Shown piece after piece: positions 1 to 64,000 of a stretch of 64,000 nt of DNA. The stretch is from the NCBI GenBank assembly GCA_019118935.1, contig DWXY01000124.1:1-64000 (forward strand), read 5' to 3'. Source of the DNA: Candidatus Oscillibacter pullicola (GTDB lineage Bacteria > Bacillota > Clostridia > Oscillospirales > Oscillospiraceae). The stretch's first letter is position 1. Every line of letters begins with the position of its first letter. The translations under genes and the position numbers were made by a program. The notes beneath the pieces are model-generated. The model made no database searches. It was not told where the DNA came from and saw only the letters and a program-made list of their open reading frames with translations.

Positions 1-1925
1 TCGTGTTCCAGAAGCCCGAAGGCGTCCGACAGGGTGACCCGGTCCTCCGATATGTCCTCCGGGAAGGTGAACACATCCCAATAGATCCCCGTGCCGCCGG
101 AGGGCGGCGTGTACTCCAGCACCACATGGAGGTTTCCGTCCTCCAGGCGGCAGAGATAGCAGGTGGTGCCGTAGGCGTCCCAGGAGGCGGAGATGTCATC
201 CGGCAGACTGTCCAGCTGTTGCGCGGAGAGCGCCGGATCATAGGGCGCCAGGTCTGTCAGGGGGATGGTCAGCACCGGCTCCTGCTCCGGGTACACCGTG
301 GCGACGGCGGGCTTTTCCGACAGCAGGTGGGACACGAACCAGTAGCTCCCGTCCTCCTGTGCCTGGAGCGTCACGCACTCCGTGCCGTAGCCGCCGTAGT
401 GGAAGTCCTCGAAATAGAGGCGGATGGTGCCGCCCTCCCGCTCTCCGGCGGTGAAGGTCACGTCCCCCCGGTAGTTGGTATCCCCGTGGGCCCAGTAATA
501 GGCGTCGTACTCCGGCAGATGGGAGAAGGACTCCAGTCCCACGCCGTTGGTCTCCGCCACGGTGAGACCTGTGTACTTCTCCAGAAAGGCGTCCATATCC
601 GCGGTAGAGAGGGCGTACATGGCGCAGTCCGGCGCTGTACCGCCGTAGTCCCGCCGGATCACCTCCGCCCAGCCCGCCGAGATGTCCGGGACGTCGGAGA
701 GGTCCACCTCGCCCTCCGGGATACCGCAGTAGAACAGCGCGAAGAGGTCGATGTCCTCCGGCTTCTCATACAGCGGGTTCAAAAACTGGTTGTGGATATT
801 GAAATCATTGCCGTTGAAGAACTCCTCATTGAAATACGCCACCTCGTCGCCGGTGAGAGGGCGTCCCTCTTCGGTGACGGGGACTGCCTCATCCCCCTTG
901 GCCCCGGTGAAGGTGACGGCGCAGACGCCCGCCGCCAGGGCCAGCGCCAGGAACAGGGCCGCCGCCCGGGTCTGCTGTCCCTGGGCGATGCGGGTGATCC
1001 GGTCCTTCAGCTGCCGCTTGCCTGCCGTCATGGTGGTGGCGGACAGCAGGGGAGAGCCGGGCCCCGTCCGCACCGGGATCAGGGACAGCAGGGTTTTGCC
1101 GTAGGGGATGCGTTCGCCCTCTCCCAGGGCCTGGATGGCGGCCTCGTCGCAGGCCAGCTCCCCGTCGGCCTTGGAGACGGCGGCGGCGATCCACACCAGG
1201 GGGTCGAACCAGTACACCGCCAGGCACACGCTCCGCAGCAGCGACCACAGCGGGTCCAGATGGCGGGCGTGGGCGGTCTCATGGGCCAGCACATGCCGCA
1301 GCCGCTCCGGCGTCTCCACTGCGGCGGGCGTCAGGTAAATGGCAGGCCGGACAGGTCCGAACAGGCAGGGGGAGGGGAGACCCGCCTCCACCAGATAGAC
1401 GGGGTACTTGCAGTTCTCCACGGCATAGGGCGCCCTCGTCCTCCGGAGCTTTTGCCAGAACCGCAGGTTGGTCACCAGGAACCACACCGCCATGGCGGCG
1501 ATGCCGATCAGCCAGAGGACCGTCAGCAGGTCTGCCGCCGTCACCACCCGCTCCCGGATGACCGGGTAAGAAAAGGCTTCCTCCCCGCTGGAGGGCGTGG
1601 CCGCCTCCCCGGAGGGGGAGCCGCCTCCCTCTATCTGAGGTGCGGGGGATGTGACCTGGGGCGCTGCCTCCATGGGAGAGGAGTCCAGCGGCATTCTGTA
1701 AATTTCCCGCTGTTCCAGCCGCTCCGTCACCGCCTGTCCCACCGGCTCCGCCGCCGACAGGACGGAGAAGTCCGCTCCCGGCAGGCTCACCGGCACCAGC
1801 AGCCGCACCAGCACCAGCGCCCACAGGGCATACTGGACCCGGCGGGAAATCCGGTCCCGGAAGGCCCGCCGCAGGATCAGGATCGCCAGGATCAGCACAG
1901 AAGAAGTCAACAGGATCTCACGCAT
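1..1925 (-). CDS. BlaR1/MecR1-like M56 family metallopeptidase, truncated by window start
   Basis: Minus-strand frame starting MREILLTSSVLILAILILRR at 1925, N-terminal TM segments, HVLAHETAHARHLDPLWSLLRS (HExxH-type) motif; immediately downstream of a BlaI-type repressor. Runs off the window, so absent from the ORF track. Confidence 0.85.
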   Translation of the reverse strand, partial: MREILLTSSVLILAILILRRAFRDRISRRVQYALWALVLVRLLVPVSLPGADFSVLSAAEPVGQAVTERLEQREIYRMPLDSSPMEAAPQVTSPAPQIEGGGSPSGEAATPSSGEEAFSYPVIRERVVTAADLLTVLWLIGIAAMAVWFLVTNLRFWQKLRRTRAPYAVENCKYPVYLVEAGLPSPCLFGPVRPAIYLTPAAVETPERLRHVLAHETAHARHLDPLWSLLRSVCLAVYWFDPLVWIAAAVSKADGELACDEAAIQALGEGERIPYGKTLLSLIPVRTGPGSPLLSATTMTAGKRQLKDRITRIAQGQQTRAAALFLALALAAGVCAVTFTGAKGDEAVPVTEEGRPLTGDEVAYFNEEFFNGNDFNIHNQFLNPLYEKPEDIDLFALFYCGIPEGEVDLSDVPDISAGWAEVIRRDYGGTAPDCAMYALSTADMDAFLEKYTGLTVAETNGVGLESFSHLPEYDAYYWAHGDTNYRGDVTFTAGEREGGTIRLYFEDFHYGGYGTECVTLQAQEDGSYWFVSHLLSEKPAVATVYPEQEPVLTIPLTDLAPYDPALSAQQLDSLPDDISASWDAYGTTCYLCRLEDGNLHVVLEYTPPSGGTGIYWDVFTFPEDISEDRVTLSDAFGLLEH

Positions 1926-2298
1926 GTTCCTCGCCTCCCGCTCGTTCCAAAATAGCGGACAGCTCCGCGATATCCGCCTCCGTCAGCTGGCGGCTCTCCA
2001 CCATGGCACTCATCATCAGGCCCAGGCTGCCGCCGTAGACCCGGGAGAGGAAGCTCTCCGTCTCCGCCGCGGCGGCGTCCTCACGGTCCACCGCGGGGAA
2101 GTATTGCTTGGCCCGGCCGCCCTCCTGGTGCCGGACGGCGCCCTTGGCCTCCAGCCGGGACAGCATGGTGATCACCGTGTTCTTGCTCCAGCCTGTGTCC
2201 TCCTTCAGGGAGGCCGTCAGCTCCATGATGGTCCGGGGGGACTGCTCCCACAGCCGGTTCATCAGCTTCCACTCGCTGTCGGACAGGTTCACCTGCAT
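1918..2298 (-). CDS. BlaI/MecI/CopY family transcriptional repressor
   Basis: 126 aa, MQVNLSDSEWKLMNRLWEQSPRTIMELTASLKEDTGWSKNTVITMLSRLEAKGAV winged-helix signature; overlaps the M56 gene start. Confidence 0.92.
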   Translation of the reverse strand: MQVNLSDSEWKLMNRLWEQSPRTIMELTASLKEDTGWSKNTVITMLSRLEAKGAVRHQEGGRAKQYFPAVDREDAAAAETESFLSRVYGGSLGLMMSAMVESRQLTEADIAELSAILERAGGEEHA

Positions 2299-2315
2299 AG
2301 TCTCACCTCCATGGT

Positions 2316-2371
2316 ATACGAGTGTCTACCTGGTCTTCTGATTGGACCATATCAAATAGGTAGACATTTGT
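2316..2371. promoter_or_regulatory. Putative BlaI-type operator pair upstream of blaI
   Basis: TATACGAGTGTCTA and TAGACATTTGTCAA both fit TA-N-AC-N4-GT-N-(T/A)A; perfect 8-bp inverted repeat GTCTACCT (2324-2331) / AGGTAGAC (2358-2365). Confidence 0.5.
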
Positions 2372-2423
2372 CAACCTCAAATTGGTAACAAAAGCGGCAA
2401 ACCGGCAACAGCCGTTTCCCGCC

Positions 2424-2452
2424 TTGACCGGAAGGGGATTTTGCCGTAAAAT
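2424..2452 (+). promoter_or_regulatory. Sigma-A-type promoter upstream of pcrA
   Basis: TTGACC-N17-TAAAAT. Confidence 0.6.
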
Positions 2453-2493
2453 AGGGGCCGAGACTTTTGAGATGGATGGAGAACGGGGAACAT

Positions 2494-4983
2494 ATGGAAG
2501 ACTTCAAACAACGCTACATCGCCGCCCGCCGGGCGGTCATCGCCCAGGACTTATCCAGGCTGAACCCCATGCAGCGCCAGGCCGCCATGACCACGGAGGG
2601 TCCGCTGCTGCTGCTGGCGGGCGCCGGCAGCGGCAAGACCACGGTGCTGATCCAGCGGGTGTACAACCTGCTGACCTACGGCCGGGGAAGCGATTCGGAA
2701 GAGGTGCCGGCCTGGGCCACGGAAGAGGATCTTCGATTTCTGGAGAGCTTCCCCGCCCGGCCCACGGAGGAGGACGTCCGCAGGGCCCGGCGGCTCTGCG
2801 CCGTGGACGCGCCCAAGCCCTGGGAGATCATCGCCATCACCTTCACCAACAAGGCGGCGGGGGAGCTGAAGGACCGGCTGGCCGCCCGGCTGGGGCCGGA
2901 GGCCAACGACATCTGGGCCTCCACCTTCCACTCCGCCTGCGTGCGCATCCTGCGGCGGGACATCGACCGGCTGGGGTTCGACAAGGACTTCACCATCTAC
3001 GACACCGACGACTCCAAGCGGGTCGTCAAGGACATTCTGAAGGAGCTGAACCTGGAGGAGAAGACCTTCCCGCCCCGGAGCGTCCTGGCAGCCATCAGCC
3101 ACTCCAAGGACCAGTATGAGACGCCGGAGGACTTTGCCAAGCGGTACGAGGCGGCGGGGGACTGGAAGATGACCCGCATCGCCAAGATCTATGCCGCCTA
3201 TGTGAAGAAGCTCCGCGCCGCCAACGCCCTGGACTTTGACGACATCATCTTTCACACGGTGACGCTGCTGCAGCAGGAGCCCGAGGTGCTGGACTACTAC
3301 CAGCGCAAGTTCCGCTACGTGCTGGTGGACGAGTACCAGGACACCAACCATTTACAGTACCTGCTGACCAGCCTCCTGGCGGGGGGCTACAAAAACCTCT
3401 GCGTGGTGGGCGACGACGACCAGTCCATCTACCGCTTCCGGGGGGCCAACATCGAGAATATCCTGAACTTCGAGGAGCAGTACCCCAACGCCCGGACCAT
3501 CCGGCTGGAGCAGAACTACCGCTCCACCCAGAACATCCTGGACGCGGCCAACGCCGTCATCTGCAACAACCAGGGCCGCAAGGGCAAGACCCTCTGGACC
3601 GACAACGGCGGGGGCGACGTGGTCACCGTCAGGACCACCTTCAACGAGAGCGACGAGGCCAACTATGTGGCCGGGGACATCCTGATGGGGGTGAACCGGG
3701 GCAGGAACTTCCGGGACACGGCAGTCCTCTACCGGATGAACGCCCAGTCCAACGCCCTGGAATACGCCATGAAGCGCAACGGCATCCCCTATAAAGTAGT
3801 GGGGGGCATGAAGTTCTTCGACCGGGCGGAGGTCAAGGACATGCTGGCCTACCTGTGCGTGCTGAACAACCCCCTGGACGACCTGCGGCTGCGGCGGATC
3901 ATCAACAACCCGCCCCGGGGCATCGGCGCCACCACGCTGGACAAGGTGGCGGCGCTGGCGGAGAGCCAGGGGGCGTCGCTGTACGAGATCATCCGCAACG
4001 CGGACCTGTTCCCGGAGCTGAAAGCGTCTTCCGCCAAGCTGCTGAAGTTCGCGGACCTGATCGACGGCCTGCGGCGGGCGGGCACGGAGCTGGCCCTGCC
4101 GGAGTTCTACGACGCCGTCTGCGACCAGACCGGCTACGTGAAGGCCCTGGAGGAGAAGAACGACATGGAGAGCCGGGGCCGCATCGAGAACGTCCAGGAG
4201 CTGAAATCCAACATCGTGGGCTTCCTGGAGCAGCAGCCCGAGGACGCCACCCTCTCCGGCTTCCTAAACGAGATCGCCCTGTACACGGACCTGGACAGCA
4301 TGGAGAATGGCGACGACTGCGTCACCATGATGACCATCCACTCCGCCAAGGGGCTGGAGTTCCCGGTGGTGTACGTGGTGGGTATGGAGGAGGGGATCTT
4401 CCCCGGCTCTTCCGCCCAGTACGACCAGGAGGAGCTGGAGGAGGAGCGGCGGCTCTGCTACGTGGCCATGACCCGGGCCAAGGAGAAGCTGACCCTCACA
4501 AACTGCCGGCAGCGGATGCTGTACGGCCGCACCAGCGCCAACCGGGCCTCCCGGTTCCTGGACGAGATCCCGGAGGAGAACATGCGCTGGGAGAGCAAGC
4601 CGGAGCCCCGCTTCGGCGGTATGGAGCACGACGGCACCTTCGGCGGCGACCGGTACGAGGACGGCTGGGGCAGCTCCCCCGCCCGCGCCGGCGGCTCCTG
4701 GAGCAGCGGCGGCGTCCACAGCTACCAGGCCCCGGCCCAGGCGCCCCAGCGGCCCCTGGCCTCTGTCCAGCAGGCGGCCTCCGCCCGGAAGAACGCCGCC
4801 CCGGCGGCGCCTCTGCTGCAATTACAGCAGGGGGACATGGTGGAGCACACCGCCTTCGGGCGCGGCATGGTGCTCTCCGTCCGGCCCATGGGCGGCGACG
4901 CCCTGGCGGAGGTGGCCTTTGACACCGTGGGCAAAAAGAAGCTGATGCTGAAATCCGCCGGCGCCCACATGAGGAAACTGTGA
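2494..4983 (+). CDS. pcrA: ATP-dependent DNA helicase PcrA/UvrD
   Basis: UvrD motifs: LLAGAGSGKTTVL, FTNKAAGELKDRL, VDEYQDTNHLQY, GDDDQSIYRFRGA, VALTRA-like YVAMTRAKEKLTLTN. Start MEDFKQRY preferred over upstream 2467. Confidence 0.95.
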   Translation: MEDFKQRYIAARRAVIAQDLSRLNPMQRQAAMTTEGPLLLLAGAGSGKTTVLIQRVYNLLTYGRGSDSEEVPAWATEEDLRFLESFPARPTEEDVRRARRLCAVDAPKPWEIIAITFTNKAAGELKDRLAARLGPEANDIWASTFHSACVRILRRDIDRLGFDKDFTIYDTDDSKRVVKDILKELNLEEKTFPPRSVLAAISHSKDQYETPEDFAKRYEAAGDWKMTRIAKIYAAYVKKLRAANALDFDDIIFHTVTLLQQEPEVLDYYQRKFRYVLVDEYQDTNHLQYLLTSLLAGGYKNLCVVGDDDQSIYRFRGANIENILNFEEQYPNARTIRLEQNYRSTQNILDAANAVICNNQGRKGKTLWTDNGGGDVVTVRTTFNESDEANYVAGDILMGVNRGRNFRDTAVLYRMNAQSNALEYAMKRNGIPYKVVGGMKFFDRAEVKDMLAYLCVLNNPLDDLRLRRIINNPPRGIGATTLDKVAALAESQGASLYEIIRNADLFPELKASSAKLLKFADLIDGLRRAGTELALPEFYDAVCDQTGYVKALEEKNDMESRGRIENVQELKSNIVGFLEQQPEDATLSGFLNEIALYTDLDSMENGDDCVTMMTIHSAKGLEFPVVYVVGMEEGIFPGSSAQYDQEELEEERRLCYVAMTRAKEKLTLTNCRQRMLYGRTSANRASRFLDEIPEENMRWESKPEPRFGGMEHDGTFGGDRYEDGWGSSPARAGGSWSSGGVHSYQAPAQAPQRPLASVQQAASARKNAAPAAPLLQLQQGDMVEHTAFGRGMVLSVRPMGGDALAEVAFDTVGKKKLMLKSAGAHMRKL

Positions 4984-5651
4984 TGCTGGAGATACAGAAC
5001 TGGATGGAGCAATACTGCGGGGCCGTCCGGGCCGCCTTCGGGGACCGGGTGCGGTACATCGGCCTCCAGGGCAGCCGGGGCAGGGGAGAGGCCGGACCGG
5101 ACAGCGACATCGACGTGGTGTGCATTCTGGACAGCTGCTCTCTCCAAGACCTGGAGACCTACCGGGCAGCCGTGAAGGACCTGCCGGACCGGGACAAGCT
5201 GTGCGGCTTCGTCTCCGGTGCGGCGGAGCTGGCGGCCTGGGACCGGGGGGAGCTGTTCCAGTTCCGCCGGGACACCACCGACTGGTGCGGCCATCTCTCG
5301 GACCTGCTGCCGCCGGAGGAACCGGGGGACGCCCGCCGGGCCCTCCAAACCGGGGCCTGCGGCCTGTATCATCTCTGCTGCCACAACTTCCTCCACGGCA
5401 GAAGCCGGGAGGCGGTGGCGGAGGCCTACAAATCCGCCGTGTTCCTGCTGCAGGCCAAGCTGTATGTGGAGCAGGGGATCTACTGCCGCCGGAGATCAGA
5501 CCTGGAACAGCACCTGACCGGGCCGGACCTGGAGATTCTGCAAACTGCCCAGGCCCTGAAAGCAGGGGCGTGCCGGGAGGACCTGACGGCCCTCACGGAC
5601 CGGCTGTTTGCCTGGTGCCGGGACGTGATCGGCCGGCAGAAAGCAACCTGA
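4983..5651 (+). CDS. Nucleotidyltransferase-domain protein
   Basis: GLQGSRGRGEAGPDSDIDVVCIL matches GSxxxG-xxSDxD nucleotidyltransferase motif; start overlaps pcrA stop. Confidence 0.75.
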   Translation: MLEIQNWMEQYCGAVRAAFGDRVRYIGLQGSRGRGEAGPDSDIDVVCILDSCSLQDLETYRAAVKDLPDRDKLCGFVSGAAELAAWDRGELFQFRRDTTDWCGHLSDLLPPEEPGDARRALQTGACGLYHLCCHNFLHGRSREAVAEAYKSAVFLLQAKLYVEQGIYCRRRSDLEQHLTGPDLEILQTAQALKAGACREDLTALTDRLFAWCRDVIGRQKAT

Positions 5652-5659
5652 ACAGCAGA

Positions 5660-5695
5660 GGGCCCGCCGTTTTCGGCGGGCCCTGGTGTTTTATG
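5660..5695 (+). terminator. Rho-independent terminator
   Basis: AGGGCCCGCCG-TTTT-CGGCGGGCCCT followed by GGTGTTTTAT. Confidence 0.8.
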
Positions 5696-5707
5696 TGTGA
5701 TCGGGGG

Positions 5708-5772
5708 CGGGAGGTCCGTTCCATTGCACGGGGGATCAGCCATGCTGACGGCTGGGCGGATGCACCCCCTAC
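5708..5772. repeat. Solo end fragment of the 0.7-kb foldback element family
   Basis: GTCCGTTCCATTGCACGGGGGATCAGCCATGCTGACGGCTGGGCGGATGCACCCCC resembles the L end of copies A and C. Confidence 0.55.
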
Positions 5773-6380
5773 GGCTCCACCCGAATGCCGAGAATCCGAG
5801 CCACCACCGCGGCCTGGGCGGCGTTGATGACGCCCCCCTTCAGCTCCCGGCAGGTCTCCGACAGCACGATCCGGTCCAGGGTGCAGGCCGTCAGGTCCAT
5901 GCCGGCGAGGCTGGTGCGGAACAGCTCCGCCCCGGTCAGGTCCGCCTTTTCCAAGGCTACCTTTTTCAGGCGTATCTCCGAGAGCGTAGACTCTGTGAAG
6001 TCACATTCCTTCACAGAAATACGCTCCCAGACGCCGCCGGAAAAGTTGACATAACGAAGCAGAGTCTCCTCCAGAACGCTGTCCTTCCACCGGGAGCGGC
6101 GCAGGTCCGCGCCGTCCCATTTGCAGCCGGAGAGGCGGCAGTCCTTCCAATAGGTGGCGGAGAGGCGGCAGTTTGCCAGGAGACAGCCGGTGAAGGTGCA
6201 GCCGTAAAAGGCGGCGCCGGTGAAATCGCAGTTCCGGAGGCGGCAGGACTGGAACCGGCAGTCCCGGAAGTCCAGGCCGGAGCCGTCCAGCCCCTCGGCG
6301 GTTTCCTGGGAAAGGACCGCGGCGGAGAGAACTTCTCCCGCCTCCCGCGCCGCCTCCAGGGCTTCAGGCAGGCCGCTCAT
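5769..6380 (-). CDS. Pentapeptide repeat-containing protein
   Basis: 203 aa with tandem A/C-(D/N)-(L/F)-x-x repeats (FRDCRFQSCRLRNCDFTGAAFYGCTFTGCLLANCRL). Confidence 0.85.
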   Translation of the reverse strand: MSGLPEALEAAREAGEVLSAAVLSQETAEGLDGSGLDFRDCRFQSCRLRNCDFTGAAFYGCTFTGCLLANCRLSATYWKDCRLSGCKWDGADLRRSRWKDSVLEETLLRYVNFSGGVWERISVKECDFTESTLSEIRLKKVALEKADLTGAELFRTSLAGMDLTACTLDRIVLSETCRELKGGVINAAQAAVVARILGIRVEP

Positions 6381-7027
6381 GGGCGGGGCTCCTGCCGGGG
6401 CGGGAGCAGCAGCTCCTCAAAGCTCCGGATATACACGTCGCAAAATCCCCGCATGGCCGCCTCGTCCTGGGCGAAGAAGCCGTCGTAAACGCCCACCACC
6501 CGCATCTTTGCCGCCCGGGCACCCTTGCAGGCGGAAAGGCTGTCGTCGAACACCGTGCAGTCCTCCGGCGCCACGCCGTAGTGCTTTGCGGCGGCGCGCC
6601 ACAGGGCCGGGGCCTTTTTCTCCAATCCCAGGTCGTGGGCCAGGGTGACGCCCTCGAAGTACTTCATCAGGTCCAGGTTCGTCAGGGCGGTGCGGCAGTG
6701 CTCCGGCACGCTGGAGGTCACCACCGCCATCCGGCGGCCCTCTGCCCGGCACTGCTTCAAATACGCCCGGACGCCGGGCTTCACCGTGACGTGGGCGTAT
6801 GCGTCCCTGGCCATCTCCATCCACTCGGCGATGATCTCCTCGCAGGACTCCGTGAGGCGGCAGTACTCCTTGGTGAACTTGGCGGCCAGGGGCAGGATGG
6901 TATGGGCTACGCCCTCGTAATAGGCGTGGGTGTATGGCATGCCCCGCCGGGCCAGAAATTCCCGGTCCACGTTTTTCCAGACGCCGTTGGAGTCGATCAG
7001 CGTCCCGTCCATGTCAAACAGCAGCAT
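6377..7027 (-). CDS. HAD family hydrolase
   Basis: MLLFDMDGTLIDSNGVW (HAD motif I), VVTSSVPEH, CTVFDDSLSACKGARAAKM. Confidence 0.88.
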   Translation of the reverse strand: MLLFDMDGTLIDSNGVWKNVDREFLARRGMPYTHAYYEGVAHTILPLAAKFTKEYCRLTESCEEIIAEWMEMARDAYAHVTVKPGVRAYLKQCRAEGRRMAVVTSSVPEHCRTALTNLDLMKYFEGVTLAHDLGLEKKAPALWRAAAKHYGVAPEDCTVFDDSLSACKGARAAKMRVVGVYDGFFAQDEAAMRGFCDVYIRSFEELLLPPRQEPRP

Positions 7028-7184
7028 GGGCCGCCTCCTTTTCCCGGGGAGGAACCGGGTCTTGCCATTTCCGCCCCGTTGTGTTAAAATTTCCACTTGT
7101 TCGCGGCTCTTGGCCCCGGACATCAAATCTGCGGGAGTTTGCAAAAGTAAAGTATAGCATAGATCCTGGTGAGGAGCAAGTCCG

Positions 7185-8111
7185 ATGAAAGTCAATCACA
7201 TCCGTCAAAATGTATTCCCCGTGCTGGCGGCTCTGATCTGGGGCACCGCCTTCGTGGCCCAGAGCGTGGCCGCCGACCATGTGGGTCCCTTCACCTTCAC
7301 CGCCGCCAGAAGTGCGGTGGCCTTCGTGTTTCTGCTGGTGCTGTGTCTGGTGTTCCGCTGCCTGCGGCGGCGGGACTTTCAGGAGGAGGCCCAGGCCAGG
7401 CCCGGGTCCCGGCGAGATCTTGTGATCGGCGGCGCCTGCTGCGGCGTGGCCCTGACAGTGGCCACCAACCTCCAGCAGATGGGGCTGGAGACCACCAGCT
7501 CCGGCAAGGCGGGGTTCATCACGGCCCTCTATATCGTCATCGTGCCCATCGCGGGGATTTTCCTCCGCCAAAAGGCGCCCCGGGCCATCTGGCTCAGCGT
7601 GGCGCTGGCGGTGGCGGGGCTGTACCTGCTGTGCGTGCAGGAGTCCTTTTCCATCACGGAGGGGGACTGGTACGTGCTGCTGTGCTCCTTCTGCTTCGCC
7701 GGGCACATCCTGCTGATCGACCACTTCACCGGGAAGGTGGACGGGGTGGCCCTGTCCTGCGTGCAGTTCCTGGTGATGGCGGTGCTCTCCGCCGGGCTGA
7801 TGCTGGTGATGGAGACGCCCGACTGGGCGGGGCTGCTGGCCTGCATCGGGCCCGTCCTGTATGTGGGCATCTTCTCCAGCGGCGTGGGGTACACCCTCCA
7901 GATCCTGGCGCAGAAGGACTCCAACCCCACGGTGGTGTCCCTGCTGCTGAGCCTGGAGTCCGTGTTCGCCACCATCGCCGGGGCGCTGATCCTGGGGGAC
8001 CGGATGAGCGGGAAGGAGTACCTGGGCTGCGTGCTGATGCTGGCGGCGGTAGTGCTGGCCCAGCTGCCGGACTTCCGGAAAAAGCAGGCGGCGCCGGCGC
8101 CGGAAAAGTGA
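7185..8111 (+). CDS. EamA/DMT family transporter
   Basis: 308 aa, ten hydrophobic segments, ALIWGTAFVAQSVAADHVGPFTFTAARS EamA start. Confidence 0.9.
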   Translation: MKVNHIRQNVFPVLAALIWGTAFVAQSVAADHVGPFTFTAARSAVAFVFLLVLCLVFRCLRRRDFQEEAQARPGSRRDLVIGGACCGVALTVATNLQQMGLETTSSGKAGFITALYIVIVPIAGIFLRQKAPRAIWLSVALAVAGLYLLCVQESFSITEGDWYVLLCSFCFAGHILLIDHFTGKVDGVALSCVQFLVMAVLSAGLMLVMETPDWAGLLACIGPVLYVGIFSSGVGYTLQILAQKDSNPTVVSLLLSLESVFATIAGALILGDRMSGKEYLGCVLMLAAVVLAQLPDFRKKQAAPAPEK

Positions 8112-8120
8112 ATCGTTCAG

Positions 8121-8158
8121 CAGGGATGCCGGTTTTTGGCGTCCCTGTTGATTTTTGG
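8121..8158 (+). terminator. Rho-independent terminator
   Basis: CAGGGATGCCGGTTTTTGGCGTCCCTG then TTGATTTTT. Confidence 0.7.
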
Positions 8159-8222
8159 TTGGACAAACGCGGCGGCTTGTGGTATACTGCTATCCTGTAT
8201 GAGTATGTAGCGAGGTGATTCC

Positions 8223-8942
8223 ATGCGCATCGACGTGCTGGGCGTCGGCTTTGACAACCTGACCATGGCAGAGGCCGTGGAGCGGGGGATGGAGCTGGTC
8301 CGCAGTCCGGGCCCCCACTATGTGGTGACCCCCAATCCGGAGATCGTGGAGGTCTGCCGGGAGGACAGCGGGGCCAGGGCCGCGGTGAACGGCGCGGATC
8401 TGGTGCTGCCGGACGGCATCGGCGTCATCAAGGGCGCGGCCATGCTGGGGACGCCTCTGAAGGAAAAGACGCCGGGCATTGAATTCGCGACCCATTTGAT
8501 GGATAAACTGGCGGAGGAAGGGAAGTCCCTCTACCTCCTGGGCGCCAAGCCCGGCGTGGCGGAGCAGGCGGGGGAGAAGCTGGCCGCGGCCCATCCGGGA
8601 CTGCGGATTGCCGGCACCCACGACGGCTATTTCAAGGAGGACGGCCCGGTGGTGGAGGCTATCCGCCAAAGCGGCGCGGACGTGGTGTTCGTCTGCCTGG
8701 GTGCCCCCAAGCAGGAGAAGTGGATGGCGGAGAACGGCGCCGCCACGGGCGCCCGGCTGCTGTGCGGCCTGGGGGGCAGCCTGGACGTATTCGCCGGCGT
8801 GGTGGAGCGGGCCCCGAAATTCTGGACCGACCACGGGCTGGAGTGGTTCTACCGCCTGTGCAAGGAGCCCCGCCGCATCGGCCGCATGATGAAGCTGCCG
8901 CTGTTTTTAATCCATGTCAAGCAGGAGAAGAGACGCAGATGA
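8223..8942 (+). CDS. WecB/TagA/CpsF family glycosyltransferase
   Basis: VVTPNPEIVEVCRED, LVLPDGIGVIKGAAMLG, VFVCLGAPKQEKWMAEN family motifs. Confidence 0.92.
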   Translation: MRIDVLGVGFDNLTMAEAVERGMELVRSPGPHYVVTPNPEIVEVCREDSGARAAVNGADLVLPDGIGVIKGAAMLGTPLKEKTPGIEFATHLMDKLAEEGKSLYLLGAKPGVAEQAGEKLAAAHPGLRIAGTHDGYFKEDGPVVEAIRQSGADVVFVCLGAPKQEKWMAENGAATGARLLCGLGGSLDVFAGVVERAPKFWTDHGLEWFYRLCKEPRRIGRMMKLPLFLIHVKQEKRRR

Positions 8943-9607
8943 GCGGAAAACTGATCGTATTCGAGGGCACGGACGGCTCCGGCAAGGCCACCCAGGCAAA
9001 GCTCCTGTGCGAGACCCTGGCCCAGCGGGGCATCGCGTATCGGGAGATCGACTTCCCCCGGTACGGCAACCCCTTTGCCGAGCCGGCGAACCTCTACCTC
9101 CACGGTGCCCTGGGCAACAGGCCCGGGGACGTGAACGCCTACGCCGCTTCAGTGCTGTACGCCGTGGACCGCTTCGCCTCCTACAAGGAGGACTGGGGCG
9201 GGTTCTACGAGGAAGGCGGCATCGTGGTGGCCAACCGGTACACCACCTCCAACGCCGTCCACCAGGCGTCCAAGCTCCCGGAAGGGGAGCGGCGGGAATT
9301 CCTGGACTGGCTCTTTGACCTGGAATACGGCCGCATGGGCCTGCCCGCGCCGGACCTGGTGCTGTACCTGGACCTGCCCACAGAGGTGTCTGAGAGGATG
9401 CTCCGGCACCGGGAACAGGCGACCGCCACCGCTGCGGACATCCACGAGCAGGACGGGGACTATCTCCGCCGCTGCCGGGAGAGCGCCCGTGAGATCGCCC
9501 GGGACCTGGGCTGGTCGGTGATCGACTGCGCCGCCGGGGACGCGCCCCGGACGGTGGAGGACATCCGCCGGGAGGTGCTCTCCCGGGTGGAGCCGCTGCT
9601 GAGATAG
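8939..9607 (+). CDS. tmk: dTMP kinase-like P-loop nucleotide kinase
   Basis: MSGKLIVFEGTDGSGKATQAKLLCETL P-loop, DRFASYKEDW, VVANRYTTSN; ATGA overlap with upstream gene. Confidence 0.85.
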   Translation: MSGKLIVFEGTDGSGKATQAKLLCETLAQRGIAYREIDFPRYGNPFAEPANLYLHGALGNRPGDVNAYAASVLYAVDRFASYKEDWGGFYEEGGIVVANRYTTSNAVHQASKLPEGERREFLDWLFDLEYGRMGLPAPDLVLYLDLPTEVSERMLRHREQATATAADIHEQDGDYLRRCRESAREIARDLGWSVIDCAAGDAPRTVEDIRREVLSRVEPLLR

Positions 9608-9629
9608 GGGCTGTCCCCAACGGGAGCAA

Positions 9630-9660
9630 AGAAAATGGGACGAACACGCCCCATTTTCCC
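9630..9660. terminator. Bidirectional terminator between convergent genes
   Basis: AAAATGGGACGAACACGCCCCATTTT inverted repeat. Confidence 0.55.
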
Positions 9661-9668
9661 CGCCGCTG

Positions 9669-9842
9669 TCAGCAGCAGCCGTTGTTGCAGCCGTCGTTGC
9701 CGCAGCCGCACCCGCAGTTGCAGCCACAGCCGCAGCTATTGCCGCCGAAGGCGCTGCCGTTGCCGCAGCAGCAGCAGATCAGCACGACGATGATGATGAG
9801 CCACAGGCAGGAACAATTGTTGTTTCCGTTGTTGAAGCACAT
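9669..9842 (-). CDS. Small Cys/Gly/Asn-rich membrane-anchored protein of unknown function
   Basis: 57 aa MCFNNGNNNCSCLWLIIIVVLICCCCGNGSAFGGNSCGCGCNCGCGCGNDGCNNGCC with upstream GAGGTG ribosome-binding site. Confidence 0.7.
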   Translation of the reverse strand: MCFNNGNNNCSCLWLIIIVVLICCCCGNGSAFGGNSCGCGCNCGCGCGNDGCNNGCC

Positions 9843-9990
9843 GATTGTCACCTCGCTTTGAGACATTCTATGCGCCCGGCTTCCAAAGGGAGCCTGGCCG
9901 CTGAAAAAAATTGCAGGGAGGGGAGGATTTCTTCCCCGTCCCGGGACGTTTCCGGCGGCGCGCCGCCGGGGCGAGAAAATGGAGGTTCCT

Positions 9991-11166
9991 ATGTCTGATT
10001 ACAAAAACGGCGATACCGCCAGCTGGGACGCGTCTCAGGTGCGCCGCAGCCAAGCGGGCCACACGGGGAGGAGCCAGGGCAATCCGCCCCAGCAGCGGCG
10101 GCGCCGCAAGCGCCGCCGGATCAACCCGGTCCTGTATATCCTGTGCGTGCTGGTGGCCTCGGCCATCCTGGCAGGCGTGGGCTGGCTGCTGGCCAGCGAC
10201 CTGTGCGCCTTCAGCCGGGACATCCCCTCCACCACCAAGATCACCATCGAGGTCACCGCGGATGACGACATGGGCAGCATCGCGGAAAAGCTGCAGGACG
10301 CCGGCCTGATCCGCTACAAGTGGTTCTTCCGCCTGTTCGCGGCTTTCACCGGCGCCAGCGAAGAGGTGGGCATCGGCACCTATGAGCTGAACACCGACAT
10401 GGACTACCACGCCCTGATCGCGGGGATGCGCAGCTCCTCCGGCAACCTGAGCGCGGAGACGGTGACCGTCACCATTCCGGAGGGCTACACCGTCCGCCAG
10501 ACCATCGCCCTGCTGGCGGAGAAGGGCGTCAACACGGAGGAGGCCCTGACCGAGGCCGCCCAGACCGGCGATTTCGACTACGACTTCATCGACAACGAAT
10601 CCGAGGACCTGAGCCGGCTGGAGGGCTTCCTCTTCCCGGACACCTATGAGTTCTATGTGGGCCACAACGCCGAGGACGCCCTGGACCGGCTGATCCGCAA
10701 CTTTGTCAGCCGCATGGACGAGGAGCGGATGGCCCAGGTGGAGGAGTCCAGCTACTCCCTGCAGGAGATCATCACCATCGCCTCCCTGATCGAGGAGGAG
10801 ACCGACGGCACCGACCAGGCCAACATCGCCTCCGTCATTTACAACCGGCTGGAGGGCTCCGGCAACAAGCAGGGGACCTACGGCCTGCTGCAGATCGACG
10901 CCTCTCTGCTCTATGCGCTGCCGGACCACACGGGCCCCATCACCAGCGCGGACATGCAGACCGACTCCCCCTACAACCTGTACCAGAACGCGGGCCTGCC
11001 CCCCACGCCCATCTCCAACCCGGGCCTGGCCTCCATCGACGCGGCGCTGAACCCCAATAACACGGATTACTATTACTACGCCCTGGGCACGGACGGCAAG
11101 CACCACTTCTCCACCACCCTGGCGGAGCACAACGCGTTCGTCAACAGCAGCTCCTATGGCGGTTAA
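9991..11166 (+). CDS. mltG: Endolytic transglycosylase MltG (YceG-like)
   Basis: IPEGYTVRQTIALLAEKGV, LEGFLFPDTYEF, IASLIEEETDGTDQANIASVIYNRL, TPISNPGLASIDAALNP family motifs. Confidence 0.93.
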   Translation: MSDYKNGDTASWDASQVRRSQAGHTGRSQGNPPQQRRRRKRRRINPVLYILCVLVASAILAGVGWLLASDLCAFSRDIPSTTKITIEVTADDDMGSIAEKLQDAGLIRYKWFFRLFAAFTGASEEVGIGTYELNTDMDYHALIAGMRSSSGNLSAETVTVTIPEGYTVRQTIALLAEKGVNTEEALTEAAQTGDFDYDFIDNESEDLSRLEGFLFPDTYEFYVGHNAEDALDRLIRNFVSRMDEERMAQVEESSYSLQEIITIASLIEEETDGTDQANIASVIYNRLEGSGNKQGTYGLLQIDASLLYALPDHTGPITSADMQTDSPYNLYQNAGLPPTPISNPGLASIDAALNPNNTDYYYYALGTDGKHHFSTTLAEHNAFVNSSSYGG

Positions 11167-12385
11167 GCGGAACAAGCCGGAGCTGCTGGCTCCGGCGGGG
11201 GACATGGAGCGGCTGAAAATGGCCGTGCTCTACGGCGCGGACGCGGTGTATCTGGCGGGCACCAGCTTTGGGATGCGGGCCTTTGCGGGGAACTTCTCCG
11301 ATGAGGAGCTGCCCCAGGCGGTGGCCTTCGCCCACGACCACGGCGTCCGGGTCCACTGCACCATCAACACCATGCCGCGAAACGACGAGGCGGCCCGCCT
11401 GCCGGAGCACCTGGAGCGGCTGAACGACGCCGGGGTGGACGCCCTGATCGTGGCGGACCTGGGGGCCTTTACCATGGCGGGGAAGTACGCCCCCCGGTGT
11501 GAGCGCCACATCTCCACCCAGGCCAGCATCTGCAACTACGAGACCGCCCGGGCCTGGCACGACCTGGGCGCCAGCCGGGTGATCCTGGCCCGGGAGCTGA
11601 GTCTGGAGGAGATCCGGACCATCCGGGACAAGACCCCGGCGGACCTGGAGATCGAGGCCTTCGTCCACGGCGCCATGTGCGTCAGCTACTCGGGGCGGTG
11701 CCTGCTCTCCAACTATATGACCGGCCGGGACTCCAGCCGGGGTGCCTGCGCCCAGCCCTGCCGGTACCAGTACGCCCTGGTGGAGGAGAAGCGGCCGGGG
11801 GAGTACTTCCCGGTGTTTGAGGACGACCAGGGCACCTATATCCTGAACTCCCGGGATATGTGCATGATCGACCACCTGGGGGACCTGTGCGACGCAGGCC
11901 TCTCCAGTTTGAAGATCGAGGGCCGGGCCAAGTCCGCCTACTACGCGGCCATCGTCACCGCTGGCTACCGCCACGTGCTGGACGACGTGTGCGCCGGGCG
12001 GGACCCGGACCCCGTGTGGCGGGACGAGGTGGAGCACGTGAGCCACCGGCCTTACTCCACCGGCTTCTACTACGGCCCGCCGGGCCAGTACTACGCCACC
12101 TCCCGCTATGTCCGGGAGTGGCAGGTGGCCGCGGTGGTGACGGACTGCGACAGCGCCGGACACGCCGTGCTGTCCCTGCGGAACAAGTTCCGGGCCGGGG
12201 ACACGGTGGAGATCGCGGGCCCGGACCTGCGGCCCTTCTCCATGACCGTGCCGGAGATGCGGGACGAGGCGGGGGCGCCTCTGGAGGAGCCCCGCACCCC
12301 ACAGATGAAATTCTATATGGACCTTCCCCGGCCGGTGCCGCCCTTTTCCCTGGTGCGCCGCGGGGTGGACCTGTCAGCCAAATGA
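11156..12385 (+). CDS. Peptidase U32 family protein
   Basis: KPELLAPAGDMERLKMAVLYGADAVYLAG, EAFVHGAMCVSYSGRCLLSNYMTGRDSSRGACAQPCRY, LSSLKIEGRAKS. Confidence 0.93.
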   Translation: MAVKRNKPELLAPAGDMERLKMAVLYGADAVYLAGTSFGMRAFAGNFSDEELPQAVAFAHDHGVRVHCTINTMPRNDEAARLPEHLERLNDAGVDALIVADLGAFTMAGKYAPRCERHISTQASICNYETARAWHDLGASRVILARELSLEEIRTIRDKTPADLEIEAFVHGAMCVSYSGRCLLSNYMTGRDSSRGACAQPCRYQYALVEEKRPGEYFPVFEDDQGTYILNSRDMCMIDHLGDLCDAGLSSLKIEGRAKSAYYAAIVTAGYRHVLDDVCAGRDPDPVWRDEVEHVSHRPYSTGFYYGPPGQYYATSRYVREWQVAAVVTDCDSAGHAVLSLRNKFRAGDTVEIAGPDLRPFSMTVPEMRDEAGAPLEEPRTPQMKFYMDLPRPVPPFSLVRRGVDLSAK

Positions 12386-12407
12386 GGAAAAACGAGGAGA
12401 GAAGACT

Positions 12408-13805
12408 ATGAACGCAGACGTTGTCATTGTTGGCGCCGGCCCCGCCGGTATCTTCACCGCCCTGGAGATGATCAAGAAGGGCAGCCGCCAGAAGATCGTC
12501 ATGGTGGAAAAGGGACAGCCGGTGGAAAAGCGCCACTGCCCCAAGGACAAGACCAAGAAGTGCGTGAACTGCAAGCCCTACTGCCACATCACCACAGGCT
12601 TCTCCGGCGCCGGCGCCTTCTCCGACGGCAAGCTCTCCCTCAGCTATGAGGTGGGCGGCGACCTGCCCACCCTGATCGGGGCGGACCTGGCCCAGGAGAC
12701 CATCGACTACGCCGACCAGATCTATCTGGAGTTCGGCGCGGATGAGCACATCGAGGGCCTGGGCCACGAGGACGAGCGGAAGGAGATCCGCCGCCGGGCC
12801 ATCCAGGCGGGACTGAAGCTGGTGGACTGCCCCATCCGCCACATGGGCACCGAGAAGGCCCAGGGCATTTACCTCGCCATCGAGCGGTACTTACAGGAAA
12901 ACGGAGTGGAGATGTACTTCGGCTATGAGTGCAGCAACCTGATCCTGGAGAACGAGGTGTGCCGCGGCGTGGCCATCTCCGACGGCAAGACCGACCTGGA
13001 GATCTACGCCAAGCACACCGTGGTGGCCACCGGCCGCCGGGGCGCCGACTGGCTGGAAAAGCTCTGCGCCGAGCACAATATCGCCCACGCCCCCGGCACC
13101 GTGGACATCGGCGTCCGGGTGGAGGTCCGCAACGAGGTCATGGAGATGGTGAACCGGGTGCTGTACGAGTCCAAGCTGGTGGGCTATCCCAAGCCCTTCA
13201 AGAACAAGGTCCGCACCTTCTGCCAGAACCCCGGCGGCTTCGTCAGCCAGGAGAACTACGACAACAACCTGGCGGTGGTGAACGGCCACTCCTACAAGGA
13301 CCTGAAGAGCGACAACACGAACCTCTCCATCCTGTGCTCCCACAACTTCTCCATCCCCTTCAACCAGCCCATCGCCTACGCCCAGAAGGTGGGTGAGCTG
13401 ACCAACATGCTGGCCAACGGCCAGATCCTGGTCCAGCGGTTCGGGGACATCCTGGACGGCAAGCGCACCTGGCAGAAGGAACTGGCCCAGTCCAATATCC
13501 GGCCCACCCTGCCGGACGCCGTGGCCGGCGACATCACCGCCGCCATGCCCTACCGGGCCATGATCAACATCATCAACTTCATCCAGGCCATGGACTATGT
13601 GGTGCCGGGCTTCGCCGCCTATGAGACGCTGCTGTACTCCCCGGAGCTGAAGTTCTACTCCAACCGGGTGAAGATGGACACCGACTTCAACACCAGCCTC
13701 CAGGGCCTCCACTGCCTGGGCGACAGCTCCGGCTGGACCCGTGGCCTCATGATGGCCTCCGTCATGGGCACCCTCATGGGCCGCAAGATCGCGGAAGAGG
13801 GCTGA
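12408..13805 (+). CDS. NAD(P)/FAD-dependent oxidoreductase
   Basis: N-terminal VIVGAGPAGIFTALEMIKKG dinucleotide fold; 465 aa; C-terminal GDSSGWTRGLMMASVMG. Confidence 0.88.
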   Translation: MNADVVIVGAGPAGIFTALEMIKKGSRQKIVMVEKGQPVEKRHCPKDKTKKCVNCKPYCHITTGFSGAGAFSDGKLSLSYEVGGDLPTLIGADLAQETIDYADQIYLEFGADEHIEGLGHEDERKEIRRRAIQAGLKLVDCPIRHMGTEKAQGIYLAIERYLQENGVEMYFGYECSNLILENEVCRGVAISDGKTDLEIYAKHTVVATGRRGADWLEKLCAEHNIAHAPGTVDIGVRVEVRNEVMEMVNRVLYESKLVGYPKPFKNKVRTFCQNPGGFVSQENYDNNLAVVNGHSYKDLKSDNTNLSILCSHNFSIPFNQPIAYAQKVGELTNMLANGQILVQRFGDILDGKRTWQKELAQSNIRPTLPDAVAGDITAAMPYRAMINIINFIQAMDYVVPGFAAYETLLYSPELKFYSNRVKMDTDFNTSLQGLHCLGDSSGWTRGLMMASVMGTLMGRKIAEEG

Positions 13806-13910
13806 CGGCCCGCGGCGGGGTATGCAGAGCGCATACTTGCCACGTCCCGGACAGTGTGATAACCTTTCTTCAAAAGGCCGCCCAGTGGAGACGCCTTTTC
13901 CACTGCGGCT

Positions 13911-14342
13911 ATGGAGAAAGGAGAGCTGTCCATAAAATACTGTACGCACTGCGGAACGGAGCTGGAAGATACTGCGGAGGTTTGCCCCAGCTGCGGCACC
14001 CCGGCCGGGCCGCAGGACAAGCCGGATACTGCCCTGAATGTGCTCTCATTCTTTATCCCGCTGGTAGGGCTGATTCTCTTCCTGGTGTATCGCGACCGCC
14101 AGTCCCGCCGGGCGAAGGCCATCGGAAAATTCGCCCTGTTCGGTGTGGGTCTGGCAGCGGCTGTGATGCTGGTGTGTGCTGGAATATTTGGAGCCGAGTG
14201 GCAACGGCAGCGGGAAATTGACGCCGCTTTGGCTGATGCAGACCGCGCCATAGAGGAAGCGGAGGATACTCGGCGTCAGATGGAAGAAGTTCAGCGCGCC
14301 ATGGACGCCGCGCGGCGGGCCATGGAGGATTATTACGGCTGA
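13911..14342 (+). CDS. Zinc-ribbon domain membrane protein
   Basis: YCTHCGTELEDTAEVCPSCGTPAG zinc ribbon followed by two TM segments and coiled coil. Confidence 0.75.
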   Translation: MEKGELSIKYCTHCGTELEDTAEVCPSCGTPAGPQDKPDTALNVLSFFIPLVGLILFLVYRDRQSRRAKAIGKFALFGVGLAAAVMLVCAGIFGAEWQRQREIDAALADADRAIEEAEDTRRQMEEVQRAMDAARRAMEDYYG

Positions 14343-14388
14343 GGCCGTACGGACAGCAGGCCCCCGGAAGAGCCTGCGGAAAACAGCC

Positions 14389-14424
14389 GGGACAGCAGGG
14401 ATGCTCCGTCATGCCTGCTGTCCC
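14389..14424 (+). other. RNA hairpin upstream of ABC-F gene (possible terminator/attenuator)
   Basis: GGGACAGCAGG-GATGCTCCGTCATG-CCTGCTGTCCC, 11-bp stem; weak U-tract. Confidence 0.45.
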
Positions 14425-14459
14425 TCATCTTGAGAAAAAGAGGAAAAAGGAAGGAACCC

Positions 14460-16085
14460 ATGATCACAGTCAACGACGTCAGTCTCAATTTCAGCGGACA
14501 GACCCTGTTCAAGCACGTGGACCTGAAGTTCACCCCCGGCAACTGCTACGGCATCATCGGCGCCAACGGCGCGGGGAAGACCACCTTCCTGCGGATCCTC
14601 TCCGGCGACCTGGAGCCCACCACCGGCGAGGTGGTGATCTCCAAGGACCAGCGGATGAGCGTTCTGAAGCAGGACCACTTCCAGTACGACCAGTATACCG
14701 TGCTGGACACGGTCATCATGGGCAACCAGCGGCTCTATGACATCATGAAGGAGAAGGACGCCCTCTACGCCAAGGAGGACTTCACCGACGCCGACGGCGT
14801 GAAGGCCAGCGAGCTGGAGGCGGAGTTCGCCGACATGGACGGCTGGGAGGCGGAGAGCGACGTGAGCCGCCTGATCCAGGGCCTGGGATTGTCCGAGGAC
14901 ATCCTGTACAGCGAGATGAGCACGCTGACCGCCAAGGAGAAGGTGAAGGTCCTGCTGGCCCAGGCGCTGTTCGGCAAGCCGGACATCATTCTGCTGGACG
15001 AGCCCACCAACCACCTGGACATCCACGCTGTGGAGTGGCTGGAGGACTTCATCTTAGAGTGCGAGAGCCTCATCATCGTGGTGAGCCACGACCGCCACTT
15101 CCTGAACACCGTGTGCACCAACATCGTGGACGTGGACTACGGCGGCATCAAGATGTACGTGGGCAACTACGAGTTCTGGTACGAGTCCAGCCAGATGATG
15201 CAGCGGCTGATCCGGGACCAGAACAAGAAGAAGGAGGAGAAGATCAAGGAGCTCCAGGAGTTCGTCTCCCGCTTCTCCGCCAACAAGTCCAAGTCCAAGC
15301 AGGCCACCGCCCGCCGCAAGCTGCTGGACAAGCTGACGGTGGAGGAGATGCCCGCCTCCTCCCGCCGGTATCCCTTTGTGGGCTTCAAGATGGACCGGGA
15401 GCCGGGCAAGGAGATCCTGGCGGTGGAGGGCCTCACCAAGACCGTGGACGGCCGGAAGGTGCTGGACAACGTCAGCTTCCGGGTGAACAAGGGGGACAAG
15501 ATCGCCTTCGTGGGGGAGGACGAGATCGCCACCACCACCCTCTTCAAGATTTTGATGGAGGAGCTGGAGCCGGATGCGGGCACCTTCAAGTGGGGCACCA
15601 CCATCACCACCAGCTACTTCCCCCTGGACAACTCCGCCTTCTTCAACGACTGCGACCTGAACCTGGTGGACTGGCTGGGCCAGTACACCGCCGACAACGC
15701 GGAGGAGGGCACCGAGTCCTTTAAGCGGTCCTTCCTGGGCCGGATGCTGTTCTCCGGAGACGACGTATACAAGCCCGTCAAGGTCCTCTCCGGCGGCGAG
15801 AAGGTGCGGTGCATGCTGTCCCGGATGATGCTGTTCGGCTCCAACGCCCTGGTGCTGGACCAGCCCACCAACCACCTGGACCTGGAGTCCATCACCGCCG
15901 TGAACAACGGCCTGATCGACTTCAAGGGCGTGGTCCTGTTCGCCAGCCACGACCATGAGTTCGTCCAGACCATCGCCAACCGGGTCATGGAGTTCGTGGA
16001 CGGGAAGCTCATCGACAAGATGTGCACCTACGATGAGTATATCGCCGGGGCCCGGGAGGAGATGCTCGCCCGGCTGAAGGGCTGA
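14460..16085 (+). CDS. ABC-F family ATP-binding protein
   Basis: Two ABC domains (GANGAGKTTFLRIL, LLDEPTNHLDIHAVEWLEDF; second LSGGEKVRCMLSRMM, LDQPTNHLDLESI), no TM segments. Confidence 0.93.
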   Translation: MITVNDVSLNFSGQTLFKHVDLKFTPGNCYGIIGANGAGKTTFLRILSGDLEPTTGEVVISKDQRMSVLKQDHFQYDQYTVLDTVIMGNQRLYDIMKEKDALYAKEDFTDADGVKASELEAEFADMDGWEAESDVSRLIQGLGLSEDILYSEMSTLTAKEKVKVLLAQALFGKPDIILLDEPTNHLDIHAVEWLEDFILECESLIIVVSHDRHFLNTVCTNIVDVDYGGIKMYVGNYEFWYESSQMMQRLIRDQNKKKEEKIKELQEFVSRFSANKSKSKQATARRKLLDKLTVEEMPASSRRYPFVGFKMDREPGKEILAVEGLTKTVDGRKVLDNVSFRVNKGDKIAFVGEDEIATTTLFKILMEELEPDAGTFKWGTTITTSYFPLDNSAFFNDCDLNLVDWLGQYTADNAEEGTESFKRSFLGRMLFSGDDVYKPVKVLSGGEKVRCMLSRMMLFGSNALVLDQPTNHLDLESITAVNNGLIDFKGVVLFASHDHEFVQTIANRVMEFVDGKLIDKMCTYDEYIAGAREEMLARLKG

Positions 16086-16112
16086 GAAGCGCCAACTGTT
16101 ACCGGTTTGTAG

Positions 16113-16142
16113 TTGACATAAGATCAAACCACCCTGTAAACT
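16113..16142 (+). promoter_or_regulatory. Putative sigma-A promoter
   Basis: TTGACA-N17/18-TAAACT upstream of the 16174 CDS. Confidence 0.5.
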
Positions 16143-16170
16143 GTTTTCAGGACAGCTTACGGGGTGGTTT
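16126..16170 (+). terminator. Rho-independent terminator for ABC-F gene, overlapping promoter and ribosome-binding site of the next gene
   Basis: AAACCACCCTGTAA...TTACGGGGTGGTTTTTC inverted repeat. Confidence 0.6.
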
Positions 16171-16173
16171 TTC

Positions 16174-17397
16174 ATGGAAAAACGGCGGATTTTGGGCGTT
16201 TTGGCACTGGCAGTCATCACGGCGGTCACAGCGGGGGTGGAGTACACCAAAATGGCGGCACAGCGGCAGGAGGCGGCGGAGCACCGGGCCTTCCTGGCAG
16301 CCGCGCCCCTGGCCCAGGTGGAGGGGGAGACCCTGTCCCCCAACGGGCGGTTCCAGGTCCGGACAGCGGGAAAGAGTGAGATGTATGTCAGCGGATACGT
16401 GGTGCCGGAATTCCTGCAGATCGTGGACACGGAGACCGGTGAAATTCTCTGGCAGGACCAGGGGGCGCTCTGGCAGTCGGCGCTGTGGTCTCCGGCAAAT
16501 AATCTGGTGGCTATCGCCTATGGCGGCCGGACCTGGACCCAGGTGAAGGTCATCTCCACCGCCTGCTGGATCAGCTGGGACTTCACCCTGCCGGACGGCA
16601 GCCCCATCCCAGAGTACGAATTTCTCCCGGAGGACTGGGGCACATGGCTGGACATGGACACCCTGCTGCTGACGGTTGGCCGGGGCGGGGACGCAGGGGA
16701 GCCCCACACCTACCGCTGCACCGTGCGTACGAACCAGGACGGAACGCTGTCTGGCTCCGCTTTGGAACAGACCACGGAGGTATTGTCGGAGGACTACGAC
16801 TTCGACCACGACGGCATGCCGGAGACCACGGAGCTGGTGACGGTGCTCACCCCGGAGGCAGATTACTATCCCGCTTGGTATATCCTGCAGGTCATCCGGC
16901 AGGACGGCGTGGAGCTGTGGTCCGCCGGAGCCCATCCGTCCCATGCCGGCTGGACCAGCGTATTTGCCTGCAAGATCGATGGCGAGGACTACCTGCTGCA
17001 ATACGAGCCGGAGATGTACCAGGGCTGGGGGGAGTATGCCTACCGGCTGTTCCATCCCTACATCATTTCCCCCGCCAGCAATGAGCCGGCAGAACAGGTC
17101 CTGCGGGAGGGCGCCGTGACCTGGGACCTCAATTTCGGCAGAGAGGGGCACCATCTCAACGCTGCCGCCCTGGCGGATTTCCTGGAGGAAGTCCACGGCT
17201 ATCTGGACCAGAGCACTCTGCTGCTCTCCACGGAAGGCGGAGAAGTCCGCACCGGCGGCAGCGGGGCGGACTTCCGGTCAGACATGGACTTCTGGGACGA
17301 CCTCTGTCCCTATGATGAAGCCCTTTCTCTCCAGGAAAATCTGGAGAACTTGGAGCGGTCCTGGACAGCGGCCCAACAGGCGCTGGAAATCACATAA
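16174..17397 (+). CDS. Hypothetical membrane-anchored/extracytoplasmic protein
   Basis: 407 aa, N-terminal TM (RILGVLALAVITAVTAGV), DFDHDGMPETTELV repeat-like acidic motif; no family recognised. Confidence 0.7.
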   Translation: MEKRRILGVLALAVITAVTAGVEYTKMAAQRQEAAEHRAFLAAAPLAQVEGETLSPNGRFQVRTAGKSEMYVSGYVVPEFLQIVDTETGEILWQDQGALWQSALWSPANNLVAIAYGGRTWTQVKVISTACWISWDFTLPDGSPIPEYEFLPEDWGTWLDMDTLLLTVGRGGDAGEPHTYRCTVRTNQDGTLSGSALEQTTEVLSEDYDFDHDGMPETTELVTVLTPEADYYPAWYILQVIRQDGVELWSAGAHPSHAGWTSVFACKIDGEDYLLQYEPEMYQGWGEYAYRLFHPYIISPASNEPAEQVLREGAVTWDLNFGREGHHLNAAALADFLEEVHGYLDQSTLLLSTEGGEVRTGGSGADFRSDMDFWDDLCPYDEALSLQENLENLERSWTAAQQALEIT

Positions 17398-17429
17398 ACG
17401 GCGGGGCGGGAAAATTCCCGCCCCGCTGT

Positions 17430-18335
17430 TCAGGTACCTGCCGGAGCCAGCCCCCGCCGCTCCAGCGCCGCCTTGATTTTCTCCAGCCCCGCCTCGGTGG
17501 GGTCGCACAACGGCAGGCGCAGGGGGCCCACATCCCAGCCCAGCAGATTCATGGCCGTCTTGACGGGGATGGGATTCACGTCGCAGAACATGGCGTCGCA
17601 GAAATCCTTCAGCTCCAGCTGCAGCTTTCCGGCGGCGGCGAAGTCGTTCCGCAGGCACAGCTCCGTCAGCCGGTGCATCTCCGCCGGGAGGACGTTGGCC
17701 ACCACGGAGATGACGCCCTTGCCCCCCAGCATACAGATGGCCGCCGTCTCGTCGTCGTTGCCGGACCAGATGGTGAAGTCCTCCGGGCACAGGTTCCGGG
17801 TCTTCTGGATGTTGGAGAAGTTGCCCCCCGCCTCCTTGACGCCGTTGATATTGGGGTGCTTGGCAAGCTCCGCATATGTCTCCGGGGCAATGGTGACCCC
17901 GGTGCGGGAGGGCACGTCGTACAGGATCAGCGGCACATCCACGCCGTCGGCGATCACCTGGAAGTGGCGGATGAGGCCGGACTGGCTGGCCTTGTTGTAG
18001 TAGGGCGTCACCAGCAGCAATCCGTCGGCCCCGGCCCGCTCCGCATCCCTGGACAGGGCCAGGGCGTTCTCCGTGGAGTTGGAGCCGGTGCCGGCGATCA
18101 CCGGCAGCCGCCCGTCCACATGGTCCACGCAGAACTCGATGGTCCGCATCCGCTCCCGGTAGCTCATGGTGCTGGCCTCGCCGGTGGTGCCGCAGACGAT
18201 GATGGCGTCGGTGCCGTTTTTCATTTGAAAGTCCAGCAGCTTCCCCAGGGTGGGGAGGTCCACGGTCTCTTTGGTAAAGGGCGTGACGATGGCCACACCG
18301 GACCCGGTGAAGAGAGGCTTTTTCAATGCATGCAC
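17430..18335 (-). CDS. dapA: 4-hydroxy-tetrahydrodipicolinate synthase
   Basis: LFTGSGVAIVTPFTKETVDLPTLGKLLDFQMKNGTDAIIVCGTTGEASTMSYRER; LVTPYYNKASQSGLIRHF. Start GTG 18335 or TTG 18326. Confidence 0.95.
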   Translation of the reverse strand: MHALKKPLFTGSGVAIVTPFTKETVDLPTLGKLLDFQMKNGTDAIIVCGTTGEASTMSYRERMRTIEFCVDHVDGRLPVIAGTGSNSTENALALSRDAERAGADGLLLVTPYYNKASQSGLIRHFQVIADGVDVPLILYDVPSRTGVTIAPETYAELAKHPNINGVKEAGGNFSNIQKTRNLCPEDFTIWSGNDDETAAICMLGGKGVISVVANVLPAEMHRLTELCLRNDFAAAGKLQLELKDFCDAMFCDVNPIPVKTAMNLLGWDVGPLRLPLCDPTEAGLEKIKAALERRGLAPAGT

Positions 18336-18355
18336 GCTCCTTTTTGAAAGAGTGG

Positions 18356-18436
18356 GGATCAGATAAGAGTTAAGAGTTAAGAGATAACCGGTCAAGGCAA
18401 ATATCTTTTCTCTTTTCACTTTTATCTTTTATCTCA
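18356..18436. repeat. AT-rich quasi-palindromic intergenic repeat, copy 1
   Basis: AGATAAGAGTTAAGAGTTAAGAGATAA...TTTTCTCTTTTCACTTTTATCTTTTATCTC; related copy at 30316-30405. Confidence 0.6.
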
Positions 18437-18489
18437 AAAAAGACGGCCCGCCCATCCGGCAAGCCGTCTCTTTTGTAGATCTGTCTGCT

Positions 18490-19575
18490 TTAGTCCATGT
18501 AGCCCTTGGCGCACAGCAGCTCCGCCAGGAGCACCGCGCCGCCCGCCGCGCCCCGCAGGGTGTTGTGGGAGAGGCACACGAACTTGTAGTCGTACTGGGT
18601 GTCCGGCCGCAGGCGGCCCACGGACACGGCCATGCCGTGCTCCAGATTCCGGTCCAGCCGGGTCTGGGGCCGGTCCGGCTCCTCGAAATAGTGGAGGAAC
18701 TGCTTGGGGGCGGAGGGGAGTTCCAGCTCCTGGGGCACGCCCCGGAAGGCGGCCCAGTCCGCCTTGATCTGCTCCATGGAGGGGGCCTTGCCATCGGCAA
18801 ACTTCATGAACACGGCGGCCATGTGGCCGTCCTGGCAGGCCACCCGGAAGCACTGGGCGGTGATGGAGGGGCCGTCGGCCTTGACGATCTTGCCGTCCTC
18901 CACGCGGCCCCACAGCTTCAGGGGCTCCTGCTCGCTCTTCTCCTCCTCGCCGCCGATGTAGGGGATGCAGTTGTCCACCATCTCCGGCCAGCGCTGGAAG
19001 GTCTTGCCGGCGCCGGAGATGGCCTGATAGGTGCACACCAGGATTTTGTCCAGGCCGTACTTCTTCAGGGGGTGCAGGGCCGGGACGTAGCTCTGGAGAG
19101 AGCAGTTGCTCTTCACGGCGATGAAGCCCCGCTTCGTGCCCAGGCGCTTGCGCTGGGCCTCGATCACCGCCAGATGGTCTGCGTTGATCTCCGGCACTAC
19201 CATGGGTACATCGTCGGTCCATCGGTGGGCGGAGTTGTTGGAGACGATGGGGCACTCCAGCCTGGCGTATTTCTCCTCCAGGGCCCGGATCTCCTCTTTC
19301 TTCATGTCCACGGCGCAGAAGCAGAAATCCACCATGGAGGCGAGCCGCTCTGCGTCCTGCTCCGCGTCCAGGACCACCAGATTTTTGGCCTCCTCCGGCA
19401 TGGGGACGTCCAGGGCCCAGCGGCCCGCAACCGCCTCGGCGTAGGGTTTGCCGGCGCTGCGCGAACTGGCGGCGATGGCCGTCAGCTGAAACCAGGGGTG
19501 ATTTTCCATCAGCGTGATGAAGCGCTGGCCCACCATGCCGGTGCCGCCGATGATTCCGACTTTGTACTGTTTCAT
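18490..19575 (-). CDS. asd: Aspartate-semialdehyde dehydrogenase
   Basis: MKQYKVGIIGGTGMVGQRFITLMENHPWF; VKSNCSLQSYVPAL active-site Cys; ISGAGKTFQRWPEM. Followed on minus strand by dapA. Confidence 0.95.
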   Translation of the reverse strand: MKQYKVGIIGGTGMVGQRFITLMENHPWFQLTAIAASSRSAGKPYAEAVAGRWALDVPMPEEAKNLVVLDAEQDAERLASMVDFCFCAVDMKKEEIRALEEKYARLECPIVSNNSAHRWTDDVPMVVPEINADHLAVIEAQRKRLGTKRGFIAVKSNCSLQSYVPALHPLKKYGLDKILVCTYQAISGAGKTFQRWPEMVDNCIPYIGGEEEKSEQEPLKLWGRVEDGKIVKADGPSITAQCFRVACQDGHMAAVFMKFADGKAPSMEQIKADWAAFRGVPQELELPSAPKQFLHYFEEPDRPQTRLDRNLEHGMAVSVGRLRPDTQYDYKFVCLSHNTLRGAAGGAVLLAELLCAKGYMD

Positions 19576-19768
19576 AGTATGTGCCTCCTGCTCCCATGTT
19601 GCGGCGGAAAAACGCGATGCCTTCCGTCGATTTTGGTTGAATATGGCGCCGGAATGTACTATAATGATCCATATTGATGTAGAAAGCCTGTACTTCCAGC
19701 ACGGACATTTGTACATATATTAGCATACTTCCGCGATTCCGTCAAGGTGCATGGCTTGGGGAGGTTCC

Positions 19769-21151
19769 ATGAAAAAAGGCTTGTTCCTGCTGTCGCTGAT
19801 TGTGACATTTTGCGCCCTGGGTACTGTCAGCGCCTCCGCCGTCACCAATGATACGGTGAAGGTGGGGCTGCGGTACGGCTCCTCTGTCATGTCCTCCGCC
19901 AACCTGGAAAACGATGAGGGCAGCGGCTACGAGTTCGGCTACTTCGAGGACGACCGGACCTTCGTGTCCCTGGGTGAGACGGACGAGACCGCCATCACCA
20001 TGGAGCCCGCTAGGCGGGACGGCATCCAGGTGACGGTCACCGGCACGGACCGGGTCCTTTACGAGAGTGGGGAGGACACCCTGGCCGTCATGCCCCAGGG
20101 CCGGGACCCCGTCACCTGGTTCCGGGGGAACCGCTACCGGGGCGGGTTCGAGTACACCGTCAGCGGCGGCGGGCTGCAGGTGGTGAACGTGGTGGACCTG
20201 GAGGACTATGTGAAGGGCGTTCTGCCTTCCGAAATGCCGGGGGACTGGGAGCTGGAGGCCCTGAAGGCCCAGGCAGTGTGCGCCCGGACCTTTGCCTGCC
20301 TCACCACCAAGCACCTGTCCGCCTACGGCTTCGACGTGTGCAATTCCACGGACTGCCAGGTGTACAGCGGCATCGGTGAGGCCACCTCCGCCACGGACCG
20401 GGCGGTGGAGGAGACGGAGGGGGAGTGCCTCTACTACGACGGCGAGCTGGCCCAGGCCTACTACCACTCCTCAGACGGCGGCGCCACTGAGGACGCGGAG
20501 AATGTCTGGGGCACCGACGTGCCCTATCTCCGGGGAAAGGAAGACCCCTACGAAGCGCGGACCTCCATCCCCAATTACAGCTGGACCGTTACCTACACCT
20601 GGGACCAGCTGACCTGGGTGCTGCAGAACAGCGGCTACGACATCGGGGACGTGGTGGACGCCTATGTATCGGAAGTCACCGATCTGGGCAACGTGTATTC
20701 CGTGACCTTTGTGGACAGCCGTGGAAAGACCCTGGTCCGCACGGGGGATGACGCCCGGATGGCCTTTTACAGCACCACCCTGGGCAAGAACGTCCCCAGC
20801 CTGCGATTCACCATCACCGGCGGCACCGGGGGCGGCAGCGGCTACGCGGTGAACAGCGCCTCCGGCACCCTGTCGGCTCTGGACGGCGTGGCCGTCATCT
20901 CCGGCGGCGGCACCGTCAGCCGCCTGGAGGGGGAGGACCACACCGCCATCTCCGCCTCCGGAACGGCGGACCTCACCGGCGGCAGCTCCGGCGGGCGGGG
21001 CTCCGCCTCCCGGGACGGCATCACCATCACCGGCACCGGAAACGGCCACAACGTGGGAATGAGCCAGTACGGCGCCAGGGCCATGGCGGAGCAGGGCCAC
21101 GACTACATCGACATTTTGGAATTTTATTTCACCGGCATCCGTGTCCGGTAA
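19769..21151 (+). CDS. SpoIID/LytB domain-containing protein
   Basis: Signal peptide, VVNVVDLEDYVKGVLPSEMPGDWELEALKAQAVCARTFA, GHNVGMSQYGARAMAEQGHDYIDILEFYFTG. Confidence 0.9.
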   Translation: MKKGLFLLSLIVTFCALGTVSASAVTNDTVKVGLRYGSSVMSSANLENDEGSGYEFGYFEDDRTFVSLGETDETAITMEPARRDGIQVTVTGTDRVLYESGEDTLAVMPQGRDPVTWFRGNRYRGGFEYTVSGGGLQVVNVVDLEDYVKGVLPSEMPGDWELEALKAQAVCARTFACLTTKHLSAYGFDVCNSTDCQVYSGIGEATSATDRAVEETEGECLYYDGELAQAYYHSSDGGATEDAENVWGTDVPYLRGKEDPYEARTSIPNYSWTVTYTWDQLTWVLQNSGYDIGDVVDAYVSEVTDLGNVYSVTFVDSRGKTLVRTGDDARMAFYSTTLGKNVPSLRFTITGGTGGGSGYAVNSASGTLSALDGVAVISGGGTVSRLEGEDHTAISASGTADLTGGSSGGRGSASRDGITITGTGNGHNVGMSQYGARAMAEQGHDYIDILEFYFTGIRVR

Positions 21152-21166
21152 AGAGAAGGAAGCAAC

Positions 21167-22192
21167 ATGAAGACCAGTGATTTTTACTACGATCTGCCCC
21201 AGGAGCTGATCGCCCAGACCCCCATCGAGAAGCGGGACACCTCCCGCCTGATGACGCTGGACCGGGTGAGCGGCGCCACGGGACACCACCATTTCTATGA
21301 CCTGCCGGATTTCCTGAACCCCGGCGACTGTTTGATCCTGAACAACTCCCGGGTGCTGCCCGCCCGTCTGGTGGGCCAGCGGCTGCCCGGCGGCGGCATC
21401 TGCGAGGTGCTGCTGCTGAACGACCGGGGCGACAAGGTGTGGGAGTGCCTGGTCCGCCCGGGTCGGAAGCTCCGCAAGGGCACGAAACTCACCTTCGGCA
21501 ACGGGGAGCTGACCGCCGAGATCGTGGAGCAGCTGGAAGAGGGCGGCCGCCTGATCCGGTTCGACTACGAGGGCATCTTCCTGGAGACCCTGGAGCGGCT
21601 GGGCAAGATGCCCCTGCCCCCCTACATCAAGGAGGAGCTCCAGGACCAGGAGCGGTACCAGACCGTGTACTCCAAGGTCCTGGGCAGCGCCGCCGCCCCC
21701 ACGGCGGGGCTCCACTTCACCCCGGAGCTGCTGGAGACCATCCGGAAAAAGGGCGTGCAGATCGGGTATGTGACCCTCCACGTGGGCCTGGGCACCTTCC
21801 GCCCTGTGAAGGAGGACACCATCGAGGACCACCCCATGCACAGCGAATACTGCACCATCCCCCAGGAGACGGCGGACCTCATCAACGAGACCCGGGCAAA
21901 CGGGGGCCGGTGCATCTGCGTGGGCACCACCTCCTGCCGGACGCTGGAGTCCTGGGCCGCCGAGGACGGACATATGGAGGCCAAGTCCGGCTGGACGGGC
22001 ATCTATATCTACCCCGGCTACCGATTCAAGGTGATGGACGGCCTGGTGACCAATTTCCACCTGCCGGAGAGCACCCTCATCATGCTGGTGTCCGCCTTCG
22101 CCGGGCGGGAGCACGTGCTGGCTGCCTATGAGGAGGCGGTGCGGGAGAAATACCGCTTCTTCTCCTTCGGCGACGCCATGTTCATCAGCTGA
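21167..22192 (+). CDS. queA: S-adenosylmethionine:tRNA ribosyltransferase-isomerase
   Basis: [67 protein letters not shown]. Confidence 0.97.
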
Positions 22193-22197
22193 CATTG

Positions 22198-22230
22198 CCG
22201 CGCCCGGCGGGCCTGCCGGGCGCTTTTTCA
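22198..22230 (+). terminator. Rho-independent terminator
   Basis: GCGCCCGGCGGGCCTGCCGGGCGCTTTTT. Confidence 0.75.
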
Positions 22231-22243
22231 GAGGAGGAGTCCC

Positions 22244-23944
22244 ATGCTGGAGCTTCTGCACATTGAGAATATCGCGGTCATCCAGGAGGCGGACATCCAG
22301 TTCCGCCCCGGCTTCAACGCCCTCACCGGCGAGACCGGCGCCGGCAAGTCCATCGTCATCGACGCCATGGGCGCAGTGCTGGGAGGGCGCACGTCCCGGG
22401 ACCTGATCCGCACCGGCGCGGACCGGGCCTTTGTCAGCGCCGAGTTCTCCCAGGTGGCGCCGGACCTGCCGGGGCTGGCGGAGACCGGCACCGCCCCGGA
22501 CGAGGACGGCCACCTGCTGCTCCAGCGGGAGCTGACGGGGGACGGCAAGAACCTCTGCCGGGTCAACGGCCGCCCCGTCACCGTGGCCCAGCTGCGGAAG
22601 ATCGGGGAGGAGCTGCTGAACATCCACGGCCAGCACGACGGACAGCAGCTGCTGGACGAGGAACAGCACCTGAGCTATCTGGACCGCTTCGGCCGGACGG
22701 AGGTGCCCCTGGGCCGGTATCAGGCGGCCTACGGCGCCATGGCGGATCTGCAGGCGAAGATCCGGGCCCTCCAGATGGACGAGGCGGAGAAGGCCCGGCG
22801 GATGGACAGCCTCCGTTTCCAGATCGGCGAGCTGGAGCGGGCCCAGCTGGTGCCCGGCGAGGAGGAGAGCCTCACAGAGCGGCGGGACCTGCTGCGCAAC
22901 GGGGAGAAGTACCTCTCCGCCCTGTCCGGGGCGGACTACTGCCTGAACGGCGGGGAGGAGGGAGGCGGCGCCGTCTCCGCCCTTCGGGACGCGGAGGAGG
23001 CCCTTGCCGGTGTCCGCAATCTCTCCGGCGACATGGGAGAGCTGTACCAGCGCCTGGAACAGCTGCGGTGTGAAGCCTATGACCTTGCCGAGATTATCCG
23101 GGACAAGCGGGAGGCGTTCGACTTCTCCCCGGCGGAGCTGGACGCGGTAGAGAGCCGGTCCGACCTGCTGTACCGGCTGAAAAAGAAGTACGGCGCCACG
23201 GTGGAGGAGATGCTCTCCTACCTGGACAAGTGCCGCCGGGAGCTGGACGACATGGAGACGGCGGACGACACCCTGGCCCGGCTGGAGCAGCAGCTGGAGA
23301 AGGCCCGGAAGGCCGTCCTGTCGGCGGGGGTGGACCTGACCGCCGCCCGGAAAGAGGCCGCCGGGGTGCTGGAGCAGCGCATCCAGTCCGAGCTCCGGGA
23401 CCTGGACATGCACAAGGTCCGCTTTGCCATCGACTTCGGGGAGAAGGAGCCGGGTCCCGACGGCTGCGACGCCGTCCGGTTCCTGATGTCCGCCAACGCC
23501 GGGGAGGATTTGAAGCCCATCGCCCGGATCGCCTCCGGCGGCGAGCTGGCCCGGATCATGCTGGCCCTGAAAAACGTGCTGGCGGAGCAGGAGTCCATCG
23601 GCACGCTGGTGTTCGACGAGGTGGACACCGGCGTCAGCGGCCGGGCGGCCCAGAAGGTGGCGGAGAAGCTGGCCCAGGTCAGCCGCCGGAAGCAGGTGCT
23701 GTGCGTCACCCATCTGCCCCAGTTGGCCGCCATGGCGGACACCCACTTCTCCGTGGAGAAGGGGGAGCGGGACGGCCGCACCTATACCCGCGTGGTGCTG
23801 CTGGACCGGGAGCAGCGGAAGGCGGAGCTGGCCCGGATCACCGGCGGCAGCCATGTGACGGAGGCCCTGCTGGCAAGCGCCGGAGAGCTGCTGGACCAGG
23901 CGGAGCGATACCGGAGCGAATTAGGAATGAGGAATGAAGAATGA
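22244..23944 (+). CDS. recN: DNA repair protein RecN
   Basis: MLELLHIENIAVIQEADIQFRPGFNALTGETGAGKSIVIDAMGAVLGG; IASGGELARIMLALKNVL; VFDEVDTGVSGRAAQKVAEKL. Confidence 0.97.
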   Translation: MLELLHIENIAVIQEADIQFRPGFNALTGETGAGKSIVIDAMGAVLGGRTSRDLIRTGADRAFVSAEFSQVAPDLPGLAETGTAPDEDGHLLLQRELTGDGKNLCRVNGRPVTVAQLRKIGEELLNIHGQHDGQQLLDEEQHLSYLDRFGRTEVPLGRYQAAYGAMADLQAKIRALQMDEAEKARRMDSLRFQIGELERAQLVPGEEESLTERRDLLRNGEKYLSALSGADYCLNGGEEGGGAVSALRDAEEALAGVRNLSGDMGELYQRLEQLRCEAYDLAEIIRDKREAFDFSPAELDAVESRSDLLYRLKKKYGATVEEMLSYLDKCRRELDDMETADDTLARLEQQLEKARKAVLSAGVDLTAARKEAAGVLEQRIQSELRDLDMHKVRFAIDFGEKEPGPDGCDAVRFLMSANAGEDLKPIARIASGGELARIMLALKNVLAEQESIGTLVFDEVDTGVSGRAAQKVAEKLAQVSRRKQVLCVTHLPQLAAMADTHFSVEKGERDGRTYTRVVLLDREQRKAELARITGGSHVTEALLASAGELLDQAERYRSELGMRNEE

Positions 23945-24046
23945 GGAATTTCTGGGTCCGGCTTCGCCGGACCCATTTTCATCGTTCCGCCTGCGGCGGA
24001 ACACATCCATTCCGAACTCCTAATTCCGAACTCCTAACTGACCAAA
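23924..24046. repeat. Dual-hairpin intergenic repeat, copy 1
   Basis: GGAATGAGGAATGAAGAATGAGG + GTCCGGCTTCGCCGGAC + GTTCCGCCTGCGGCGGAAC + CATTCCGAACTCCTAATTCCGAACTCC; related to 49994-50093. Confidence 0.65.
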
Positions 24047-24089
24047 CGTCCCTCTTCCGCATACAATGGCAGGAAGAGGAGGGGAGCCC

Positions 24090-24593
24090 ATGCGCTTTTT
24101 TGCAGACTACGACCGCAGTGCCGCCGTGCTGTATGCCCACCAGTGGGCCTACGGCCGGAACCCGGCCTTTTACGACTACGAGAACGTGGGGGGAGACTGC
24201 ACCAATTTCGCGTCTCAGTGCGTGTTCGCCGGCAGCGGCGTGATGAACTTCACCCCGGATTTCGGCTGGTACTACATCGACGCCAACCAGAAGTCCCCCT
24301 CCTGGACCGGGGTGCCCTATTTCTGGAATTTCATGACCAGGCAGGCGCCCTCCGTGGGGCCGGTGGCCCAGCCCTGCGCCCTGGAGGACCTGCAGCCCGG
24401 GGACCTGGTGCAGCTGAGCTTCAACGGCCAGGAGTTCCAGCACACGCCGGTGGTGGTGCGGGTGACGGCGCCCATCACCCTGGAGACGGTGCTGATCGCC
24501 GCCCACAGCTACGACGCCGACAACCGGCCCCTGTCCACCTACACGTTCCAGGACATCCGGTTCCTCCACGTGCTGGGCACCATCCGGCCTTAG
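24090..24593 (+). CDS. Amidase-domain (putative cell-wall amidase) protein
   Basis: MRFFADYDRSAAVLYAHQWAYGRNPAFYDYENVGGDCTNFASQCVFAGSGVMNF; GGDCTNFxSQ signature. Confidence 0.8.
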   Translation: MRFFADYDRSAAVLYAHQWAYGRNPAFYDYENVGGDCTNFASQCVFAGSGVMNFTPDFGWYYIDANQKSPSWTGVPYFWNFMTRQAPSVGPVAQPCALEDLQPGDLVQLSFNGQEFQHTPVVVRVTAPITLETVLIAAHSYDADNRPLSTYTFQDIRFLHVLGTIRP

Positions 24594-24629
24594 GCAATCG
24601 TTTGCGCGAAGTGAACAGGGAAAGGGGAA

Positions 24630-24668
24630 AACCGGCTGGGAGGGAGGTCCTCTCAGCCGGTTTCCTTT
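24630..24668. terminator. Bidirectional terminator
   Basis: AAAACCGGCTGGGAGGGAGGTCCTCTCAGCCGGTTTCCTTT. Confidence 0.65.
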
Positions 24669-25675
24669 GGCTTTTTCTTTGATTTTTTTACATGTGACAA
24701 GGGATTTGCCTTTGCAGCTATCCGCAGGGATTCGTTGTCGATGTGGGTGTAGATTTCCGTGGTGTTCAGATGGTCGTGGCCCAGCACCTCCTGGACGGCC
24801 CGGACGTCCACGCCGTTCTGCAGCATCAGCGTGGCGGCGGTGTGCCGCAGCTTGTGGGAGCTGTACTCCGCCGGGTCGATGCCCGCCTGACCCAGCCGCT
24901 TTTTCACCATGGCGTGGACCGTGGAGCGGCTGATCCGCTCGTTCTGGGAGGAGAGGAAGAGGGCGTTTGCGTCCCGGCCGGTGATGGGCCGCCGCACCGC
25001 CAGATATTTGGCGATGGCGTCCTGGCAGGCGTCGTTCAGGTAGATGATCCGGACCTTGTTGCCCTTGCCAAGAACCCGCAGGGCATCCTCCTGGATGTCG
25101 GAGAGGTTCAAACCCACCAGCTCGCTGATCCGCAGCCCGCAGTTGAGGAACAGCGTCAGGATGCAGTAATCCCGCTCCTGATTTTTGCCGTCCACGGAGT
25201 CCAAAAGCTGGATGCTCTCGTCCAAGGTCAGGTATTTGGGCAGGGTTTTCTTCAATTTCGGAGAATCCATATCTTTGACAGGATTTTCACGAAGTAAGTG
25301 CATCTTATTGGTGAGGTAGTTGTAAAACGACCGGATCGTGGCGATCTTCCGGGCCCGGGACGCGGCGTTGAGGCCGTAGCCGGAATTGGGGCTGTTCTGG
25401 TGCTGGACCCGGTCCCGGCTGAGGTACGTCATGTAGCCGTAAATGTCCGTCAGGGTCACGGAGGCCACGAAGTCCAGATCCACGTCCATGATGTCGATCT
25501 CGTCCAGAGACCGGTCACGCAGGGACGGGTCCCGGGTCTGCTTGAGATAGCGGAAGAAATTCCGCAGGTCCAGGAAGTATTCGTCCACGGTCCGCTTGGA
25601 GTGGGCTTTGATGGTCTCGTGGTACGAGAGAAAGTCCCGCAGAATCTGCGGCGCTTCGGTGCGGTAATCAGCCAT
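24653..25675 (-). CDS. Xer-like tyrosine recombinase
   Basis: 340 aa; LFLNCGLRISELVGLNLSDI, SSHKLRHTAATLMLQNGVDVRAVQEVLGHDHLNTTEIYTHI (RHRHY). Confidence 0.92.
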   Translation of the reverse strand: MADYRTEAPQILRDFLSYHETIKAHSKRTVDEYFLDLRNFFRYLKQTRDPSLRDRSLDEIDIMDVDLDFVASVTLTDIYGYMTYLSRDRVQHQNSPNSGYGLNAASRARKIATIRSFYNYLTNKMHLLRENPVKDMDSPKLKKTLPKYLTLDESIQLLDSVDGKNQERDYCILTLFLNCGLRISELVGLNLSDIQEDALRVLGKGNKVRIIYLNDACQDAIAKYLAVRRPITGRDANALFLSSQNERISRSTVHAMVKKRLGQAGIDPAEYSSHKLRHTAATLMLQNGVDVRAVQEVLGHDHLNTTEIYTHIDNESLRIAAKANPLSHVKKSKKKPKETG

Positions 25676-25790
25676 AACGGTGTCAACTTGCGGGCAGATG
25701 TTCGGCGCAGCCGCGGAGCGGCTTCCGGAGGGACTCAGGCCGTGCCGGGGGCCTGAAAAGGGCTCCAGAGCGGTTTGCCTCTCCCCTAGA

Positions 25791-25816
25791 TTGAACAAAA
25801 TTTTTATTTTGTTCAA
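25791..25816. repeat. Perfect inverted repeat (operator or terminator-like)
   Basis: TTGAACAAAAT-TTTT-ATTTTGTTCAA. Confidence 0.6.
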
Positions 25817-26130
25817 AAACACAGGTCCTACAAAAAGGGCCATCCCCTCCGGGTCCGCCCCTTTTCTCCGTCCCTGGTTTCTGTCCGGTCCTCGCCCTGA
25901 CGTCCCGTCAGGCTGCGCGCGGAAAAGCCGTCCAAGCATCGCCGCAAGCCGCGTCTTTTCCGCGCTTGGGCTTCGCCGCTGCGGACCAACAAAATAAGGG
26001 TCTTTTGTGCAATTTCGCGGCCAATGACCCTGCATTTTCGGGCCACAGGCTCCCGCATCTGCCCGCGTGTCTCCTTTCCTGAAAGATGGCGCCGCCGGGG
26101 CTGTTCTACCGCCGTGGCGCAGGATTTGAT

Positions 26131-26173
26131 GGGTGTCAACCCCTTCGTGAAAAGGTGCAAGGGGTTGACACCC
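26131..26173. repeat. Perfect 15-bp inverted repeat, candidate recombinase core site
   Basis: GGGTGTCAACCCCTT - 13 nt - AAGGGGTTGACACCC. Confidence 0.6.
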
Positions 26174-26220
26174 TCAGTATAGTGCGCCACTACCCCTTTT
26201 GTCAACCAAAAGTTTACCAC

Positions 26221-26751
26221 TCACCGTCCCCGCGCGGCCCGTCTCCGCTCCATCAGCTGCTGCCTGTCGCTGAGCAGCTGGTCCGCCATGGCGTAAATGG
26301 CTGTGACCGCCAGCGAGCTGTGGGCCAGCGCCCGCTGGACCTTCTCGATGCTGCCGTACTTCTCCCGCAGCCGCACGGCGTAGACCTTGCGGAAGCTATG
26401 TGTCCCAATGTTTTGCGGCAGCCGGAAGGCCTTGGCCGCCCGCTTCACGTCCTTCCAGACGGCCTGCCGGGTCTTGTGGGTCCCCGGCTTGCTGCCGGGG
26501 AACGCCCAGACCTCCCCGGCCTGGGCCCGGATGGCCGCCAGAAGGTCCTTCGGCAGGCCGCAGCGGTGCTTCTTGCCCGTCTTTTTTTCCAGCACCCACA
26601 TGGAGGGCGCCAGCTGCTCCGTGCGCAGGTCCAGCACGTCCGAAATCCGCAGACCGGTATGTAAAACGGTCTCAAGGATCAGCGCGTTTTGCCTCGTCAG
26701 CAGGGCCAGGACGCGCCCCAGCTCATAGTCCAGCAGGAACTCCGTTCTCAT
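26221..26751 (-). CDS. Minimal (catalytic domain only) tyrosine recombinase/integrase
   Basis: 176 aa; TGLRISDVLDLRTEQL, GTHSFRKVYAVRL, LAHSSLAVTAIYAM; GGAGG site 7 nt upstream of MRTEFLL. Confidence 0.85.
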   Translation of the reverse strand: MRTEFLLDYELGRVLALLTRQNALILETVLHTGLRISDVLDLRTEQLAPSMWVLEKKTGKKHRCGLPKDLLAAIRAQAGEVWAFPGSKPGTHKTRQAVWKDVKRAAKAFRLPQNIGTHSFRKVYAVRLREKYGSIEKVQRALAHSSLAVTAIYAMADQLLSDRQQLMERRRAARGR

Positions 26752-26900
26752 CGCAAAACCTCCATCACTCCCCCCTTTCAGGGGGTCATTTTTGCCGCCC
26801 ACTCCGCCGCAGCCCCTGGGCCCCAGGGGCTGGCGGGCGCGGTTGACAATCCGAAAAAAGTAAACCAGCCGCCGTGGCCCGAAAATCCGGACGCGGCTTT

Positions 26901-27797
26901 TCAGCCGCCGCCGGTTCCCTTACAAGAATCTTGTAAAGGCGACTGCCGCAGCCGCAGGAAGCGGGCCCAGGGCAGGGCCTCGATCTGGAAGGGCTCCGCC
27001 CCCTCCGCCCGCAGCAGGGTCTCAAAATCCACGTCCGACCAGGACACCTGCGGCCGCCGCAGCCGCCCGCCGGAGTAGTACCACCGCCCGCCGATCTTTT
27101 CCTGCTGCTTGGCGATGTACTTGCAGCAGTAGCCCACGGCGGCGGCCCGCTCGCCGTACAGGCGAATGGCGGTGGAGAAGCCCCAGCCCCAGGCTGGCAG
27201 GTTGTAGATGGGGTGCCCGCCCTCGTCCCGGTGGCCGCTGTCCACAGCGGCCAGGGCGCCGTTGAAGAAGCCGTGAAAGTGGATGGCCCCGTCCCTGTGG
27301 TGCTCCGGCACCAGGACGTACGAGAGGCCGTCCCGGCGCACCCGGTTGTCCAGCCAGTGGTTCAGGTGGCGCACCACCTCCGCCGGGTCATACCGGTCGA
27401 TGCGGGCCGGGTCCAGGGTCAACGTGACGAAGTATTCCCAATCGTTGCAAAGGCCCAGGTCCCGGACGGCCACGCGGGCCCGCCGCTGGGCCCGCTCCCG
27501 GCTGGCCCTGGCGGCCCGTTCCGCCCTGGCCCTGGCCTCGCGGCCGTCCTCGTCCTGGATGGCCTCCCGTTCCAGCAGCTCATAGTCGGCCTCCCGCTCC
27601 GCCAGGGACCGGCGCCGGGGCGGCGCCAGGGGGTCCGCGTCGCCGTCGAATCGCTCCGGCTCCCGGCGGACCTCCCCGCCCCCAAAGGGGGCGGAGGCCG
27701 CCACGATCTCCGTGCTGCCGTCGGGGTACCGCTTCACGCGGCAGTTGTGCAGCTGTTCCATGGTCTCATCAGCTGGCAGATGGGAATGGGACATCAT
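26901..27797 (-). CDS. HUH rolling-circle replication-associated (Rep-like) protein
   Basis: WEYFVTLTLDPARID (motif I-like), GAIHFHGFFNG (HUH), AVGYCCKYIAKQ (YxxK-like). Confidence 0.75.
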   Translation of the reverse strand: MMSHSHLPADETMEQLHNCRVKRYPDGSTEIVAASAPFGGGEVRREPERFDGDADPLAPPRRRSLAEREADYELLEREAIQDEDGREARARAERAARASRERAQRRARVAVRDLGLCNDWEYFVTLTLDPARIDRYDPAEVVRHLNHWLDNRVRRDGLSYVLVPEHHRDGAIHFHGFFNGALAAVDSGHRDEGGHPIYNLPAWGWGFSTAIRLYGERAAAVGYCCKYIAKQQEKIGGRWYYSGGRLRRPQVSWSDVDFETLLRAEGAEPFQIEALPWARFLRLRQSPLQDSCKGTGGG

Positions 27798-27933
27798 CCC
27801 GGCCAGGGCGGGGCAGCCCCAGACAGAGCCCTGTCAGGGCGCCCCTCTGACGGAATAATGTCCTAATATCAAGTAGGGGGCCGCCCCCTTCGGGGGCTTG
27901 ACAGCAGCGCCGCCGCTGTGGTACGATAGACCC

Positions 27934-27946
27934 GCAAGGGGTTGAC
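27934..27946 (+). repeat. GCAAGGGGTTGAC motif copy (also 26157-26169; near-copy 28517-28529)
   Basis: 13/13 identity to 26157-26169; 12/13 to 28517-28529. Confidence 0.6.
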
Positions 27947-27954
27947 TCTGCCAA

Positions 27955-28610
27955 GAGTTTTCCTTCCCGGAAGCGTCCAGGCCACGGCCTGGGCGCTTTC
28001 CTTTTGCGCCGGACGCCGTCCCTTGTGGATGGTGCTCCTTGCAGCGGGGCGTCGGGGGGCCGCAGCTGCGGGCCCGCCTTGCGGCGGCTCCCTCCGCCCT
28101 GGCCCCCGCTCCGTGCCCCGCTTGCCCCGTGCTCGCCCCCTCAGGGGGTCTGCGCCGGGGCGAACCAAGGTGGGGCGCATGGGCAGCCCCCGCCGTTGGC
28201 GGGGGTCCGCTGTCGCCTGCCCGCGCCCCCGGCGGGGCCGCTCGCGGGCCGCTCCTGGGCGGTCGCGGCAGCCTCTGCCGCCCCCCTGGCGGGCCAGCGC
28301 CCCACAGGGGGCGCGGCCCGCCATTCCCCCCTCGGCGGCCCTTGGGCCGTTCCTCGGGGGCGGTGCTCCGGCGGCCCCGCCTCCGGCGCGTGGGGGCTCT
28401 GGCCTGTTCCGCGCCGGGCCTGTCCGCTGCCTGGTCCTTCTTCCCCTGGCGCTTCCGCCCGCAGCCCTCGCCCCTTCCCCCTCCCGTCCCCCTCCCCCTC
28501 CGGGGGCGGGGGAGCGCAAGAGGTTGACGCCCGCTGCGGCGGGGACGGGCGGCGCCCCCCTACCCCAGCGCACAAAAAAAGCCTCCCCGCCTGTGGCTCC
28601 CGCCACCCGC
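27955..28610. other. GC-extreme block without a credible ORF
   Basis: Long C/G tracts; overlapping six-frame ORFs are all Arg/Pro/Ala/Gly low-complexity. Confidence 0.6.
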
Positions 28611-28809
28611 GAAAAGGCACAAAAGACGTATTTTGTTCAATTTTCCATCTTCCCGCAAAACCTCCTTCCCTGACAGGTCTATTGAAAATTTCCAGACCGG
28701 ACCACAGCCGCAGCGACGGCGGCACACGCCGGAATGCGCGGCGCATCTCCGGACCGGACATAAAAACCGCCGCTTTCGGCAAAGCTAGTCCCAAATCCAT
28801 GGAGATGGG

Positions 28810-29052
28810 ATGATGTGTATGAGTTTGATTCCCTGTACCAGCCAATGTGTGTACCAGCAGGACGGCGTCTGCACGCTGGACAGCGCCGCCGCGGCGGGCC
28901 TCCCCGCCCTGGGCGGCGCCTGCGTCCACTTCATTCCGACGGACGAAGGGCGGCTCGGATCGCCTCACCGATATTCCGCACCGGGATCAGCCGAAGCCCC
29001 GCAGGCGCGGCCAGCTCCCCGGTCCGGCGGGACGGGATCAGGCACTGGGTAA
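28810..29052 (+). CDS. Small Cys-cluster protein (DUF1540-like), overlapping 3' end of radA
   Basis: MSLIPCTSQCVYQQDGVCTLDSAAAAGLPALGGACVHFIP; CxxxC...C...C spacing. Confidence 0.5.
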   Translation: MMCMSLIPCTSQCVYQQDGVCTLDSAAAAGLPALGGACVHFIPTDEGRLGSPHRYSAPGSAEAPQARPAPRSGGTGSGTG

Positions 29053-30310
29053 AGCCCAGCCGCCGGACCTCGCTGACCCGCTGGCCCAGCTGGCTGACGG
29101 ACCGCAGCTCCCCGGTGAGGCCCACCTCCCCGATGGCCACCAAATCCGCCGGCACCGGCCGGTCCAGATAGCTGGAGGCCAGGGCGATCACCGCCGCCAG
29201 GTCCGCCGCGGGCTCGTCCAGGCTCAGTCCGCCGATGATGTTCAGATATGCGTCGCAGGCGGAGACCTTCAGGCCGCCCCGCTTCTCCAGCACCGCCAGC
29301 AGCATGGCGAATCGGTTGTAGTCAAAGCCGTTGCTGGTGCGGCGGGGATTGCCCGCCGGAGACGACACCGCCAGCGCCTGAATCTCCGCCAGCACCGGCC
29401 TTGCCCCCTCCATCACGCAGGTGACGCAGGTGCCGGGGGCGTCCTCGGGGCGGCCGGACAGCAGCATCTCCGACGGGTTCTCCACCTCCACGAGGCCGCT
29501 GTCCCGCATTTCAAAGACGCCGATCTCATTGGTGGCGCCGAAGCGGTTCTTGGCCGCCCGCAGGATGCGGTAGGCGGTGTGCTGGTCCCCCTCGAAGTAC
29601 AGCACGCAGTCCACCATGTGCTCCAGGACCTTGGGGCCGGCGATGGACCCCTCCTTGTTCACGTGGCCGATGACGAACACCGTGATTCCCTGCCCCTTGG
29701 CCAGCTGCATCAGAGCCATGGTGCAGTCCTTCACCTGGCTGACGCTGCCCGCCGGGGACTCCAGCGCGTCGTTGTACAGGGTCTGGATGGAGTCCACGAT
29801 CAGCACGTCCGGCGCCTCCGCCGCCACGGACTCCAGCAGGTCCCCCAGGCTGGTCTCGGAGATCACGAACAGCCGTTCGCTCTGCACGTCCAGCCGCTTG
29901 GCCCGGAGCTTCAGCTGGTGCTCCGACTCCTCGCCGGATACATACAGCACCTTATTCTCCCGGCAGAGGCTCTCGCAAATCTGGAGCATCAGCGTGGACT
30001 TGCCGATCCCCGGCGCGCCGCCCACCAGCACCAGCGAGCCCTTGACGGCGCCGCCGCCCAGGACCCGGTCCAGCTCTCCCATGCCGGTGGAGAACCGGAT
30101 TTCCTCGTCCGCCTCCAGCTCTGTCACCGGCCGGGCCCGGCGGACGGTCCCCCTTCCTGCCGGGCGGGAGGCCCCCTTCCCTGCCGCCTTGGCGGCCTGG
30201 GGCTGCTCCACGATGGTATTCCACGCCCCGCAGGCCGGGCACTTCCCCGCCCATTTGGGCGTCTCATTGCCGCACTCCGTGCAGTAGAACAGGGTCTTGG
30301 GTTTCATCAT
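28931..30310 (-). CDS. radA: DNA repair protein RadA
   Basis: FYCTECGNETPKWAGKCPACGAWNT zinc finger, VGGAPGIGKSTLMLQI, KNRFGATNEIGVFEM. Confidence 0.97.
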   Translation of the reverse strand: MMKPKTLFYCTECGNETPKWAGKCPACGAWNTIVEQPQAAKAAGKGASRPAGRGTVRRARPVTELEADEEIRFSTGMGELDRVLGGGAVKGSLVLVGGAPGIGKSTLMLQICESLCRENKVLYVSGEESEHQLKLRAKRLDVQSERLFVISETSLGDLLESVAAEAPDVLIVDSIQTLYNDALESPAGSVSQVKDCTMALMQLAKGQGITVFVIGHVNKEGSIAGPKVLEHMVDCVLYFEGDQHTAYRILRAAKNRFGATNEIGVFEMRDSGLVEVENPSEMLLSGRPEDAPGTCVTCVMEGARPVLAEIQALAVSSPAGNPRRTSNGFDYNRFAMLLAVLEKRGGLKVSACDAYLNIIGGLSLDEPAADLAAVIALASSYLDRPVPADLVAIGEVGLTGELRSVSQLGQRVSEVRRLGFTQCLIPSRRTGELAAPAGLRLIPVRNIGEAIRAALRPSE

Positions 30311-30315
30311 AACCT

Positions 30316-30405
30316 CCCATAAAAAGATAAAAGATATGAGATCAGAGATAAAAGATAGGCGGAATATCTCTTATCTTTTCTCTTTTAACTCTTATCTGAA
30401 TTCAG
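30316..30405. repeat. AT-rich quasi-palindromic intergenic repeat, copy 2
   Basis: ATAAAAAGATAAAAGATATGAGATCAGAGATAAAAGATA...ATCTCTTATCTTTTCTCTTTTAACTCTTATCTGA. Confidence 0.6.
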
Positions 30406-31116
30406 TACGCCCGCCGCGATGGCGGCCGCCAGCTTTGTCTGATACCCCGGGTCCTTCAGCTGCTCCGTCTCCGCGGCGTTGGAGAGGAAGCCGCACTCCA
30501 CCAGCACGCCGGGGGCGGTGATCTCCTTCATCAGGTACACGGAGGACGGCACCTGGGCGGCCTTCTTCTCATGCCCGGCGTTGATGGCGCCGTTCAGGGC
30601 CTCCTGAATGGACGACGCCAGTTCCTCCGCCCCCTCCTGCCGGTTCCAGAACACCTGGGCCCCCCGGGTGGAGGGCGACGACGGCAGGCTGTTCTGGTGG
30701 ATGCTGAGAAGCACCGCGCCGGGGAGCTCATTCACCAGAGCCACCCGGTTGTGGAGGTCGGAGACCTTCTTCTCCCGCAGGGTGGCGCTGCCGGGGTCGT
30801 AGATGGCGGCGTCCCCCTCCCGGGTGACGGTAGTGGGCACCCCCGCAAAGGTCAGCAGGTCCCGGACCCGCCGGGCGATGGCGAGGTTCAGGCTGCTCTC
30901 CACCGTGCCGTCGGCGGCCACGGCGCCGCCGTCCTCCCCGCCGTGGCCGGCGTCCACCACCACGACGGGAGACGCCCCTTCCTCCCCGGGGGCGAACGCC
31001 GCCGTGAAGGCGGCGTTCCCATGCCACAGCACGGCGGAGAGCCCGGCGACAAAACAGCACAGCAGCACAACATACGCCACATGGCGCTTTCGGATCAGAA
31101 TAATCACAGGCGGCAC
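30385..31116 (-). CDS. cwlD: N-acetylmuramoyl-L-alanine amidase (CwlD-like)
   Basis: N-terminal TM, VVVVDAGHGGEDGGAVAADGTVESSLNLAIARRV, LLSIHQNSL, VLVECGFLSNAAE. Confidence 0.88.
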   Translation of the reverse strand: MPPVIILIRKRHVAYVVLLCCFVAGLSAVLWHGNAAFTAAFAPGEEGASPVVVVDAGHGGEDGGAVAADGTVESSLNLAIARRVRDLLTFAGVPTTVTREGDAAIYDPGSATLREKKVSDLHNRVALVNELPGAVLLSIHQNSLPSSPSTRGAQVFWNRQEGAEELASSIQEALNGAINAGHEKKAAQVPSSVYLMKEITAPGVLVECGFLSNAAETEQLKDPGYQTKLAAAIAAGVLNSDKS

Positions 31117-31274
31117 CCCCTGGGGAAAGCCTATTCCCGCCTGCTTATCCCATATTCCCGATTATAGCGGCTCGGGCGCCGGAAATCAAGGGCAGGCTCC
31201 TTTCGGCCCGTCTCCGCATAGGATGGCATGGGCGCATGGTTCCCATGCGCACCCTACCCCAGAAGGAGGCATCC

Positions 31275-31772
31275 ATGCAGATGGAGAAACCCAACACCAA
31301 CACGCCGCCCACGCCGTCCGTGCCTTCCATGCCGCCGTCCGGCTCCTGCCAGCCGAACCAGGGCACTCTGCCCGGCACCTGCGCACCCATGGCGTTTCCC
31401 TTTGTGGCCATGCAGGAGGAGAACCCCGTCCGGTACAGCCGGATGGAGGCCCTGCAGACCGGCACCCTGTTCCCGGGGCTGGACCTGCCCTTCAAGGCGG
31501 CCATCCAGGCCAAGACGAAGATGGCCAACACCGCCCTGGTGGAGCTGATGGCCCTGGACTTTGCCATTGACGAGCTGGGATTGTACCTCACCACCCACGC
31601 CCAGGATCAGGAGGCGCTGCAGCTGTACTGGTCCTATATCAAGCTGGCGAAAGAGGGCCGGGAGAAGTACCAGAAGATGTACGGCCCCCTGCTGCAGACG
31701 GACCTGACGCCGGAGGACGGTTTCGCCTGGCTGAAGGACCCGTGGCCCTGGGAGGAAGGAGGCAATGACTGA
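31275..31772 (+). CDS. Fused CotJA-CotJB-like spore coat protein
   Basis: CotJA-like VRYSRMEALQTGTLFPGLDLPF followed in the same ORF by CotJB-like VELMALDFAIDELGLYLTTHAQDQEALQLYWSY; adjacent cotJC. Confidence 0.75.
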   Translation: MQMEKPNTNTPPTPSVPSMPPSGSCQPNQGTLPGTCAPMAFPFVAMQEENPVRYSRMEALQTGTLFPGLDLPFKAAIQAKTKMANTALVELMALDFAIDELGLYLTTHAQDQEALQLYWSYIKLAKEGREKYQKMYGPLLQTDLTPEDGFAWLKDPWPWEEGGND

Positions 31773-32368
31773 TGTTCATTTATGAGAAGAAGCTCCAGTA
31801 CCCGGTGAAGATCAAGAACACCAATCCCAAGCTGGCCTCCGTCATCATCTCCCAGTACGGCGGGCCCGACGGCGAGCTGGGCGCGTCCCTGCGGTACCTG
31901 AGCCAGCGGTACTCCATGCCCTACGCGGAGCTGAAGGGCCTGCTGACCGACATCGGCACCGAAGAGCTGGGCCATTTGGAGATGATCGGCGCCATCGTCC
32001 ACCAGCTGACCAGGGACCTCACGGAAGACCAGATCAGGACCGCCGGCTTTGACACGTATTTTGTGGACCGGACCGCCGGCGTGTACCCCACCGCCGCCTC
32101 CGGCTTCCCTTACAGCGCCGCCAGCATGGCGGTGAAGGGCGACCTGATCGCCGACCTGACGGAGGACCTGGCCGCCGAGCAGAAGGCCCGGGTCACCTAC
32201 GACAACATTCTGCGCCTGAGTGACGACCCGGACGTGAACGACGTCATCAAGTTCCTCCGGGCCCGGGAGATCGTCCACTTCCAGCGCTTCGGCGAGGGTC
32301 TGCGGCTGGCCAAGGACAAGATGAACGAGAAGAACCTGTACTTCGTGAACCCGTCCTTTGACAAGTGA
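31772..32368 (+). CDS. cotJC: Spore coat protein CotJC (manganese catalase-like)
   Basis: MFIYEKKLQYPVKIKNTNPKLASVIISQYGGPDGELGASLRYLSQRYSMPY; GTEELGHLEMIG. Confidence 0.92.
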   Translation: MFIYEKKLQYPVKIKNTNPKLASVIISQYGGPDGELGASLRYLSQRYSMPYAELKGLLTDIGTEELGHLEMIGAIVHQLTRDLTEDQIRTAGFDTYFVDRTAGVYPTAASGFPYSAASMAVKGDLIADLTEDLAAEQKARVTYDNILRLSDDPDVNDVIKFLRAREIVHFQRFGEGLRLAKDKMNEKNLYFVNPSFDK

Positions 32369-32386
32369 CTGTCCTGAACGGAAAAC

Positions 32387-32604
32387 GCCCGCCCCGAAGG
32401 CTCGGGGCGGGCACCAGGCTGGCGATAAACCCGTAAGTTTTGGAAAACGGGAAGGAAGATAGCTACGAAAGAAACCCAGGAAGGGTGTCTTTCGTTTTCA
32501 ATCAACCGTTTTTCAGAACTTTTTAAAGTTCTGAAAAACGCAAGCAGCTTGGCGAAAAGGCTTTTTCGCCAAGCTGACGCCCGCCCCGAAGGCTCGGGGC
32601 GGGC
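32387..32604. repeat. Hairpin cluster flanked by two identical 26-nt terminator hairpins
   Basis: GCCCGCCCCGAAGGCTCGGGGCGGGC at 32387-32412 and 32579-32604; internal stems CGTTTTTCAGAACTTT/AAAGTTCTGAAAAACG and AGCTTGGCGAAAA/TTTTCGCCAAGCT. Confidence 0.75.
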
Positions 32605-32619
32605 GCTTTTTGCGGGGAC

Positions 32620-32865
32620 TCAGTCCTCGTTTTTCATCAGGTCTTCCACCAGGGGCATGAGCCGGGCCTGGTCTTCCTTCCGGTCGGCAAAGAGCTCCAG
32701 GGTATCGCCCTGCTCCTCGATGAGGCGGCCGATGGCGATATACCGGGACATGGAGGATTTCAAATTAAAAATGTCTCCCTCCGGGCTCTTCAGATACACG
32801 TCGCCGCCGCACTGGTTGACGGCGTCCAGGAACTGCTGCACGTCCGCTTCGGAACGCAGTCGCAT
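32620..32865 (-). CDS. Degenerate HPr-like small protein
   Basis: MRLRSEADVQQFLDAVNQCGGDVYLKSPEGDIFNLKSSMSRYIAIGRLIEEQGDTLEL; HPr-fold pattern, phospho-His region not conserved. Confidence 0.5.
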   Translation of the reverse strand: MRLRSEADVQQFLDAVNQCGGDVYLKSPEGDIFNLKSSMSRYIAIGRLIEEQGDTLELFADRKEDQARLMPLVEDLMKNED

Positions 32866-33144
32866 GGGAAACACATCCTTTCTGTATCAGACTCCCAGCC
32901 TTCCCGGCTGGTGCTTAACAAAGATACCACGCGGAGCCGCCGGTGTCTATGGCCGATCTCCATAAGATTTCTGGGAATTGTCAATTGTGGATTGTTATAT
33001 TGCATAAATAATTGTTAAATTTTTATACAATCAGCACAAAAATATGATTTGAACGAACAGATTCTGCAGAGAAATGGCCCCTCGACTGTTGGTTGATTGC
33101 CTTTCTCCCCCGGCTGGGGTACACTGAACGCGAGGTGAGGGACC

Positions 33145-34137
33145 ATGGACATGCACGCCTTCGGGCAATTCATTGCGGAGAACCGCCGGAAGCGGGGCCT
33201 GACCCAGCTGCAGCTGGCGGAGGCCCTCCACGTGACAGACAAGGCGGTAAGCAAGTGGGAGCGGGGCCTGAGCTTCCCGGATGTGACGCTGCTGGAGCCC
33301 CTGGCGGCCAAGCTGGAGCTGACGGTGGCGGAACTGATGGCCTGCCGCCGGCAGGAGAGTGCCGAATCGAAAGGGGTGGACGAGCCCATGCAGAACCTTT
33401 TGACGATCTCCCGGGCCAGCGTGCGGAAGGAGCGGCGGCGCTCCTGGCAGCGGCTGGCGGCGGTGCTGGTGCTGCTGGTGGTGACCGCCGCCGTGGCGGC
33501 GTGGAACGCTCTGATCCAGCGGGATCAATGTTCCACCAGCATCTATCTCAAGGAGACCGTCAATGGGGTGAATTATCTCTACATTGATGCGCTGGACGGC
33601 CATCTCCTGCGGCTCCGGTGCGGAGACGACATCGATTTTGACAGCCTCCAGACGGGATATGACGGCTATCGGATGGAATACGTATGGAATCAGGCCACAC
33701 ATCGCGGCGTAGTTTTCACTTGCACAGCGACTGGCTGGCCCTGTTACACGGGGAGCATTTATACCGGCTCCATTGATGACTCCGGCTATGTCAACTTCAT
33801 CTTTGGTTATACGACCCTGCAATTCCGGGGCGAAAATCATTTACAAGACCCCTATCTAGAGCCCAAGGGCCGGGTCTTTGTTTGTGACCTGCAGTTCTTT
33901 GTGGACAACCTGGAGACTGGCGAGGAGGAAACAGTTCTCTTTGTTAGGGGCTGTCTGAACCATACCTTTGCGGACATGGACGGCGACGGGGAACTGGAGA
34001 TCGTCATCCGCACCCGCTGGCCGGAAAAGCCCTACACCGTCTATGACATGGTGAACGGCGAGGTGGTGGCGGTGGACTGGCCGGACACGGTGCCGGAGGC
34101 GGTCCGGGAACAGCTGAAATGCATCTGGGAACAATGA
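33145..34137 (+). CDS. XRE-family HTH regulator with TM and extracytoplasmic domain
   Basis: IAENRRKRGLTQLQLAEALHVTDKAVSKWERGLSFPDVTLLEPLA, then RRSWQRLAAVLVLLVVTAAVAAW TM and a C-terminal domain. Confidence 0.85.
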   Translation: MDMHAFGQFIAENRRKRGLTQLQLAEALHVTDKAVSKWERGLSFPDVTLLEPLAAKLELTVAELMACRRQESAESKGVDEPMQNLLTISRASVRKERRRSWQRLAAVLVLLVVTAAVAAWNALIQRDQCSTSIYLKETVNGVNYLYIDALDGHLLRLRCGDDIDFDSLQTGYDGYRMEYVWNQATHRGVVFTCTATGWPCYTGSIYTGSIDDSGYVNFIFGYTTLQFRGENHLQDPYLEPKGRVFVCDLQFFVDNLETGEEETVLFVRGCLNHTFADMDGDGELEIVIRTRWPEKPYTVYDMVNGEVVAVDWPDTVPEAVREQLKCIWEQ

Positions 34138-34191
34138 CGTATTCATTCAAAAAGCGGGGGCATCAGCCCCCGCTTCCCTGTTCTTCCCTGG

Positions 34192-36958
<2,767 letters not shown>

Positions 36959-37004
36959 GGGCGCCACCCCCCTTCCCGCCATTGTATGCGGGGGCGGCCT
37001 GGCC

Positions 37005-38381
37005 TTATTTCAGGGCGTTCACCAGATCCTTGAAGACCCGGCCCCGCTCCATGAAGTTGGCGAACCGGTCAAAGGAGGTGCTGGCCGGGGACAGCAGCAC
37101 CACGTCCCCGGGCCGGGCCGTCCTGCGGGCCAGCTCCACCGCGGCGGGGTAGCTGTCCACCTCCGTGATGGGAAGGCCGGTGAAGTTGGCGGCCTTCTCC
37201 ACGGCTGCCCGGATGACCCCGGCGGTGGCGCCGCAGAGGATCAGGGCCTTCACATGCTGGTTGATCTCCGGGCCGATGGCGTCATAGGAGATGCCCTTGT
37301 CCTTGCCCCCGGCGATGAGGATGACCTTTGACCGGAAGGACCGGAGCCCGGCGATGGTGCGGCTGGGGCTGGAGGCGATGGAGTCGTTGTACCAGCGCAC
37401 CCCGTCCAGCTCCCGGACCAGCTCGATCCGGTGCTCCACGCCGCCGAAGGAGCGGGCGAAGGCCCGGATGGTCTCGTCGGGGACCATCCCGTCCACGGCG
37501 GCGACGGCGGCCATGTAGTTCTCGATGTTGTGGACGCCGGGGAGACGGATGTCGGCGGTGTCCAGCACCACCCGCTCGCCCTTCGCATCCCGGCAGACGA
37601 TGGACGTGCCCCGGAGGAACACGCCGTCCTCCACCTCCCGCTTCCGGGAGAACCACCGCACCCGGCCCGGGGCCTTGGCGGCGCAGCGGCAGGTTTCCTC
37701 GTTGTCGGCGTTGAAGACGGCAATATCCTCCGCCGTCTGGTGTGTAAAGATATTTTCCTTGGCAGTGATATACTCCCCGTAGCTCTTGTGGACGTCCAGG
37801 TGGTTGGGGGAGAGATTGGTCATCACCGCGATATGGGGGCTTTGCGTCATGGTCATCAGCTGGAAGGAGCTGAGCTCCAGCACCGCCAGGTCCGTGGGGG
37901 CCATGTCCGGCGTGTCGCACAGCAGCGGGCGGCCGATGTTGCCCCCCAGGTGGACGGTGCGCCCGGCGGCCTCCAGGAGCTTTGCGATGATCGTGGTGGT
38001 CGTGGTCTTGCCGTCGGAGCCGGTGACGGCAACCATCTCGCAGGGGCAGACCTCAAAAAAGACCTCCATCTCGCTGGTGAGGGTACTCCCCCGGGCCACC
38101 GCCGCCGCCAGCTCCGGCACGTCGGGCCGCAGGCCGGGGGTGCGGAAGATCACGTCCTCCGTCAGGTCCTTCAGGTAGTCCTCCCCCAGCTGGAGGCGGC
38201 AGCCGTGCTGCTCCAGCTCGTCCCCCAGGGGCCCCAAGGCCTCCCGGGATTTCTTGTCGCAGGCGGTGACGCGAATGCCCCGCTCCAGCAGCAGCCGGAT
38301 CAGGGGCCGGTTGCTGACGCCGATGCCGATGACGGCCACGGACTTGTTCTGCAGAGAGTCCAGATATTCCTCAAACTTCAT
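37005..38381 (-). CDS. murD: UDP-N-acetylmuramoylalanine--D-glutamate ligase
   Basis: VAVIGIGVSNRPLIRLLLERG, VTGSDGKTTTTTIIAKLLEAAG, HNIENYMAAVAAVDG, LLSPASTSFDRFANFMERG. Confidence 0.96.
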   Translation of the reverse strand: MKFEEYLDSLQNKSVAVIGIGVSNRPLIRLLLERGIRVTACDKKSREALGPLGDELEQHGCRLQLGEDYLKDLTEDVIFRTPGLRPDVPELAAAVARGSTLTSEMEVFFEVCPCEMVAVTGSDGKTTTTTIIAKLLEAAGRTVHLGGNIGRPLLCDTPDMAPTDLAVLELSSFQLMTMTQSPHIAVMTNLSPNHLDVHKSYGEYITAKENIFTHQTAEDIAVFNADNEETCRCAAKAPGRVRWFSRKREVEDGVFLRGTSIVCRDAKGERVVLDTADIRLPGVHNIENYMAAVAAVDGMVPDETIRAFARSFGGVEHRIELVRELDGVRWYNDSIASSPSRTIAGLRSFRSKVILIAGGKDKGISYDAIGPEINQHVKALILCGATAGVIRAAVEKAANFTGLPITEVDSYPAAVELARRTARPGDVVLLSPASTSFDRFANFMERGRVFKDLVNALK

Positions 38382-38521
38382 GGGTACGCTCCTAACGCCG
38401 CGCAGGCGGCAGAGATTGACAGACAAGGAAATTATACCGCACACTGGGAAAAATTACAACCACGGCGCCGGCTCCCCGGGGATTTTCTTCGGCGCAGGCC
38501 TCGGACCGCCCCATCCCGCCG

Positions 38522-38550
38522 TTGACAATCCCGCCGGTTTCCGGTAAAAT
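38522..38550 (+). promoter_or_regulatory. Promoter of rnpB
   Basis: TTGACA-N17-TAAAAT. Confidence 0.8.
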
Positions 38551-38556
38551 AATCCG

Positions 38557-39120
38557 GTGAGTAAGACAGACAGTCGCGCGGCCAGGCCGAAAGGCCGTCC
38601 GTGAGGAAAGTCCGGGCTCCACAGGGCAAGGATAACGGGTAACGCCCGCCGAAGGCGACTTCAGGAAAAGTGCAACAGAGATATACCGCCTCGTCGTCGC
38701 AAGCTCCATATCCTTCGCTGTCATCAGCGCAACCCACGATGACGGCGCCGTTCCACGTTGGTTCGGCAGGATACAGAGCGTGCAGCGCAACCGCGTCCCC
38801 CACTCCGGAAAGAACCCAGCGAAGCGGTTCTTTTCGGAAGAGGAGGAGCAGCGGAATGAGTGAGCTTTCGCCGCCAGGCGGAAGCGAAGGATATGGAGCT
38901 TGCGACGACGAGGTAAGGGTGGAAAGGTGCGGTAAGAGCGCACCCATCGGCTGGAGACTGTCCGATGCTGTAAACTCTATCCGGAGCAACACCGGTATGG
39001 GAGCAGGGGGTCCGACCCCCAAGGCTGGCCCGGCCGCTCCCGGGGTGGCTGGAGCGTATCGGCAACGATGCGTCGAGATAGATGACTGTCAAATACAGAA
39101 CCCGGCTTACAGTCTTGCTC
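38557..39120 (+). ncRNA. rnpB: RNase P RNA (class A-like) with expanded P12 region
   Basis: GAGGAAAGTCCGGGCTCCACAGGGCA, GGTAACGCCCGCCGAAGGCGA, AAAGTGCAACAGAGA, GGTAAGGGTGGAAAGGTGCGGTAAGAGCGCACC, ATAGATGACTGTC..ACAGAACCCGGCTTA; P1 GAGTAAGAC/GTCTTGCTC. Confidence 0.95.
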
Positions 39121-39126
39121 GTACAA

Positions 39127-39160
39127 GAAGAGGTCCTGGCGAACGCCAGGGCCTCTTTTG
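39127..39160 (+). terminator. Rho-independent terminator of rnpB
   Basis: AAGAGGTCCTGGCGAACGCCAGGGCCTCTTTT. Confidence 0.8.
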
Positions 39161-39164
39161 GTCC

Positions 39165-39329
39165 CTATTGATACCGGTACTGCCGCGCGGTGTACTGGTC
39201 GATGCAGCGGAGGAACAGCTCCCGGCTGTGAAAGGCCAGGTACTGGCTCCCCGCCTCCGGGTGGAAGGAGACGATCCGCCGCACCGGGTCCACCCACAGC
39301 TCCCAGAGGGGATACGCAGGAGTTTCCAT
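39165..39329 (-). CDS. Small conserved-looking protein (54 aa), missing from the ORF track
   Basis: METPAYPLWELWVDPVRRIVSFHPEAGSQYLAFHSRELFLRCIDQYTARQYRYQ; GAGGTG site upstream; follows the HTH gene on the same strand. Confidence 0.6.
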   Translation of the reverse strand: METPAYPLWELWVDPVRRIVSFHPEAGSQYLAFHSRELFLRCIDQYTARQYRYQ

Positions 39330-39341
39330 AGGCGGCACCTC

Positions 39342-40361
39342 TCATAGCCCTTCCCACGGGGCCCGCATCTGTTCCAAAATCTCCTCCGGCAGGGTGTCCG
39401 GCCATGTCTCCACAATCTCTCCATCCACATAGTCGTAGACGGTGTAAGGCTTCTCCGGCCAGCGGGTGCGGACGGCCACCTCCGGCTCTCCGTCTCCATC
39501 CACGTCCAGCGCCTCGGCGTTGATGCAGTCCTCTATTTCCAGGATTGCCCTGGTGTTGATGCCGGTGGGGTCCGGCTCCTCCGGATCATAGGGCCAATAC
39601 CGGACGTCACATAAAAACACCAGATTTTCTGACTCTGCGTAGGGGTCCGGGTAGTAGCCGTCCCGGAGATACTGGACGCTGGTATAACCGAAGAGAAGCG
39701 GCACGCTGCCGGAATCCCCCTCATAGGTGACATCCATGACACTTCCCAGAACCGTGGCGCCGGTGTCCTCGCAGGCAGACACCGTACCAGTGCGGGTCAG
39801 CCGGTTCCATTGATAGTCCATCTGATAGGAAATGGTGTCTCCCCACTCGTCCCGCAGCGTGATGGCGTCAAAGTCCACGTCCTTCCCGCATTTCAGCCGG
39901 ATCAGGTGTCCACGGTCCTCCACATAGACGTAGTTCCTGCCATTTACAGTCTCTTTCAGAACAATGCTGTAATACCCATCCTCTGGCACCACGATTTTCG
40001 TATACGCCACCACGGCGGCGGTCACCGCCAGCAGCACCAGCACCGCCGCCAGCCGCTTCCAGGACCGCCGCCGCTCCTGCCGCACGCTGTCCCGGGAGAT
40101 GTCCAACAGGTTCTGCATGGTCTCTTCCGCTCCCTTCTTCTCCGTGACCGCCTGCCTCCGGCAGGCCATCAGCTCCTCCACCGTCAGGTCCAGGGCCGCC
40201 GCCAGGGGCTCCAGCAGCGTCACGTCGGGGTAGCTCATCCCCCGCTCCCACTTGCTGACGGCCTTGTCCGTCACGTGGAGCCGCGCCGCCAGGTCCCGCT
40301 GGGTCAGGCCCAGATTTCTTCGCTCGCCGCTGATGAAATTCCCCAGCCGCTCCTTGTTCAT
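39342..40361 (-). CDS. XRE-family HTH regulator with TM and extracytoplasmic domain (paralog of 33145-34137)
   Basis: MNKERLGNFISGERRNLGLTQRDLAARLHVTDKAVSKWERGMSYPDVTLLEPLAAALDLTVEELMACRRQ; RRSWKRLAAVLVLLAVTAAVVAY TM. Confidence 0.85.
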   Translation of the reverse strand: MNKERLGNFISGERRNLGLTQRDLAARLHVTDKAVSKWERGMSYPDVTLLEPLAAALDLTVEELMACRRQAVTEKKGAEETMQNLLDISRDSVRQERRRSWKRLAAVLVLLAVTAAVVAYTKIVVPEDGYYSIVLKETVNGRNYVYVEDRGHLIRLKCGKDVDFDAITLRDEWGDTISYQMDYQWNRLTRTGTVSACEDTGATVLGSVMDVTYEGDSGSVPLLFGYTSVQYLRDGYYPDPYAESENLVFLCDVRYWPYDPEEPDPTGINTRAILEIEDCINAEALDVDGDGEPEVAVRTRWPEKPYTVYDYVDGEIVETWPDTLPEEILEQMRAPWEGL

Positions 40362-40366
40362 GTGTC

Positions 40367-40759
40367 TCACCTCGCGTCCAGTGTACCTGAATCGCCGGAT
40401 TTTGGCAACCGACTGGTGGTAGAGAAGTCCCGGACGTATTTCCAGATGTCGCTGTCGTCCCTGGAATCAGCCCGTTCCAGGGCCCGCCGGGAGACCGGCT
40501 CCTGCCGCCGCGCCGCCGCCTCCTGGTAGCGCCGCTGCTTCTCCTTCCACTTCTCCGTGTCCCGGCGGATAGTCTCCGCCAGAAACCGGTAGGCCATGCG
40601 GGTCTCCTCCTTCAAGCCCGGGTGCTGCCGCAAAACCTCCTCCGGATCCGTGGGAGCCTTGTCCGCCGCCATGGCATAGCGGTACAGCAGAAGCAGCAGC
40701 TCCCCCCTCTGCTCCGCGTCCAGGGCCGCCACACAGGGGAAATTATCGAAATACAGCAT
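40367..40759 (-). CDS. DUF6291-like protein
   Basis: MLYFDNFPCVAALDAEQRGELLLLLYRYAMAADKAPTDPEEVLRQHPGLKEETRMAYRFLAETIRRDTEKWKEKQRRY. Confidence 0.55.
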   Translation of the reverse strand: MLYFDNFPCVAALDAEQRGELLLLLYRYAMAADKAPTDPEEVLRQHPGLKEETRMAYRFLAETIRRDTEKWKEKQRRYQEAAARRQEPVSRRALERADSRDDSDIWKYVRDFSTTSRLPKSGDSGTLDAR

Positions 40760-40878
40760 GAAACTCTTTTTCCGTCCCTCTGCCAAAGAAACAACACTCC
40801 CTTCAAGGAACAGCGTCCCTGCCCCGGTTGTTGCATGAGGCGGTGCACGAAGGGGGAGAATTTTGCAGAATCCTCCCG

Positions 40879-40952
40879 TTATGGTAATAGCTAGAGTTAG
40901 GGTTATGGTGATGGTAATGGTCATTGTCATTGTTATGGTAATGGCAAGGGGG
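40879..40952. repeat. Degenerate hexanucleotide microsatellite
   Basis: GTTATGGTAATAGCTAGAGTTAGGGTTATGGTGATGGTAATGGTCATTGTCATTGTTATGGTAATGG. Confidence 0.75.
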
Positions 40953-41065
40953 ACGGCCAGGCCCGCCTCTCCGGCGCGCTGATTGCACAAAAGAAAACTT
41001 TTGTTGAATGTTTCAGGGGACGAAAAGAGGACGGGTCTCCCCGTCCTCTTGGTATCCAGCGATGC

Positions 41066-41803
41066 TCAGTCGTTGTTCCAGTTGTGCCAGACGTTCTGCA
41101 CGTCGTCGTTGTCCTCCAGCATGTCGATGAGCTTCTCCATGTTCTTCACGTCTCCCTCGCCGGTGAGGGTGATGTAGTTCTGGGGCACCATCTCGATCTC
41201 CGCGCTGGCGAAGGCGTAGCCCTTCCCCTCCAGGGCCTTCACCACGTCGTTGAAGGCGTCGGGGTCGCAGGTGATCTCCAGGGCGGGGCCGTCGGCCTCG
41301 AAGTCGGCGGCGCCGGCCTCCAGGGCGTCCATCATGACGGTGTCCTCGTCCAGCTCGCCCTCCTCGTTGTCGATGACGATGACGCCCTTCTTGTCGAAGG
41401 ACCAGCTGACGCAGCCCTGGGCACCCAGGTTGCCGTTGCACTTGTCGAACGCGTGGCGGACCTCCGGCGCGGTGCGCTGGCGGTTGTCGGTCAGGGCCTC
41501 CACGATGACGGCCACGCCGCCGGGGCCGTAGCCCTCGTAGGTGACGGCCTCGTAGTTGTCGGTGCTGCCGGCGCCCAGGGCCCGGTCGATGGTGCGCTTG
41601 ATGTTGTCGTTGGGCATGTTCACGGCCTTAGCCTTGGCGATGACCGTGGCCAGGCGGGAGTTGTTGTTGGGGTCGCCGGAGCCGCCGCCCTCTTTCACGG
41701 CCACGATGATCTCCTTGGCGATCTTGGTGAAGGCGGCGGAGCGCTTGGCGTCGGCCGCACCCTTGGTCTTCTGGATATTATGCCACTTGGAATGTCCGGA
41801 CAT
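41066..41803 (-). CDS. yebC: YebC/PmpR family DNA-binding protein
   Basis: MSGHSKWHNIQKTKGAADAKRSAAFTKIAKEIIVAVKEGG...NVPNDNIKRTI-like. Confidence 0.97.
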   Translation of the reverse strand: MSGHSKWHNIQKTKGAADAKRSAAFTKIAKEIIVAVKEGGGSGDPNNNSRLATVIAKAKAVNMPNDNIKRTIDRALGAGSTDNYEAVTYEGYGPGGVAVIVEALTDNRQRTAPEVRHAFDKCNGNLGAQGCVSWSFDKKGVIVIDNEEGELDEDTVMMDALEAGAADFEADGPALEITCDPDAFNDVVKALEGKGYAFASAEIEMVPQNYITLTGEGDVKNMEKLIDMLEDNDDVQNVWHNWNND

Positions 41804-41809
41804 AGTGAA

Positions 41810-42601
41810 TTACTCTCCTTCTACGTAATACTGGATGACCTCCCGGTGGGAGGCGGATTTGGTGACGGTGAGGCCCGGGAATCGGCCCCGCAGGTACTCT
41901 GCCAGCACGGCGCACACCGGGTCCTCTGTGGGGAAGTGGCCCGCGTCGATCAGGCGGATGCCCTTCCCTGCCGCGTCTAAAAACTGGTGATAGCTCAGGT
42001 CGGAGGTGACGAACACGTCGCACCCCGCGGCGATGGCCGCGTCCTCATAGTCGCCGCAGGCGCCGCCGCCCACTGCGACCTTCCGCACCGGGCCGCTGTC
42101 CCCAGCGTAGCGGACGCCGTTGGCGTGGAGCGCCCGGCAGACATGCTGCGCGAAGTTCTGTAAAGGCATAGGACTTGCCAGAGTTCCCATCCGGCACAGC
42201 CCCTCCGGGTCCCCCAGGGGCCCAGGATCCTCCAGACCCAGCGCGGCGGCCAACGCGTCGTTGACGCCGCCGGGGGCCACATCCAGGTTCGTGTGCATAC
42301 AGATGGCGGACAGGTCGTTCTTCAGGATCTTCAGCAGCAGGTGCCCCTGGGGCGTGTCCTGCCGGACGGTCTGCACCAACAGCCACTTGCAGTTCATCAC
42401 CGGATGGTGGCTGACGATCAGCTGACACCCCTGGGCCATGGCCTCGTCCGCCACCGCCTCCGTGATGTCCAGGGCCACCAGGACAGAGGAGACCTCCGCC
42501 GCCGGGTCCCCCAGCAGCTGGCCCACGTTGTCCCAGTCCATGGCGCCCTCTTTCGGGGCCAGCTGGAACAGGGCCTGTTCAATTTCCCGGACCGTTGGCA
42601 T
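41810..42601 (-). CDS. Nif3-like dinuclear metal centre protein
   Basis: KEGAMDWDNVGQLLGDPAAEVSSVLVALDITEAVADEA, LIVSHHPVMN, HTNLDVAPGGVNDALA, DAGHFPTEDPV. Confidence 0.93.
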   Translation of the reverse strand: MPTVREIEQALFQLAPKEGAMDWDNVGQLLGDPAAEVSSVLVALDITEAVADEAMAQGCQLIVSHHPVMNCKWLLVQTVRQDTPQGHLLLKILKNDLSAICMHTNLDVAPGGVNDALAAALGLEDPGPLGDPEGLCRMGTLASPMPLQNFAQHVCRALHANGVRYAGDSGPVRKVAVGGGACGDYEDAAIAAGCDVFVTSDLSYHQFLDAAGKGIRLIDAGHFPTEDPVCAVLAEYLRGRFPGLTVTKSASHREVIQYYVEGE

Positions 42602-43295
42602 GGCGCCACTCCTCTCGCATTTGTAACAGCTCCGTCAGGATGTCCCGGGCGTGGTCCCCCCGTTCCCGGGCCTCTGGCGCCGCCGCCCGGTTGGACCCGG
42701 CCACCGCCGCCTGGAGCTGGATGATCTTCTCGATCAGATACCGGTCCCCCAGGGGGTCGTGGAGCAGGTCCGCCCCGCCCCACTGCTGGCCCGCCGTGAG
42801 ACGCATCTCCCCCGCCGCAGCCTCCATCACCGGATAGAGAAAGCCCCGGTCCCGGACCAGCGCCTCCCGCCGGATGGTATAGCCGTGGTCCGCCAGAAAG
42901 GCCCGCAGCACCTCCGCCCGGCTCTGGGGCTGGAGCAGCAGCGTGTGGCCGCCGTCGGCGGTCCAGGGGGCCCGCTGGAGAATCTGGGCGATGTTCTCGC
43001 CCCCCATGCCGGCGATGACGATGGTGTCGCACTCCTCCGGCCGGACGGCGGCCAGGCCGTTGCCCAGGCGGTAGGTGATCCGCTCCTCCACGCCGTAGCG
43101 CCGGCCGGTGTCCCGGGCCCGGTTCAGGGGGCCCAGCCGCAGATCGCTGGCAATGGCAGAGGCCACGCGGCCCTGCAGCGTCAGCCACACGGGCAGATAG
43201 GCGTGATCCGTGCCAACATCAGCGAGGTGCGCGCCGGGGCGGACCCAGGCGGCGATCTGCCCCAGCCGGGGCGTCAGTTCCAGATGTTTTCCCAT
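42579..43295 (-). CDS. trmK: tRNA (adenine(22)-N(1))-methyltransferase
   Basis: LTPRLGQIAAWVRPGAHLADVGTDHAYLPVWLTLQGRVASAIASDL; CDTIVIAGMGGENIAQIL; adjacent Nif3-like gene. Confidence 0.92.
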   Translation of the reverse strand: MGKHLELTPRLGQIAAWVRPGAHLADVGTDHAYLPVWLTLQGRVASAIASDLRLGPLNRARDTGRRYGVEERITYRLGNGLAAVRPEECDTIVIAGMGGENIAQILQRAPWTADGGHTLLLQPQSRAEVLRAFLADHGYTIRREALVRDRGFLYPVMEAAAGEMRLTAGQQWGGADLLHDPLGDRYLIEKIIQLQAAVAGSNRAAAPEARERGDHARDILTELLQMREEWRHANGPGN

Positions 43296-43369
43296 GGCGC
43301 CCTCCTGTTTTCGGACTTCGCCGGAGGACGCATACGGGGTCTCCCGTATGCGTCCCGCAGGTGCGGAGC

Positions 43370-43579
43370 TCACTCCGCCTTCTTGTTGGCCTCCTCGTTC
43401 ACCAGAGCCAGCAGCTTGTCGCAGTCCACGCCGTGGACCATGCAGGCCTCCTCCACGGTCTCGCCCCGGGAAGAGGGGCAGCCCAGGCAGTGCATACCGA
43501 TGGACAGGAAGATGGGGGCCGTCTGGGGCGCCACGTCCAGGATGTCACCGATGATGGTGTCCTTCTTGATCTCGATCAT
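43370..43579 (-). CDS. DUF1858 domain protein
   Basis: IEIKKDTIIGDILDVAPQTAPIFLSIGMHCLGCPSSRGETVEEACMVHGVDCDKLLALVN. Confidence 0.9.
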   Translation of the reverse strand: MIEIKKDTIIGDILDVAPQTAPIFLSIGMHCLGCPSSRGETVEEACMVHGVDCDKLLALVNEEANKKAE

Positions 43580-43823
43580 CAGAGGTTCCTCCAATTCTAA
43601 TCTGAAATTCAGCAGGGGTATTATACTCTAGTTTTCGATGATTTTCAAGAGAAAATCTTTGAAAAGCCTGGAAATGTGGAGATTCGGCGTCCGCACCGGC
43701 GCATTTTTCCAGTGGCTGCCTCCCGTTTCCCCGGCGCGGGGCGCGGCGGCCGGCACCCACGGCAAAAGAAGAAGCGGCGCCCACCGGACGCCGCCTCTGC
43801 AAGAGACCAAAACGGATATTCGT

Positions 43824-44105
43824 TTATCTCTGCTGCTCCCGCATCTTGGCGAAGCACTCGCTGCAGTACACGGGACGGTCAGACTTCGGCTCGAAGGGCA
43901 CGCGGGCCTCGCCGCCGCAGGCGGCGCAGACAGCGGTGAAATACTCCCGGGGACCGCGGGCCGCGTTCTTGCGGGCGTCACGGCAGGCCTTGCACCGCTG
44001 GGGCTCGTTCTGGAAGCCGCGCTCGGCATAGAACTCCTGCTCGCCGGCGGTGAACACGAACTCCTGGCCGCACTCCTTGCAAACTAAGGTCTTGTCTTCG
44101 TACAT
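43824..44105 (-). CDS. Zinc-ribbon domain protein
   Basis: MYEDKTLVCKECGQEFVFTAGEQEFYAERGFQNEPQRCKACRDARK...CAACGGEARVPFEPKSDRPVYCSECF. Confidence 0.9.
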   Translation of the reverse strand: MYEDKTLVCKECGQEFVFTAGEQEFYAERGFQNEPQRCKACRDARKNAARGPREYFTAVCAACGGEARVPFEPKSDRPVYCSECFAKMREQQR

Positions 44106-44143
44106 GATGTTACCCTCTCTTTGAAAAGAAAAATATATTGCGT

Positions 44144-44785
44144 TCAGCTTCCGCTGAGATCGCCGGAAAGAAGCTGCCGTGCCACCTTGCGCCGAATGCG
44201 CTGCACGGCGTTGTCCACGGACTTTGGGGGCTTGCCTACCGTCTCGGCAATTTCCCTGCATGAAAGACCGTCCAAATAGTACCCCAAAATCTTTGCTTCA
44301 AACTCGGACAACTGTTTCCGGACACCGGATAAGAGGGCAGCGGTATGTTCCCTGTCGATGAGATACGCTTCGGGATCGCGCTGAGTCAGATCGCTGGTAC
44401 CAGAGGTGTAGGAATTGGCGTCAAAGAAGGGTGTATCCAAGGGGACCGACTGATTGAGAGCCAGGTGCTTATCCCGCGCCGCGGCGCGGAGGACGGAATA
44501 CAGCCGGTTACGAATGCAGATTTCCGCGAAGGTCCGGAAGGATGCCTCCTTGGAGGCGTCATACTCCCGAACGGCTTTGAGGAGGCCCACCATGCCCTCC
44601 TGGGTCAGGTCCTCGCTGTCGCCGCCCACCAGAAAGAAGGGACGGGCGCAGGTCCGGACCAGCCGGTTGTACCGCGTCACAAGAGCTTCCTCCGCTTCGC
44701 GGCTGCCGCCGGCAACCAGTCGGCACAGCGTTTCATCGCTGCACTGGTCCAGGGGCTGAGGTGTCTTCTCGTTAGATTTGTACAT
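44144..44785 (-). CDS. sigH: RNA polymerase sigma factor, SigH-like
   Basis: GDSEDLTQEGMVGLLKAVREYDASKEASFRTFAEICIRNRLYSVLRAA; LSCREIAETVGKPPKSVDNAVQRIRRKV. Confidence 0.88.
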   Translation of the reverse strand: MYKSNEKTPQPLDQCSDETLCRLVAGGSREAEEALVTRYNRLVRTCARPFFLVGGDSEDLTQEGMVGLLKAVREYDASKEASFRTFAEICIRNRLYSVLRAAARDKHLALNQSVPLDTPFFDANSYTSGTSDLTQRDPEAYLIDREHTAALLSGVRKQLSEFEAKILGYYLDGLSCREIAETVGKPPKSVDNAVQRIRRKVARQLLSGDLSGS

Positions 44786-44852
44786 ATCGTATTATACCTG
44801 TCTATCCAGTGAAATGTCAAGCAATTTGTAAAAAAATCCGAGAATCAGATTT

Positions 44853-46208
44853 TTATTTTTTTTGCGATTTGATGAAATCCGCCAGCCGGTCCGCCACCGC
44901 CTGGGCGATCTGCGTGGTTTTGGCCTCCACCATCACCCGGATCAGGGCCTCCGTGCCGGAGGGGCGCACCAGCACCCGGCCCGCGCCGGCGAGGGCCTCC
45001 TCCTCCCGCTTCACGGCCTCCGCCAGCGCGGGGGACGCCATGATGGCCTCCTTCACGCCGCCGCTGTGGGGCACCTCCACGTTCACCAGCACCTGAGGGT
45101 AGACGGCGCAGCAGCTGACAAGGGAACTCGCTTTCTCCCCGGACCGGGCCAGCACCTGCAGGAACTGGAGGGCCGTCACCTCGCCGTCGCCGGTGGTCTC
45201 CACGTCGGTGAAGATGGTGTGGCCGGACTGCTCCCCGCCGATGCGGTAGTCCCGCTCCAGCATCTTCTCCAGCACGTTCCGGTCGCCCACGTCCGTGCAG
45301 AGCAGGTCGATGCCGTTGTTCCGGCAGAACTCGTGGAGGCCCAGGTTGCTCATCACCGTGGCCACCAGGGCGTTGCCGTTGAGCTTTCCCCGGCGCTTCA
45401 TGTCCAGGGCGCACACCGCCAGGACCTTGTCGCCGTCGATGACGCCGCCGGTCTCGTCCACCAGCAGGCAGCGGTCCGCGTCCCCGTCAAAGGCCACGCC
45501 GATGTCATAGCCGCCCCGCACCACGGCGGCGGCCAGGTCTTCCAGGTGGGTGGAGCCGCAGTGGCTGTTGATGTTCACCCCGTCCGGGTCCCGGTGGATG
45601 AAGTCCGTCCGGGCCTTGAAGCGGCCGAACAGCTCCGGCGCGGTGGCGCTGGCGGCGCCGTTGGCGCAGTCCGCCAGGATCTTCAGCCCCGCCAGATCGG
45701 ACTCGATGGTGGAGGCCACGAAGTCGATATAGTCCCGCTTCAGCTGGCGCATGCCGTGGTGGCGGCGGCCGATCTCCCCCCGGGTGCGGAGCTTCATGGG
45801 CTCCTGGGAGAGGATCTTCTCCTCGATCCGGGCCTCCACGCTGTCGGAGAGCTTGTAGCCCTGGCCGCTGAAGACCTTGATGCCGTTGTGCTCATAGGGG
45901 TTGTGGCTGGCGGAGATCACGATGCCCGCGTCGGCCTTTTCCTGCACGGTGAGATACGCCACCGCCGGAGTGGGGATGGTGCCCACCGGCTTCACGTCGC
46001 TGCCCACGGAGCAGAGCCCCGCCATCAGCGCGGACTCCAGCATGTCGGAGGAGATGCGGGTGTCCTTGCCGATCACCACGGTGGGGCGGCTGCCCTTGTC
46101 CTCCATCAGAACGGTGCCCACGGCCTGTCCCACGCGGAAGGCCATGTCGGCAGTGAGGTTCTCCCCCACCACGCCGCGGATGCCGTCGGTTCCAAATAGT
46201 TTGCCCAT
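44853..46208 (-). CDS. glmM: Phosphoglucosamine mutase
   Basis: MGKLFGTDGIRGVVGENLTADMAFRVGQAVG; GIVISASHNPYEHNGIKVF; AFDGDADRCLLVDE. Confidence 0.97.
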   Translation of the reverse strand: MGKLFGTDGIRGVVGENLTADMAFRVGQAVGTVLMEDKGSRPTVVIGKDTRISSDMLESALMAGLCSVGSDVKPVGTIPTPAVAYLTVQEKADAGIVISASHNPYEHNGIKVFSGQGYKLSDSVEARIEEKILSQEPMKLRTRGEIGRRHHGMRQLKRDYIDFVASTIESDLAGLKILADCANGAASATAPELFGRFKARTDFIHRDPDGVNINSHCGSTHLEDLAAAVVRGGYDIGVAFDGDADRCLLVDETGGVIDGDKVLAVCALDMKRRGKLNGNALVATVMSNLGLHEFCRNNGIDLLCTDVGDRNVLEKMLERDYRIGGEQSGHTIFTDVETTGDGEVTALQFLQVLARSGEKASSLVSCCAVYPQVLVNVEVPHSGGVKEAIMASPALAEAVKREEEALAGAGRVLVRPSGTEALIRVMVEAKTTQIAQAVADRLADFIKSQKK

Positions 46209-46240
46209 TGATATTACCTCGTTTGTTTTTTATGATGTGA

Positions 46241-46980
46241 CCGTCCCGATGGGACGGGGGATTCAGCCATGCTGATAGCTGGGTCATTCCACCCCCCATT
46301 CTCTTTTTGTTCTTGACAAAAAGAGAACGGGCCGTGGACGGTCCAAGAGAAAAAATCGCTTTTGGTCGCGCTCCGGCACCTTCGTGCCTCCGCGCTGTAC
46401 GGGGGTCGGCGTGAGATGGTGCCTGCGGGTTTGCGAGGGCTTCCCGACGGGCGCGGCGGAGTGCGGTGCAGACTTGAACACTGACTCCCGCGGCGCGGTT
46501 CCGACAAAAATCGGGGTGCAAGAACGCATTTGACCAGCTCCTCTTTCCGCGCGTTCCGCTTCGCTACGCGCTACCCTGGCGGGCGTGGGGCTTGTACCAA
46601 ACAAGACAGAAAGCCTTCCGCATCCCCGTAGGGGCCGATGCCCTCATCGGCCCGCTGCACCGGCTCCCGTCAACCGCCAAGCCAGCGGCAGCGAAAAGAG
46701 AAGCAATTCAATGCGACGACCTCCCCGACGCCCTCCGCACCATCCACCACGGGACGGCAGTTGCAACCTCGCAGAAGAGCATAGCGTGCCCGAAGGTCAG
46801 GCCAAATCGGCGCTTGCACCGATCCGCCGACCCCCGTCGCGCGCGGAGGGCCACTGCACCGGAGCGCGCCTAAGCGGCCTTTTCTTTTGGACCGTGCACG
46901 GCCCGTTTTCTTTTCCGCAAGACGGAAAAGAAAATGGGGGGTGCATCCCGCTGGACCAGCCCCTTGCGGGAGCAAAGATT
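46241..46980. repeat. 0.7-kb foldback element, copy A
   Basis: Left core end CATTCTCTTTTTGTTCTTGACAAAAAGAGAACGGGCCGTGGACGGTCCAAGAGAAAAAA (from 46297); inverted counterpart to 46935; conserved core motif on minus strand; outer hairpins. Confidence 0.85.
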
Positions 46981-47005
46981 CCCGAGGCCGCCGTCCGGCG
47001 GCCTT

Positions 47006-47218
47006 TTACAACTCCCGCCGGTCCGACCGGCCGGCCAGATAATCCAGCGACACGCAGAAGTGGTCTGCCAGGGCAAGCAGACTGTCAAACCCTGGCTTTT
47101 GTTTGCCCGTTTCAAACCGCTGATACTGCCGGTCTGTCATTCCGGCGGCTGCGGCCACCTGCGCTTGGGTCTCGCCGTGCTCTTTGCGGAGTTCCCGCAT
47201 TCTCTCATAAAACTCCAT
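47006..47218 (-). CDS. XRE-family HTH transcriptional regulator
   Basis: MEFYERMRELRKEHGETQAQVAAAAGMTDRQYQRFETGKQKPGFDSLLALADHFCVSLDYLAGRSD; AAGGAG site upstream. Confidence 0.9.
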   Translation of the reverse strand: MEFYERMRELRKEHGETQAQVAAAAGMTDRQYQRFETGKQKPGFDSLLALADHFCVSLDYLAGRSDRREL

Positions 47219-47229
47219 ATATGATCTCC

Positions 47230-47293
47230 TTGACACAACCTAAAGGTCGTGATATATTATTTCTACAAACAACTTTAAAGTTGTTTGTAGAAA
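47230..47293. promoter_or_regulatory. Divergent operator/promoter region with 34-bp perfect palindrome
   Basis: TTGACA (47230-47235)-N17-TATATT (47253-47258); operator-like ACAACCTAAAGGTCGT between them; perfect palindrome TTTCTACAAACAACTTTAAAGTTGTTTGTAGAAA at 47260-47293. Confidence 0.75.
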
Positions 47294-47305
47294 GGAGCAT
47301 TCGCA

Positions 47306-47512
47306 ATGTCCGACTTCATGCAATGGCTGTACGCCCACTACATCCGCCCCCAGCTGGACGCCGCCCCATTGGATGGCTACGAGATGCCCCTCTCCCTTCT
47401 GGAGGGCGAACTCACTGCCGAGATGGCGGCGGATTACGAAAAGGCCCGGGAGTTCACCGCCATCCACGCCTTTCTGCTGGGCCTGCGCACCGGCCGGGGC
47501 CTGCCCCTGTGA
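47306..47512 (+). CDS. Small hypothetical protein divergent from HTH regulator
   Basis: MSDFMQWLYAHYIRPQLDAAPLDGYEMPLSLLEGELTAEMAADYEKAREFTAIHAFLLGLRTGRGLPL; AAAGGAG 8 nt upstream. Confidence 0.75.
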   Translation: MSDFMQWLYAHYIRPQLDAAPLDGYEMPLSLLEGELTAEMAADYEKAREFTAIHAFLLGLRTGRGLPL

Positions 47513-47516
47513 CGCC

Positions 47517-47996
47517 TCAGACGCCCGCCATCCTGGACAGCTCCGGCAGCCAGGCGCAGAAGGTCTCCAGATACACGCCCCGCAGGGGGTCCTCCCCTGC
47601 CTCCGCAGGCGCCGCCAGCGCGCGGGCGATCACTTCCTCCGCGTCCGGCCGGGTCACCAGCTCCGCCAGGGCGCCGTTGCCCGCCAGGGCCGCCCGCTTT
47701 CCGAACATCCCCTCCAGGTCGCTGGACGCGTACATGGAGGCGTTGAACGGATAGTCCAGCGCCGTCTCCAGCAGGGCCTCCGACGTCATCCGCTCCGCCA
47801 GCCCCGTCGGCAGGCGGCAGGCGTCACGGCGGGCGTTGGCGGACATCTCCACCCACTCCGGCGTGCCGGGCTGGACGGGAAACTGATAGGGCGCCGCCAC
47901 GGAACAGGCGGCCCGGCCTGTGACGGCCCAGACTCCGACGGCCAGCGCCGCCGACAGCGCCAGAAACACGACGCGCTCCGCAAGGGTCCGCTTCAT
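47517..47996 (-). CDS. Hypothetical membrane-anchored protein
   Basis: 159 aa, N-terminal hydrophobic helix; first gene of the minus-strand group downstream of ruvB. Confidence 0.65.
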   Translation of the reverse strand: MKRTLAERVVFLALSAALAVGVWAVTGRAACSVAAPYQFPVQPGTPEWVEMSANARRDACRLPTGLAERMTSEALLETALDYPFNASMYASSDLEGMFGKRAALAGNGALAELVTRPDAEEVIARALAAPAEAGEDPLRGVYLETFCAWLPELSRMAGV

Positions 47997-48009
47997 GAAA
48001 ACCGCCTCC

Positions 48010-49074
<1,065 letters not shown>

Positions 49075-49139
49075 GGGTTCACTTCCTCATGTGCTCTAAA
49101 TGTGCTCTGAAATTCCGGCCGCGGCGGAATGCTGGGCGG

Positions 49140-49373
49140 TCAGCCCGCCTGGAACAGGTGCACCGCCAGCCAGGCCAGGCCGAACACGGCGCACAGGCAC
49201 AGGGCGAACACCGCGCCGCTGCGGTTGCGCTGCCTCCGCTCTTTTTCCGGCAGGCCGTGGCGCTGCTGGCCCTTGTTGAGCAGGGCCGCGAAGCGGGTGC
49301 CGAATATCATAGCCAGAAAGGCCATGGCCAGCGCGGCCAGGAGCGAAATCACGGATAGGATCTTCATGCTCAC
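49140..49373 (-). CDS. Small membrane protein between ruvA and ruvB
   Basis: 77 aa, two hydrophobic segments. Confidence 0.6.
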   Translation of the reverse strand: MSMKILSVISLLAALAMAFLAMIFGTRFAALLNKGQQRHGLPEKERRQRNRSGAVFALCLCAVFGLAWLAVHLFQAG

Positions 49374-49975
49374 TTCACCATCTTTTTCAGGCTCTGGCGG
49401 ATGATCTCCTCCAGGGGCAGGTTCTCCACGTCCACGCCCTTCAGGGCCTGGGCCACCTCCGCACTGGTGTAGCCCAGCACCGCCAGGGCCTGGGCCGCCT
49501 CTGTGGCCTTATTTGTAAAGGCCGGAACGCTCACAGCGGCCCCGCCGGAGAAGTCCAGCCCCGTGGCGGCGCTCTCCCGGGCCATCTTGTCCTTCAGCTC
49601 CAGGATGATCCGCTGGGCGATCTTCTTGCCCACGCCCGGCGCCGCCGTCAGGCTCTTCTCGTCCCCGGTGACGATGGCCATGGCCAGGGACTCCGGCGTG
49701 GTGGCGGAGAGGATGGCCAGCGCCGCCTTGGGCCCCACGCCGCTGACGCTGATCAGCAGCTTGAAGCTGTTCAGCTCGTTGGCCGTGGCGAAGCCGTACA
49801 GGCCGAAGGCGTTCTCCCCCACGTCCAGATAGGTGTAGAGCTTCCCCCGCTGGCCCTTTTTCAGCTGGGCCAGGGTGGTGTTGGTGGTCTTGCAGGCGTA
49901 GCCCACGCCGCCGCAGTCGATGACCGCCAGGTAGGGCAGGATCTCTGCCACGGTGCCGTCTAAATAGTAGAACAT
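49370..49975 (-). CDS. ruvA: Holliday junction DNA helicase RuvA
   Basis: MFYYLDGTVAEILPYLAVIDCGGVGYACKTT; LLISVSGVGPKAALAILS; APGVGKKIAQRIILELKDK. Confidence 0.97.
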   Translation of the reverse strand: MFYYLDGTVAEILPYLAVIDCGGVGYACKTTNTTLAQLKKGQRGKLYTYLDVGENAFGLYGFATANELNSFKLLISVSGVGPKAALAILSATTPESLAMAIVTGDEKSLTAAPGVGKKIAQRIILELKDKMARESAATGLDFSGGAAVSVPAFTNKATEAAQALAVLGYTSAEVAQALKGVDVENLPLEEIIRQSLKKMVK

Positions 49976-49993
49976 GGATGATGACACTTCCTT

Positions 49994-50093
49994 GGGTGTT
50001 CGGAATTTTGCTGTCCGCCGAAGCCGGACGCATTGAAATCGTTCCGCCGGCGGCGGAACAGGTCAATCCTCTCCAATCGCATTCCGAATGGCT
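49994..50093. repeat. Dual-hairpin intergenic repeat, copy 2
   Basis: GTTCGGAATTTTGCTGTCCGCCGAAGCCGGACGCATTGAAATCGTTCCGCCGGCGGCGGAAC...ATTCCGAA. Confidence 0.6.
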
Positions 50094-50605
50094 CAGATCG
50101 TCTCCTTGACCCCGCTGTCCTGCTGGGGCAGGCGGGACGTGGCGCTCCGGGCGTGGCACAGGGCCAGGGCCAGGGCGTCCGCCGCGTCGTCGGGCCGGGG
50201 GACGGCTTTCAGGTGCAGCAGCCGGCGGGTCATGTCCATCACCTGGCGCTTTTCCGCCTTGCCGTAGCCCACCACCGCCATCTTCACCTGGGAGGGGGTG
50301 TACTCGTGGAGCGGGATCCCGCACTTTTCCGCCGTGTACAGCAGCACGCCCCGGGCGTGGGCCACGGCGATGCCGGTGGTCAGGTTCGTGTTGAAGAACA
50401 GCTCCTCGATGGAGATGACGTCCGGCTTCAGCTGGCCGATCAGGTCCTCCATGTCGGTGCCGATCTGGTACAGCCGCCGGGAGAGCGGCAGCCCCGCCGG
50501 GGTGGTGATGGCGCCGTAGGTCACCATATGCACTTGTGCCCGCTCCGCCGTGATGAGGCCGAAGCCGATGGTGGCGTAGCCGGGGTCGATGCCCAGGATC
50601 CGCAT
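50093..50605 (-). CDS. ruvC: Crossover junction endodeoxyribonuclease RuvC
   Basis: MRILGIDPGYATIGFGLI; ISIEELFFNTNLTTGIAVAHARGV; DAADALALALCHA. Confidence 0.96.
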   Translation of the reverse strand: MRILGIDPGYATIGFGLITAERAQVHMVTYGAITTPAGLPLSRRLYQIGTDMEDLIGQLKPDVISIEELFFNTNLTTGIAVAHARGVLLYTAEKCGIPLHEYTPSQVKMAVVGYGKAEKRQVMDMTRRLLHLKAVPRPDDAADALALALCHARSATSRLPQQDSGVKETI

Positions 50606-50703
50606 GGCGCTTTCCCTCCAGTTTACATACTGTAATAGTATAGCAAATTTTCCAGGGAAGCGCAACAGGGAAAACGCGGGGGGCGGTGGGGGCCCCACCG
50701 GGG

Positions 50704-51441
50704 GCTGCTCCCGCAGGGGGCCGTTTCCACGGGGGATGCGCCCCCCATTCTCTTTTTGGTCTTGCCCAAAAAGAGAACGCGCCGCGCCCGGTGTAAGAGA
50801 AAAAGGCGCTTTGACGCGCTCCGGTGCAGTGGCCCTCCGCGCGCGACGGGGGTCGGCGGATCGGTGCAAGCGCCGATTTGGGCTGGCCTTCGGGCACGCT
50901 ATCATCTTCTGCGATTCCTGTGACTGCCGTCCCGTGGCAGATGGTGCCGACCTCGTTGGGGTGGTCGTCGCATCGACTTCCTACTCTTTTCGCTGCCGCT
51001 GGCCGCTCCGCGCAGGAGCCGGTGCAACGGGCCGATGAGGGCATCAGCCCCTACAGGGAAGCGGAAGGCTTTCGGGCCTGTGTGGTGCACGCTGCCACGA
51101 TTGCCCGGGTAGCGCGTAGCGAAGCGGAACGCGTGGAAAGAGGAGCTGGTCAAATGCGTTCTTGCAACCCCGTTGACCTCCGCACCCGCGCCGCGGGAAT
51201 CAACTGTCAAGTCCGCACCGCACCACGCCGCGCCCGTCGGCAAGTCCTCGCAAACCCGCAGGCACCATCTCACACCGACCCCCGTACAGCGCGGAGAGCC
51301 ACTGCACCGGAGCGCGACTAAAGCGTTTTTTCTCTTTGGACCGTGCACGGCCCGTTTCTCTTTTGGCAAGACCAAAAGAGAAATGGGGGGTGCATCTGCC
51401 CAGCCATCAGCATGGCTGCCATTCCCGCGTCCAATGGGACG
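50704..51441. repeat. 0.7-kb foldback element, copy B (inverted relative to A)
   Basis: 113-nt TIRs 50746-50858 and 51273-51385; core GGTAGCGCGTAGCGAAGCGGAACGCGTGGAAAGAGGAGCTGGTCAAATGCGTTCTTGCA on plus strand. Confidence 0.88.
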
Positions 51442-51480
51442 CACTCCCCCATCCCCCTCCTGCGGGAGCAGGCTCCCCCC

Positions 51481-51498
51481 GGCCGCCGTCCGGCGGCC
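51481..51498. repeat. GGCCGCCGTCCGGCGGCC hairpin (identical at 46986-47003; minus strand at 63851-63870)
   Basis: Exact 18-nt palindromic hairpin, flanked by T or A runs. Confidence 0.7.
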
Positions 51499-51576
51499 AA
51501 AAAAGCACCCGCCTTGCGGCGGGCGCTCCTTCGTTCGATCCGGCCAGGGGTTCCACTCCCCGCACCGGCTATTCTT

Positions 51577-52977
51577 TCACTTAACGGGAATGGTGACAGG
51601 CACCTCCGCCTGCGCGGTGCGGGAGAAGGTGGGGCACAGCCATACCTCGTCATAGGGGTAGTTCTCCAGGGGCAGGATCTCAAAGAAGCGCCCCTCCCCC
51701 GCCGCCCGATGGGCGTCAAACGCCTCGTCGGAAATGGGGCCCTCGATGTAGGGCTCCGTCATGGTGGACCGGCTGTCCATGCTGTACTCGCTGCCCTCCG
51801 CGTCATAGTAGGTCATGGAGAACAGCTGGTGGAAGTGCATCTCCTCTTCCTCCGGGGCGCTGAACTGGACGAGCCAGCCATTCCCGCTCCGCTGCGCACT
51901 GTACAGCTCCACACCCTCCGGCAGGCGGTCCGCCGTGCCGTTGGCCAGGTCCACCCGGATGCGCTCCATGTCCTTATCCAGCCACTTCGCGCCGGTGATG
52001 TGGAGGGTCAAATGCGCGCTGTCCGCAAAGTAGGGGCTCTCCAGCCGGAAGGACTTCATGGCCGGTGTATCCGGGTCCCCGGTGGCGGAGACGCCGCTGG
52101 TGATGGTGTCGAACCGTTCCCTGTCCTCGTTTTCCAGGTAGAAGTCCAGGCCCTCCAGCCAGGCGGTGTTGTCCGGCGCCCCCTCCACGTTCACCCGGAC
52201 GTGGGTGGGATAGACCTCCACTGTGGTCACCGTCAGGGTCTGGCCGTCCAGCTGGAAGGTGCTGTCCACCGGGACGATCTCCCCCTGGGCGGTGTAGGTG
52301 GGGTCAAAGTCCAGGTCAAAGGTGAACGATGCCAGGATGTCCGGCTCCTCCCGCTCCGGTTCGTCCAGAATGGACCGGGTGGGCGCGGCGGGGCCGTTCT
52401 CCGTCCCCGTCTCCCCGGTGACGCCGAAGGCCATGGTGAAGCCCTCCGGCACGTCGTTGTCCTGGTAGTCCAGGGTGAAGTGCAGCAGCGTTCCCGGCTC
52501 CTGCCGGAAGTCCGCCCCCAGCACGGAGCAGTGCTGTCTGGGGGTGAATTCCGGCATCTCGGCGGAGAGGCTCTCGTACCCCTCTCCCTCCAGGGTGAAG
52601 AAGATGTGCACCTGTTTCTGGTCCACGATCACGTACTCGATGGTGGCGGTGACGCCGTTGGCCGTCTGGGACTGGCCGATGGGCTGGACGTAGTCGTTCT
52701 CCACCGCGGCGGAGAGGCTGGGCGACCAGGCCACCGCCTGGGCCAGCTCCCGCAGCACCGGCACGTTCCCGCAGGCCCGGGCGAAGGGCGGGAACAGGTT
52801 CACCAGCAGCACAAAGGCGGCGAAGCAGGCCGCGAGACTCCCCGCCGGGACGCCGAAGAGCCGCAGGCGGCGGTCCCGTCTCCGGCGGCGCAGCGCCCGT
52901 TCCGCCGTGCCGTCCAGTGCCGGGGGCGTGGCCTCCAGCTCTTGGAGCAGGGCCTGATATTCCTCGTTTCGGGTCAT
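51577..52977 (-). CDS. DUF4179-type anti-sigma factor-like membrane protein
   Basis: MTRNEEYQALLQELEATPPALDGTAERALRRRRRDRRLRLFGVPAGSLAACFAAFVLLVNLFPPFARACGNVPVLRELAQAVAWSPSL; overlaps ECF sigma gene. Confidence 0.8.
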   Translation of the reverse strand: MTRNEEYQALLQELEATPPALDGTAERALRRRRRDRRLRLFGVPAGSLAACFAAFVLLVNLFPPFARACGNVPVLRELAQAVAWSPSLSAAVENDYVQPIGQSQTANGVTATIEYVIVDQKQVHIFFTLEGEGYESLSAEMPEFTPRQHCSVLGADFRQEPGTLLHFTLDYQDNDVPEGFTMAFGVTGETGTENGPAAPTRSILDEPEREEPDILASFTFDLDFDPTYTAQGEIVPVDSTFQLDGQTLTVTTVEVYPTHVRVNVEGAPDNTAWLEGLDFYLENEDRERFDTITSGVSATGDPDTPAMKSFRLESPYFADSAHLTLHITGAKWLDKDMERIRVDLANGTADRLPEGVELYSAQRSGNGWLVQFSAPEEEEMHFHQLFSMTYYDAEGSEYSMDSRSTMTEPYIEGPISDEAFDAHRAAGEGRFFEILPLENYPYDEVWLCPTFSRTAQAEVPVTIPVK

Positions 52978-53447
52978 GGGTCTCCCTCCTCTCCCAGTTC
53001 CAGGCGCAGCAGCTGCAATGCCCGCCGCTGGCGGGTGGCCGCGGTGCCCTGGGGAATGTTCAATGCCCGGGCGGTCTCCGCCTGGGTGTATCCCGCGAAG
53101 TACCGCAGGATCACCACCGCCCGCAGGTCCTCCGGCAGGCGGCGGACCGCCTCCTTCAAGGGCAGGGCGTCGTAGGCATCCGGACCGGCGCTCTCCGGCA
53201 GGGCCTCCTCCCCCGCCAGGCGCCTGCGGCGGCGGAGCTCCCGGTGGCACGCGTTCAGCACGATCCGGGTGAGCCAGGTCTCGAAGAACGCCGGCTCTCG
53301 CAGCTGCCGCAGCGCCCGCAGGGCCTGATAGACGCCCTCGTCCACCGCCTCCAGTGCGTCGGCCTCGCTGCCCAGGTACAGGTACGCCGTCCGGTACAGC
53401 CGGGCCCGGAGAGCCTCCGCCCGGCGGGCGAATTCGTCGTGATCCAT
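52974..53447 (-). CDS. ECF-type sigma-70 family RNA polymerase sigma factor
   Basis: LYRTAYLYLGSEADALEAVDEGVYQALRALRQLREPAFFETWLTRIVLNACHRELRRRR; ILRYFAGYTQAETARALNIPQGTAATRQRRAL. Confidence 0.92.
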   Translation of the reverse strand: MDHDEFARRAEALRARLYRTAYLYLGSEADALEAVDEGVYQALRALRQLREPAFFETWLTRIVLNACHRELRRRRRLAGEEALPESAGPDAYDALPLKEAVRRLPEDLRAVVILRYFAGYTQAETARALNIPQGTAATRQRRALQLLRLELGEEGDP

Positions 53448-53740
53448 GGCGGGCCTCCTTTCTCTTCTCTTCACCTATTTGAGTCCCAGGCAGCCGGTTT
53501 TGTTTTCGGCGGCAAAAAAATTTTCACAGGCTGGCAGAACGCCGCTGCACATTTCCGTGGTCTGCCGTGCGTTTGCACAGCAAAAAAGTCCCGGCCAGGG
53601 CATGTGCCTGGACGGGACACTTCTGCCCCTGGCCGCGGTCGGCCGGGGCCGTCTTTGCCGTGCAAAGGCGAGGGGGATCGGCAGAGGCGGGCTCTGCCCG
53701 CCGGAGTGTCGGCGGGAGGCGCCGGTGCCCCCCCTTGGAG

Positions 53741-54628
53741 TTATGCCCGGGGATGGGCTTTCTGATACACATCCTTCAGCTGGTGCTTCACCACATGGGT
53801 GTAGATCTGGGTGGAGGAGATGTCCGCATGGCCCAGCATCTCCTGGATAGACCGCAGGTCCGCGCCGTTTTCCAGCAGGTGGACGGCAAAGGAGTGGCGC
53901 AGGGTGTGGGGCGTGATGTCCTTTTCGATCCCCGCCTTCTCCTGATAGTACTTGATGATCTTCCAGAACCCCTGGCGGCTCATGCGCTCGCCGTTCATGT
54001 TCACGAACAGGGCCTGCTCGCCGCCGTCGGCGATCAGCTGGGGCCGGATATCCCGCACATAGTCCTGCAGCGCCTTCACGGCCGTGTGGTACAGGGGGAT
54101 GATCCGCTCCTTGCCCCGGCTGGCACACCGGATGAAGCCCGCGGAGAGATTCAGGTCCTTCAGGTCCAGGGAGATCAGCTCGCTGACCCGGATGCCGGTG
54201 GCGTACAGCAGCTCCAGCATGGCGTGATCCCGATATCCCTTGGCGTCCACGCACTGGGGCTGCTCCAGAAACAGCTCCACCTCTTTGCTGGTGAGGATCT
54301 CCGGATACTTCCGCTCCGCCCGGTCCGCGCTGATGCTCTTGGCGGGGTTGGCCTTTACGGCGCCGGCGGAGAGCAGGAAGTTGTAAAACGACTTGACGGA
54401 GGCCAGGAACCGGGTCACCGAGGCGGCGGACTTCCCCCGTCCCCGCATCCAGCTCATGTAGTCCTGGATCATCTCTCCGCCGGCCTGCCGCAGCGTGCAG
54501 CTCTGGTGCTCCCGCAAATACGCGGAGAACTGGGTCACGTCCCGCAGATAGGAGCAGATGGTGTTCTGGGAGGCGTGCCGCTCCTCCGCCAGATAAGTCC
54601 CAAAGTCCGCGATGTCGTCTCTTGCCAA
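53741..54628 (-). CDS. xerD: Site-specific tyrosine recombinase XerD
   Basis: LLYATGIRVSELISLDL, TPHTLRHSFAVHLLENGADLRSIQEMLGHADISSTQIYTHV. Confidence 0.93.
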   Translation of the reverse strand: MARDDIADFGTYLAEERHASQNTICSYLRDVTQFSAYLREHQSCTLRQAGGEMIQDYMSWMRGRGKSAASVTRFLASVKSFYNFLLSAGAVKANPAKSISADRAERKYPEILTSKEVELFLEQPQCVDAKGYRDHAMLELLYATGIRVSELISLDLKDLNLSAGFIRCASRGKERIIPLYHTAVKALQDYVRDIRPQLIADGGEQALFVNMNGERMSRQGFWKIIKYYQEKAGIEKDITPHTLRHSFAVHLLENGADLRSIQEMLGHADISSTQIYTHVVKHQLKDVYQKAHPRA

Positions 54629-54656
54629 GGGTGCTCTCCTCCCTCTCTCTTTCTCT

Positions 54657-55292
54657 CTACCCCAGGATGCGCTCCAGCATCAGCCGCAGCAGCACCGGGG
54701 ACAAAAACAGCTCCGCACACACACCCGCCAGCAGCGCCAGACAGCAGGCGCCGAACCGGACCCAGCAGGCCTGGCCGTAGACCACGGGGGCAGTCCGCCG
54801 TCCTCTCCCAAAGGACACGGCCGCCAGTCCCGCGGACGTCCCCCAGGAGGACGCCGCCAGCAGGAAATAGCAGGGCATGGTCACCAGGCACCGCAGGCCG
54901 AACACCGCCAGGGCCAGCAGCACGCCGTCCACGCCGAAGGCCGCCGTGAAGCAGCACACGGAAAAGGACAGAAAAAAGCCGTAAGCCGCCGTCACACAGG
55001 GCAGCAGCACCACCCCGATGGAGGCGAACCCCAGCAGAAATGCAAGCAGCGGATAGCGGAAATAGATCACCAGGGCCGACAGAGCCGTCTGGGCGGTGGG
55101 CGCTCCCTCGCCCCCCAGGCGGACGTAGTCCTCCAGATACCGCCGCAGCTCGTCCCCCGTGGTGTCCGGCACCCGGCCCGACAGGACCTGTCCCAAAAGG
55201 ACGCCGGCCAGGAAGAACAGCGCCAGCAGAAGCAGGCGGGGCAGCGTGGGCAGCTGGACCGTGGGCCGCTTCGTCAATGTTCTCGTGTTCAA
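54657..55292 (-). CDS. spoIIM: Stage II sporulation protein M-like membrane protein
   Basis: 211 aa, five TM segments, adjacent xerD (a common spoIIM neighbourhood). Confidence 0.65.
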   Translation of the reverse strand: MNTRTLTKRPTVQLPTLPRLLLLALFFLAGVLLGQVLSGRVPDTTGDELRRYLEDYVRLGGEGAPTAQTALSALVIYFRYPLLAFLLGFASIGVVLLPCVTAAYGFFLSFSVCCFTAAFGVDGVLLALAVFGLRCLVTMPCYFLLAASSWGTSAGLAAVSFGRGRRTAPVVYGQACWVRFGACCLALLAGVCAELFLSPVLLRLMLERILG

Positions 55293-55658
55293 TCCGCCTC
55301 ACCTCACCGCATCCTATGCGAGGGCGGGCGGATTTATGTAGCGGTTGACGTAAGACCTTGCCTTGTTCTAATATAGTTGAATTCGCCGGATTTTGCAAGG
55401 AATTTACGGGAATTTTCCGTTTTTTGTGAGTTATGGCAAAATATTATGTAAACAAAATTATGTTAACTTCGTAAAACCAGGGCAAAGGAGTCCCCTCTCC
55501 CGCCCAAAAAAACGACAATATCTTGTAGACATAAAAGCGGCGGCGCCCCACATTTGCCGCCGTCGTCCCCCCTGCCGCGGGAGACCTCCCGGCTGTGGCC
55601 GCAGTCTCCGCGGCAGGGCTCAGATCTGTATTTTTGGTGAAATTCACAAGCGGCTTTT

Positions 55659-56081
55659 TCAGGCCTTGCGGACCTTGCGGACCGGACGGCGCTTCCGCTT
55701 CCTCCGGCGCCCGCCCAGCAGGCCCGCCAGAAGTCCCCCGCCTGCGCCGCACAGCAGCAGCACGCCCCCGCGGCCCAGCCAGGTGATCTGCTGCCAGCAC
55801 AGTAGCGCCACAGCCACCACCGCCAGCAGAAAGCCTGCGGCGCTCACCATGGCGCTGGCCAGGCTTCCCCAGGAGGAGCGGCGGACGCTGAGCATGGCCC
55901 CGGCGAAGGACGCCAGACAGCACGACACCGCCACGGCGGGAAAGCTCCCCTCCTCCGGCAGCACCGCCTTCACCACCAGCGCGGACAGCAGCACCGTCAG
56001 CAGCAGATAGATCCCCAGAGACAGCGCCGCACCCTCTACGAACACCAGCCACAGGGCTGTCTGTTTCCGCCCGTTACCCAT
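55659..56081 (-). CDS. TIGR04086-like small membrane protein
   Basis: 140 aa, four TM segments, adjacent yajC. Confidence 0.6.
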   Translation of the reverse strand: MGNGRKQTALWLVFVEGAALSLGIYLLLTVLLSALVVKAVLPEEGSFPAVAVSCCLASFAGAMLSVRRSSWGSLASAMVSAAGFLLAVVAVALLCWQQITWLGRGGVLLLCGAGGGLLAGLLGGRRRKRKRRPVRKVRKA

Positions 56082-56146
56082 AAAAATTCCTCCCCTGTCA
56101 TCGCTCTATCCGAGCTTATGACAAGGGAGGGTGGTTTTATGATGGG

Positions 56147-56536
56147 TCAGTCCTTCTTTTCCTCTTCAGAGGGTGCAGCGGTCTCCTCGGCGGGAGTCTC
56201 GGGGATCTCCTCGGTCTTCTTGACCTCGTCCTCTTTCTTCTCCTCCTTGGAGGACTTCTCCTCGCTGGAGGCCTGGACGCCGGTGGTGGAGACGGCCCAC
56301 TTGGTCAGCTCCATGCGGACCCGGTCGTCGCTGGTCTCGATGACGATGGTGTCCGGCTTGACCATGACAATCTTGCCCACGATGCCGCCGATGGTGGTGA
56401 TGGTGTCGCCCTTCTTCAGGCTGTCCCGCATCTCCTGGGCCTTTTTCTTCCGCTTGTTCTCCGGGCGGATCAGCATGAAGTAGAACACCGCAATGAGAAC
56501 AACCAGCATGATGATAGAGGAGGAAGCGCCTTCCAT
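56147..56536 (-). CDS. yajC: Preprotein translocase subunit YajC
   Basis: IIMLVVLIAVFYFMLIRPENKRKKKAQEMRDSLKKGDTITTIGGIVGKIV. Confidence 0.95.
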   Translation of the reverse strand: MEGASSSIIMLVVLIAVFYFMLIRPENKRKKKAQEMRDSLKKGDTITTIGGIVGKIVMVKPDTIVIETSDDRVRMELTKWAVSTTGVQASSEEKSSKEEKKEDEVKKTEEIPETPAEETAAPSEEEKKD

Positions 56537-56610
56537 AACAACAAAACTCCTTTTCGTTACAAAGTCAGAATGACAACATTATAGCAGATGTGCCAGCTTT
56601 TGCAAGAGGG

Positions 56611-57744
56611 TCATGCGCGTTTTTCCAAATTTCCGCTGTAACGGGCCCGAAAATCCGCGAATGTCCCTTCATCCAGGGCCCGGCGGATCCGGGCGGCCAG
56701 CTCATTGTAGAAGTACAGGTTGTGCAGCACCGCCAGCCGCAGGGCCAGCACCTCGTCCGCCTTGAACAGGTGCCGGATGTACGCCCGGGAGAAGCTGCGG
56801 CAGGCGGGGCAGCCGCAGCTCTCGCTGATGGGCCGGGGGTCGGTGGCGTACTTCTCGTTGAGGATGTTCACCGTCCCCTCCCAGGTGAAGAGCTTGCCGT
56901 GGCGGCCGTTGCGGGAGGGCATCACGCAGTCGAAGAAATCCACGCCCCGGGCCACGGCCTCGATGATGTTGCTGGGGGTGCCCACGCCCATGAGGTACCG
57001 GGGCTTGTCCTGGGGCATGTGGGGTTCCACCGCGTCGATGATCTCGTACATCACCTCCGTGGGCTCCCCCACCGCCAGGCCCCCGATGGCGTAGCCGTCG
57101 CAGTCGATCTTCGCGATCTGGTCCATGTGCCACACCCGCAGGTCCGCAAACGTGGCGCCCTGGTTGATGCCGAAGAGCATCTGCCCCGGGTTCACCGTGT
57201 CCGGCAGGGCGTTGAGGCGGTCGTGCTCGGCCTTGCACCGCTCCAGCCAGCGGGCGGTGCGCTCGCAGCTGGCCTTGGCGTATTCGTAGGTGGCGGGGTT
57301 CTCCACGCACTCGTCAAAGGCCATGGCGATGTCGCTGCCCAGGTTGGACTGGATCCGCATGGACTCCTCCGGCCCCATGAAGATCCTGTGCCCGTCGATG
57401 TGGGAGGCGAAGGTGACCCCCTCCTCCCGGATCTTCCGCAAAGAGGCCAGGGAGAACACCTGGAACCCGCCGGAGTCCGTCAGGATGGGGCCGTCCCAGT
57501 CCATGAACTTGTGGAGCCCCCCCATCTGCCGGACGATGTGGTCGCCCGGCCGCAGGTGGAGGTGGTAGGTGTTGGAGAGCTCGATCTGACAGCCCACCTC
57601 TTTCAGATCATGGGCGGAGACACCGCCCTTGATGGCCCCCTGGGTGCCCACGTTCATGAACACCGGCGTCTGGACCACGCCGCCATGGGCGCAGGAGAAT
57701 TCGCCGCGCCGGGCGCGGCCCTCGGTTTTCAGCACTTTGAACAT
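56611..57744 (-). CDS. tgt: tRNA-guanine transglycosylase
   Basis: MFKVLKTEGRARRGEFSCAHGGVVQTPVFMNVGTQGAIKG; LTDSGGFQVFSLA; CGCPACRSFSRAYIRHLFKADE. Confidence 0.97.
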   Translation of the reverse strand: MFKVLKTEGRARRGEFSCAHGGVVQTPVFMNVGTQGAIKGGVSAHDLKEVGCQIELSNTYHLHLRPGDHIVRQMGGLHKFMDWDGPILTDSGGFQVFSLASLRKIREEGVTFASHIDGHRIFMGPEESMRIQSNLGSDIAMAFDECVENPATYEYAKASCERTARWLERCKAEHDRLNALPDTVNPGQMLFGINQGATFADLRVWHMDQIAKIDCDGYAIGGLAVGEPTEVMYEIIDAVEPHMPQDKPRYLMGVGTPSNIIEAVARGVDFFDCVMPSRNGRHGKLFTWEGTVNILNEKYATDPRPISESCGCPACRSFSRAYIRHLFKADEVLALRLAVLHNLYFYNELAARIRRALDEGTFADFRARYSGNLEKRA

Positions 57745-57787
57745 CCAGTGATCTCCTTCAATGTAATATATCTTCGATATGGGGAGG

Positions 57788-58450
57788 CCGTCCCATTGGA
57801 CGGGGAATGACAGCCATGATGATGGCTGGGCATTTCCACCCCCCATTCTCTTTTTGCACGGCGACAAAAAGAGAACGGGCCGTGGACGGTCCAAGAGAAA
57901 AAACGCCTCGGCGGGTCGGTCTGCGCAGGCGCAGCCCTCCTGCCGCCGGCGGGGGATGGTTGGCAGTCCCGCGCGGCAGTCAGGGATGGAAACGCGATGC
58001 CCTTGGGGAGTCCTTTGGCCCGGGGATGTACAGGGATACCCCCTGCTTCTCTTTCCGTTGCCGCTGGCCCGGTGGTTGATGAAAGCCTCCGCAACGGGCC
58101 GATGGGAGCATCGGCTCCTACGACCGCTCGGGCAGCGCGTAGCGAAGCGGAACGCGTGGAAAGAGGAGCTGGTCAAATGCGTTCTTGCAACCCAATTTTC
58201 GTTGGCACCCGCGCCGCGGGAATCCGCTGTCAAGTCCGCACCGCACCCCGCCGCGCCCGTCGGAGCGCCATCTCAAACACGCAGGCACCACCTCACGCCG
58301 ACCCCCGTACAGCGACTTTGCACGTACGTGCAAAGTTGCGACCAAGCGCCTTTTTCTCTTCCACCGGGCGCGGCGCATTCTCTTTTTGGGCAAGACCAAA
58401 AAGAGAATGGGGGGCGCACCCCCTGTGGGAACAGCCCCCTGCGGGAGCAG
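57788..58450. repeat. 0.7-kb foldback element, copy C
   Basis: Core ends 57844 and 58409; core motif AGCGCGTAGCGAAGCGGAACGCGTGGAAAGAGGAGCTGGTCAAATGCGTTCTTGCA on plus strand; hairpin CAGCCATGATGATGGCTG at left end. Confidence 0.85.
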
Positions 58451-58471
58451 ACACCCTCCGCACGGGATGCC

Positions 58472-58921
58472 TCACAGCATCTCCTTGATCTCCTCGCAGA
58501 AGCTGGCCGCGGACTCCGTGTCCCGCATCACCAAAAAGGCCGTGTCGTCTCCCGCCAGGGACCCCACCATGTAGGCGACGCCCATGTCGTCCAGCGCGGC
58601 GCAGGCGGCGCTGGCCAGGCCCGGCATGGTCTTGATGACCACGATGTTCTGGGCGCTGTCGATGCTGGTAATGCTCTCCCGGAAGATGGTCCGCAGCTTC
58701 TCCGCGAAGTTCAGCCGGGTCCGGTTGCCGGACACGGCGTACTTGTACACCCCATGGCCCACCGGCTCCTTGATGAGGTGCATCTGCTTGATGTCCCGGG
58801 AGATGGTGGCCTGGGTGCTGGTGATCCCCCGCTCCTGGAGACGGACGAGCAGCTGCTCCTGGGTCTCGATATTCTCCTGGCTGATGATCTCCAGGATCAT
58901 GCTCTGCCGGTCATTTTTCAT
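58472..58921 (-). CDS. argR: Arginine repressor
   Basis: MILEIISQENIETQEQLLVRLQERGITSTQATISRDIKQMHLIKEP; GSLAGDDTAFLVM. Confidence 0.95.
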   Translation of the reverse strand: MKNDRQSMILEIISQENIETQEQLLVRLQERGITSTQATISRDIKQMHLIKEPVGHGVYKYAVSGNRTRLNFAEKLRTIFRESITSIDSAQNIVVIKTMPGLASAACAALDDMGVAYMVGSLAGDDTAFLVMRDTESAASFCEEIKEML

Positions 58922-59789
58922 CTTCAAATCCTCCTGGCAGCATTTTTTGCGCAAAGATCTCGCAGAAGCTCCGCTCCGACAGCCGCACCAGCCGCACGGT
59001 GTGCTTGGACCGGCGGACCTGGATCTTGTCGTCGGCCTTCAGGGAGAAGGCCCGGCTCTCGTCCACGAACAGGTACACCGGCTTGCGGCCGTTGCGCTCC
59101 AGCTCGATGGTCAGCGTGTGCTCCGGCGAGAGGACATAGGACGAAAAGCGCATGTTGTGGGTGCAGATGGGACAGACCACCATGGTCTGGGCCACCGGCT
59201 CCACCACCGGCCCGCCGGCGGAGAGCGAATAGGCCGTGGACCCGGTGGGGGTGGCCACGATGACGCCGTCCCCGGCGATGTCCGCCAGGTGCCGGCCGTC
59301 GGAGGAGATCTTCAGATGGATCACGTGGGAGATGGGGCCCTCCCGGATCACCGCGTCGTTGAGGCCCAGATTCGTGTAGATCTGGCGGCCCTCCCGCTGG
59401 ACGGTCACGTCCAGCATCATCCGCTGCTCCGTCTGGAAGTCCCAGTCCTTCAGCTTCCGCAAGGCCTCCAGCTCCCCGGCCTCCAGCTCCGCGATGAAGC
59501 CCAGGCCCCCCATGTTGATGCCCAGCACCGGGATCTTGTTCAGGGCCACCAGCTTGGCCAGGTGCAGGATGGTGCCGTCCCCGCCGAAGGTGATCAGCAG
59601 GTCGGCGCTTTTCAGCTCCGCCGTCAGGGGCCGGGTCTTGTAGTCCCCGTAGGCCCCGTCCTTCTGGTCCTTGAAGGGGGGGCACACCACCGTCTGGAAG
59701 CCCATCTCCCGCAAAATGGCGTCCGCCCTGCGGGTGGCCTCCATGCCCCGGTCCCGGTTGGGGTTGGGGCATAGGATGATCTTTTTCAT
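58911..59789 (-). CDS. nadK: NAD kinase
   Basis: LLITFGGDGTILHLAKL, GINMGGLGFIAELE, ATPTGSTAYSLSAGGP. Confidence 0.97.
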   Translation of the reverse strand: MKKIILCPNPNRDRGMEATRRADAILREMGFQTVVCPPFKDQKDGAYGDYKTRPLTAELKSADLLITFGGDGTILHLAKLVALNKIPVLGINMGGLGFIAELEAGELEALRKLKDWDFQTEQRMMLDVTVQREGRQIYTNLGLNDAVIREGPISHVIHLKISSDGRHLADIAGDGVIVATPTGSTAYSLSAGGPVVEPVAQTMVVCPICTHNMRFSSYVLSPEHTLTIELERNGRKPVYLFVDESRAFSLKADDKIQVRRSKHTVRLVRLSERSFCEIFAQKMLPGGFEDEK

Positions 59790-60610
59790 GGATTGCCTCC
59801 CTCTCCGTGCTCTTTCAGGGTCTGGTGGGACTCATCCACCAGGGCCTTGAGGTCAAATGTACGCTCCTGCCAGGGACCCTTTTCCAGATACCCCAGGTAC
59901 TCGATGTTCCCCTCCGGGCCCCGGATGGGGGAATAGGTCAGCCCCAGCACCGCGAAGCCCGCGTCCCTGGCGTGGTCCAGAAAGTGCTCCAGCACCTCCA
60001 GGTGGACCGCCGGGTCCCGGACCACGCCCTTCTTCCCCACCTTCTCGCGCCCGGCCTCGAACTGGGGCTTCACCAGGCAGGCGGCGTGGCCGCCGTCCTT
60101 CAGCAGCCCGTTCAGGGGCGGCAGGATCAGCTTCAGGGAGATGAAGCTCACGTCCACGGAGGCGAAGTCCAGCTCGTCCGGCACCTGCTCGTGGGTGAGG
60201 TACCGGGCGTTGGTCCGCTCCAGGCACACCACCCTCGGGTCACTGCGGAGCTTCCAGGCCAGCTGGCCGTAGCCCACGTCCACGGCGTAGACCTTTTCCG
60301 CGCCGTTTTGCAGCATGCAGTCGGTGAAGCCGCCGGTGGAGGCACCGATGTCGGCGCAGACCGCGCCGTTCAGGTCGATGGGGAAGGCCGCCATGGCCTT
60401 CTCCAGCTTCAACCCACCCCGGCTGACGTATGCCAGCGTACCGCCCCGGACCTCGATCTGGGCGTCCTCCGCCACGGCGGTGCCGGGCTTGTCCACCCGC
60501 TGGCCGTTCACAAAGACCTCGCCGCTCATGATGACCGCCTGGGCCCGCTGACGGCTCTCCTGAAGGCCCCGCTCCGTCAGCAGGACGTCCAGCCGTTTTT
60601 TTCCGCTCAT
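59786..60610 (-). CDS. tlyA: TlyA family rRNA (cytidine-2'-O)-methyltransferase
   Basis: KKRLDVLLTERGLQESRQRAQAVIMSGEVFVNGQRVDKPG; YVSRGGLKLEKAM; DIGASTGGFTDCMLQNGA. Confidence 0.95.
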   Translation of the reverse strand: MSGKKRLDVLLTERGLQESRQRAQAVIMSGEVFVNGQRVDKPGTAVAEDAQIEVRGGTLAYVSRGGLKLEKAMAAFPIDLNGAVCADIGASTGGFTDCMLQNGAEKVYAVDVGYGQLAWKLRSDPRVVCLERTNARYLTHEQVPDELDFASVDVSFISLKLILPPLNGLLKDGGHAACLVKPQFEAGREKVGKKGVVRDPAVHLEVLEHFLDHARDAGFAVLGLTYSPIRGPEGNIEYLGYLEKGPWQERTFDLKALVDESHQTLKEHGEGGNP

Positions 60611-62457
60611 GTATGCGCCTCCTGTACCGCCCGGGCGATGCCCGCGGCGTCGATTCCGGCCTCCTGTTCCAGCTGGGGCACCGTGCCCTCCGGCAGGAAG
60701 GTCTTGCCCAGGTTGATGAGCACCAGCTTCTCCGGCGCCTGGCCGTGCTGGGCCAGGATGGCCGCCGCCCGCTGGCCCACGCACCCGGCGCCGAAGGCGT
60801 CCTCCGCCACCGCCAGCAGCTTCTTCCCCGCCAGCCAGGGCGCCAGCGTCTCATACTCCAGGGGGGAGATCTGATTCAGCTTCAGCACCTCCGTCCGGAT
60901 GCCCTGCCGTTCCAGCAGGTCCGCCGCCGCCAGGGCCTGGTTCACCAGCACGCCGTAGGTGAGGATGGCGGCGTCCGCCCCCTCCCGGAGCCGGACCACC
61001 GGCGCGCCGGACCGGTCCTCCCGGTAATCGCCCTCGCCGCCCCGGGGATACCGGACCGCCACAGGGCCGTCGATCTCAAACAATGCCTGCCGCAGCATCC
61101 GCCGCAGCTCCGCGAAGCTGGCGGGGCACAGCACCGTGAACCCCGGGATCTCCGACAGGAACAGCGCGTCGAAGCAGCCGTGGTGGGTCTCGCCGTCGGC
61201 GCCCACCAGACCCGCCCGGTCCACCCCCAGCACCACATGGAGCTGCTGGAGGGCCACGTCGTGGATCAGCATGTCGTAGCCCCGCTGCAGGAAGGACGAG
61301 TACACGGCAAACACCGGGAGCATCCCCTGCTTGGCAAGGCCCGCCGCCATTGCCACCCCGTGCCCCTCGGCGATGGCCACGTCGAAGAACCGGTCCGGGA
61401 ACTCCCTGGCAAAGGGGGCAAGGCCGGTGCCGTCCGCCATGGCGGCGGTGATGGCGCAGACCCGCCCGTCCTCTGCGGCGCAGGCGGCCAGCGTCTTGCC
61501 GAACACGGCGGAGAAGTCGTCTCCCCCGCTCTTCTTCACAAGACCCGTCTCCGGGTCGAAGGGGCCCACGCCGTGGAACTTGTCCGGGTTCTGCTCCGCG
61601 AAGGCGTAGCCCTTGCCCTTCACCGTCTTCACATGGACCACCACCGGGCACTGGAGCTCCCGGGCCCAGGCCAGCACGTGGACCAGCCGGTCTAGGTCGT
61701 GGCCGTCGATGGGCCCCAGGTAGGTGAAGCCCATGTCCTCGAACAGGGTGCTGCCGGGCCACAGGGCCTTTTTCAGGGACGTCTTCACCTTGTGGTTGAA
61801 CCGGTACAGCCGGTTCTCCATGGGGTGCTGGCCGAAGAGGCTCCGGTACCACTTTTTAAAGTGATAGTAGGCGGGCTTGGAGCGGATCTGGCTCAGATGG
61901 CTGTCCACCGCCCCCACGTTGGGGTTGATGGACATGCCGTTGTCATTGAGGATCACGATCAGGGGCTCGCCGGAGGCGCCGGCGTTATTGAGCCCCTCGT
62001 AGGCCAGCCCCCCGGTGAGGGCGCCGTCCCCGATCAGGGCCAGAACGCTGTAATCCCCATGCTGTAAAGTTCTTGCCCTTGCCATTCCAAGAGCCACGGA
62101 AACGGAGTTGGAGGCGTGTCCGGCGATGAAGGCGTCGTGTTCGCTCTCCCGGGGCTTGGGGAAGCCGGAGAGGCCGCCGAACTGCCGCAGGGTGTCAAAC
62201 AGCGCCTGCCGGCCCGTGAGGGCCTTGTGGACGTAGCACTGGTGCCCCACGTCGAACACCAGCCGGTCCTTCGACGTGTCGAAGACCCGGTGGATGGCCA
62301 CCGTCAGCTCCACCGCCCCCAGGTTGGAGGCCAGATGCCCGCCGGTTTTGGACACATGCTCCACCAGGAACTGCCGCAGCTCCCGGCACAGGGGCTCCAG
62401 CTGGTCCCGGTCCAGGGCCTTCACGTCCGCCGGGGTATGGATATTCTCTAAGATCAA
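60607..62457 (-). CDS. dxs: 1-deoxy-D-xylulose-5-phosphate synthase
   Basis: TGGHLASNLGAVELTVAIHRVFDTSKDRLVFDVGHQCYVHKALTGR; GDGALTGGLAYEGLNNAG; QRGYDMLIHDVALQ. Confidence 0.97.
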   Translation of the reverse strand: MILENIHTPADVKALDRDQLEPLCRELRQFLVEHVSKTGGHLASNLGAVELTVAIHRVFDTSKDRLVFDVGHQCYVHKALTGRQALFDTLRQFGGLSGFPKPRESEHDAFIAGHASNSVSVALGMARARTLQHGDYSVLALIGDGALTGGLAYEGLNNAGASGEPLIVILNDNGMSINPNVGAVDSHLSQIRSKPAYYHFKKWYRSLFGQHPMENRLYRFNHKVKTSLKKALWPGSTLFEDMGFTYLGPIDGHDLDRLVHVLAWARELQCPVVVHVKTVKGKGYAFAEQNPDKFHGVGPFDPETGLVKKSGGDDFSAVFGKTLAACAAEDGRVCAITAAMADGTGLAPFAREFPDRFFDVAIAEGHGVAMAAGLAKQGMLPVFAVYSSFLQRGYDMLIHDVALQQLHVVLGVDRAGLVGADGETHHGCFDALFLSEIPGFTVLCPASFAELRRMLRQALFEIDGPVAVRYPRGGEGDYREDRSGAPVVRLREGADAAILTYGVLVNQALAAADLLERQGIRTEVLKLNQISPLEYETLAPWLAGKKLLAVAEDAFGAGCVGQRAAAILAQHGQAPEKLVLINLGKTFLPEGTVPQLEQEAGIDAAGIARAVQEAHT

Positions 62458-62473
62458 ATGACCCAGCCTCCTC

Positions 62474-63052
62474 TCAGCGGTGGAACAGGTGCAGAAACCG
62501 TCCCACCCAGTAGACCACGCTGGTGCTTTTGTTCAGGGCCACCGTCTTGCCCAGGGCCTTGCCGCCGATGGTGAGGCCGGACACCAGGGCCGTCACCGCC
62601 ACGCTCAGCAGCACGCTCTCCGGCAGGGCGAAGGCCGTCTGGAGCCGCACCACGATCACGGCGGTGGTGGTGCCGCTGACGATGCCGCAGATGTCCCCCA
62701 CCACGTCGTTGCAGACGCTGGACACCCGCCCGGCGTTCCGCAGCAGGACCAGCGCCTCCTTGGCGCCGGGCTCCTTGTGGGCGGCCATGGAGTGAAAGGG
62801 CCTGGGGTCCGCCGCCGTGACCGCCACGCCGATGATGTCGAACAGGATGCCCAGGCCGATGAACACCGCCAGCACCAGCGCGGCAGCCGCCGCGCCCGCG
62901 CCGCTGAGACTGGTCTCCGACGCAAGGCTCAATGCCGCGGACAGGACGATGGCAAGAAAAAAGACCTGCACGGCCCACCGGTAGGGGCCCGGCCTCTCCC
63001 GCTCCCGTCCGCGCTTTCGCTTTGGGGTATCGCTCAAAAAAAGTCCCTCCAC
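62474..63052 (-). CDS. oapA: OapA-like OLE RNA-associated membrane protein
   Basis: About 192 aa with four TM segments (ALVLAVFIGLGILFDIIGVAVTAAD; VGDICGIVSGTTTAVIVVRL), between the OLE-like RNA and dxs. Identification leans on synteny and size. Confidence 0.65.
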   Translation of the reverse strand: MEGLFLSDTPKRKRGRERERPGPYRWAVQVFFLAIVLSAALSLASETSLSGAGAAAAALVLAVFIGLGILFDIIGVAVTAADPRPFHSMAAHKEPGAKEALVLLRNAGRVSSVCNDVVGDICGIVSGTTTAVIVVRLQTAFALPESVLLSVAVTALVSGLTIGGKALGKTVALNKSTSVVYWVGRFLHLFHR

Positions 63053-63067
63053 TTGGGAATGAATTCA

Positions 63068-63728
63068 AGTTGGCTAAGCCGGCGGCGGCGGAAAAGGTAA
63101 ATCTTACGGCTTAGGTACGGGTTGGATTTCCCCGCGGCACACCTCTCGTTGCCGATGGAGGCGGTTCCCCCTTCGGTGCCGCGGCACAGTGTCGCCAGCC
63201 ATGCCACCCGATCGCCACTTAGTCCGCACTGCAATCCCTTTTCAGCCCGGTCAGGACAGCCTAGGTGATTTCCACCCCAGTCGATCCGTCCCTTTAGCCT
63301 CTTTTGCAAACCGGGTTTCAGGGGGCGATCAAACGGGCCCTCCGGCCAGAGGGCCCCGCCTGTTGTTCCCCCATCCACCCGCCTCACGCAAGGCAGGCTA
63401 CGTCTGCACACAGCGTTACGGCCCCCCAGGGCCGATGCACCGCGCTGCAGGTTCATCAGCTGCTTCGTACGCGGCCCGGAATACCACACTGGGAGTACGT
63501 CCGCGCACAAGAACAGGTCTCCACGGAAACAGGGTCATCATCACCATGCCATTGGAAAGCGCCCTGAGTCCGCAAGCGCAGGCAAAGCCAGGCTTCCCCC
63601 CAGCACCCACCCGAAACTGGGCGTATCAAGCAGGCACCAGAGGTTTCATCGGTGTGCCCTTCAGAGGATTTTTAGCCCCTCCTTCGGAGACGGATGATCT
63701 GACTAGAATACTGCGCCGCCGCTTAGCG
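63068..63728 (-). ncRNA. ole: Putative OLE RNA (ornate, large, extremophilic)
   Basis: About 650-nt non-coding interval with stable hairpins, dedicated promoter, directly upstream of an oapA-like gene in ispA/dxs/tlyA/argR context; 3' stem CTAAGCC/GGCTTAG. Confidence 0.72.
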
Positions 63729-63734
63729 CCATAC

Positions 63735-63763
63735 AGTATATCACAAATCTAATAAATATACAA
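63735..63763 (-). promoter_or_regulatory. Promoter of putative OLE RNA
   Basis: Minus strand TTGTAT-N17-TATACT. Confidence 0.65.
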
Positions 63764-63843
63764 CATATTCCGTATATGCGTCCGTAAATTTTTTGTGACC
63801 GGCCGGGCTGTCCTCCCGGGGCGGACAGCCCCCGGCACCGGGC

Positions 63844-63872
63844 AGAAAAAGGGCCGCCGGACGGCGGCCCCC
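63844..63872 (-). terminator. Rho-independent terminator after ispA-like gene
   Basis: Minus strand GGGCCGCCGTCCGGCGGCCCTTTTT. Confidence 0.8.
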
Positions 63873-63877
63873 GCTCT

Positions 63878-64000
63878 TCACTTGTTCCGCTCCGCCAGGG
63901 AGTCCGCCAGGGCGGCCAGGAAGCCGTCCGTGTCCCAGTCCGCCACCGCGGCCTTGGCCGCCTCCGTGCGGGCGCGGACCGCCCGGCCGCAGCCCTCCAG
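63878..64000 (-). CDS. C-terminus of polyprenyl synthetase (IspA-like), truncated by window end
   Basis: Minus-strand frame ...LEGCGRAVRARTEAAKAAVADWDTDGFLAALADSLAERNK*; short partial, supported by context. Confidence 0.5.
   Translation of the reverse strand: MEGCGRAVRARTEAAKAAVADWDTDGFLAALADSLAERNK

Follow-up and report, generated by a model that had tools for sequence, protein, structure and literature searches.

OLE RNAs are among the largest structured bacterial RNAs that lack a known biochemical task in any species. Membrane localisation, high abundance, dimers and stress phenotypes of OLE RNA have been described in other species (PMC12265935, PMC12286853). In H. halodurans, D100 and D104 are the residues of the partner protein OapA that were mutated in the PM1 mutant (PMC9723947), and ArgR has been reported to bind OLE RNA, with argR often located near ole (PMC10898510). 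Fernando & Breaker (2024) reported 2,822 OLE matches in Bacillota, together with variants 1 and 2 (TANB77, RF39), in which P7/P8 are shortened or missing and which mostly occur without OapB/OapC (PMC11332333). Our literature search found no paper joining OLE and Oscillibacter.

We analysed a 64-kb stretch of DNA (the window) from an Oscillibacter relative, in which an initial annotation had noticed a non-coding interval of about 650 nt on the minus strand and had read it as a putative OLE RNA. We established the OLE identity of this RNA, its structure, the gene order around it, the three partner genes, the co-occurrence with OapA and the anticorrelation with MpfA. Taken as a whole, the interval is almost certainly an ole gene with its own promoter, whose full-length RNA would form an OLE particle like that of H. 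halodurans.

OLE RNA: identity, structure and extent

An all-Rfam covariance search of the window returned OLE and RNase P alone. The OLE match (RF01071) scored 384.3 bits (E = 1e-110; gathering score, 50), with model positions 1–616 all aligned. The cmscan comparison that the initial annotation had proposed was therefore positive, and instead of no OLE match, or a match to another RNA family, the interval gave one strong match, to RF01071. The span originally called (63068–63763) thus amounts to the RNA together with its promoter. A covariance search found one ole copy in the genome, a draft assembly of 161 contigs. A mir-650 match inside the OLE region was dismissed as chance (20.7 bits, against a gathering score of 100).

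The interval had also been described as having no open reading frame, whereas frames of 158 aa (minus strand) and 187 aa (plus strand) cross it, as expected because the DNA is GC-rich (the G+C content of the OLE RNA is 61%). These frames are the point in favour of a rival reading, that the interval is coding, or a non-coding feature other than OLE RNA. That reading is refuted by the E-value of 1e-110 to OLE and by covariation in 110 relatives; the adjoining oapA gene also speaks against it, and we give it a negligible probability.

The evidence for the fold of the OLE RNA was obtained by projecting the Rfam OLE pairs onto the query, aligning 110 distinct relatives and counting pairs. Standard base pairs are formed by 143 of the 157 Rfam pairs in the query; across the relatives, 88.1% of the cells were paired, compared with 39–49% when the 3′ partner was slid by 1–3 columns, and two-sided changes occurred in 113 of the 157 pairs, versus 62–79 in the slid controls. 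The non-coding interval noticed at the outset is confirmed, and is explained by a covarying RNA structure. A further 14-bp terminal helix (Table 1), outside the Rfam pairs, covaries within the family, with compensatory variants in relatives that include GCTAAGC/GCTTAGC, GCTGAAC/GTTCAGC and ACTGAACAG/CTGTTCAGT; its outer half is missing from many distant relatives. From this helix, we place the likely ends of the transcript at about 63730 and about 63073.

Relative to RF01071, the cmscan alignment has insertions only and no large deletions. Because there are insertions rather than absent stems, P7/P8 are not missing, and the predicted RNA belongs to the full-length class of PMC11332333, being neither variant 1 nor variant 2.

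Table 1. Position and evidence for each element of the ole locus
Feature	Position	Strand	Evidence
ispA 3′ end (293-aa polyprenyl synthetase; runs past window)	63878..64000	minus	PF00348, 188.5 bits
Upstream inverted-repeat element TATACGGAATATGTTGTATATTTAT	63752..63776	minus	conserved in Oscillibacter group
-35 hexamer TTGTAT	63758..63763	minus	sequence; position conserved in relatives
ARG-box-like element TTGTATATTTATTAGA, overlaps -35; candidate ArgR operator	63748..63763	minus	inferred; argG PWM, 9.45 bits
Extended -10 hexamer TATACT, TGA just before	63735..63740	minus	17 nt from -35
OLE RNA (ole gene), full-length form	63066..63735	minus	cmscan RF01071 and covariation, 110 relatives
Terminal helix, 5′ strand GCUAAGCGGCGGCG	63714..63727	minus	compensatory changes in relatives
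Terminal helix, 3′ strand, one bulged G	63073..63087	minus	covariation
oapA Shine-Dalgarno GGAGGG	63045..63050	minus	sequence
oapA, 187 aa, TTG start	62474..63037	minus	PF01595, fold, co-occurrence
dxs, isoprenoid pathway	60607..62457	minus	TIGR00204, 671 bits
tlyA-type rRNA methyltransferase	59786..60616	minus	TIGR00478, 284 bits
nadK (NAD kinase)	58911..59789	minus	PF20143, PF01513
argR (arginine repressor)	58472..58954	minus	TIGR01529, 131.6 bits

Neighbourhood, partner proteins and MpfA

On the minus strand, the genes run in the order spoIIIAE, spoIIIAF, two genes that by position are spoIIIAG and spoIIIAH, asp23, nusB, xseA, a putative xseB and ispA, followed by ole, oapA, dxs, tlyA, nadK and argR. 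The downstream genes dxs, tlyA, nadK and argR had been named correctly, each being recovered by an HMM, and the same holds for the ispA-like C-terminus upstream, after which a GC hairpin and T run, the proposed terminator, can be read at 63870–63846. As judged from these gene predictions, the surroundings of ole (isoprenoid genes, argR, nadK, tlyA, nusB and sporulation genes) are the usual OLE setting.

The gene directly 3′ of ole had been annotated as OapA-like and placed at 62474–63052. The gene stands, but the TTG at 63037, 7 nt past the GGAGGG sequence, is a likelier start than the GTG at 63052; translation would then begin about 36 nt past the OLE terminal helix. The product matches PF01595 (CNNM/DUF21) with 21.2 bits (E 2.5e-4), which is under Pfam's own cut-off. 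Its AlphaFold model (pLDDT 82) has four long helices, and the five best PDB matches found with Foldseek are all CNNM/CorC transmembrane domains, these matches being weak (E 0.03 to 0.6; TM-scores near 0.4–0.5). No meaningful match was obtained with phmmer against the PDB, and NCBIfam gave no OapA model match. All 40 sequences compared have the two aspartates D111 and D115, which can be equated, by spacing alone, with D100 and D104 of H. halodurans. The nearest OapA, at 93% identity, is that of 'Candidatus Oscillibacter excrementigallinarum', which places the window in an Oscillibacter relative. Together with the weak PF01595 match and the five fold matches, the strict co-occurrence with OLE described below identifies the predicted product as OapA, a four-helix CNNM-like protein, so that the check proposed for this gene was positive too.

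Two further partner genes lie elsewhere in the genome, namely oapB, which is flanked by map and infA and has 'OLE-associated protein B' as its best PDB match (E 4e-8), and a gene for OapC/YbxF, between rpoC and rpsL (PDB match YbxF, E 1e-12). By these sequence matches, all three established partners, OapA, OapB and OapC, are encoded in the host genome.

OLE RNAs had been characterised at the outset as rare and as belonging to extremophilic and anaerobic Firmicutes. The first two terms do not suit the present case, given that OLE was found in 69 of the 197 genomes sampled from the order, and in 33 of 121 from the family, and that the host is a gut anaerobe. With a presence cut-off of E below 1e-40, OapA was found in exactly the 33 OLE-bearing genomes of the family; a 34th, weak match (E 3e-5) sits next to genes of CorC type. 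MpfA-type exporters, counted by their CorC/HlyC domain, showed the opposite pattern, being present in 8 of the 33 OLE genomes, always as one gene copy, versus 79 of the 88 family genomes that lack OLE, 53 of which carry two or three copies (Fisher p = 6e-12, with genomes counted as independent despite their kinship). This anticorrelation had already been reported by Fernando & Breaker (2024; PMC11332333), and is repeated here within one family. Since OLE/OapA and MpfA largely substitute for each other within that family, the distribution supports a common role in Mg2+ handling. The swap is incomplete, as the window's genome retains one MpfA-type (CorC_HlyC) gene (G000 C83:11754-11975) and a genome of the same genus (G269) likewise has one.

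Within one genus of the set (g121), one member of the pair G206/G300 has OLE and OapA without an MpfA-type gene and the other the reverse, making them a natural pair for replacement studies. A full-length dxs match is absent in both.

The ole promoter and its candidate regulators

The TTGTAT-N17-TATACT promoter was located where the initial annotation had claimed it. Its -35/-10 arrangement recurs in relatives at a fixed distance from the OLE RNA, and we consider the predicted promoter to be real and conserved. Based on 95 non-redundant ole upstream regions, a de novo motif, CTTGtATATT(ca), was found at the -35. While the OLE RNA itself is of a known kind, the resemblance of this promoter element to an arginine-regulator binding site is, tentatively, a new lead.

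One explanation is that ole transcription is under the control of ArgR through the ARG-box-like site at -35, which would be an addition to the main explanation of the locus and not an opponent of it. The idea is reasonable given the reported binding of ArgR to the OLE RNA of H. halodurans and the frequent presence of argR nearby (PMC10898510, which was also the sole match in a literature search on the ole promoter and the ARG box). We used an ARG box PWM (TTGcATAATTATgCAA) trained on 28 argG promoters of the same group alone. The ole site at 63748–63763 is the second-best match to this PWM in the window; the ole upstream regions score 3.95 under it, compared with at most 0.75 for dinucleotide shuffles, and none of 500 permuted PWMs equalled it. 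This enrichment is absent from the RNase P upstream regions that served as the control set. In the reverse test, the ole motif matched 71% of argG upstream regions versus 4% of RNase P upstream regions, and TTGNATAWT occurred at the -35 of 38 of 80 ole promoter candidates versus 2 of 68 ordinary candidates from these loci, counts of this kind being inflated by related sequences. Against ArgR control stand the half-site spacing of the ole element, which is unlike that of an ARG box, and the degenerate right half-site of the window's copy (9.4 bits, whereas the argG site of the same organism scores 16.3). In addition, argG shows no enrichment (z = 0.1) of TATAC-N10-GTATA, the palindrome that is strongest at ole. 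Lastly, the CodY consensus, included as a control, reached z = 9.0 on the same ole set, compared with 5.8–7.0 for ARG, and because this control scored as high, we held back from the step 'ARG box, hence ArgR'. Overall, we regard ArgR control of ole as possible, at rather less than an even chance.

The CodY score also counts in favour of a second explanation, to which we give nearly an even chance, that the -35 element is the target of another regulator, whether CodY-type or other, or is an unusual core promoter without a dedicated regulator. The separate TATAC-N10-GTATA element and the fixed position of the de novo motif (CTTGtATATTca) at -35 are in keeping with this explanation. On the other hand, the other promoter candidates at these loci seldom carry TTGNATAWT, and argG promoters have the ole motif in common, which is not what this explanation would lead one to expect. 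A literal search with the 25-nt upstream element found the ole loci plus one extra copy in a same-genus genome, near genes for an aldehyde dehydrogenase and a transposase; this extra copy is not informative as to which regulator is involved. That genome also appears as Oscillibacter sp. PC13.

Were the -35 element an ArgR site, it would offer a direct and inexpensive test of the reason for the position of argR beside ole and for the binding of ArgR to the RNA. One could then imagine a loop in Oscillospiraceae, encoded in one cluster, in which arginine sets the supply of OLE RNA via ArgR and OLE RNA in turn binds ArgR, a proposal that we judge less likely than not to hold.

Several other features of the window deserve mention. 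Its top ARG-box-like site, at 33000–33030 (11.9 bits, with a second site of 7.6 bits), lies just 5′ of a gene at 33145 for a 330-aa helix-turn-helix regulator. The start of this gene is spanned by one arm of a 359-nt inverted repeat (33144–33502/40004–40362, 80% complementary), and the two arms therefore probably represent two related genes in opposite orientation. The RNase P RNA (class A; 38558–39125, plus strand) is 568 nt long, versus a 367-position model, with about 210 nt extra in one stem (the P12 region); an inverted repeat of 31 bp without mismatches (38689–38719/38883–38913) closes this extra part. Lengths in relatives run between about 345 and 580 nt. There are also three copies (46231–46947, 50700–51396 and 57778–58455) of an interspersed repeat of some 600–700 bp bordered by CCCCCCATTCTCTTTTTG...AAAAAGAGAA, which occur in both orientations and are 76–92% alike in parts; one copy lies between argR and a tgt-like gene.

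Proposed working and comparison with known systems

The genome holds a complete OLE system, comprising the RNA and the oapA, oapB and oapC genes, in an Oscillibacter relative of the animal gut. The transcription, processing, dimerisation, membrane location and stress role of the RNA we infer from other species. The conserved sigma-A-type promoter would give an OLE RNA in its full length, about 660 nt, with extra transcription probably arising by operon read-through. The RNA would close via the terminal helix, fold into the OLE architecture and, by analogy with H. halodurans and with the Clostridium OLE cryo-EM, dimerise. If it works as in H. halodurans, OapA, with its four CNNM-like helices, would hold the RNA at or through the membrane, and OapB and OapC would bind it. 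By the same analogy, the resulting particle may help the cell to keep its metal balance and to withstand cold, excess Mg2+, alcohols or a poor carbon source, and in relatives that lack OLE this work may fall to MpfA-type Mg2+ exporters. Since the isolate Oscillibacter sp. PC13 has the same locus, experiments beyond H. halodurans look possible.

The closest known counterpart is the full-length OLE of H. halodurans, with which the locus shares the whole 616-position model, oapA directly 3′, the conserved blocks GCAGUAUUCUAGUCAGA, CUAAAAAUCC, the P9 loop with UGGCC and GGGAUU..AGUGCGGACUAAGUGG, the nearby dxs, tlyA, nadK, argR, ispA, nusB and sporulation genes, an own promoter, also reported there, and encoded OapB and OapC. 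It differs from that model member in having a GC-rich RNA, insertions in several of the stems and joining regions, a retained MpfA-type gene and a conserved -35 element that is not TTGACA. In contrast to the Rfam OLE consensus, its terminal helix is GC-rich and is not followed by a U tract. The variant 1 and 2 RNAs likewise occur in uncultured gut Bacillota; unlike them, the present RNA has insertions instead of lost stems, and its genome encodes OapB and OapC. OapA, finally, shares the CNNM transmembrane fold with the MpfA/CorC (CNNM) Mg2+ exporters but is without their CBS and CorC/HlyC domains, and occurs in the family only with OLE.
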